Below are positions 1 through 34,539 of a stretch of 34,539 bases of DNA, in pieces. Below the pieces are notes generated by a model, which made no database searches, was not told the DNA's origin, and worked only from the letters and a program-made list of their open reading frames with translations. Made by a program: the position numbers and the translations under genes. Numbering within the stretch: position 1 is the stretch's first letter; each line of letters opens with the position of its first letter. The stretch covers positions 1 through 34,539 of the forward strand of contig JAAYCR010000073.1 in NCBI GenBank assembly GCA_012729675.1, read 5' to 3'. This stretch comes from Phycisphaerae bacterium (lineage in GTDB: Bacteria > Planctomycetota > Phycisphaerae > Sedimentisphaerales > Anaerohalosphaeraceae).

Positions 1-477
1 AAATCCTTACCCGTAATGCGATTTTCCATCTGGTTTTCCTTGTCTTAAAACTGTCATAAGTGATTAATAAACAAAGATATACCATATCCCAAAACAATGC
101 GCCAGAAAAAAATGTCACACACCTTGACGATGGACGAAAGGGGGATTGACGATTGATGATGGGTATTTATGTGGCAGCCGTAGCCAAGGTTGCCTGTGTG
201 GAGTGTAAGTTTCTGTAATAAATAGAGTTATATTTATTATGGGTCTCTGGTGCTTAACTTTTCTTTTTAGAGCCGTTCCAAAGAGCCTATCTGATTCTTT
301 CTTCAACGATGAGGGCACCCTCCCAAAAAGTGTCGGCAAAAAAAATTTTAAATCTTAATCAACATTTCCCCGGCACAGCCGCCTTTAACCATGAAAAGGG
401 AAAGCTGTGAGAAAATGGACTAATTATCAATTTTTTTGTCAGTTTATTTGAAACCCTGCCGCGGCGTCCTGCGACAT
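1..477. other. AT-rich intergenic region, no gene recognised
   Basis: I find no convincing gene in this stretch upstream of the first secreted protein. A 74-codon minus-strand frame (115-339) has no ribosome binding site, no recognisable motif and an unusual composition, so I read it as chance. The sequence is AT-rich like the three genes that follow and may be the edge of an acquired island. Confidence 0.4.
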
Positions 478-503
478 AAAGGAGGTGAGTAATTATGCGA
501 TAG
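478..503 (+). promoter_or_regulatory. Very strong Shine-Dalgarno leading to a two-codon ORF
   Basis: The sequence aaaggaggtgag (478-489) is an almost perfect anti-16S match. It sits 5-8 nt before an ATG at 495 that is followed by CGA and then TAG. Such a site normally serves a real gene, but the frame closes after two codons. It could be a minimal leader ORF in the 5' UTR of the secreted protein at 565, or the start of a gene lost by deletion. The next gene has its own aaagga site at about 552, so this one is not needed to translate it. Confidence 0.4.
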
Positions 504-564
504 GAAACACTCTCATATTGTTGAAAGCTATTGAAATTTAAACTTAAATATAAAGGAAATTGCT

Positions 565-1446
565 ATGAATGGGTGCATTGTAACTATAATGGTATTTGTA
601 TTTCCGATTTATGCCTATGCAGCAGAAGAGTTCAAAACAGAATTTGGGACACTGCCGGAAAATTTCGTTTATCGAGACTATGCGGATGCGGATTTGATAA
701 AACTGGCGGACCTTCTTTATCACACACACCGCCATTCTGAAGCAGTTGAGGCCTGTAAAGAAGCTCTGAACCGCAACTTGACAGATGATAAGACGGCCTC
801 TGTAAAGCATGTATTGGCAGAAACCTATGAAGCAATGTCTGACCATGGGCAGGATGCCAAAGATACCTACCTGCAAATTATACAGGGGTATCCGACTTAT
901 GAAAAATTTCCTGAAGTGGCTTACCGGCTTGGTGAACTGAATATTTGTATTATTCCGAAGGGCACAGAACCGGACAATGACAAGGCAGTTGAGTATTTAA
1001 AAATGGTTATTGATCGACTACCTATAGTTTTGTCCGGAGAGACCAATGTAACCTACTTATCACTCAAAGCCCACATGATGCTTGGAAATCTGCTTCTCGG
1101 ACAAGGGCATGTTGACGAAGCCAGGCAATTGTTCAGAACGATCTATGACTGCGACATAAACAAGGCTGTAGTCTTGCCATATGAAACGTTTGCTACCGAG
1201 CAAGAAACGCAGGAACATTTGGCGTGGAGCAAGGATCGTATCCTTAACATGAAAAAACGCATTCCCAGGAAACTCGTCTCGGCTTGTGTATCTTCGGATT
1301 TAGGGTTAAGCATGCAAAGACTCTCTGAATTGCAATGTGAGTATCCGGACAACACCGAAATACAGGAACTGATTTCCGATGTGCTAAAAAAACTGGCAGA
1401 AGTAGAGGAAGTTGTTGACCAAGAAATCGCAAATTCGACTTCTTGA
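565..1446 (+). CDS. Secreted TPR-like repeat protein
   Basis: A 293-residue protein of unknown specific function, probably periplasmic or secreted. The first 19 residues are hydrophobic and end in AYA before AEEF, a plausible signal peptidase I site, although the N-terminus lacks the usual basic residues. The rest is helical and reads as degenerate tetratricopeptide repeats: ADLLYHTHRHSEAVEACKEA (about residues 48-67) and further similar helices to about residue 225. Such repeats usually mediate protein-protein contacts. The start is set by aaagga seven bases upstream of the ATG. It lies just before two tandem secreted paralogues, in the same AT-rich style, so the three may form a functional cluster. 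It does not share their leader sequence. Confidence 0.65.
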   Translation: MNGCIVTIMVFVFPIYAYAAEEFKTEFGTLPENFVYRDYADADLIKLADLLYHTHRHSEAVEACKEALNRNLTDDKTASVKHVLAETYEAMSDHGQDAKDTYLQIIQGYPTYEKFPEVAYRLGELNICIIPKGTEPDNDKAVEYLKMVIDRLPIVLSGETNVTYLSLKAHMMLGNLLLGQGHVDEARQLFRTIYDCDINKAVVLPYETFATEQETQEHLAWSKDRILNMKKRIPRKLVSACVSSDLGLSMQRLSELQCEYPDNTEIQELISDVLKKLAEVEEVVDQEIANSTS

Positions 1447-1737
1447 GCAAAATGACATCTTTCCAAAGTTTTACAAACTTTTTACATATTGTTCGGGTGC
1501 AATGAGATATAATTTACACGGTGAGATCAACCATGAAAAGTATTTTGGGTATTTACGGCGGCTCTGAGCGGTTTCTCACAGGCAGCCAGATAGTGGGACG
1601 TTCATACTCCGACAAGCGGCGGCAGTATAAGCTCCCCGGTTAACGGATTCTTGCAACCATGGCGTGGCCCGGATAGATGATTAAAATTTGGAATATCAAC
1701 AAGATATAAATATTAACCGGCTTGCTGGAGAAATATA
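1447..1737. other. Intergenic region with a possible promoter and a 36-codon ORF
   Basis: This gap holds a TATAAT hexamer at 1508-1513 with TTTACA at 1481-1486. The 21-bp spacing is too long for a confident promoter. A short frame at 1533-1643 encodes 36 residues beginning MKSILGIYGG, with ggtgag about 8 bases upstream. It has no hydrophobic segment or recognised motif, so I do not call it a gene. The last 28 bases belong to the conserved leader repeat shared with the downstream paralogue. Confidence 0.35.
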
Positions 1738-1838
1738 ATGACAAAAATTAAAAATCCATCCATTATGTTGGTTGTGTCTGTGTTACTTCTGTCCATTTGT
1801 CAAGGAGAACTGTATTCCGCCGAGATCGAACGATGGGA
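1710..1838 (+). repeat. Conserved leader repeat, copy 1 (5' UTR plus signal peptide)
   Basis: These 129 bases match 2920-3048 at a constant offset of 1210 with only three mismatches. The match covers about 28 bases before the start codon, the ribosome binding site, the whole signal peptide and the first mature residues. Immediately afterwards the two genes diverge strongly. The sharp boundary is directly visible. The cause is probably recent duplication with selection, or gene conversion of the leader. Confidence 0.9.
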
Positions 1839-2799
1839 CATCATGATGAGTGAAGAGGTGCAGGTATGGAACTATTTGCTCGAAGATTACTTTTACGGAC
1901 CCAAAGAGGAACATTGGCCCAAAAGAAAGAAAGCACTGGAGAAAATTGTTAATGAATTCCCCGATAGTCAGTGGGCTGACGATGCATCGCTTATCCTTGC
2001 CTGCGGCAAGTTCGAATTTGAGCACAATGCAGAGGGAGCACTTAGTGATTTAAAGAGTATCGGCAGCAAATATCCTAACGGAAAAACAATCATAAATCCC
2101 TGGTGGAGTGCTGGTGCGGGCTGTAAGATTGATGAAGTATGGATGATGGGACAGGGAAGACTTAGTTATCGCAATCGTGATGGCAGCGTACGTAAGGGTA
2201 AACCATTTGATAGTGACTCTGTGATATCAATGGACGAAAAAGAAATACTTGCGTACTTCTCGCATATAGAAAGAAATCCCATATTCACAAAAGATGCAGC
2301 ACATATTTTTGTGGCCGAAATATTGGGACATCAAGGCGAGTATGAAGCGGCTGTAGATGAGTTGCGTGGAATTCTTTCTCGTGCATTGCAGCAATTGAAT
2401 TCTTTTGAAGCAGACGGCAGATTTTCTGTAACTGAAGATGGCTTTTATGGCCGAACTCTTTCTCGTCCGCAATTTAGAGCCTGTATAGCACTTATGGGAT
2501 ATTGCGAAAAGACAGGTGATATTGAAACGGCAGTTTCCGAGATTGACAAATTTTCAGTGGTTTTAAATCAGAGTGCTTCTTATAGCGTTATCAAACAAGT
2601 CGGGCAATTTTATGAAAAACATGGTTTCGTGCCAAAAGCTACATTGCAGTACCAAAAAGCTTTAGAAAAGGTAAACAACTATATTGCCGCTGATAGGATT
2701 CGCAGCCAGTTTTTAGAATATATCGAAAGACCAAGCGATGAAGAATTATCTCCCGACTTAAAACAAGAAGCCTCTTGGCTTAAAGCAAATATCCGATAA
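1738..2799 (+). CDS. Secreted TPR-like protein, tandem paralogue A
   Basis: A 353-residue protein of unknown function. The start follows ggag with an 8-base spacer (ctggagaaatataATG). It has a classical signal peptide: MTKIK, a hydrophobic stretch SIMLVVSVLLLSI, then about residue 28 YSA before EIERWD. The mature part contains alpha-helical repeat units typical of outer-membrane-lipoprotein-like TPR proteins: FPDSQWADDASLILACGKFE near residues 74-93, EILGHQGEYEAAVDELRGIL near 196-215 and FYEKHGFVPKATLQYQKAL near 298-316. It is paralogous to the next gene: several blocks are shared and both end in LKQEASWL. Compared with that gene it lacks about 25 residues near position 95 and has extra residues before the C-terminal motif. 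An extracytoplasmic scaffolding or envelope role is plausible but inferred only. Confidence 0.7.
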   Translation: MTKIKNPSIMLVVSVLLLSICQGELYSAEIERWDIMMSEEVQVWNYLLEDYFYGPKEEHWPKRKKALEKIVNEFPDSQWADDASLILACGKFEFEHNAEGALSDLKSIGSKYPNGKTIINPWWSAGAGCKIDEVWMMGQGRLSYRNRDGSVRKGKPFDSDSVISMDEKEILAYFSHIERNPIFTKDAAHIFVAEILGHQGEYEAAVDELRGILSRALQQLNSFEADGRFSVTEDGFYGRTLSRPQFRACIALMGYCEKTGDIETAVSEIDKFSVVLNQSASYSVIKQVGQFYEKHGFVPKATLQYQKALEKVNNYIAADRIRSQFLEYIERPSDEELSPDLKQEASWLKANIR

Positions 2800-2835
2800 G
2801 ATGTCCGTAGCTCTTTTAGGATTTGAATTATACTG

Positions 2836-2894
2836 TGTTGGCAGTGCAGCAAAGCGGAGATTTGTCAAAGCAAAGCAGAGTTGCGCTGCCAACA
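2836..2894. repeat. Long-arm inverted repeat between the paralogues
   Basis: The arms tgttggcagtgca (2836-2848) and tgcgctgccaaca (2882-2894) pair over 13 positions with one G-T wobble around a 33-base loop. No T-run follows, so it is not a standard intrinsic terminator. It could be an mRNA-stability hairpin between two cotranscribed genes or a dispersed repeat. Confidence 0.6.
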
Positions 2895-2919
2895 TGGTTA
2901 AGGAAATGTTATGAGAAAA

Positions 2920-3048
2920 ATATTAATCGGCTTGCTGGAGAAATATAATGACAAAAATTAAAAATCCATCCATTATGTTGGTTGTGTCGGTGTTACTTCT
3001 GTCCATTTGTCAAGGTGAACTGTATTCCGCCGAGATCGAACGATGGGA
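2920..3048 (+). repeat. Conserved leader repeat, copy 2
   Basis: Second copy of the 1710-1838 repeat (three mismatches in 129 bases), covering the 5' UTR and the signal-peptide-coding region of paralogue B. Here the upstream context also offers an ATG at 2911 with aagga just before it. It opens a 16-codon frame (2911-2961) that overlaps the real start codon at 2948. Copy 1 has no such ATG. Confidence 0.9.
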
Positions 3049-4009
3049 TCTGATGATGATAGACAGTGCACATATCTGGAAGAATCTGTTAACCAAGTAT
3101 CCTTATGCCGAACATCAGAAACACTGGCCGGAGCGCAAAACGGGATTGGAGCAAATTGTTAATAAATACCCGGATAGTCAATGGGCGGATGACGCGGCTC
3201 TCATCCTTGCGTGCGGGAAGTTCGAATTTGAAGGCAAAGCAGGAGTTGATGAACTGCAAAGCAATTCTGAGGCTTATGCCAAAGGATACTTCGGTAATGC
3301 TGAACAGGCTATTAAAGACCTGCGAACTATTATCGATAGCTATCCACATGCAAAATCGATTATCGACCCCGTATGGTTTGCAGGTTTGGGATGCAAATTT
3401 AATGGTGTATGGTTATCATCTCAAGGTGGGCTTGTCTCTTTGAATTCTGATGGAACAATTCAAACCAGCAAACCGTTTGATCGATCCGGCGCTATTCCAC
3501 AAAAGCACAAAGAGGTTCTTGCATATTTTGATCACCTTGAGAAATATCCTGTTTATACAAAACATATCGCACATCTATTTATTTCTGAGATTTTAGGACA
3601 TCAGGGTAAATTTTCAGAAGCGGCATCGGAGCTTGAGAAAGTATTATCTGACCTCAGCGAATTTGAAAAGGCGGTTAAAGCTGACAATGTTGCAGCAAAT
3701 GGGCCAGATGGAGTTCTTATTAAGAGAGGTTTGGACCGACCGGAATATAAGGCTTTTTCTGCCTTGATAGGCTACAATGAAAAAGCAGGAGATCACGAAA
3801 AAGTAGTACCAATAACAGACAAATATGCACCCATTATAAACCAAGGGGCACACTATCAAATGATCCGGCATATTGGTGAAATCTATGAGAAACACGGCCT
3901 GCGACTCAAAGCGAAATCACAGTACCAAATCGCGTTAGATAAAATACAATTATTCTCCGGCTTGAAACAAGAAGCCTCTTGGCTTGAAACAAAGATCAAG
4001 AGTATTTGA
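2948..4009 (+). CDS. Secreted TPR-like protein, tandem paralogue B
   Basis: A 353-residue secreted protein of unknown function and the tandem partner of the gene at 1738. Its signal peptide is identical to that gene's at the residue level (cleavage probably after YSA), while the mature part has diverged. Repeat units recognisable as TPR-like include YPDSQWADDAALILACGKFE, a unit around AEQAIKDLRTIIDSYPHAKS that paralogue A lacks, ILGHQGKFSEAASELEKVL, and IYEKHGLRLKAKSQYQIAL near the C-terminus. The last residues (LKQEASWL) and their DNA are again nearly identical to paralogue A, so ends are conserved and the middle varies. The start uses the same ggag site. Both genes run in the same direction 148 bases apart and may be one transcript. 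Confidence 0.7.
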   Translation: MTKIKNPSIMLVVSVLLLSICQGELYSAEIERWDLMMIDSAHIWKNLLTKYPYAEHQKHWPERKTGLEQIVNKYPDSQWADDAALILACGKFEFEGKAGVDELQSNSEAYAKGYFGNAEQAIKDLRTIIDSYPHAKSIIDPVWFAGLGCKFNGVWLSSQGGLVSLNSDGTIQTSKPFDRSGAIPQKHKEVLAYFDHLEKYPVYTKHIAHLFISEILGHQGKFSEAASELEKVLSDLSEFEKAVKADNVAANGPDGVLIKRGLDRPEYKAFSALIGYNEKAGDHEKVVPITDKYAPIINQGAHYQMIRHIGEIYEKHGLRLKAKSQYQIALDKIQLFSGLKQEASWLETKIKSI

Positions 4010-4157
4010 CAGGCTCTGTAGAGAAGTTTCACAGGGTGGGCTTCGCCCATGCCGGACTGTTCGAGATTGGGGGTAAAGGCGGGCGACAAAAAAGCCGACG
4101 TAGTTCCAGCGGGTCGCGGCGTATAAGCGGCCATAACTTCAGGATGGAAACGCGACA
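4010..4157. other. Intergenic region with a small GC-rich hairpin
   Basis: The segment at about 4035-4051 (gtgggcttcgcccat) folds into a short hairpin with a 3-base loop, the same style as the larger hairpin clusters elsewhere in this window. The base composition switches here from AT-rich to GC-rich, which marks the right edge of the island holding the three secreted proteins. Confidence 0.45.
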
Positions 4158-4796
4158 TTGGCACAAAAACGAAATCAGCGGGCATTAAATATCATAAGAG
4201 TCCTGAAATCACGTCAGCGAAATCAGGCGAAGAAGATCGACATTCTGTGTCGGGATATGGTGGCCGCACACGAGCATTTTTCACACAACCTTTCGCGGCT
4301 GTCGTTTGCTGTGTCTTTTTATGAGACGTTACTCAAGTGCGGCGGTTTGGAGGAAGCGCTGGACTGTGCCGTGATGCTGATTCGCAAACACATCCATCAG
4401 GCCTCGGCGGCGGTGTTTTGGGTGGATAGCACCGGGTTTGACGTGCATCTGGCCAAATCGCCCGACCTGGGGCAGGTCGAAAAAGCCCATTTCCAAAGCT
4501 GGTTCAGCCGGCAGATGGTGCAGCAGATCGGCCAGACCAACCGCATCAGTTCGCTCGAAGACATGCTGCAAATGGGACTGATGGCTCCGCCGTCGGCGAT
4601 CAGGACGTTATCGGCCGCGGCTGTTCCCTTGGGACGGCTGGGACAGGGCGTCGGGTTTATTTTGGTCTATCGGGCCGCCGAACGTCCGTTGCTGGCCGAA
4701 GAACTGTCGCGCATTGCCGCGATCGCGCCGGGGCTGCGGGAAACGATCCTCAGCTTCAAACCCGACATTGCCAAATCCCCTCAGACCGCTTCATAG
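4158..4796 (+). CDS. GAF-like sensory domain protein
   Basis: A 212-residue soluble protein that reads as a coiled-coil-like N-terminal helix (about residues 10-50, rich in K, R, Q and E) followed by a GAF-type fold (about residues 50-195). The pattern LEEALDCAVMLIRKHI, then ASAAVFWVDSTGF, then AAAVPLGRLGQGVGFILVYR resembles the helix, strand and core-strand order of GAF domains. These bind small ligands or act as dimerisation modules in signalling proteins. No output domain (kinase, cyclase or DNA-binding) is present, so it may act through a partner. The start is a TTG at 4158 with ggatgga about 7-12 bases upstream. An ATG at 4257 would remove the helix and lacks a good ribosome site. It stands alone between two repeat-rich gaps. 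Confidence 0.5.
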   Translation: MAQKRNQRALNIIRVLKSRQRNQAKKIDILCRDMVAAHEHFSHNLSRLSFAVSFYETLLKCGGLEEALDCAVMLIRKHIHQASAAVFWVDSTGFDVHLAKSPDLGQVEKAHFQSWFSRQMVQQIGQTNRISSLEDMLQMGLMAPPSAIRTLSAAAVPLGRLGQGVGFILVYRAAERPLLAEELSRIAAIAPGLRETILSFKPDIAKSPQTAS

Positions 4797-4864
4797 CATC
4801 TTTACTGCCTCAAAAACTCATACTACCGCGTAAATGAGTTCTTATAAATTCCTTTACCTTGTTA

Positions 4865-4922
4865 TATCAAATATCAAATAGCAAAAAGCAAAAATAAAAA
4901 AGACAAAGCAAAAATCAAAAAG
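4865..4922 (+). repeat. Degenerate A-rich heptamer tandem repeat
   Basis: Eight consecutive 7-bp units can be laid out: tatcaaa twice, then tagcaaa, aagcaaa, aataaaa, aagacaa, agcaaaa and atcaaaa. The period is 7 throughout. Together with the opposite-orientation array at 5004-5057 it forms a long imperfect inverted repeat around about 80 unique bases. Confidence 0.7.
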
Positions 4923-4946
4923 GTTGGCCCTGGGGACGGTCCGTCA

Positions 4947-4962
4947 GACAACCGATGTTGTC
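4947..4962. repeat. Perfect hairpin in the centre of the A-rich inverted repeat
   Basis: gacaac, loop cgat, gttgtc: a perfect 6-bp stem with a 4-base loop, lying in the GC-rich centre (4923-5003) between the two A-rich heptamer arrays. That centre encodes no recognisable protein. The rest of this gap (4797-5112) shows nothing else I can identify. Confidence 0.55.
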
Positions 4963-5003
4963 GGGTCAGGATGTCGCGGCGGGTTTTGGGGCAGAAATCT
5001 CTC

Positions 5004-5057
5004 TTTTTGAATTTTAATATGTCATTTTGCATTTTAATTTTTGATCTTTGATTTTGC
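5004..5057 (-). repeat. Degenerate A-rich heptamer tandem repeat, opposite orientation
   Basis: Read on the minus strand, this is a 7-bp periodic series: aaaatca, aagatca, aaaatta, aaatgca, aaatgac, atattaa, aattcaa. It mirrors the array at 4865-4922. The pair could fold back in single-stranded DNA or RNA, or be the ends of a small non-coding element. Confidence 0.65.
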
Positions 5058-5112
5058 CGTCATTAACACCGGTTTTCAGCAGTACTTGCGCTTTAGTGCT
5101 CAAACCCTGTGC

Positions 5113-6033
5113 TTATTCACTTAATTTCACTGTCTTTTGTGCCCGGATGGACAGGGCAATGCCGACAATCAGTGTGATTCCGAACACCCACTGCAAGCCG
5201 GTGAGGAGTTCGTCGAAGACAACGCCCGACAACAGCAGCACGGTAAACGGCGTCAGCAGGTTGATCATCGACGGGATGGTCGCCCCGATGCGGTGGATGG
5301 CCGCATAAAAGAACACATGGGCCAGTGCGATGGCCGTAATGCCGGAAATGACAACATAGCCGACCTGATTGAGCGAAAGCTCCAGCAGGCCGGAGGGTCT
5401 GCCGAACAGGGCCGCCAGAACGCTCAACCCGATAACCGTATAGATGGTAATCACCGAAAAGCTCACCCGTGAATCGACGTGTTTGAAGACAATCTTGACC
5501 GAGACGGCATACGCCGCCCAGGCCAGCGAGGCCCCCATCGCCAGGGCAATGCCCGTCCAGGTGGTTGTCAGTTCAAACCGGGGGTTGTTTATGATCACGC
5601 CGGCCAAGCCCGTCAGGGCCATTACCGCCCCCGTCCAGAAGAACGGGCTTTTGAACAGCCGCCGCTCATCGGCAAAGAATACCAGCGAAAACAACCCCAC
5701 CCACAACACCGACGTGCGCGACAGCAACACCATAAACGCGGGCTGTTCATAATAAAAGGCCCCCGCCCAGCAGCATTGCATAACCAGGTTGAACCCCGTT
5801 GGAATCAGGGCCTTAAGCAGGATGGAACGGGTGATCGTGCGGCGGCCATACAGCACCAGAAACGGCAGCCAGAACACGCAGGCGACCCCGTAGCGGGCCA
5901 TGTTTTGCGTCCAGACATCCAACGGGCCGGCCAGCAGCTTGATATAGATCGGGCCGATGGTCCAGCACATCCAGAAACCCGCACATGCCGCAATCGCCGT
6001 CGGCGTAAACGTTTCCCGGGTCGGCTCTTTCAT
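5113..6033 (-). CDS. EamA/DMT-family transporter
   Basis: A 306-residue inner-membrane protein of the drug/metabolite transporter superfamily, usually an exporter of amino acids, nucleotides or other small metabolites. The substrate cannot be read from the sequence. About ten hydrophobic segments are visible, arranged as two EamA repeats (about residues 12-140 and 160-298). The second repeat has the typical TWTGIALAMGASLAWAAYAV near its start and ISGITAIALAHVFFYAAIHR later. The start is the ATG at 6033-6031, which overlaps the upstream gene's stop codon as ATGA, implying translational coupling. A longer upstream frame is only the shadow of that gene. It is the last gene of the accA operon. 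Confidence 0.85.
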   Translation of the reverse strand: MKEPTRETFTPTAIAACAGFWMCWTIGPIYIKLLAGPLDVWTQNMARYGVACVFWLPFLVLYGRRTITRSILLKALIPTGFNLVMQCCWAGAFYYEQPAFMVLLSRTSVLWVGLFSLVFFADERRLFKSPFFWTGAVMALTGLAGVIINNPRFELTTTWTGIALAMGASLAWAAYAVSVKIVFKHVDSRVSFSVITIYTVIGLSVLAALFGRPSGLLELSLNQVGYVVISGITAIALAHVFFYAAIHRIGATIPSMINLLTPFTVLLLSGVVFDELLTGLQWVFGITLIVGIALSIRAQKTVKLSE

Positions 6034-7757
6034 CTGCCGACCGTTATGCCGTTCTCGTCGATGGCCAAGTCCGCCGTCAGCCCTTTTTGCGAGGTGTAGG
6101 CATAGCGTTTGCCGTCGGCGGTCGTCAGGGCGGCGCTGTCGGGGCGGATGGCCAGCGTGAAGTTTTTCTGTTCGCCGCGACGGCTCAGCACCGAGGCCAT
6201 CAGGAAGGCTTTTTCGACGCCGTCGCCGGTGTTGTAGTTGGCCACTTCGTCGGGCTGGGCCAGGCGCGTGCCGTCGTAGATCGACGCGCCCGGCAGGCCG
6301 GTCAGCCACGTGTGAATCTGTTCGGCGCTCATTCGCTCGGTCTTTTCGGCGCTGACGGGGCTGCGCTCGATGGCCGCCTTGACAAACGGCCGCCAGTCGC
6401 AGCGGGTCATATCGCGATAGGCATAGAACGCCAGATCGACGGTGGGGTTTTTGTCGCGGAGGCTTTCCAGATAAGCGATGACTTGCTCGCGCGTCCAGTC
6501 GGGGCTGATGCGAATCGGCTCGACGGAATGATATTGTTTGTCCGCGTCGGGCAGCTTCGGCTCGATGTGCAGAAAATCCAGCAGGTCAGCGGCCCACTGC
6601 TCGGCGTCCGGCACAAACGGTGCCAGAAAACGCGCCAGCTTGTAGCGGTCGTCGGCGTTGTGAATGTCGATTTTTTCATACTCGATAAACGCCATCAACT
6701 GCTCACAGCATATCCGGTCGTTGATCATATAACGGCTGTAGTCCTCGCTGCTGACCTCGTCGAGCAGCTTTTCAAACGTCTCGTCATAGATGCGAAAGCG
6801 GCTGCCGTGCTCATAGCCGAACAGCACCTCGGCCTTGACGAACATTCGCTCGCCGCGGCGATAACGACAAAACTGAAAGTGCCTGTTGTATTTCGGATTT
6901 GACCGCAGAAAATTTGCCACATTCAGGGCGTTTAGTTCGGCGCTGAGATAGCCGCGCAGCATCCTGCAGAATTTGTCATAGAGGTGCCGGTCGATGGTCG
7001 CGTCCGGATACAGACAGTGCGTATAGCCGGTGTTGTGCGCGACAATCGTCACCTGTTCGTTGCGGATGGCGCGCTGGGCCTTGTTGGAAATTTCCGTGCC
7101 GTTGAACCACATACTTTTCGTGACGAGGCGGCGATTGTTGGTAATCACGCCGTCCTGAATATCCAGATAATTTTGCGAATGCAGCGGCGTTAAGACCATA
7201 TACATATCGTCCAGCGGGATGCCGGCGATGACAAAGGCCGCCGCCGCGTACAGGGTGGACAGCGACACGCACTCGCCGGCGCCGGCGCTGTAGCCGTCCT
7301 TGAGGCGAAAGGCGTTCATCGCCTCGACGGTCTCGGTCTTCCAGTAGGGGATGATATCGCCTTCGTATTGATCCAGGCCAAAATGCCTTCGGATATCGAC
7401 ATCGAAGTAGTACTTGTCGCCCTGATAACCAAACAGGGCGTTGCTGCCGGCGATCTGCTCGGGGCTCAGCCACGGGGCAAACCGCTGCATCTCGGTCTCT
7501 TTGTCCGTCAGCCCCCACGTATTGAGGTCGAGGTTGAACTCGTACTCGTCCATCACATACTGCCGCAGGCGCATCAGCCGCCGCCACTGGCTCTTGCCCT
7601 CCAGTTTCTGAAAGCAGTCCTCCTCCCGCCATTTCCAGATCGCCGGGCTCATAATGTTGGCCAGCACCAGCGCATACATCAGCTCCGGAAACACAAACAC
7701 TTCCATATCCGACAGCGTGACCGCCGAACTGTATTTCTCAAGATCGCGTGCGTTCAT
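6030..7757 (-). CDS. Transglutaminase-like cysteine protein, function unknown
   Basis: A 575-residue, apparently cytoplasmic protein with no signal peptide or membrane segment. Its clearest feature is a transglutaminase-like core: GECVSLSTLYAAAAF (Cys163), then AGIP, then LTPLHSQNYLDI (His193, with Asp199 or Asp202), which fits the Cys-His-Asp triad order of that superfamily. Members include peptidases and amide-forming enzymes as well as inactive scaffolds. The N-terminal 150 residues and the C-terminal 350 are unfamiliar; they are rich in aromatic and charged residues and may determine the substrate. It lies 26 bases after accA and is joined to the EamA gene by an ATGA overlap, so all three are probably one operon. 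The fold is a motif-based inference; the role is unknown. Confidence 0.6.
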   Translation of the reverse strand: MNARDLEKYSSAVTLSDMEVFVFPELMYALVLANIMSPAIWKWREEDCFQKLEGKSQWRRLMRLRQYVMDEYEFNLDLNTWGLTDKETEMQRFAPWLSPEQIAGSNALFGYQGDKYYFDVDIRRHFGLDQYEGDIIPYWKTETVEAMNAFRLKDGYSAGAGECVSLSTLYAAAAFVIAGIPLDDMYMVLTPLHSQNYLDIQDGVITNNRRLVTKSMWFNGTEISNKAQRAIRNEQVTIVAHNTGYTHCLYPDATIDRHLYDKFCRMLRGYLSAELNALNVANFLRSNPKYNRHFQFCRYRRGERMFVKAEVLFGYEHGSRFRIYDETFEKLLDEVSSEDYSRYMINDRICCEQLMAFIEYEKIDIHNADDRYKLARFLAPFVPDAEQWAADLLDFLHIEPKLPDADKQYHSVEPIRISPDWTREQVIAYLESLRDKNPTVDLAFYAYRDMTRCDWRPFVKAAIERSPVSAEKTERMSAEQIHTWLTGLPGASIYDGTRLAQPDEVANYNTGDGVEKAFLMASVLSRRGEQKNFTLAIRPDSAALTTADGKRYAYTSQKGLTADLAIDENGITVGR

Positions 7758-7783
7758 TGTTTGTTTCCCAAAAGGGACAAAAT

Positions 7784-8878
7784 CTATTGTGCGGCTGTTT
7801 CGGACAAGTCGCGTGCGGCGGCGAGTTTGTCTTTCAAGGGCAGGCGGCCGGGCGTTTTCGCCTTACCGCGCCGGGCGGCAAACGCCGAGGCGGGCAGACA
7901 GTCGGCACCGATGCCGCGAAGCCTGGCATAGCGGGCGTTGACCAGTGTGTCGATGGGCGTGCGTTTAAGCTGGGCCAGGTTCTTCGTGATGTACTGTTCG
8001 ACGTTGTAGAGCGTGTCGTGCATATTGCGATGGGCGCCGCCGAGAGGCTCGCTGATGACGGCGTCCACCAACTTGAGTTTGAGCAGTTCCCTGCCGGTCA
8101 GCTTGAGGGCTTCGGCCGCGCGGGGGGCCTGTGTGCCGTCGTGCCAGAGGATGGCCGCACAGCCTTCCGGCGAGATCACCGAATAATAGGAGTGCTCCAG
8201 AATCGCCATCCGGTCGCCGACGCCGATGCCCAGCGCCCCGCCGGAGCCGCCTTCGCCGATGACCACGCACACCACCGGCACGCGCAGCCGGCTCATCTCC
8301 ATCAGGTTGACGGCGATGGCCTGGGCCTGGCCGCGTTCTTCGGCCCCGACGCCGGGATAGGCTCCGGGCGTGTCGATCAGCGTCACCACCGGCAGGCCGA
8401 ACTTCTCGGCCAGCTTCATCTTGGCCAGCGCCTTGCGGTAGCCTTCCGGGTTGGGGCAGCCGAAGTTGCAGGCGATTTTTTCCTTGATGTCTTTGCCCTT
8501 GTTCTGGCCGATGATCATCACCTTTTCGCGGCCGATCTGGCCGAGGGCCGTCACAATGGCCCGGTCGTCACCGAAACAGCGGTCGCCGTGCAAAATCCGG
8601 ACATCCTTGAACATATTTTTTAGATAATCACTGAAAATCGGCCGTTGCGGATGCCGGGCGACCTGCACCGTCTGCCACGGCGTCATTGTGGTATAGATCT
8701 GCTGGAGCAGGTCGGTCTGTTTGACCTGCAAGGCACGGATGGCCGGCGAGGCTTCGCCCTGCAGCGAATCCCGAAGGTGTTGCTTGCGCAGCTCCTCGAT
8801 CTGACGATCCAACTCGGCGATCTCATTTTCAAACGGCAGATACTGTAAAGCCGTATTTTTAATGTCTTTAATGGTCAT
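7784..8878 (-). CDS. accA: Acetyl-CoA carboxylase carboxyltransferase subunit alpha
   Basis: Alpha subunit of the carboxyltransferase half of acetyl-CoA carboxylase. It transfers CO2 from carboxybiotin to acetyl-CoA, giving malonyl-CoA for fatty-acid synthesis. Visible family hallmarks are the N-terminal coiled-coil helix (residues 15-60), HGDRCFGDDRAI (97-108), the conserved IDTPGAYPGVGAEERGQ (168-184), GEGGSGGALGIGVGDRMAIL (208-227) and SPEGCAAILW (236-245). At 364 residues it is about 45 longer than the E. coli protein, with a basic Ala-rich C-terminal tail. The partner accD is not in the window. It is the first gene of the operon. A promoter-like TATAAT and an intrinsic-terminator-like hairpin lie in its leader, suggesting regulation by premature termination. 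Confidence 0.95.
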   Translation of the reverse strand: MTIKDIKNTALQYLPFENEIAELDRQIEELRKQHLRDSLQGEASPAIRALQVKQTDLLQQIYTTMTPWQTVQVARHPQRPIFSDYLKNMFKDVRILHGDRCFGDDRAIVTALGQIGREKVMIIGQNKGKDIKEKIACNFGCPNPEGYRKALAKMKLAEKFGLPVVTLIDTPGAYPGVGAEERGQAQAIAVNLMEMSRLRVPVVCVVIGEGGSGGALGIGVGDRMAILEHSYYSVISPEGCAAILWHDGTQAPRAAEALKLTGRELLKLKLVDAVISEPLGGAHRNMHDTLYNVEQYITKNLAQLKRTPIDTLVNARYARLRGIGADCLPASAFAARRGKAKTPGRLPLKDKLAAARDLSETAAQ

Positions 8879-8907
8879 TTTCCGTGTGTCCCCATACCCT
8901 AAAAAAA

Positions 8908-8939
8908 CATTCTGAGCGCACTGGCGATGCGTCAGAATG
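8908..8939 (-). terminator. Intrinsic terminator in the accA leader (candidate attenuator)
   Basis: On the minus strand, cattctga pairs perfectly with tcagaatg (8 bp). Four further inner pairs (cgca/tgcg) form after a one-base bulge, with a 7-base loop. The stem is followed directly by seven T residues (8907-8901). It lies about 30 bases before the accA start codon and about 25 bases after a TATAAT hexamer on the same strand. No minus-strand gene lies upstream because tyrA is divergent. The hairpin can therefore only act on accA's own leader transcript. Confidence 0.7.
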
Positions 8940-8965
8940 GACAGTATTTCTCGGTAACGCCGGGC

Positions 8966-8994
8966 ATTATAACCGTAACCCGCCCAAAAAGAAA
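8966..8994 (-). promoter_or_regulatory. Candidate promoter of the accA operon
   Basis: On the minus strand a perfect TATAAT (8971-8966) is preceded, with a 17-base spacer, by TTTCTT (8994-8989), a weak -35 match. Transcription would start near 8959 and give an 80-base leader containing the terminator hairpin. Confidence 0.5.
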
Positions 8995-9002
8995 GAAAAA
9001 AA

Positions 9003-9031
9003 TTGACAGAATCCCCCCTGCAAAGTACGTT
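9003..9031 (+). promoter_or_regulatory. Weak candidate promoter towards tyrA
   Basis: A perfect TTGACA (9003-9008) is followed after 17 bases by TACGTT (9026-9031), a poor -10 match. It points towards tyrA but is 225 bases away, with a hairpin cluster in between. Confidence 0.3.
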
Positions 9032-9035
9032 GGTA

Positions 9036-9229
9036 CACGGGCATTTTGCCCGTGAATTTGTTATTTTGCTCTCCCCCTGACAAGGGGGAGTACCCCGCAG
9101 GGGGGAGGAGGTACGGCAAAAAGGAAAAATTCAAAAGTAAAAAGGTAAAGGGATGGAACCGGCTGCGCCGGGGCTTTTTAGATACCACCCCGGCCGCTAA
9201 TGCGGCCACCCCTCCTTGAAAAGGAGGGG
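9036..9229. repeat. Cluster of short hairpins upstream of tyrA
   Basis: Several perfect short hairpins follow one another. cacgggca/tgcccgtg with loop ttt is at 9036-9054. ctccccct/agggggag with loop gaca is at 9071-9090. ccggc/gccgg with loop tgc is at 9159-9171. ggccgc/gcggcc with loop taat is at 9192-9207. cccctcctt/aaggagggg with loop gaa is at 9209-9229. The first stem recurs with a different loop at 21472-21490. The last stem buries an aaggagg motif about 28 bases before the tyrA start. Nothing here looks coding; the gap 8879-9257 otherwise holds the accA leader. Confidence 0.75.
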
Positions 9230-9257
9230 AGCTATTTAATGGTACAAACCTTTCTCT

Positions 9258-10130
9258 ATGAAACATTTAAATCAAATTACGGTCATCGGGCTGGGGCTTT
9301 TGGGGGCCAGTGTCGCGCTGTCGGTGCGGCGGGCGCTGGGGAAGGTGCGGGTTGTGGGGTATTCCCATCGGGATTCAACGCGGCAAAAGGCGCGCCAGCA
9401 AGGCGTCGCCGACGCGGTGGAAGATACCCTCGACGCGGCGGTGGCCCAGGCGGATTTGGTGATACTGGCGACGCCCATCCGGACGTTTGAGGGGTATTTT
9501 AAAGAAATGGCCGAGCATCTGAAGGCCGGGGCGATTGTCACCGATGTCGGCTCGACCAAAAAAGCCGTGCATCACTGGGCGGCCAGATGCCTGCCGAAAC
9601 AGGTGCATTTTGTCGGCTCGCACCCCATCGCCGGCTCGGAGAAGCAGGGGCTGGACTACGGCCGCGACGACCTGCTCATCGGGGCGCGGTGTATCCTGAC
9701 CCGCACAAAGACAACCTGCGCCGCGGCGTTTGGGACGGTGCAGGCGTTTTGGGCGGCGCTGGGCTGCTCGGTCGAGACGATGACCCCGGCCGCCCACGAC
9801 CGCACGCTGGGGATGGTGAGCCATCTGCCGCATCTGACCGCCGCGTCGCTGGTCAACGCCAACCGGCTCGAAGACCTGTACAGCGCGGGCAAGGGCTTTA
9901 TGGATACCTCCCGCGTCGCCTCCGGCCCGGCCAACATCTGGATGGATATCCTCCTGACCAACCCACAGGCCTGCGTGCAGGGCATCGACAAACTCATCGC
10001 CCAACTCCAACGCTTCCGCACCGCCATCGAAAAGGGCGACGAAAAACAACTCGAAAAACTCCTCAACCAAGCCCGCCAAAAACGAGAACAGTTGATTGAA
10101 TATAAGCTGGAAAAGAAAGAGTTGTTCTGA
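9258..10130 (+). CDS. tyrA: Prephenate dehydrogenase
   Basis: Oxidatively decarboxylates prephenate to 4-hydroxyphenylpyruvate with NAD(P)+, the committed step to tyrosine. The 290-residue protein has the N-terminal Rossmann motif GLGLLGAS (11-18), TDVGSTK (95-101), the active-site block SHPIAGSEKQG (121-131, with the catalytic-type His122) and the helical C-terminal domain with AAHDRTLGMVSHLPH (178-192). There is no fused chorismate mutase or C-terminal ACT domain; the protein ends in a Lys/Glu-rich helix. The ATG at 9258 is preferred because it places the Rossmann motif at the usual distance. It has no clear ribosome site, the only aaggagg nearby being buried in a hairpin. It is divergent from accA. 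Confidence 0.93.
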   Translation: MKHLNQITVIGLGLLGASVALSVRRALGKVRVVGYSHRDSTRQKARQQGVADAVEDTLDAAVAQADLVILATPIRTFEGYFKEMAEHLKAGAIVTDVGSTKKAVHHWAARCLPKQVHFVGSHPIAGSEKQGLDYGRDDLLIGARCILTRTKTTCAAAFGTVQAFWAALGCSVETMTPAAHDRTLGMVSHLPHLTAASLVNANRLEDLYSAGKGFMDTSRVASGPANIWMDILLTNPQACVQGIDKLIAQLQRFRTAIEKGDEKQLEKLLNQARQKREQLIEYKLEKKELF

Positions 10131-10167
10131 GAGTGTTTACATTAGATAGGATTTACAAGAAAACCTA

Positions 10168-10662
10168 ATGATTACACAATGTCAAAATTGCAAAAAAGTA
10201 TTGAATATGCCTGATGCTTATGAGCGTAAAATAATCAAGTGTCCTTCCTGTAAACGGCCTTTTCAAGCTATTCCCGAAATCGAGAAACCGTTAAAGCAGA
10301 CTGAACTACCTGCAACATTGACACCACAAAGCAATGCTACACAATTTCCGTTACCGAGCGAAAGTGTCAAACTCGAAACACCGTTGTCTGAACCTTCAAT
10401 CCCGCAGGACATACGGCCAAGAGAACCGGGGATTATTTATGCGACACTCGGTTTCATTTTTGGGTTAGTGTATTCTATTGTAAATATTTCAAGCTTATTG
10501 GATGGTTTTGAGATCAACCTAAGACTGTGTGTCCTCTTTGTATTAAGCGGAGCATTTATCTGGTTTTGTTTTTATACCGTTGGATTCATAATCAATCAAT
10601 TAGAGAGAATAGCCTTCTATGCAGAAAAAAATCTCAAAATTTATTCTAACAGAAATCGCTGA
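10168..10662 (+). CDS. Zinc-ribbon membrane protein
   Basis: A 164-residue protein of unknown function. Residues 5-28 form a zinc ribbon of the type CQNCKK..CPSCKR (Cys5, Cys8 and a second CxxC about 15 residues later). Residues 30-90 are a Pro/Ser/Thr-rich linker. Two hydrophobic helices follow (about 91-110 and 118-143), so the ribbon is on the cytoplasmic side if the protein is anchored by these. The base composition is clearly more AT-rich than tyrA just upstream and matches the next gene, so these two genes probably entered together. The ATG has no strong ribosome site. Confidence 0.65.
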   Translation: MITQCQNCKKVLNMPDAYERKIIKCPSCKRPFQAIPEIEKPLKQTELPATLTPQSNATQFPLPSESVKLETPLSEPSIPQDIRPREPGIIYATLGFIFGLVYSIVNISSLLDGFEINLRLCVLFVLSGAFIWFCFYTVGFIINQLERIAFYAEKNLKIYSNRNR

Positions 10663-10742
10663 GAAAACAAAAAATTGTTCCGCAAATACCAACGGCGACT
10701 TTAATTTTGGTTTGCTTGACATTTTTTGAGGAGATACTGTGC

Positions 10743-11840
10743 ATGGGAAATTTGAAATACCTTGGAGTGAAACCGCTCAGAGAGGCAAATCTGATCAATA
10801 AATTTTTAAATCGTTTTCCAAAAGAAAATGCGATTATTGAAATTAGCAACTTGCTGGCAACAACAGAGGATTTAAAGACAATATCGCCCAAACACATTTT
10901 GGATATTGGCGAAAAGTATAATGTTGATGTTTATTCTGAATTCCAGAGTGAGCTTCGGGAAATATTTGCCAATTACTTGAAGTATTGTCTTCGGGATAAT
11001 CGATTGTCGGACGAAGAGATTGTTAATTTAAGGTGTTTACAAAGATTGTTTTATATCAATGCAGATATCGTTAAACGAGTGCAACAGCAAGTTTGTCAGG
11101 AGCTTTATGCGAAGAATGTGGAACAAGCCGTTTCAGATGGATACCTTGATACAGACGAAGAAAAACAGCTTGAACGACTTCAAAAATACTTTCAAATAAC
11201 CGATGAGGACGCACTTCGATTATATGAAACGGAAGTAAAAAAAGTAGTCACAAAATATTTAGAAGCGATATATGAAGAAGGTAAATTGTCCCCAGACAAA
11301 GAGAAGCAATTTCTTGATCTTGCCGATAATTTGAAAACGAACATAAATTTTGACGATAAAAATAAAGCCGCATTTGATATGTTACGTATGTTTTGGCAAA
11401 TAGAAAATGGGGAACTACCTGAATACAATGTTGACATTTTTTTGCCGTCCAAGGAAATGTGTCACTTTCGTTACCCGTCAGTATGGCTTGAGTACAGAAA
11501 AGTTACGAAAAGGGTACGTTACGGGGGACCTACCTTGAGAATAAAAATAGCAAGAGGCATTTATTGGAGGGCAGGAGACCTTGGTATTCAAGCAGTTTCT
11601 GAAGATATTTTAACGCGCATTGATACTGGCTCAGTATTTATAACAAACAAGAAGATCCTTTTTAAGGGCGAGATGAAAAATTTATCGATACCTCTCAACA
11701 AGATAATCGACTTTGCTTTTTATAAAAATGGTGTAGAGATTCAAAAAAATACAGGTAAAAACATTTTTTTTCAACTTAACGAAGACATCTCAGTAAAATT
11801 ATTTTCTATGACCCTTGGTCGATTATTGCGTGATCTGTAA
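10743..11840 (+). CDS. Protein with three TerB-like repeats and a PH-like C-terminus
   Basis: A 365-residue protein not firmly recognised. Three helical repeats of the pattern acidic-G-x-L-[SD]-x-[DE]-E are visible. They contain CLRDNRLSDEEIVNLRCLQR, then SDGYLDTDEEKQLERLQKYF, then EEGKLSPDKEKQFLDLADNL, about 60-70 residues apart. This resembles tellurite-resistance TerB-type helical domains. The last 70 residues (TGSVFITNKKILFKGEMKNL and IPLNKIIDFAFYKNGVEIQK) look like a small bacterial PH-like beta domain. No signal peptide or membrane segment is present. The start is the ATG with gaggag nine bases upstream; a TTG 36 bases earlier is less likely. It is paired with the zinc-ribbon membrane protein 80 bases upstream in one AT-rich island. 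Confidence 0.6.
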   Translation: MGNLKYLGVKPLREANLINKFLNRFPKENAIIEISNLLATTEDLKTISPKHILDIGEKYNVDVYSEFQSELREIFANYLKYCLRDNRLSDEEIVNLRCLQRLFYINADIVKRVQQQVCQELYAKNVEQAVSDGYLDTDEEKQLERLQKYFQITDEDALRLYETEVKKVVTKYLEAIYEEGKLSPDKEKQFLDLADNLKTNINFDDKNKAAFDMLRMFWQIENGELPEYNVDIFLPSKEMCHFRYPSVWLEYRKVTKRVRYGGPTLRIKIARGIYWRAGDLGIQAVSEDILTRIDTGSVFITNKKILFKGEMKNLSIPLNKIIDFAFYKNGVEIQKNTGKNIFFQLNEDISVKLFSMTLGRLLRDL

Positions 11841-11969
11841 TGTTGTATCGCATTGGGCCTGGCCTTGGATTCGTTTGGTTGAAAAATCCGGCTGCGATTG
11901 AAACGGCCAAAAACGCGACGGGGGCCCTCTGCAATGTTGATACAATTGTCAATTGAAAATGGGTGGCAC

Positions 11970-12425
11970 CTTCAAGCGCAGCTTGTGGGTGCGGGGTGTA
12001 ATTGGACGAATGCGGCAGGTAGATGCCAATGAATACGGTTGGGCTGGTGGTGTGTATGGAGTAGTCCCGCAGGGACGTAAGTGAGTTAGCCGTAGGCGTG
12101 AGCCTACGGGACAGGACGGTGCATGACGCAAAGCCCCGGCGGGGCGGAAGGTTGAACTGGTCTGCCGCCCCGTCGGGGCTTGGGGTTTTTGAGACTTCTG
12201 TCCGGGGGCTGACGCCCCCGGCTAACAATCTTTCACCCCTGCGGGGTTGTTTGCAGGACACGCTTTCGCGTGAAAATAGCAAGCTGAAGCTTGAACTACG
12301 AACGGATGCGGCGTGTTATCACGGACGGGGTTTGATAGAGTGCTCTTTCAGAGCGTTTGGGTGGGGTGGGTGATCTTTGTCCCAGGGCGTTGCCCTGGGC
12401 TAAGGTGTGTTGGCCTTTCAGGCCG
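11970..12425. repeat. Array of about ten short perfect hairpins
   Basis: A non-coding stretch dominated by successive inverted repeats with short loops: caagc-gca-gcttg (11973), gtccc-gca-gggac (12064), ccgtaggc-gtga-gcctacgg (12090), a 15-bp stem with one wobble (12133-12179), ccgggggc-tgac-gcccccgg (12202), acccc-tgc-ggggt (12235), cacgc-tttc-gcgtg (12259), caagc-tgaa-gcttg (12280), gctct-ttc-agagc (12342), cccagggc-gtt-gccctggg (12381) and ggcct-ttc-aggcc (12412). The stems differ in sequence but the architecture is constant. The gap 11841-12528 contains no credible gene. Confidence 0.8.
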
Positions 12426-12528
12426 GAGAGTGCGGTTGGGTTGTTCGCAGTTCGCCTTGCGGGTACGTTACAAATAGAAAAAATTCTATACAATCGTCAA
12501 TCGTCAGTAGTCAATTCAAAGGGATGTT

Positions 12529-13146
12529 ATGGCGGCAGTAATTATGATGATCGGATTCGCGGCGGGCGGTTTTTTTGTGCTGTTCAGTCCGTGGACGAAG
12601 GGGGCGGTGGCGTTCTGGCCGATGATGTGCCTGGTGACGGGGCTGCTGGCGACGGGCGGGGTGCTGCTGGATGGCGACAATCGCCGCGCGCTGCGGACGT
12701 TCAAGGCCGGCGATGTCGGCACGGGGCTGCTGGCGGCAGCGTTTTTGTATGCGGTGTTTTATGTCGGGCATTTTTTGTCGGCGCGGATATTGCCGTTTGC
12801 CGCCGGGCAGGTCAGCTCGATTTATGATATCCGGCAGGGAGTTGATCCGTGGGTCATCGGGCTGCTTTTGCTGCTGATCATCGGGCCGGCGGAGGAAATC
12901 TTCTGGCGGGGGTTTGTCCAGCGGCGGCTGTGCGGGCGGTACGGGCTGCTGTTGGGGTTTGTGCTGAGTGCGGCCATTTATGCCCTCGTGCATATTTGGT
13001 CGTTTAACTTTATGCTGATTGCGGCCGCGGCGGTGTGCGGCGGGTTCTGGGGGCTGATGTTTCTGGCGACGGGGCGGCTGTGGCCGTGCATTATCTCGCA
13101 CGCGGTGTGGGATGTGGTGATTCTTCTGATGTGGCCGATAGGGTAA
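12529..13146 (+). CDS. CPBP-family intramembrane metalloprotease
   Basis: A 205-residue polytopic membrane protein of the CAAX protease/bacteriocin-processing (Abi/CPBP) family. The signature residues are all present: the glutamate pair and arginine in PAEEIFWRGFVQ (Glu122, Glu123, Arg127), His155 in ALVHIWSFN, and His191 and Asp195 in ISHAVWDVV. In characterised members these bind a catalytic metal or general base within the membrane. About six hydrophobic helices are visible. The substrate is unknown; prenylated CAAX proteins are not expected in bacteria, so processing of peptides or membrane proteins is more likely. aaaggga four bases upstream supports the ATG. It is followed by heptamer repeats and then the UbiE/MenG gene. 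Confidence 0.88.
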   Translation: MAAVIMMIGFAAGGFFVLFSPWTKGAVAFWPMMCLVTGLLATGGVLLDGDNRRALRTFKAGDVGTGLLAAAFLYAVFYVGHFLSARILPFAAGQVSSIYDIRQGVDPWVIGLLLLLIIGPAEEIFWRGFVQRRLCGRYGLLLGFVLSAAIYALVHIWSFNFMLIAAAAVCGGFWGLMFLATGRLWPCIISHAVWDVVILLMWPIG

Positions 13147-13188
13147 GAAATGTGAAATGTAAAATGTAAAATGTGAAATGTGAAATGT
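13147..13188 (+). repeat. Heptamer tandem repeat (RAAATGT)6
   Basis: Six consecutive 7-bp units: gaaatgt twice, aaaatgt twice, gaaatgt twice. The array starts inside the stop codon region of the CPBP gene and ends about 30 bases before the methyltransferase gene. Confidence 0.9.
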
Positions 13189-13220
13189 TAACCGGATGAA
13201 CCAATTTAACATGGAAAGTG

Positions 13221-13946
13221 ATGACAGTGAGTGACCGAAAGACACCATCGACCGAGGCGATGTTTACGAAGATTGCCGAGCGGTATGACCGGTGCAATCA
13301 TTGGTTCAGCCTCGGTATCGACCGGCTATGGCGAAAGCGGCTGGCGCGGGCGGTTGACGCTGCGGCGGGCGATGCGGCGCTGGATATTTGCTGTGGGACG
13401 GGAGATATGGCGTTCGCGCTGCTCAAATACAGTGCGGCGCGGGCGGTTATCGGGGCCGATTGCAGCGAGCGGATGATCCAGTTGGCGCAGGAAAAGCGGA
13501 TGCGGCTGGCCGTGCGCCGATGGATGACGGACAAGACGCTGCGGCTGCACGTGGCGGACGCGGCCGCGATGCCGTTTGAAGACGGGGCGTTCGATGTCGT
13601 GACCTGTGCGTTTGGGCTGCGAAATATCCCGGATCGCGCCGCGGTGCTGCGGCAGGTGTCTCGTGTACTCAAGCCCGGCGGGCGACTGGGTGTGTGCGAG
13701 TTTTCGCTACCGAAAAATCCGACACTGCGGGCGGTGTATGGGGTGTATCTGTCGCGTGTGATGCCGCTGCTGGGGCGGCTGGTGTTAGGCGACGGCGATG
13801 CGCTGCGATATCTGGCCCGCTCGATCCTCGACTGGGACGCGACTGTGCGGTTGGAGGCGGAACTGACGCAGACGGGATTTGTCGATGTGTGTGCGACGCC
13901 GCTGACCGGCGGGATCGTGACGCTCACCGTGGGGCGGAAGGCCTGA
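13221..13946 (+). CDS. menG: UbiE/MenG-type quinone C-methyltransferase
   Basis: SAM-dependent C-methyltransferase of the UbiE/MenG family, which methylates demethylmenaquinone (or a ubiquinone precursor) at the ring. The family N-terminus MFTKIAERYDRCNHWFSLGI, the SAM motif LDICCGTGD, the acidic strand end IGADCSERM, the post-motif PFEDGAFDVVTCAFGLRNI and LKPGGRLGVCEFS are all in order. The length (241 residues) is normal. Because the neighbouring metabolism looks anaerobic, menaquinone is the likelier product, but the other half of the pathway is not in the window. The ATG at 13221 is chosen; a GTG one codon earlier is equally possible. Confidence 0.88.
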   Translation: MTVSDRKTPSTEAMFTKIAERYDRCNHWFSLGIDRLWRKRLARAVDAAAGDAALDICCGTGDMAFALLKYSAARAVIGADCSERMIQLAQEKRMRLAVRRWMTDKTLRLHVADAAAMPFEDGAFDVVTCAFGLRNIPDRAAVLRQVSRVLKPGGRLGVCEFSLPKNPTLRAVYGVYLSRVMPLLGRLVLGDGDALRYLARSILDWDATVRLEAELTQTGFVDVCATPLTGGIVTLTVGRKA

Positions 13947-13973
13947 TATTCTCAGGCATCCTTACAGTATTTC

Positions 13974-14390
13974 TTATCGGAGTACCGATGCGGGAATAAA
14001 ATATAGGACAAAACGGGCACTGCTCATATCGCCCAAGAGGTTTCGGAAATCCGCATTGTCAATGGGCAAGGCTTCCCCGAAAAAATCTCCCATTTTCAGG
14101 TATTTTGTCATCATAATTTTGCGGCCGGTCTCTTCCACCCAATACAGGGTGCCATCCGTCGGAGCATTGAACTCCACCATCACTCCACCGCCGACCATGT
14201 ATTGTTTCAAAGGGAGGCCTTCGACGGTAAAATGGTTGTTGGCCTGCGATATGTATTCGTAGGGTTGGCCATCCATCGGGGCTGGCAACGGCAAGAGGGT
14301 GGTGGTGGAGGTCTCTACCTGACTTTCACACCCGACGGTACAGATGGCCAAGAGGATTGCTGACAATGAGAGTAAGTATGTCTTTGTCAT
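13974..14390 (-). CDS. Small lipoprotein, function unknown
   Basis: A 138-residue predicted lipoprotein. MTKTYLLSLSAILLAICTVG precedes Cys21, a lipobox-like site (TVGC), so the mature protein would be lipid-anchored in the envelope. The rest is a compact beta-rich sequence with EFNAPTDGTLYWVEETGRKI and no motif I recognise. The start is set by aaggaag eight bases upstream of the ATG; an earlier ATG would hide the signal peptide. A good promoter lies just upstream. It converges with the methyltransferase gene. Between their stops a 6-bp hairpin (gcctga/tcaggc, about 13942-13958) without a T-run may weakly insulate them. Confidence 0.65.
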   Translation of the reverse strand: MTKTYLLSLSAILLAICTVGCESQVETSTTTLLPLPAPMDGQPYEYISQANNHFTVEGLPLKQYMVGGGVMVEFNAPTDGTLYWVEETGRKIMMTKYLKMGDFFGEALPIDNADFRNLLGDMSSARFVLYFIPASVLR

Positions 14391-14433
14391 CGAGTTACTT
14401 CCTTTCTTTTGTGAACACTTGCCATATCTGTTT

Positions 14434-14461
14434 ATTATAGGTAACTTTGTTGGGGTGTGAA
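14434..14461 (-). promoter_or_regulatory. Promoter of the small lipoprotein gene
   Basis: On the minus strand TTCACA (14461-14456, five of six matches) and TATAAT (14439-14434, six of six) are 16 bases apart. The start point near 14427 would give a leader of about 36 bases. Confidence 0.6.
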
Positions 14462-14582
14462 GCAAATAAATCTGGAATTCTTTGAAGAATTAGGCCGGGG
14501 GGATTTTTGTTGCCAAAGGGGGTGGGTTTTGGCACAATAAGAGCGGAAAACGGGCTGGATGTCCGTGGTGTGTTAATTTTGG

Positions 14583-16205
14583 ATGGAAACAGGCGTGGTT
14601 TTTACACTGCATCGTTACATTTTCAGGGAGTTGTTTCGGGTCTTTGTGCCGGCGACGGTGGCCATGATGCTGATGGTCTGCGTGGGGCTGCTGGTGCCGA
14701 TGATCATTGACTACGGCGTCAGCCCGGGGCAGATATTGCGGCTGATCGGGTACTTTTTGCCGGTGACACTGACGTTTGTGCTGCCGATGAGTGCGTTGTT
14801 TGCCGCCTCGGTGGTGTATGACCGGTTTGCCGCCGACCGGGAGTTGGACGCCTGTCGAGCCAGCGGCGTCAGCTTGGCCGTGATGCTGTATCCGGGGATA
14901 AGTCTGGCGATTTTGGCGGCGGCGGCCAACCTGATTTTGAGTTTTTACGTCTCGCCGGCGTTCGTGCATCGCAGCGAGCGGAGCGTCAAGTCCAACGCCG
15001 AGGACATCCTGTTTCGCAACATCCATCGCCGCGGGTATTACAATCTGCCCCGCAGCCGGTTTCGCCTGTATGCGGACAAAACAGTTCCGGAGATGAATCT
15101 TCTGGAAGGTGTGGTGATCCTTGAAACCCGTCCGGATTTTTCGACGCGGGTGATTTCCGCCCAGCGGGTTCGTGTGTCGATTGAGACCCATCGCAACTAC
15201 AATCAGGCCGTGATTGTCGCCGAGGATGCGTTTCGCTTTGACGACATTTCGCCGGTGTATATCGGGCGGCTGGAGGTGGAAGAGCAGTTTCCGCCTCTGC
15301 TGGGCGACAGCATCAAATTCAAAGAGATCGAGGAAATCAAGCGGATTCAGGCCGACAAGATGAACTATTTCCCGATTCGTGAGCGGGCGATGGAGGCACG
15401 CGCCCAGCTTGCGGTCGAATTGCTGGCCGAGACGCTGAACACGTCGTTTGCCGACAACACGCCCGTGCTGCTGGAAGAAGCCGGCGGCGCGCGGCGGTAT
15501 GTGCTGCTGGCCGAGGGCTGTTCGGTCGATGCGTCCAGGCCGTTTCGGCTCAATCTGATCGGGCCGGTCACGCTGGAGCAGCGCGATCGGTTTCGGGAGG
15601 ATTTGGCCGTGCGGTATGTCAGCCGCAGCGGGGACAACCGCATCGCGCTGCAGGGCGACGGCCCGGACCTGCGGATGGAGATGTCGCTGGAATCGCCCGC
15701 GTGGGAACGCACCGGCGGGTTTAGCGGCACGGCCTTACGCAAGTATGTCAATGATGTGGACTATCCGAAGGCGACTGCCGACCGGCTGGGGATCGATAAT
15801 CTGCTTGCCAAACTCGAAGCGGCGGGGTCGCCGGGCGCCGTGCTGGAGGGGGAGCCGAGCGGAGTGTTCACACAACTGACAGCGGATGTGCAACGTGCCG
15901 TTTCGCGGGCCGAGCGTGAGATCGCCTCGGAGGTCAACTCCCGGCTGGTGTTGGGGCTGGGGTCGATTGCGATTACGATGATGGGCATCGCGCTGGGGAT
16001 TCGGTTTCGCGGGGGGCATTTTCTCAGCGCCTTCGGGGCCAGTTCCATTCCGGCGGGCATTCTGATTGTGTTTATTATGTCCGGCAAACAGATGATAAAA
16101 AGCTCCTCGACGCCCGAACTGCTGGGCGTGGCGACGATCTGGGCAGGACTGGCGCTGCTGAGCGTCATGACGCTGATCGCCTATCGCAAACTGATGCGGA
16201 CGTAA
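14583..16205 (+). CDS. lptF: LptF/LptG-family LPS export permease, long form
   Basis: Inner-membrane permease of the lipopolysaccharide export system; with LptG and the LptB ATPase it extracts LPS and hands it to the periplasmic bridge. Three N-terminal membrane helices (about residues 15-40, 50-78 and 98-122) include RYIFRELFRVF and the family ASGVSLAVMLYP-type segment (here RASGVSLAVML). Three helices close the protein (about 455-475, 482-502 and 508-532). At 540 residues it is about 170 longer than E. coli LptF; the extra length lies in the periplasmic domain (about 130-440). ATG 14583 is used; a GTG at 14595 is possible. Three bases separate it from the second permease. Confidence 0.88.
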   Translation: METGVVFTLHRYIFRELFRVFVPATVAMMLMVCVGLLVPMIIDYGVSPGQILRLIGYFLPVTLTFVLPMSALFAASVVYDRFAADRELDACRASGVSLAVMLYPGISLAILAAAANLILSFYVSPAFVHRSERSVKSNAEDILFRNIHRRGYYNLPRSRFRLYADKTVPEMNLLEGVVILETRPDFSTRVISAQRVRVSIETHRNYNQAVIVAEDAFRFDDISPVYIGRLEVEEQFPPLLGDSIKFKEIEEIKRIQADKMNYFPIRERAMEARAQLAVELLAETLNTSFADNTPVLLEEAGGARRYVLLAEGCSVDASRPFRLNLIGPVTLEQRDRFREDLAVRYVSRSGDNRIALQGDGPDLRMEMSLESPAWERTGGFSGTALRKYVNDVDYPKATADRLGIDNLLAKLEAAGSPGAVLEGEPSGVFTQLTADVQRAVSRAEREIASEVNSRLVLGLGSIAITMMGIALGIRFRGGHFLSAFGASSIPAGILIVFIMSGKQMIKSSSTPELLGVATIWAGLALLSVMTLIAYRKLMRT

Positions 16206-16208
16206 ACG

Positions 16209-17327
16209 ATGAAAACGCTTGACCGATATATCGCCCGAAATTTTATGAACGGCTACCTGATCGCCCTGGGGGTGATGATGGGGATGTTCCTGGCGGTCGA
16301 TTTGTTTTTGAATATTGACGAGTTTGCCGAACATAGCGGCTTGGGGCTTTCGGGGATGCTGTACAATATCGGCTCATATTACGCGGTGCGCAGCATTTTG
16401 TGGTTTCGCGATCTGGGCGGCGTGGTGATTGTCATCGCGGCGGTGTTTTCGCTGACGCGGCTGACCCGCAACAATGAGATGATTGCGATTATGGCCTCCG
16501 GCGTCAGTCTTAAGCGGGTTTTGGCACCGATTCTGTTTTTGGCGCTGCTGCTGACCGGCGTATTGATTGTCGATCAGGAGCTTATCCTGCCGCGTGTGTC
16601 GGGCGAGTTGACGCGGAAACAGGATCAGCTTCCCGGCCATGCGTCTTACGACCTGTGGTTTGTCAATGACGCCAACGGCAGCCTGATCAGTTGCGTCGAG
16701 TATGCGGAAAAGGAAGAGACGATGCACCATCCGGTGATCGTACTGCGCGAGCCGCAGGATGCCGAGACCTGGCATGTGATCGGGCGGATTCAGGCGCGTC
16801 AGGCGGTGTATGACCGCCAGCGGGGGGGCTGGAGGCTTGAAGACGGCCAGTTGATGCGTATCCCCGGACAGGAGTTGGACGATCTGACGGTTCAGGACGT
16901 TGAGACCGTGGACTTTTATGCCACCAACCTGACGCCGGACGAATTGCCCCTGCGCCGCCGCGAACGGTTCAAATCGCTGCTCAGTCTGCGGCAGTTGACC
17001 GAAATCGAACAAAACCCCGGCACACGCCGAACCGAGTTGGTCGATATCGCCGTGCAGAAACACAGCCGCATCACGATGCCGATCATCAATCTGATTATGC
17101 TGATGGTCGCGCTGCCCGTCCTGGTCTGCCGCGACCCGAAGGATATGAAAAACGCGATTGTCACCAGCTTTCTGACGACGGCGTCGTGTTATACCGTTGC
17201 GTTTCTGTGTTCGCTGTTCGCCACCGAGGTCATCCTCGGCCAGATGCGCCCGGCGATATTCAGTTGGCTGCCGATTTTCATCTTTTTCCCCATCGCACTC
17301 ATTCAGATCGACTCCATGCGCACCTGA
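16209..17327 (+). CDS. lptG: LptF/LptG-family LPS export permease
   Basis: Partner permease of the LPS export transporter. The 372-residue length is normal. It has the LptG-like start MKTLDRYIARNFMNGYLIAL, membrane helices at about 15-35, 58-80 and 98-120, the coupling-loop segment NNEMIAIMASGVSLKRVL (about 94-111) that contacts LptB, a periplasmic beta domain (about 125-270), and C-terminal helices at about 285-303, 315-335 and 342-362. Only three bases separate it from the preceding permease, so they are cotranscribed. LptB, LptC and LptA are not in the window. Confidence 0.9.
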   Translation: MKTLDRYIARNFMNGYLIALGVMMGMFLAVDLFLNIDEFAEHSGLGLSGMLYNIGSYYAVRSILWFRDLGGVVIVIAAVFSLTRLTRNNEMIAIMASGVSLKRVLAPILFLALLLTGVLIVDQELILPRVSGELTRKQDQLPGHASYDLWFVNDANGSLISCVEYAEKEETMHHPVIVLREPQDAETWHVIGRIQARQAVYDRQRGGWRLEDGQLMRIPGQELDDLTVQDVETVDFYATNLTPDELPLRRRERFKSLLSLRQLTEIEQNPGTRRTELVDIAVQKHSRITMPIINLIMLMVALPVLVCRDPKDMKNAIVTSFLTTASCYTVAFLCSLFATEVILGQMRPAIFSWLPIFIFFPIALIQIDSMRT

Positions 17328-17371
17328 ACCCCGATTTTCTTAGACGGGATAACAGGATTTGCTGGCTGGAA

Positions 17372-17406
17372 AGTTCTTAGTTCTTAGTTCGTAGTTTGTA
17401 GTTCAG
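17372..17406 (+). repeat. Heptamer tandem repeat (AGTTCKT), five units
   Basis: Units agttctt, agttctt, agttcgt, agtttgt, agttcag, between lptG and the convergent thioesterase gene. It is the same family as the eleven-unit array at 20516-20592. Confidence 0.85.
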
Positions 17407-17433
17407 TGCAGCAGACCGATGAAAAAACCCGTA

Positions 17434-17895
17434 TCATTCGGCCGGGGTCATAAATGCGGGCATCCGGCGGGGTTTTCCGTGGGCGTCCACGCAGGCCAGG
17501 ATGGAGGTGCCTTCGCAGAGGATCAGGCCGGAGGATGGGCGTTTGAGGGTGTAGGTGTGCTCGACGCGGGCGGAGGTGACGCGGGTACAGGCGGTGGTCA
17601 GGTCGAGGGTCTCGTCGTAGAGGGCCGGGCGGCGGTACTTAGCCGTCAGTTCAGCGACGACAAAGAAGACGCCCGCCTTTTCGAGGTCGCTGTACGCCAG
17701 CCCGTTGGCCCGCAACAGCTCCGTCCGCCCCATTTCAAACCAGACGGGATAGACCGTATGATGCACCACGCCGGCCTGGTCGGTCTCGACATACCGCGGC
17801 ACGATCTGAATCGTGCATTCCTGCACCGTCGTCCGCGCCGGAAACGTCGCCTCGACGTTCATCTTGTATTCCTCTGTTCTGGGCTGTACCCGCAT
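17434..17895 (-). CDS. YbgC-like acyl-CoA thioesterase (hotdog fold)
   Basis: A 153-residue member of the 4-hydroxybenzoyl-CoA thioesterase/YbgC group, which hydrolyses acyl-CoA thioesters in the cytoplasm. The family core is RYVETDQAGVVHHTVYPVWF (about residues 34-53), with the catalytic-type aspartate in ETDQAGVVHH, followed by the long central helix EMGRTELLRANGL and the beta strands of a single hotdog domain. Two starts are possible: 17895 (ggag eight bases upstream) and 17862 (gagga seven upstream); the core is intact in both. No tol-pal genes are adjacent. Confidence 0.82.
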   Translation of the reverse strand: MRVQPRTEEYKMNVEATFPARTTVQECTIQIVPRYVETDQAGVVHHTVYPVWFEMGRTELLRANGLAYSDLEKAGVFFVVAELTAKYRRPALYDETLDLTTACTRVTSARVEHTYTLKRPSSGLILCEGTSILACVDAHGKPRRMPAFMTPAE

Positions 17896-17946
17896 GATAA
17901 TATCTCCGCTGCTGTTGATAACAGTATATCCGAAATCGCACCGAGT

Positions 17947-18075
17947 TCAATAGCCGTCAACTGTTTCTTTGAGGTGCAGGAGTACTCCAAAAAAAGTTGC
18001 CTGTTTAGTCCATTCGATCATCTCTTGAAATTCTACTTTGGCCTTGAGGAAGGCCGGTTCCTGTGATAAAATCAT
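17947..18075 (-). CDS. Small 42-residue ORF, possible transposase remnant
   Basis: A 42-codon frame with a good ribosome site (aggaga, eight bases before ATG). The product begins MILSQEPAFLKAKVEFQEMI and ends KETVDGY. The pattern of an aromatic/acidic helix FLKAKVEFQEMIEWTKQAT reminds me of the N-termini of ISKra4-like transposases, so it may be the stump of a lost insertion sequence, but this is a weak resemblance. It could also be a genuine small protein. It lies on the same strand as, and 51 bases upstream of, the thioesterase gene. Confidence 0.4.
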   Translation of the reverse strand: MILSQEPAFLKAKVEFQEMIEWTKQATFFGVLLHLKETVDGY

Positions 18076-18225
18076 ACGCGGTTCTCCTGTAAAGGTAAAT
18101 ACATTGCTTCCATTCCGTTATGTTTAGCCTTTCGAGACCCGTTGTGGCCTAATCAATGAATCGTAACCATAGTATTTATAAGGCGTTATGTCGTCGTATT
18201 TGTGGCTATAAAGCGGAGTATAAAT

Positions 18226-18759
18226 ATGGATTTTTTTGAAACAGTCAAAAAACGACATTGTTATCGCGGTGCATTCGAGTCCTCCCCTGTCCCGCGTGAG
18301 CATTTGAGGCAGATCGTTCAGGCCGGGCTGGATGCGCCGTCGGGCAAAAACGCCCAGACGACGCGATTTGTCATTGTCGATGATCCGATGCTCGTTCGCC
18401 CAATCGCCCAGATGCACGAGGCGAACAAGGCGATGCAGCAGGCACAGGCCTTCATCGCCTGCATCGTGGACGATGCGCCCGATGTGGTCTATGAAGGGCT
18501 GTCGTTTCAGGTTGAGGACTGTGCCGCCGCGGTGGAAAATATGCTGCTGGCGATCACGGCCCTCGGCTACGGCAGTGTCTGGATTGACGGCTGGCTCCGC
18601 GTCGCCGGCCGGGCCGAGGCCATCGGCCAACGGCTCAATCTGCCCGCTGGCAAACGCATCCGCATTCTGCTGCCCGTCGGCGTGCCGTCGGAAACCTACA
18701 AGCAACCGCCCAAATTACCCTTCGACCAACGCGCCTGGTTCAACGCTTATGGGAAATGA
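18226..18759 (+). CDS. Nitroreductase-family flavoprotein
   Basis: A 177-residue FMN-dependent oxidoreductase of the nitroreductase family; such enzymes use NAD(P)H to reduce nitro compounds, quinones or flavins. MDFFETVKKRHCYRGAFESS carries the phosphate-binding basic cluster. LDAPSGKNAQTTRFVIVDD is the FMN-binding motif, and AAVENMLLAITALGYGSVWI is the conserved helix and strand near the flavin. It is short for the family, as in the compact subgroup. The ATG at 18226 is chosen because gcggag lies seven bases upstream; a GTG 24 bases earlier is less likely. Its end overlaps the following zinc-ribbon gene by 11 bases. Confidence 0.85.
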   Translation: MDFFETVKKRHCYRGAFESSPVPREHLRQIVQAGLDAPSGKNAQTTRFVIVDDPMLVRPIAQMHEANKAMQQAQAFIACIVDDAPDVVYEGLSFQVEDCAAAVENMLLAITALGYGSVWIDGWLRVAGRAEAIGQRLNLPAGKRIRILLPVGVPSETYKQPPKLPFDQRAWFNAYGK

Positions 18760-18994
18760 TCAGAAGTCGAATGCCCAACAATCTGTGAAATCCGTGGTTT
18801 TAAAACCCACCGGTCAGCCTCTTCGATGCCCTAAATGCGGATCGACGGATATTGCCGAGATTGTGTATGACCCGCCCGCGATGACGGAGGAGCTTTTGGC
18901 ACAGATTCAGGCCAAGAGGGCGGTCGTCCGTGTCGGCGCGCAGAAAAAGCACCCGCCGCGTTACTATTGCAACTACTGCGGGTATGAATGGTAA
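18749..18994 (+). CDS. Small zinc-ribbon protein
   Basis: An 81-residue protein starting at an ATG inside the last codons of the nitroreductase gene (11-base overlap, different frame), indicating translational coupling. Two CxxC pairs, CPKCGSTD (about residues 28-35) and YYCNYCGYEW at the very C-terminus, are separated by a charged helix AMTEELLAQIQAKRAVVRVG. This is a clear zinc-ribbon layout. A partner or regulatory role for the nitroreductase is possible but inferred from position only. Its codon use matches the GC-rich neighbours, supporting a real gene. Confidence 0.7.
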   Translation: MGNDQKSNAQQSVKSVVLKPTGQPLRCPKCGSTDIAEIVYDPPAMTEELLAQIQAKRAVVRVGAQKKHPPRYYCNYCGYEW

Positions 18995-19476
18995 GGAAAG
19001 AAGCCCTCGGCTACGTAAAGCTGTGTTTGACGTTGACTACCCGGCCGCTGCTGCGCTTGCGATTATTGGTCGCTCGCCCCTTGCTGGTGCGTTGACGGGC
19101 GCGAAACCCGCTCTTGCGGGCACGCTTAACCAGACTCTTGCGATGATTCTTCACGAATATCTCCTGTTATTATCTAAGCTTAACCTGTTTCGAGACTTCC
19201 ATTATCTTTTATTCTTGTGTCGCACAATTATACAGAGTTGCCGGCCGATTGCAAGCATTGCTTGAAATTCTTTTTGAAATTCACGGTCCATCACGTTATT
19301 TCCATTTCCTCCGTGCAATTGTCGGCCCACCCTTTACATTATTCCCGAAATAGCGAACGATGAAAAATCTGCCTTTCGACAATTTGCAGCGGCTGGCGAT
19401 GATCAAACTCATCCTCGGATAACCACAGTTCTGCCTTTATCAACAAGCTGATGCTTGAACTACGCATGTGTGCTGC
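18995..19476. other. Intergenic region with decayed repeats
   Basis: There is no convincing gene. A 111-codon frame running through here continues out of the zinc-ribbon gene in another phase and shows no domain. Hairpin fragments such as cccgc-tctt-gcggg (about 19108) are present. The segment caagctgatgcttgaactacg (about 19446-19466) nearly repeats the element at 12280-12300. A 20-codon frame beginning MKNLPFDN at about 19360 is too short to judge. Confidence 0.4.
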
Positions 19477-20127
19477 TTACACGAAACGGAGTCGGATGTC
19501 GTTTTCCGTCAGGTCGATCTCGGCGTAGTGGCTGTCTTTGGCGGGGCCGGGGTTGAGCAGGGTCGTGGGGCCGATGTTGTCTGTTCCGATAATATCGTGG
19601 ATGTGGCCGCAGACGGCCAGCCGCGGGCGGGTGCGGTCGATGAAGGCTCGGATGGCCCGGTTACCGGCGTGCCGGTCGGGGCCGATGGCGTCCAGTCGGG
19701 TGTTCCATGGGGGCTGGTGGGATACCACGACCAGCCGTGAGGGGTCTTGGCAGTGGGCCAGGCCGCGGTCGAGGGCGTCGGTGAAGAGGCGCTCTCCCGC
19801 TTCGTTGGGCAGGCGGCCCAGTTCCGGCAGGGTGCCGCCGGCACCGACAAACCACCAGCCGTCCACGCCGACCGCTCGTCCGTGCAGGTTGCGGCCGTTT
19901 TGGGTCAGCCAGGCATCGACCATCGGCGTGTCGCAGTTGCCCGGCACGGCCAGGATCGTCCGGGCGTGTTGGCCGAGCGTGTCAAAGACGGCCTGGACGT
20001 GCTTTGTGTTGCCGAAGTTGGTGATGTCGCCGGCCAGCAGGACGACGTCGGCGGCTGACAAGGCCGTGTGCATCCGCTCCAGCGGCTCAAGCTGGCTGTG
20101 AATATCCGCCAATACCACGATTTTCAT
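19477..20127 (-). CDS. Calcineurin-like metallophosphoesterase
   Basis: A 216-residue phosphoesterase of the calcineurin-like superfamily. All the metal-binding blocks are visible: LADIH (Asp8, His10), LAGDITNFGN (Asp34), VPGNCD (Asn64 to Asp66), VVSHQPPWNT and CGHIHD near the C-terminus, with LLNPG following as in the YfcE-like group. Such proteins are dinuclear metal enzymes that hydrolyse phosphomonoesters or diesters; the substrate is not evident. No signal peptide is present, so it is cytoplasmic. aagggg about eight bases upstream supports the ATG. It is a single gene facing repeat-rich DNA on both sides. Confidence 0.88.
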   Translation of the reverse strand: MKIVVLADIHSQLEPLERMHTALSAADVVLLAGDITNFGNTKHVQAVFDTLGQHARTILAVPGNCDTPMVDAWLTQNGRNLHGRAVGVDGWWFVGAGGTLPELGRLPNEAGERLFTDALDRGLAHCQDPSRLVVVSHQPPWNTRLDAIGPDRHAGNRAIRAFIDRTRPRLAVCGHIHDIIGTDNIGPTTLLNPGPAKDSHYAEIDLTENDIRLRFV

Positions 20128-20224
20128 TGTCGCAACCCCTTATGCAAAATCCAAACGCTGGCCATTCTATGGCTTTGGCAGGAAGAATCAACCCTGCTTT
20201 GCCTGTAAATTGACTTCGTTTTTC

Positions 20225-20266
20225 AGAAGTCAGGAGTCAGAAGTCAGGAGTCAGAAGTCAGGAGTC
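20225..20266 (+). repeat. Heptamer tandem repeat (AGRAGTC)6
   Basis: The units agaagtc and aggagtc alternate three times, so the array is both a 7-mer and a 14-mer repeat; a degenerate eighth-base unit follows. It lies in the non-coding region upstream of the metallophosphoesterase. Confidence 0.9.
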
Positions 20267-20298
20267 AGGAGGTCGAATTTTTCTTGTTGTTTAATGGT

Positions 20299-20438
20299 GA
20301 TGGGCTAAAGCCCATCCTACGACTGGAATTTTTGTTGTTTTATGGGCGAACACGTAGGTTCGCCCCTACGAGGGTGGCGGGTAGTCCCCCTTTGCGGGGG
20401 GAGAGTTTTACCCATCGGTCTGCTGCGCAGAGCCGATG
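20299..20438. repeat. Second cluster of short hairpins
   Basis: Successive hairpins: gatgggc-taaa-gcccatc (20299-20316), gggcgaac/gttcgccc with a 6-base loop (20344-20365), tccccc/ggggga (20385-20402) and an imperfect catcgg/ccgatg stem around a cag core (20413-20438). It has the same architecture as 11970-12425 and lies between two heptamer arrays. No gene is seen in 20128-20790. Confidence 0.7.
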
Positions 20439-20515
20439 CCACCCGGGCGATGGTCAGCCCGGCCGGGACATGGGGGGGGATTGCACCCGGAAGTTAGGTA
20501 TTTGTCAAACAGAAT

Positions 20516-20592
20516 AGTTCTTAGTTCTTAGTTCTTAGTTCGTAGTTCGTAGTTCGTAGTTCGGAGTTCTGAGTTCGGAGTTCTTAGTTTGT
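20516..20592 (+). repeat. Heptamer tandem repeat (AGTTCKT), eleven units
   Basis: Eleven contiguous 7-bp units: agttctt three times, agttcgt three times, then agttcgg, agttctg, agttcgg, agttctt and agtttgt. Identical neighbours are clustered, as expected if units spread by local duplication. It is the longest of the heptamer arrays here and matches the family at 17372-17406. Confidence 0.92.
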
Positions 20593-20790
20593 GGCTTCGT
20601 GGTGTTTTTTTGATTTTTTGAGGAAATTGTTGATGTAATGCGGATTATTGCGTATGATTTGAACTAATTGCCGCCGGGGAAAGGGCGGCTGGGAGACATA
20701 AACAGAAGCCGAATTTTTTGAGGAGTTTTATCATGAGTGGAAGATCGTGAGATAACGAATTTATCCTCAACAACATTTGGAAGGTCTGTT

Positions 20791-21417
20791 ATGGCAAACA
20801 AGCTTATCGCATATATCCATAGGGTTCATCATTCCCGGCATGAAGTGGTCGAACGTCTTGGGACGTTTACAAGAGGCCGAAAACAATACGAGATACATTA
20901 TCTGAAGGAATCTGTTTGTGATCTACAAGGGACGATAGAGTTTCGCCGCGCCGATAGTTTATTTAAGTTTGAGTTCTCGACCCTTGATTACCGGCAAACA
21001 CTGAAGAATCTGCGTTTTGCCATCGACGACATTCTGGACAGAGAAACGATGTGGGAATGGGGCAATAAAGTGGATATAAAACAAAAGTCAGAGCGCGATG
21101 TTCGCATTTTCCTGCGCCTGCTCAGCCGAAAAATCTTATGGATTTCCGATCCACTGGTTGCCATCCCTTCAGAAGAGGACCCTGATGATATCAATGAAGC
21201 TTCCTTGTATTTGGCCAAAACCGCCGGCTGGATACGGAATAGTTACTGCCTCTGTAAAGCGTTGCGATGGGTCCCTTGGCGCCATCGCAGTCGTAAAGGG
21301 AAAAGACGTTATGGCCGTGGTTTCAATATTTTCAGACTCAATCGAGAGGCTTTGATTTCATTAAGAAACGCCATCAACGAAATTGGAGACGGTGATCGGG
21401 GGAATAATATTTATTGA
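20791..21417 (+). CDS. Hypothetical basic protein, unrecognised
   Basis: A 208-residue protein I do not recognise. It is rich in Arg, Lys and aromatic residues, with no signal peptide. One stretch, KALRWVPWRHRSRKGKRRYG, is strongly basic and could bind nucleic acid or be an unstructured loop. The start MANKLIAYIH is chosen because ggaagg lies about six bases upstream; the longer frame begins in repeat-like DNA. Composition is more AT-rich than in the neighbouring GC-rich genes. A copy of its last 58 coding bases occurs again at 23550-23608 beyond the GH97 gene, so the locus has been rearranged. Confidence 0.5.
   Translation: MANKLIAYIHRVHHSRHEVVERLGTFTRGRKQYEIHYLKESVCDLQGTIEFRRADSLFKFEFSTLDYRQTLKNLRFAIDDILDRETMWEWGNKVDIKQKSERDVRIFLRLLSRKILWISDPLVAIPSEEDPDDINEASLYLAKTAGWIRNSYCLCKALRWVPWRHRSRKGKRRYGRGFNIFRLNREALISLRNAINEIGDGDRGNNIY
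21340..21397 (+). repeat. Duplicated 3' end of the hypothetical gene, copy 1
   Basis: Matches 23550-23608 almost perfectly (a few substitutions and one inserted base). Copy 1 is within the intact gene. Confidence 0.85.
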
Positions 21418-21451
21418 GGGTATTGGGGGAAACTTGTATATTTTGTGTCAA

Positions 21452-21515
21452 CCTTTAAACATTGAATAGTGCACGGGCAAGATGCCCGTGCCACGGATTT
21501 TTAAAGGGTTGCCTT
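21452..21515 (+). repeat. Direct repeat left of the GH97 gene
   Basis: A 64-base segment with a perfect internal hairpin (cacgggca-aga-tgcccgtg, 21472-21490). It recurs in degenerate form at 23487-23549 on the other side of the GH97 gene. The same stem with loop ttt is found at 9036-9054. Confidence 0.8.
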
Positions 21516-21548
21516 GACAACAAAGTTATGGAAATATGGAGTAAAGTT

Positions 21549-23417
21549 ATGAAAAAAGCCGGGTTATTCGCACTGATGTTGAGTTTGTGGCTTCCGTCTC
21601 TTGGCGCCACGGAACTGGTGTCGCCGAATAAAAAAATCAAAGTCGTCCTCGAACTCCAGGACAACGCCCAGCCGCAATTTAAGATTCATTATTCAGGCGG
21701 TGAAAAAACCGTTGACGTCTTACAGAATTCGCTGCTGGGTTTGAAGACCGATAAGCAGGATTTTTCGAAGCTGACGCTGGTCAGCGAATCGCCTGAGACA
21801 CAGGTACGCGACGACTATACGATGCTGCACGGCAAACGGAAACATTGTCAAAACACGGGGATTGAAAAAACGTTTCGTTTCAAGAATTCATCGGGCAACT
21901 GTATCGATATTGTGTTCCGTGTCTATAATGACGGCGTTGCCTTTCGATACCTATTGGGTGAATACTCCGACGCGCGGCATTCGATCACGGAAGAATTGAC
22001 GGAGTTTTCTGTTGCCGAGGGGATCAATCGCTGGGTACAGCCGTATAACACCGGTTATGAGGAGTTCTACCCGCTCGCCACAAGAGGCTCGCGGCAGAGA
22101 CGATGGGGCTTCCCGGCCTTGTTTAATATCGAAAACGATGTCTTTCTGCTGATCACCGAGGCGGATATCTCCCGTGCGAATTACGGCAGCTTATTATTTA
22201 ACAAAGACAATGTGAATGCGTACACCGTCGCCATGCCCTCGGATGCCGGCAGCCATTTCACGACCCCGTGGCAGTCGCCCTGGCGGGTGCTCATCATCGG
22301 GCATTTGAGTGACATTGTTGAATCGACGCTGGTGACAGATGTCAGCGGTCCCTGCGTTTTGCCGGATACGTCGTGGATCCAACCGGGTCCGGCATCGTGG
22401 ATTTACTGGGCCCATAATCACGGCACAAAGAATTATAAACTCTTAGTCGAATATGTGGATTTGGCGGTTGAAATGGGATGGCCCTATACGCTGATTGACT
22501 GGGAATGGGATCAGATGGGCAATGGCGGGACCATTGAGGATATTGTCAAGTACGCCAACAGCAAGGGGATCAAGCCGCTGATGTGGTACAACTCGGGTAC
22601 GGCCTGGATGGACCCGACGCCGAACGACCGAGTAAACACAGCCGAAAAACGTGTTAAGGAATTCGCTTGGCTTACCACGATCGGAGTCTATGGTATCAAA
22701 GTGGATTTTTTCTCGGGCGACCAGCAGAAGACGATGAACTACTATATCAGCATTCTCGAAGACGCCGCGAAATATAAATTAATGGTGAATTTCCATGGTT
22801 CGACGATGCCGCGGGGATGGCAACGAACATACCCGAATATGATGACAATGGAGGGGGTGTATGGTGCGGAATGGTATAATAACCGTCCGACACTGACCAA
22901 CAGGGCGGCCGCACATAATGCGACTCTGCCGTACACCCGCAATGTCGTCGGTCCCATGGATTACACGCCGGTAACGTTTACCGATTCCCAGCACAAGCAT
23001 ATTACCTCACACGGCCACGAATTAGCGCTGTCGGTCGTGTTCGAGTCGGCATTTCAGCACTTTGCCGATCGTCCAACGGGATATCGCGATCTGCCCGAAG
23101 CGCCGAAGCAATTCCTGAAAACCGTCCCCGTTGCCTGGGATGATACCAAACTGATCGACGGGTATCCCGGCGAAAAGGTTGTGATTGCCCGGAAAAAAGG
23201 AGACCTGTGGTATATCGGGGGCCTCAACGGCACCGATGAGGCCAAAACCCTGACCGTGACCTTTGATTTTCTCGACAACCAAACCGCCGAATTAGTGCTG
23301 ATTCAAGACGGTACAGACGACAGGTCGTTCGAGACCAAAACCGTGTCGGTCAGAAAAGGACAAACCCTCGACATCCCCTGTCTGCCGCGAGGCGGGTTTG
23401 TCGGCACGCTGCGGTGA
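21549..23417 (+). CDS. Glycoside hydrolase family 97 (alpha-glucosidase/alpha-galactosidase type)
   Basis: A 622-residue secreted glycosidase. MKKAGLFALMLSLWLPSLGA is a signal peptide. The N-terminal beta-super-sandwich (about residues 22-280), the barrel beginning with PYTLIDWEWDQMGNGG (about 308) and the C-terminal beta domain are in GH97 order. The barrel carries GIKVDFFSGDQQ (Asp about 386) and MMTMEGVYGAEWYN (Glu about 434). An Asp in the KVDF strand is what I would expect for the retaining branch, as in alpha-galactosidases, rather than the inverting SusB type; this is inference. ggag seven bases upstream fixes the ATG; an earlier ATG lies inside the direct repeat. Neither Sus transporters nor other glycosidases are adjacent. 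The gene sits between two direct repeats. Confidence 0.88.
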   Translation: MKKAGLFALMLSLWLPSLGATELVSPNKKIKVVLELQDNAQPQFKIHYSGGEKTVDVLQNSLLGLKTDKQDFSKLTLVSESPETQVRDDYTMLHGKRKHCQNTGIEKTFRFKNSSGNCIDIVFRVYNDGVAFRYLLGEYSDARHSITEELTEFSVAEGINRWVQPYNTGYEEFYPLATRGSRQRRWGFPALFNIENDVFLLITEADISRANYGSLLFNKDNVNAYTVAMPSDAGSHFTTPWQSPWRVLIIGHLSDIVESTLVTDVSGPCVLPDTSWIQPGPASWIYWAHNHGTKNYKLLVEYVDLAVEMGWPYTLIDWEWDQMGNGGTIEDIVKYANSKGIKPLMWYNSGTAWMDPTPNDRVNTAEKRVKEFAWLTTIGVYGIKVDFFSGDQQKTMNYYISILEDAAKYKLMVNFHGSTMPRGWQRTYPNMMTMEGVYGAEWYNNRPTLTNRAAAHNATLPYTRNVVGPMDYTPVTFTDSQHKHITSHGHELALSVVFESAFQHFADRPTGYRDLPEAPKQFLKTVPVAWDDTKLIDGYPGEKVVIARKKGDLWYIGGLNGTDEAKTLTVTFDFLDNQTAELVLIQDGTDDRSFETKTVSVRKGQTLDIPCLPRGGFVGTLR

Positions 23418-23486
23418 ATAGCGACCTCGTTGTTTGACGATTGGGGCAATCGCAGGGAAATTTTCAGGGCCGGACACAATAGGCAG

Positions 23487-23549
23487 CCTTTAAAAATTGA
23501 ATAGAGCGCGGGCAAGATGCTTGTGCCACGAATTTATAGAGGTTGCCTT
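23487..23549 (+). repeat. Direct repeat right of the GH97 gene
   Basis: Degenerate copy of 21452-21515; the hairpin stem has lost several pairs. It is joined without spacer to the duplicated gene end that follows. Confidence 0.75.
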
Positions 23550-23608
23550 AATCGAGAGGCTTTGATTTCATTAAGAAACGCCATCAACTAAAATTGGAGA
23601 CGGTGATC
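23550..23608 (+). pseudogene. Duplicated 3' fragment of the hypothetical gene
   Basis: Near-identical to 21340-21397 but without the rest of the gene, and with an in-frame TAA created by the aacta change. It is a fragment, not a functional gene. The remaining part of the gap 23418-23688 shows nothing else. Confidence 0.75.
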
Positions 23609-23688
23609 AAGCATCCATCGTGCAGTTGAGCAGTTCTCTGTTTCTGGCGGGGTGTGTGATGATTTCTTCTGCCGATGCGATTACCTGT

Positions 23689-25338
23689 TTATTGCAGAAA
23701 ATCGGGGAGGTATTCGTTGTCGATTTGGGCGGGCGGATTCGGCTGACGGAGGCGTGTGCGTTCGTTCCGCAGTTCGATGTAAGAGCCGCTGATGATCCGG
23801 TCTTCCCTGCCTGTACCGGCCGTTATCTGGATGGCGGCTTTCTCCAAAAGTTCACTTTCTTTGACGTTGGCCGCATAACAGCTTGCCTGACATAGCCCGC
23901 AGCCGACACATTTTTCCTCAAGGACAACCGGCGCCAGGAAGCCCGAATCCGCGATCGGCCTGTTCCGGTTATCATACTGGATACCGATTCGGCGGTATTC
24001 GATCGCATGGTACCCGGCCGCGGCGCAGGCTTCATAACACAGGCCGCATACGTCTTTTTCAGCATGCGGCAGACACGTTGTTTCATTGACTTGTGCCAGT
24101 CCGATGCGGGCTGCGCGTTTTTCTTCGAGCGGCAGGTTTCGGATGGCTCCTGTCGGACAAACCTGGCCGCAATTTGTACAGGAGGACTGACATCCGGCGA
24201 TGTCAGCTTTGATCGTGGGGGTCCAGAGTCCATCGAGGCCCAGCTCAAGCCCGGACGGCTGCAGCACACGACTGGGGCAGATTTTCAGACATTCCCCGCA
24301 TCGGACGCACTGTGCGCGGAACCGAGCCTCCGGCAAGCTTCCCGGCGGACGAATTGGAAAGGTATTTGTATAGCGGCCGCGTTCCCATCTGATCCCTGCG
24401 GCCGCAGCCGCACCGGTTCCGGCGGTTCCGATCAGGCTCAGCAAAAAGAGACGTCGCGAATTCAGTGACGCCGTCGTCGTCGGATCGCCGGAAGCTTTCT
24501 GCTTACGATTCCATCGCCATCCAAATCGGAAGGCCTGTTTGGGGCAGACCGCTTCGCAGTTTCGACAGACGGTGCAGTTCATGTCTCGGGTGGAATAATC
24601 CGGAGCAATCGCATTGAACGAGCATTGCCGGAGGCACCGACCGCAATTGATGCAGGAGGGTTCGACGCGGCGGCGAAAAAGGCTCAATCGGCCTGCCAGG
24701 CCCAGCAGTGCTCCGCTTGGACACAGGTACGCACACCAGAAACGCGGACGCAGCAGGCCGAGTGCAAGAATCCCTACAAAAATCACAATTGACGCTATCT
24801 GCCCGCCCGTGAGGGCGACCGCAGACGCCCGGCCGCTGAACAGGCCGTCCTGCAGCGGTGCCGCCAGAGACACTATCCCCCTTGTCAGTACCGGAATCGC
24901 AGCAGCAAAACCGGATACAAGAACACCAAACACGGCCGCTGTCAAGATACCGACGAGCAGATGGAATCGCAGATAGAACCAACGGGTCTCGGATTTCAAA
25001 CGGAACCGTTTAATGTGACGGTTAATGCTCCAGTCAGTCATGTCAATCAGCGTTCCCAACGGGCATATATATCCGCAGAACCACCTTGGAAAAACCATTC
25101 CGATCAGCAGAACGGCTCCGGCCGTCACTAGCGACCAACTCATCGCCCGCGCGGCCAGGGTTGTGGAAATACCGACCAGTGGATCAAGCCTCAGGAACAG
25201 TCCGAGCGGGCCGGACAAGAGGTTGTTTTCACGGGTGGCGTCGGCCCGGTCGGACCAGCCGCCGGAGAAGAGTACATACAAAAAGACGATCAGGCAAAAG
25301 GCCTGCGCCACACGTCGAAACGGGAGCTTCATAAGCAT
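23689..25338 (-). CDS. NapH-NapG-like fused membrane/periplasmic polyferredoxin
   Basis: A 549-residue fusion of two electron-transfer modules. Residues 1-280 resemble NapH/MauN: four or more membrane helices, the paired motifs CGYICP (88-93) and CAYLCP (202-207), and two cytoplasmic-type [4Fe-4S] motifs, C229xxC232xxC235xxxC239 and C255xxC258xxC261xxxC265. Residues 293-318 then read as a NapG-type twin-arginine signal (NSRRLFLLSLIG plus an Ala/Gly-rich helix). They are followed by a NapG-like ferredoxin domain with CVRCGECLKICP (344-355), CTNCGQVCP (387-395), CGLCYEAC (431-438) and CVGCGLCQASC (477-487). The likely role is passing electrons from quinol or cytoplasmic donors across the membrane to extracytoplasmic partners. 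It starts one base after the stop of the upstream FMN-binding gene. No nitrate reductase is nearby. Confidence 0.85.
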   Translation of the reverse strand: MLMKLPFRRVAQAFCLIVFLYVLFSGGWSDRADATRENNLLSGPLGLFLRLDPLVGISTTLAARAMSWSLVTAGAVLLIGMVFPRWFCGYICPLGTLIDMTDWSINRHIKRFRLKSETRWFYLRFHLLVGILTAAVFGVLVSGFAAAIPVLTRGIVSLAAPLQDGLFSGRASAVALTGGQIASIVIFVGILALGLLRPRFWCAYLCPSGALLGLAGRLSLFRRRVEPSCINCGRCLRQCSFNAIAPDYSTRDMNCTVCRNCEAVCPKQAFRFGWRWNRKQKASGDPTTTASLNSRRLFLLSLIGTAGTGAAAAAGIRWERGRYTNTFPIRPPGSLPEARFRAQCVRCGECLKICPSRVLQPSGLELGLDGLWTPTIKADIAGCQSSCTNCGQVCPTGAIRNLPLEEKRAARIGLAQVNETTCLPHAEKDVCGLCYEACAAAGYHAIEYRRIGIQYDNRNRPIADSGFLAPVVLEEKCVGCGLCQASCYAANVKESELLEKAAIQITAGTGREDRIISGSYIELRNERTRLRQPNPPAQIDNEYLPDFLQ

Positions 25339-25339
25339 C

Positions 25340-26530
25340 TCATTTCATGCCGTCGGACAGGGCTTTGGCCGTGCCGTGTATGATGGCCTCTGCGGTAACC
25401 GTCGCGCCCGTCACCGCATGGACACCTTCGAACCCCTGGCGGGCAACAATCTCCCGCGTTGTCGGCAGTGCCATGATCAGGTAGGAGAAGGTTTCGGAAT
25501 TCCGAAGAATGTCAACTGATACAAGGCGGCCCTGTTTGATGTCAGCCTTGACAGTCATTGGGCCGCCATAAGCATTCACAACGGCCGTGTATGAGCCATC
25601 GGGAATGCGTTTTATGTCGAGTGTTTTAAGGTGTTGGATCGTGGCTATGTTCATCCGGGCCTTGTCTTTCCCGTCGGTCGCATTTCGGCGCACCGGCTGC
25701 ATCGCTGAATCGGGCAGGGCCAAGACTTTTTCATACAGGACAATCGCCTCATCATACCGGCCCGCCGCGCGGAGAATACCTGCCGAGAGAAGATATTTAT
25801 CGCTTTGCGATAACCCGCGGGCGACCCCTCGGCCACCGCTCTGGCCGTCAAAGCCGGACTCGATGAGAGCCAGAGCCTTATCCACCTCGCCTATCCTGGC
25901 CCACAATTTGACCAGGTCCCGGTTGTTGCGGGCGGCATTGCTGTCAAGCGACGCGAGCAGGGCTTCGGCGGCGGCTTTGCTTCCCAGTTCATGGTAACAA
26001 CGAGCCATTTTCAGCGGATCGACAGAACCGCCCATCTGCGCGTATTTCTGCCACCAGAACGCGGCCCGGGCATAGTCGCCCAACAGTTGATAAAACATAT
26101 CCCCCAACATGTTAAGCGACCGTCGGAGTTTATCCGAGTCGTCCTTGTGGAGGATCATGAGATGATGCACCAGCCGGATACCCGCCTTATAGCGGGGAGG
26201 ATTCGGGTAAATCACCTGCGTCAGATAATCGTCAACATTCGTCGGGGAAGCTGTCCCCGATCCGGTCCCGCGGGCGCCTCGCCCTCGTCCACCTCCTCCG
26301 GGACCTTGGAGCCCCTGCCGGACCGGCCAGCTCAGATCCAGCGTCTCAGGATAATTCAGTTCTACCGAATCCCACCACTCCGGCGAGGTACTGCCGGCGG
26401 TCCTGATTGCTTCGTCCGCTTCGGCCTGGGTTTTATGCGCGCCGGTCTGGCCATTGATCTGCAATCCACAAAATACGAATCCAGATGCCATTAAAACAGC
26501 AATATATTTGATGATCAAATCGGTGTTCAC
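25340..26530 (-). CDS. Exported TPR protein with C-terminal FMN-binding domain
   Basis: A 396-residue protein with an N-terminal signal or anchor (about residues 5-27), a low-complexity Gly/Arg segment (PGGGGRGRGARGTG, about 77-90), TPR-like helices (about 110-300) and a C-terminal FMN-binding domain like those of RnfG, NqrC and NosR (about 308-396). The motif VTGATVTAEAI contains the Thr (about 377) that is covalently flavinylated in characterised members by ApbE; apbE is not in the window. It probably passes electrons to or from the NapH-NapG-like protein, whose gene begins one base after this stop. The start is a GTG with ggagag eight bases upstream. A TPR-FMN architecture is unusual to my knowledge. 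Confidence 0.8.
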   Translation of the reverse strand: MNTDLIIKYIAVLMASGFVFCGLQINGQTGAHKTQAEADEAIRTAGSTSPEWWDSVELNYPETLDLSWPVRQGLQGPGGGGRGRGARGTGSGTASPTNVDDYLTQVIYPNPPRYKAGIRLVHHLMILHKDDSDKLRRSLNMLGDMFYQLLGDYARAAFWWQKYAQMGGSVDPLKMARCYHELGSKAAAEALLASLDSNAARNNRDLVKLWARIGEVDKALALIESGFDGQSGGRGVARGLSQSDKYLLSAGILRAAGRYDEAIVLYEKVLALPDSAMQPVRRNATDGKDKARMNIATIQHLKTLDIKRIPDGSYTAVVNAYGGPMTVKADIKQGRLVSVDILRNSETFSYLIMALPTTREIVARQGFEGVHAVTGATVTAEAIIHGTAKALSDGMK

Positions 26531-26678
26531 GTTACATTCTCTCCATTATTTATATTTTTATGCAAAACGAAACGTCCCCATGCGCTTATGCTGCTTTGGA
26601 AAACAGTAGGCCCTCCGATGCAATTGAACAGCATCGGGAAAACTTAAGAAACAATCCAAGCACCCCTGCGGGATTGAT

Positions 26679-27023
26679 TTAGCAGGCAAAATAATCATTG
26701 ATGTGAATCCTGTCGATGTCGCAGGCAAACGCACAGATACTGATCACCAGAGTCTTTCCGTCAAGGAGGCGGAAATATAATAGATAGTTGTCTCCGTACT
26801 GTTTTCTGGTTTCGGGTTCGCCGAATATCTCCAGGAACATGTCGGTGGAGTGCAAGCGATCCGATGTCTCGTAATACTCATCGCTTTCGCTTAACACGAC
26901 CTGTTCGGGCATTTGCCCCATCATAAAATCAATCATCACGGCATTAATTTCGTCGCTGTGATAAGGCAGCGTTCCGCTTGCTGAGCCGACATTATATGAA
27001 TGTGTATTTATTAATGTTTTCAT
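26679..27023 (-). CDS. Small acidic protein, unrecognised
   Basis: A 114-residue acidic protein with no signal peptide, membrane segment or motif I can name. It is rich in Asp, Glu, Tyr and Met (for example MIDFMMGQMPEQVVLSESDE). The start has aaggat nine bases upstream. A short hairpin, ccggt-gataa-accgg, lies about 20 bases before the start in its leader. It is 148 bases upstream of the FMN-binding gene on the same strand, but the gap makes cotranscription uncertain. Confidence 0.5.
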   Translation of the reverse strand: MKTLINTHSYNVGSASGTLPYHSDEINAVMIDFMMGQMPEQVVLSESDEYYETSDRLHSTDMFLEIFGEPETRKQYGDNYLLYFRLLDGKTLVISICAFACDIDRIHINDYFAC

Positions 27024-27456
27024 CGCAATATATCCTTTTTAAGCCGGTTTATCACCGGAATTATCATCTCTTTTTTATCCGTGCGGCCTTGTTTTCCGTT
27101 TCGCAACCGCTTGTCTCTGCCCTTATAGTGTCCGCACGAGGGTCAAATGTTTCAAAACAATTGCCATTTTCGCTTGTTTTTTGATCCGGCCTGTTCAGGG
27201 CTGCACGTAAGTCGTTTAAATGTAAAAAGATAGAAAACAATCCACAGTCCCCATGGATCCCTTAGGTGACGGGAGGAATTCCGTTCTATGACGCCCGGTG
27301 CCCCCGAAACCGCGACAGCATCCCGCAGGGCGACATCGCATAGGCGGATACATATATGAGCGGTGAACACCTTGAAGCAGGGCACGGCAATTTTTTTGCG
27401 GTACGGCATTTTATATATTATAGTTTTTATAGACGTGTAATATTGACGAGGTCTTT
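27024..27456. other. Divergent intergenic region
   Basis: It lies between two divergent small genes. A possible plus-strand -10 (TATTAT, 27416-27421) with a poor TTTTTG -35 seventeen bases upstream precedes the membrane protein at 27457. A 23-codon frame at about 27290 and an 85-codon minus frame show no supporting features. I see no repeats of the kinds found elsewhere in the window. Confidence 0.35.
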
Positions 27457-28071
27457 ATGCCGACCATAAGACGCGAAGACAAAGAGATTATTCATAATTT
27501 ATCGCTGCTGGGGATGCTGTTCGGCGCGATTGTCGGGGGTTTTCTGGTTCTGCATTCGCATCGGCAGGCTCAAGGCCGCTACGACATTGAGACGGCCGCA
27601 GTCCAAACCCACAGTTCATTGGAGCGGCTCAGCAGCAATCTGACGGCTGCTGAGATATCGGTCGCCCAAGCGGCTATGGGCCAGGTTGTTGGTACCGACG
27701 CGGAGGCGGCCCCCGATGGCGTCAACCCCGTGGAAAAATCCTTCTGGATCGACCTGCCTCAATGGGGGTTGTGGGGTATTTGCGGGGCCGCGGCCGGGGT
27801 CGGGGCCGGGACAGGCTATCTGTCGCTGTGGGGCGCCGGTTGGCTCGGCTCTCTGTTGACGTACTGGCTGATCCGTGTCATTTATCGCATCATTCGAAAA
27901 ACAGCCCCGAACTCCATCGCAGCTCAACGCCCGTTTTCAACGGCGGGTATGCTTCAGTCCTATCAGCGCGACGAGGGACGTCTGCTGCCGACCTTGGTCA
28001 AGCTGTTTATGCTGCTGGCGATGGCGTTAGGGGTCCTGGCGATCGTCGTCTGGCAACTGACGGCGATGTAA
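27457..28071 (+). CDS. Membrane protein, function unknown
   Basis: A 204-residue integral membrane protein. Hydrophobic segments lie at about 14-33, 103-125 (Gly/Ala-rich, AAAGVGAGTGYLSLWGAGW), 127-147 and 178-202. Between the first two is an extended polar region with heptad-like Leu and Ala spacing (about 40-85) that would lie outside the membrane. The N-terminus (MPTIRREDKEIIH) is charged and cytoplasmic. gagg precedes the ATG by about five bases. I recognise no family. It converges with the lipoprotein gene, with only nine bases between stops and no terminator visible. Confidence 0.6.
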   Translation: MPTIRREDKEIIHNLSLLGMLFGAIVGGFLVLHSHRQAQGRYDIETAAVQTHSSLERLSSNLTAAEISVAQAAMGQVVGTDAEAAPDGVNPVEKSFWIDLPQWGLWGICGAAAGVGAGTGYLSLWGAGWLGSLLTYWLIRVIYRIIRKTAPNSIAAQRPFSTAGMLQSYQRDEGRLLPTLVKLFMLLAMALGVLAIVVWQLTAM

Positions 28072-28080
28072 CGCTGCTGC

Positions 28081-28749
28081 TTATTTGACGTCGATATAAT
28101 CAAACTCGACCAGCAACTTTTTGGCCGCGATCCCCTGCCGGACATCGAACACATCGATTTTTCGAGGAACCATGCGCGCCAGCCGTGGGTGGTATCGTGG
28201 ATTGAAGGAGTGCGCCATCCAGTCCAGCCCTTTGCCATCGGCGACCCGTGCCCATTCATGCAGGCCGGTTTCAGCGTTTCTATAAAGCGTGACCGTGTGG
28301 CCCGCTTCGCCCGTGACCTCAAACGCCTCGTACCGCTGTCCCTCGATGTGTGCCGGCTCGACGGCGTTCATCCCGGCCAGCTGAACCCCCGCCCCGGCGG
28401 TAAAACTGTAATACGTCAGCTCGGCCAGCGGTGCGTTGAAGAATTCTGCCGGCAGCGCCTTGGCTGCCGCGCCATCCAGGCCGGATTTTGAAAACTGCCC
28501 CTTGGTATAAACGACGCGATACGCGCTTTCCGGTTCGGTTCCCCATACCTCCAGCGACGCCGACGACGGGCAAAACCGCTGATTCTGAGTGGTCCAGTAG
28601 GGAGCTGCGTCCCGGTGATAGGCCGTCACGCAGCGGGTTTCGATGCAGTCCTCTCCCACATTGACATCGTCTGTACCGCGTTCTGCGGGCATTTGGCACC
28701 CGGCCAACACCCCTGCAATCAACGCCGTGACCGCTATCCCGTATCGCAT
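28081..28749 (-). CDS. Predicted lipoprotein, function unknown
   Basis: A 222-residue predicted lipoprotein: MRYGIAVTALIAGVLAG precedes a cysteine at residue 18, in a good lipobox (VLAGC). The mature part has no familiar motif; it contains AGAGVQLAGMNAVEPAHIEG and a beta-rich C-terminus ending KLLVEFDYIDVK, perhaps a beta-sandwich like several outer-membrane-associated lipoproteins. The start is fixed by aaggag six bases upstream; the longer frame begins inside the pyruvate:ferredoxin oxidoreductase terminator. It follows that gene on the same strand but is separated by the terminator, so it is probably its own transcript. Confidence 0.65.
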   Translation of the reverse strand: MRYGIAVTALIAGVLAGCQMPAERGTDDVNVGEDCIETRCVTAYHRDAAPYWTTQNQRFCPSSASLEVWGTEPESAYRVVYTKGQFSKSGLDGAAAKALPAEFFNAPLAELTYYSFTAGAGVQLAGMNAVEPAHIEGQRYEAFEVTGEAGHTVTLYRNAETGLHEWARVADGKGLDWMAHSFNPRYHPRLARMVPRKIDVFDVRQGIAAKKLLVEFDYIDVK

Positions 28750-28786
28750 AAGACACTCCTTTATATAAACAGAAAGACAGATAATC

Positions 28787-28828
28787 CAAAAAAAGGCCCG
28801 ACGCCGCATCCGGCGGGTCGGGCCTTTC
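28787..28828 (-). terminator. Intrinsic terminator after pyruvate:ferredoxin oxidoreductase
   Basis: On the minus strand, aaaggcccgac pairs with gtcgggccttt, extended by cggc/gccg after a small bulge, and the stem runs directly into a T-rich tract (A-run 28788-28794 on the plus strand). It starts 11 bases after the gene's stop codon. Confidence 0.85.
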
Positions 28829-28838
28829 AATTACTCGA

Positions 28839-31800
28839 TTAACACTCAAGCTGTGAAAGTTTTTCCAGCAGCGAGAAGCGTCTGGCGACATCCTTTTTGG
28901 CCTGCTCCATCAGCGAAGCAGCCACCTCCGGCTGAGCCTGCTTGAGCGAACGGAACCGGTTCTGGCCGTAGGCAAACTCTGCAAAGTCCGTTGTCGGAGC
29001 CTTCGAATCCATCTGAAGCGGATTCTTGCCCTCGGCGCAGCGCCGCGGGTCAAACCGATACAGCGGCCAATGCCCGCTGGCCACAGCCTGCTTCTGTGTC
29101 TCATATCCCTTCGACATATCGATGCCGTGGGCAATGCAGTGCGAATAAGACACGATCAGCGACGGGCCGTCATAACTTTCCGCCTCGGCAAAGGCCTTGA
29201 CCGCCTGGTTCGGGTTAGCGCCGATGGCAATCGCCGCCACATAAATCCCGCCGTAGCTCATCGCCAGCAGACCCATATTCTTCTTGCCCATCCGCTTGCC
29301 GCCGGCCGCAAATTGAGCCACCGCAGCCCGCGGGGTGGACTTGCTCATCTGTCCGCCCGTGTTCGAATACACCTCGGTATCCAGCACCAGCACGTTGATG
29401 TTTTCGCCGCTGGCCAGAACATGATCCAGACCGCCGTAACCGATGTCATACGCCCAGCCGTCGCCGCCGACCACCCAGACGCTCTTTTCGACCAGGAAGT
29501 CCGCCACGCTGGCAAGCTGATCGCACTCGGCGCACGACGCTTTCTTCAGCGCCGACTTCAACTGCGCCACCCGCGCCCGCTGCTCTTCAATGCCCGCCTG
29601 CGTCTTCTGCGTGCCCATCCCGTCCAGCAGCGACTGAGCCAGGCCCTTGTCAACACAGCCCTTCTCGGCCACCTTGCCGACCAACTCAACCGCATACGCC
29701 TTGAACTTGTTGACCGCCAGACGCATCCCCAGCCCGTACTCTGCATTATCCTCAAACAGGCTGTTCGACCACGTCGGCCCGCGCCCGTCAAACCGCTTGG
29801 CATACGGCGTCGTTGGCAGGTTTCCACCGTAAATCGACGAGCATCCCGTCGCGTTCGCAATATACGCCCGGTCGCCGAACATCTGCGTCAGCAGCTTGAC
29901 ATTCGCCGTCTCGCCGCACCCCGCACACGCCCCGCTGAACTCGAACATCGCCGGAATCAACTGGCTGCCCTTGACGCTGGCCACCTTAAACTTGCTCGGA
30001 TCCGTATCCGGTATCGACAGGAAGTAATTGAAATTCTCGCGCTCCGACAGCCGCAGCGGTTCCTGAAGCGACATATTGATCGCCTTCCGGTCCGGGTTCG
30101 TCTTGTCCTTGCCCGGGCAGTTGACCACGCACGCCGTGCAGCCCGTGCAGTCTTCCGGTGCCACCTGAACCGTAAACTTCATCCCAGCAAAATCTTTGCC
30201 CTTGGCCTCGGCGCTCTTGAACGTCGCCGGGGCGCCCTGAAGCTGCTCGGGCTCGTACGCCTTGATCCGGATCGCCGCATGAGGGCACACCAGCGAGCAC
30301 TGCCCGCACTGGATGCAAACATCCGGCTCCCACACGGGAATATGCACAGCGATGTTCCGTTTCTCATACTTCGTCGTCGCCGTCGGAAACTTCCCGTCAA
30401 CCGGCATCTTGCTGACCGGCAGCTCGTCGCCGCGCCCCGCCAGAATCTCCGCCGTCACGTCCTTGACAAACTGCGGCGCATCGTCCGGCACCATGCTGGC
30501 CATGTGCGTCCGGCTGGTTGCCGTATCCGGAACCTTCACCTCGAATATCTGGTTTATCGCCGCATCCACGGCTGCATTGTTCATCGCAACAACCTTGTCG
30601 CCCTTGCTGCCATAGGATTTCTTGATCGCCGTCTTGATGGCCGTGATGGCGACCTCGGGATCGATCACACCGCTGATCTTGAAGAACGCCGTCTGCATGA
30701 TCACGTTAATCCGCGACCCCAATCCCAGCTCCTCGGCAATCTTGATTGCGTCTATCACATAGAACTTCAGCTTCTTCTTGATAATCTGCTTTTGCACTTC
30801 CACCGGCAGCGTATCCCAGACGTTATCGGCGTTGTGCAGGCTCGTCAGCAGGAAAGTGCCGCCCTGCTTGACATGGCTGAGCATATCGTATTTCTCAAGG
30901 AAGCTGGGGTTATGACACGCCAGGAAATCGGCCTTCTTCACCAGGTACGGGCTGCGAATCGCTTCCGGCCCGAACCGCAAATGCGACACCGTCATCGCAC
31001 CGGCCTTCTTCGAATCATACACAAAGTAACCCTGTGCATAATTGTCCGTTTCCTCGCCGATGATCTTGATGCTGTTCTTGTTGGCGCCGACCGTACCGTC
31101 CGACCCCAGCCCGTAGAACATCGCGGTGTAGGCCTTCGTCGGTACGTCAAACGTTTCGTCAACCGTCAGGCTGGTCTTGCACACGTCGTCGTTGATGCCC
31201 ACCGTAAAGTGATTCTTCGGCTCTTCGCGGTCCAGGTTGTCAAACACTGCCTTGACCATCGCCGGCGTAAATTCCTTCGACCCCAATCCGTAACGGCCGC
31301 CCACGCAAATCGGGTACTTCGTAAACGGCGCGATCTTTTCCGCCATCATCTCTCCGATCGCCGTCCGCACGTCCAGATACAGCGGCTCGCCGATCGACCC
31401 GGGTTCTTTCGTCCGGTCCAGAACCGCAATCTTCGATACCGTCTTGGGCATCGCCTTGATAAAATGCTCCACGCTGAACGGACGGTACAGCCGGACAATA
31501 ACCAGCCCGACCTTTTCGCCCTTGCCCACAAGGTAATCCACCGTCTCATGCACCGTCTCGGCGCCCGAGCACATAATCACGATCACCTTCTCCGCATCCG
31601 GAGCGCCCACATAATCGAACAGATGATACTGACGGCCGACAACCTTGGCAAACGTGTCCATCGTCTCTTGGACGATCTTCGGCGTCGCTTCATAAAACTT
31701 GTTGACCGTCTCGCGCCCCTGAAAATACACATCCGGGTTCTGTGCCGTCCCGCCCATCTCCGGACGGTCCGGGCTGAGTGCCCGGCTCTTATGCGCCGCC

Positions 31801-32399
31801 ACCAACTTGTCGTCAATCACCGCCCGCATATCGTCATACGTCAGCTCTTCGACCTTCTGAACCTCGTGGCTGGTCCGGAACCCGTCAAAGAAATGCACAA
31901 ACGGCACCCGGCTGGCCAGCGTCGCCTGCTGGGCGATCAGCGCCATGTCCATCGCCTCCTGCACATTCGCGCTGGTCAGCATCCCGAAACCCGTCTGACG
32001 GCACGCCATCACGTCCGAATGGTCCCCGAAAATACTCAGTGCCTGACAGGCCAGCGAACGGGCCGTCACATGAAACACTGTCGGCAGCAATTCCCCGGCA
32101 ATCTTGTACATATTTGGAATCATCAGCAGCAGCCCCTGAGACGCCGTGAACGTCGTCGTCATAGCACCCGCCGACAGGGCGCCGTGAACTGCGCCGGCCG
32201 CACCGCCTTCAGACTGCATCTCCGTCACCGAGGGAATCGTCCCCCAGATATTCGGCTTGCCCGCCGCCGTCTTGGCGTCCGATATCTCGCCCATCGGCGA
32301 ACTTGGCGTAATCGGATAGATCGCAATCACTTCATTCGTCGCGTGCGCCACATGCGCCGCTGCCGCATTTCCGTCAATCGTTACCATTTTTCGTTTCAT
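28839..32399 (-). CDS. nifJ: Pyruvate:ferredoxin (flavodoxin) oxidoreductase
   Basis: Single-chain pyruvate:ferredoxin oxidoreductase, converting pyruvate and CoA to acetyl-CoA and CO2 while reducing ferredoxin; the central enzyme of anaerobic pyruvate use. At 1186 residues it has the full domain order. The N-terminal pyruvate-binding block YPITPSSPMGE is near residue 29. The transketolase-like domains follow. Two ferredoxin clusters follow, CIQCGQCSLVCP (about 693) and CTGCTACVVNCP (about 750). The third-cluster cysteines are in CAGCGE (about 823). The thiamine-diphosphate site runs from GDGWAYDIGYGG to YSNTGGQMSKSTP (about 975-1020). The ATG at 32399 (ggag nine bases upstream) is preferred to an ATG five codons earlier. 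A good promoter and a leader hairpin precede it, and an intrinsic terminator follows. Confidence 0.97.
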   Translation of the reverse strand: MKRKMVTIDGNAAAAHVAHATNEVIAIYPITPSSPMGEISDAKTAAGKPNIWGTIPSVTEMQSEGGAAGAVHGALSAGAMTTTFTASQGLLLMIPNMYKIAGELLPTVFHVTARSLACQALSIFGDHSDVMACRQTGFGMLTSANVQEAMDMALIAQQATLASRVPFVHFFDGFRTSHEVQKVEELTYDDMRAVIDDKLVAAHKSRALSPDRPEMGGTAQNPDVYFQGRETVNKFYEATPKIVQETMDTFAKVVGRQYHLFDYVGAPDAEKVIVIMCSGAETVHETVDYLVGKGEKVGLVIVRLYRPFSVEHFIKAMPKTVSKIAVLDRTKEPGSIGEPLYLDVRTAIGEMMAEKIAPFTKYPICVGGRYGLGSKEFTPAMVKAVFDNLDREEPKNHFTVGINDDVCKTSLTVDETFDVPTKAYTAMFYGLGSDGTVGANKNSIKIIGEETDNYAQGYFVYDSKKAGAMTVSHLRFGPEAIRSPYLVKKADFLACHNPSFLEKYDMLSHVKQGGTFLLTSLHNADNVWDTLPVEVQKQIIKKKLKFYVIDAIKIAEELGLGSRINVIMQTAFFKISGVIDPEVAITAIKTAIKKSYGSKGDKVVAMNNAAVDAAINQIFEVKVPDTATSRTHMASMVPDDAPQFVKDVTAEILAGRGDELPVSKMPVDGKFPTATTKYEKRNIAVHIPVWEPDVCIQCGQCSLVCPHAAIRIKAYEPEQLQGAPATFKSAEAKGKDFAGMKFTVQVAPEDCTGCTACVVNCPGKDKTNPDRKAINMSLQEPLRLSERENFNYFLSIPDTDPSKFKVASVKGSQLIPAMFEFSGACAGCGETANVKLLTQMFGDRAYIANATGCSSIYGGNLPTTPYAKRFDGRGPTWSNSLFEDNAEYGLGMRLAVNKFKAYAVELVGKVAEKGCVDKGLAQSLLDGMGTQKTQAGIEEQRARVAQLKSALKKASCAECDQLASVADFLVEKSVWVVGGDGWAYDIGYGGLDHVLASGENINVLVLDTEVYSNTGGQMSKSTPRAAVAQFAAGGKRMGKKNMGLLAMSYGGIYVAAIAIGANPNQAVKAFAEAESYDGPSLIVSYSHCIAHGIDMSKGYETQKQAVASGHWPLYRFDPRRCAEGKNPLQMDSKAPTTDFAEFAYGQNRFRSLKQAQPEVAASLMEQAKKDVARRFSLLEKLSQLEC

Positions 32400-32436
32400 T
32401 CTGAAACACTCCATATAAAAGAAGGAACCTCAGTAT

Positions 32437-32462
32437 GTGTATCGCGAAACGCCGCAATACAC
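32437..32462 (-). promoter_or_regulatory. Hairpin in the leader of pyruvate:ferredoxin oxidoreductase
   Basis: gtgtatcgcg and cgcaatacac pair over ten positions with one wobble around a 6-base loop. It lies between the promoter and the ribosome site, so it would be in the 5' UTR. No T-run follows. It may stabilise the mRNA or bind a regulator. Confidence 0.55.
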
Positions 32463-32493
32463 GAAGACTTGTCATTGCCAGTAAAGATCATTG

Positions 32494-32522
32494 AATATAA
32501 CAGAAGACATTCGAACTGGCAA
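32494..32522 (-). promoter_or_regulatory. Promoter of pyruvate:ferredoxin oxidoreductase
   Basis: On the minus strand TTGCCA (32522-32517) and TATATT (32499-32494) are exactly 17 bases apart, with a TG close before the -10. Transcription would begin near 32487, giving a leader of about 88 bases. Confidence 0.7.
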
Positions 32523-32540
32523 AACATTTTCTGCGGATTA

Positions 32541-32563
32541 TCAAGAGATTTTCTTTCTCTTGA
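32541..32563. promoter_or_regulatory. Perfect inverted repeat upstream of the promoter
   Basis: tcaagaga and tctcttga form a perfect 8-bp dyad with a 7-base spacer, centred about 30 bases upstream of the -35 hexamer. The position suits an activator operator, but no family consensus is recognised. The rest of the gap to 32718 shows only the upstream flank of the transposase remnant. Confidence 0.45.
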
Positions 32564-32718
32564 ATGACCAAAAACAACCGGTGATTGCTGAAGTCGAAAA
32601 ACACTCAAAAACCAACCCGGATTTCCCATATAAATCCGTGCAAAAAAGTAAGATTATGATAGCATAGGGCTTATGGATGCTGTTTACAACAGTTTTGTGT
32701 TCAGATTTGGAGAACCTG

Positions 32719-32982
32719 ATGGGTGAAGCCAAAAAGGTTGCTCTGAGAGTCAATTTTGACAACTCATTGAAGCTCGAATTTCATGGAGTGAAAGTTACCA
32801 GCGACGCGGGCTTTTTGGCGTATCGAGAGATTGATGATGCATTCGGACTGACAGAAATGACAGCATTTACAACTAACGGACAATCGAATCGGCAAAAACA
32901 CACAGCACAGCACAGTCTTGCTGCGTTATTACGACAATCAGTCATAGGTACATTTACGGGATTTTTGGATAACCGGGCATGA
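32719..32982 (+). pseudogene. N-terminal remnant of an IS1380-type transposase
   Basis: The frame begins MGEAKKVALRVNFDNSLKLE and continues FHGVKVTSDAGFLAYREIDD, then LLRQSV, the conserved opening of IS1380-family transposases. Full-length members have more than 400 residues; here the frame ends after 87 residues, and none of the later catalytic region follows. It is therefore a truncated, inactive remnant. The terminal inverted repeats could not be identified. Confidence 0.75.
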
Positions 32983-33047
32983 AATGGTTTTTTCTTGACC
33001 TTGCCGGAGTGAATTTTGAAAATAATCGATATCATGAGGAGATAATC

Positions 33048-33821
33048 GTGTTTTTTAACCGTGTAAATGGGAAATGTCAGGATAAACGACTTTTCATCTT
33101 GTTGTCACTGTTTTTAGTGACCGTAGGGATGTTTTTATGCAGGAGTTTTATGAGACGGTGTGTTATTGCTGGTATCCAGAGAGTCAAAGGAGTGGCGACC
33201 GTCAGTGATCGAGTCAAAGAATATGGGCCGGCCGTTAAGGCGCGATTAGCCGGTGATTTTGAGCGTGTTGGTGTCACTTGGCCGCCGCGAAAGATGGCTC
33301 TGATCGGGCTCAAAGATGAGAAATCACTGGAGGCGTGGATCTCCCAGGATGGGGATACGTATCATCTTCTAAAGTCATATCCGATCCTCAACGCCAGCGG
33401 GAAACCGGGACCGAAGCTCAAAGAAGGGGATTGTCAGGTGCCGGAAGGACTTTACCGGATTGAATCGTTGAACCCTAACAGCCGATTCCACCTGTCACTT
33501 CGAGTAAACTATCCAAATGATTATGACAAACGAATGGCCGTTCATGAGGAACGCACAGATCTTGGCGGGGACATTATGATTCATGGCGGACACAGTTCGA
33601 TCGGCTGCCTGGCAATGGGAGATCTGGCGGCTGAGGAATTATTCGTTCTCGCCGCAGAAACAGGAGTTGATAATATTTCCGTAATCCTAAGTCCGGTGGA
33701 TTTTCGAACGAAAGAATTCGAAGGCGATTTCTCATCGATGCCAAGCTGGATTCCGGATTTATACGATCAAATCAAAGCGGTGTTAATGAAATATCCCAAA
33801 CGTACAGATGGAACAAATTGA
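33048..33821 (+). CDS. YafK-like L,D-transpeptidase-fold protein
   Basis: A 257-residue envelope protein with one N-terminal membrane helix (about 15-33) and an extracytoplasmic catalytic domain. The order KMALIGLKDEKSLEAW, then ILNASGKPGPKLKEGDCQVP, then EGLYRIESLNPNSRFHLSLR, then DIMIHGGHSSIGCLAMGD matches the YafK (DpaA) branch of the YkuD fold, with His169 and catalytic-type Cys177. E. coli YafK cleaves the link between peptidoglycan and Braun lipoprotein; whether this organism has such a lipoprotein is unknown. The start is a GTG with gaggag six bases upstream, the best ribosome site in the area. The longer frame begins at the end of the transposase remnant. Confidence 0.85.
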   Translation: MFFNRVNGKCQDKRLFILLSLFLVTVGMFLCRSFMRRCVIAGIQRVKGVATVSDRVKEYGPAVKARLAGDFERVGVTWPPRKMALIGLKDEKSLEAWISQDGDTYHLLKSYPILNASGKPGPKLKEGDCQVPEGLYRIESLNPNSRFHLSLRVNYPNDYDKRMAVHEERTDLGGDIMIHGGHSSIGCLAMGDLAAEELFVLAAETGVDNISVILSPVDFRTKEFEGDFSSMPSWIPDLYDQIKAVLMKYPKRTDGTN

Positions 33822-34123
33822 ACCACATTCATTATGTTTTTGATAGATCTAATGGAGGACCGCATTTTTTGCAGTAAGCCGCATCCGTATCATGTTTTTG
33901 TGTGTTACATCCCAGCTTACGTATAATCTACGGCCCCGAATATACGATAGAGAAGAATCTGAAACGACTCAGAAAACGAGGTCTCAATACAAAACGTTCA
34001 TTGGCAATACGAGACCCAATAAAATTGTTGATTCAATAGCGATTTTTTCGGGTTCAGTGATATAATATTGCCGGCGTATGGATCACTAATCAAGAATATT
34101 CCGGAGCAAAGAGGTTGGAAATA
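33822..34123. other. Intergenic region, nothing recognised
   Basis: A TATAAT hexamer lies at 34061-34066, but no -35 at a proper distance is seen. No gene, hairpin cluster or heptamer array is evident. The AT-rich composition and flanking transposase fragments suggest a decayed mobile-element zone. Confidence 0.35.
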
Positions 34124-34234
34124 ATGACCAAGACCACGATTGTAACATGGCTCGGGCCGTCGACGGCGATGGGGGCGATTGGGAAAGCGGCCCGCACTGT
34201 GCCGTGGGCGGTGTGCGTGATGGGAACGTTATGA
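34124..34234 (+). CDS. Possible 36-residue ORF
   Basis: A short frame beginning MTKTTIVTWLGPSTAMGAIG, with gaggttggaa just upstream. Its stop overlaps the next ATG as ATGA. The junction is typical of coupled genes, but the product has no known motif and the base composition is much more GC-rich than the following frame. It may be a genuine leader gene or a broken gene start. The relation to the following ORF is inferred only. Confidence 0.35.
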   Translation: MTKTTIVTWLGPSTAMGAIGKAARTVPWAVCVMGTL

Positions 34235-34497
34235 CGAATCGTCCTTTACAATTTCAAAATTATGAATCGAAAGAGAGAGAGTTGGATGAATTGGAGAGAT
34301 TGATCCACCTCTACTCTAATAAACAAGAGTACTATATTGCTCTGTCGCTTGCTTTTTCTGCGCATTGCTATGACTTTGGATACAGGAATTTTCAGCATTA
34401 TATGAAAAATAAGTGCCTCTTCAAAAAAATTTGTGGGTTTCAACCGGTTCCGGTAATGCACCAAGATTGTGATACAAGGCCAATTCCAGCGTTTTGA
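34231..34497 (+). pseudogene. Hypothetical gene apparently interrupted by an insertion sequence
   Basis: An 88-residue frame beginning MTNRPLQFQNYESKERELDE. The first about 60 residues are a helical, charged sequence with an AT-rich composition and read like a genuine protein N-terminus. From about 34411 onwards the frame is antisense to a transposase C-terminus, so its last 28 or so residues come from the inserted element. The original gene is therefore probably truncated. I do not recognise the family. Confidence 0.4.
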
Positions 34498-34539
34498 AGC
34501 TCTTAAAGCCATACGCTTTTCTGGTAGCCAGTTTTGCTT
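34421..34539 (-). mobile_element. C-terminal end of a transposase (probably ISL3 type), cut by the window edge
   Basis: Minus-strand reading ends with ATRKAYGFKSFKTLELALYH and then NLGALPEPVETHKFF before a TGA at 34421. The pattern of a basic YGF block, an ALYHxLG helix and a PEPxxTHKFF tail is one I associate with the C-termini of ISL3-type (IS204/IS1001/IS1096) transposases. The sequence gtgcctcttc just outside the stop (about 34414) could be the element's end, resembling the ggctctt start of ISL3 inverted repeats. The rest of the element lies beyond the window. Confidence 0.6.

Follow-up and report, generated by a model that had tools for sequence, protein, structure and literature searches.

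What might be accomplished by an iron-sulfur membrane protein that is encoded directly behind a flavin-binding protein, with no terminal reductase at hand? The question is raised by two genes of a Phycisphaerae bacterium (contig JAAYCR010000073.1), found within a stretch of 34,539 nucleotides that was analysed as a whole and is referred to here as the window. The TGA stop codon of the first gene, whose product carries a tetratricopeptide repeat (TPR) region and an FMN-binding domain, is followed by a single base (G, position 25339) and then by the ATG of the second, which encodes a fusion of NapH-like and NapG-like modules. The reading that we consider probable is that the two products form a two-component transmembrane conduit, in which electrons run outward from a donor in the cytoplasm or the membrane, through a chain of Fe-S clusters, to FMN and an extracytoplasmic partner.

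The first gene, preceded by the sequence GGAGAG (plus strand, 26539-26544) located 8 nt 5' of its start codon, displays the following features:

25340..26530, minus strand: TPR-FMN gene, an open reading frame of 396 aa with a GTG start
26453..26530, minus strand: signal-like hydrophobic N-terminal helix, residues 1-26 (hydropathy peak of 2.11 at residues 5-23; model helix 3-26)
26246..26317, minus strand: Gly/Arg-rich linker, residues 72-95 (pLDDT < 50; missing from several homologues)
25622..26236, minus strand: helical TPR superhelix, residues 99-303 (Pfam TPR_19 above cut-off, model helices, and Foldseek matches to TPR proteins)
25346..25597, minus strand: FMN_bind domain, residues 312-395 (PF04205, E 2.5e-8; 8p2b, rmsd 1.5 A)
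25400..25411, minus strand: TGAT flavinylation motif, residues 374-377 (T374-G375-A376-T377; Ala-Thr kept in 25/25 homologues)

The original prediction of a TPR region with a C-terminal FMN domain bearing TGAT, placed at residues 308-396, agrees with these data. The Pfam FMN_bind match covers residues 321-391 with 34.9 bits against a cut-off of 22, TPR_19 scores 28.2 against a cut-off of 25 while the remaining TPR models are weak, and an AlphaFold model generated from a five-sequence alignment (pLDDT 74.8) consists of a helical-repeat superhelix and an alpha/beta FMN domain with strands in 312-343 and helices at 348-364 and 377-395. In Foldseek searches, the N-terminal part of the model resembles TPR superhelices, and the C-terminal part superposes on the crystal structure 8p2b (CbFMN4 domain 1) over 80 columns at 1.5 A. 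A spurious FMN domain is ruled out by the Pfam and fold matches together. The signal-like helix suggests that the protein is exported, either secreted or anchored, and T377 is the predicted FMN acceptor. In 10 of the 25 TPR-FMN homologues, some of them encoded directly beside apbE, Ser, Ala or Gln takes the place of the Gly of the [S/T]GAT motif, and the Ala-Thr is invariant in all; flavinylation may thus not be universal in the family.

The second gene encodes a polypeptide whose modules are arranged as follows:

23689..25338, minus strand: NapH-NapG fusion (polytopic polyferredoxin), 549 aa (open reading frame with NapH and NapG profile matches)
24490..25320, minus strand: NapH-like membrane module, residues 7-283, with four predicted TM helices (PF12801 matched twice; hydropathy peaks at 10, 65, 127, 178)
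25060..25077, minus strand: CGYICP, the first CX3CP (Cys invariant in 48 sequences)
24718..24735, minus strand: CAYLCP, the second CX3CP (Cys invariant in 48 sequences)
24544..24654, minus strand: two [4Fe-4S] motifs, residues 229-265, on the predicted cytoplasmic side (profile matches and Cys conservation)
24391..24456, minus strand: twin arginine and fifth TM helix, Tat-like, residues 295-316 (RR in 22/22 members of one clade, see below)
23872..24351, minus strand: NapG-like domain with four [4Fe-4S] motifs, residues 330-489 (NapG model match; 16 invariant Cys)

In NCBIfam, this protein is best matched by NapG, over residues 290-489 (E 9.6e-26, 90.5 bits), and by NapH, over residues 7-281 (E 6.3e-24, 84.6 bits); neither match reaches the curated equivalog cut-off (269 and 234 bits, respectively). 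All 28 Cys residues and R296 are invariant across 48 homologous fusions, and R295 is replaced by Lys in 13; the 28 residues amount to 7 x 4, or sets for seven 4Fe-4S clusters, with the existence of a cluster at the CX3CP pairs being unsettled (PMC5928378). The Tat-like helix is less hydrophobic than TM1 (Kyte-Doolittle value of 1.59 vs 1.88) and is followed by positive charge (+2). No usable structural model of the fusion was obtained (pLDDT 36.9). The single intergenic base, the NapH-like module, the internal twin-arginine helix and the NapG-like domain had all been proposed from the sequence and are confirmed here. An assembly frameshift joining ordinary napH and napG genes, which would have refuted this assignment, is ruled out, the 48 homologues, from three phyla, each being encoded in one frame.

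How do these proteins relate to systems that are already characterized? NapH-NapG fusions have been described under the name "polytopic polyferredoxin" by Tooke et al. 2017 (PMC5449189), who report for one member a dual insertion by Sec and Tat in which the last helix needs Tat; the domain assignment made in the original prediction is supported, but such fusions are not new. The fusion matches this class in being a single frame, with RR directly before a less hydrophobic TMD5, positive charge after it, and seven Cys sets. The likeness extends to PFD Q1NSB0 of delta proteobacterium MLMS-1, described in the same paper as a NapH-NapG protein with five TM helices, the fifth preceded by a twin arginine, and with 28 Cys in total, which provide for four clusters outside and three sets inside; the text of that paper drawn on here mentions no FMN partner for it, whereas the fusion in the window has one. 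Among the flavinylation systems catalogued by Méheust et al. 2021 (PMC8238504), one class, of 539 clusters, combines a NapH-like protein with an FMN domain encoded by its own gene. The pair shares with it a PF12801 protein beside a separate FMN_bind gene, a TGAT that fits [S/T]GA[S/T], and an ApbE in the genome; it differs in that NapG is fused to the membrane protein and the FMN domain to TPR. Neither TPR nor tetratricopeptide is mentioned in the main text of that survey, whose supplementary tables may list such clusters unnamed. Literature searches returned nothing relevant on DUF362 with NapH, or on TPR with FMN-binding. Both halves of the pair are of known kinds, and the pairing with a TPR-bearing FMN partner appears not to have been reported in the literature found.

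The pair does not show the defining features that were tested for NapGH proper, for RnfG/NqrC and for NosR. Its modules are homologous to NapH and NapG, but the E. coli and Wolinella NapGH proteins are separate subunits that serve NapA, whereas here they are fused, score far below cut-off, and occur in a genome without a NapA-type enzyme. RnfG and NqrC share an FMN_bind domain with an [S/T]GAT motif, but the TPR-FMN protein carries a TPR N-terminus, has no RnfD-type partner, and misses the TIGR01947 (RnfG/NqrC) cut-off (14 vs 102 bits). The cut-off of the NosR model NF046105 is likewise missed by the pair (36.2 vs 1000 bits). PceC/RdhC and NosR resemble the pair in having a NapH-like core with CX3CP that acts together with a covalent FMN domain on the outer side; for PceC, covalent FMN has been described outside, beside the NapH-like core (PMC5928378). 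In those proteins, unlike here, the FMN domain belongs to the same polypeptide, NapG is absent, and a known terminal enzyme is linked.

The manner in which the conduit would operate can be outlined from these comparisons. The fusion would be inserted by Sec for its four helices and then by Tat for the fifth, so that two [4Fe-4S] clusters would face the cytoplasm, four would lie outside, and the CX3CP pair would be close to the membrane, a topology that is modelled on the experimentally tested polyferredoxin (PMC5449189); export of the C-terminal domain is predicted to be Tat-dependent. The TPR-FMN protein, secreted or anchored, would receive its FMN from ApbE at Thr377. A donor in the cytoplasm or in the membrane would supply electrons that travel outward along the Fe-S chain to this FMN, and the TPR superhelix would carry the flavin to, or recruit, an extracytoplasmic partner encoded elsewhere. 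Support comes from the architecture, the conservation of Cys and RR, the pairing within one clade, the linkage to apbE in relatives, and the presence of TatC and ApbE in the genome; the outward direction, flavinylation, TPR docking, donor and acceptor are inferred.

The distribution of the two proteins adds to this picture. A scan of genome contigs yielded full-length homologues of the fusion in Sedimentisphaerales (L008, L011), in other Planctomycetes (L009, L010) and, beyond the phylum, in Chloroflexi (L012) and in a MAG of Deltaproteobacteria that is listed under Myxococcota (L013). With search profiles built from five and seven rows, TPR-FMN is detected in 16 of 392 sampled Planctomycetota genomes (E <= 1e-20) and the fusion in 73 of the 392 (E <= 1e-90); a single-protein search found no TPR-FMN in 58 nearer relatives. 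The occurrence of the pair is patchy, and in L047 and L050 the sequence covered contains TPR-FMN genes but no fusion. Forty-eight mapped fusions, a sample picked by score and taken largely from MAGs, divide into clades of 22 and 26 (split support 100/99), and the fusion of the window is placed together with the two from Sedimentisphaerales (100/99); the exact tree positions of the long branches L053, L013 and L099 are unsure. The GC content of the contig (0.53; 0.58 for the pair) does not set it apart from other contigs of the same genome (0.47-0.57).

It is the neighbouring gene that distinguishes the two clades, as judged in the relatives mostly by eye or with small local profiles. In the planctomycete clade of 22, a gene with an FMN domain (TPR-FMN or related FMN) lies directly upstream in 18; in three more, a TPR-FMN gene belongs to a same-strand run at a distance of 2-3 kb, upstream of the fusion in L043 and L045 and 2.2 kb downstream of it in L052, and none was found at the L097 locus. 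In the clade of 26, DUF362 is directly upstream in 15, which represent every member with an identified neighbour; at the other 11 it went undetected, partly with short loci and partly with a profile from only two sequences. The polyferredoxin thus splits into clades by its outside partner, FMN or DUF362, the relatives in Chloroflexota and Myxococcota having DUF362 and not FMN as neighbour. Fusions outside the FMN clade (L084-L094, L099, L012, L013) mostly stand directly behind DUF362, often with a 4-base overlap, and in L012 and L013 the DUF362 protein has a Tat-like signal. Many of those that belong to family f53 also bear a C-terminal extension of approximately 300 aa of unassigned function.

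Linkage to the flavin transferase is seen within the FMN clade itself. The apbE gene adjoins the pair in G226, G133, G201 and G114 and is nearby in G197 and G167, while in G286 a partial, weaker match lies downstream; this proximity is evidence of a link between the pair and flavinylation that does not depend on the motif. At one locus, a five-gene run (L038:6446-13534) consists of apbE, FMN, fusion, TPR-FMN and fusion, that is, two tandem conduits. In the host genome, which is 99.9% complete, TatC is present (200.6 bits), and the apbE that the original prediction called for is found once, on another contig (C13, 178 bits), unlinked to the pair. Two Rnf-type FMN proteins must depend on this single ApbE as well; FMN_bind proteins are encoded in two Rnf/Nqr-type clusters of the genome, which are separate from each other (L003 on C10 and L004 on C41). 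The enzyme is itself fused: it makes up the C-terminal region of a frame of 846 aa (L014:10032-12572, minus strand), the N-terminal half of which resembles PMT-type membrane glycosyltransferases; the PMT-ApbE fusion is kept in the congeners G001 and G003 and in other relatives, and elsewhere corresponds to two adjacent separate genes. Three genes away is a multiheme cytochrome-like protein of 610 aa (L014:15494-17326, minus strand) with several CXXCH motifs and a C-terminal hydrophobic helix, a possible acceptor-side component. Beside the pair itself lies a convergent GH97 glycoside hydrolase gene (21462-23417, plus strand), and promoter and terminator scans remained at chance level.

As regards the donor, quinol and ferredoxin are about equally likely in the host genome, and relatives may differ. 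The first possibility, a tentative one, is that the fusion, like NapGH, takes its electrons from menaquinol, reduces FMN and feeds a periplasmic reductase. It finds a precedent in NapGH, a quinol dehydrogenase described as characterised (PMC5449189), and the window holds a UbiE/MenG-family methyltransferase gene (13218-13946, plus strand) that passes the TIGR01934 cut-off, so that quinones may be made. Against it, the genome displays no match to MqnA/MqnD (PF02621), a sub-threshold match only to MenD (43.6 vs 244 bits), and neither cytochrome bd subunit I nor any molybdopterin oxidoreductase. The domain assignment and the pairing behind the conduit as first proposed, running from the quinone pool or cytoplasm to an external flavin, hold, while its quinone-pool half is weakened in this genome by the results for MqnA/D and MenD. 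The second possibility, to be held as tentatively as the first, is that reduced ferredoxin, for instance from pyruvate:ferredoxin oxidoreductase (PFOR), feeds the cytoplasmic clusters, then the NapG-like clusters and FMN, with no quinone involved. A PFOR gene is indeed encoded in the window (32414-28839, minus strand; TIGR02176 passed with 1856 bits), the tested quinone and respiratory markers are missing, and Rnf-type proteins are present; PFOR, however, is in no evident operon with the pair, and to our knowledge there is no direct precedent for a NapH fed mainly by ferredoxin.

Two further readings concern the direction and the role of the transfer, and both are unlikely. Electrons might be sent inward through FMN by an outside oxidase or dehydrogenase, as could be imagined from the NapH-like systems with alcohol oxidases noted by Méheust et al. 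(PMC8238504), but no dehydrogenase was recognised beside the pair at the examined loci, whose neighbours were only partly profile-searched. It is equally improbable that the electrons serve maturation or repair rather than respiration, maintaining the reduced state of a metalloprotein or a thiol partner outside the cytoplasm. A role in NosZ activation has been proposed for NosR, the two-gene unit stands alone without a conserved reductase, and TPR may be suited to several clients; on the other hand, no client has been identified. Finally, service to a nitrate reductase is ruled out, since the genome has no PF00384 match and therefore no NapA, and the original observation that no terminal reductase lies nearby extends genome-wide as far as molybdopterin oxidoreductases are concerned.

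If the outward conduit is taken together with the ferredoxin donor, a more specific scheme emerges, which as a whole is rather doubtful: a quinone-independent wire from ferredoxin, through the seven Fe-S/Cys sites of a dual Sec/Tat polypeptide, to a covalent flavin presented by TPR, which would be a docking hub for several outside acceptors in an apparently fermentative planctomycete without the tested menaquinone and respiratory markers. At the level of the family, two catalogued and functionally open groups, the NapH-NapG polyferredoxins and the flavinylated NapH-like systems, are joined into one testable unit. If the pair does move electrons in a genome that makes no quinones, it would represent a further way across the membrane, from ferredoxin to flavin, and would also provide a candidate functional context for DUF362.
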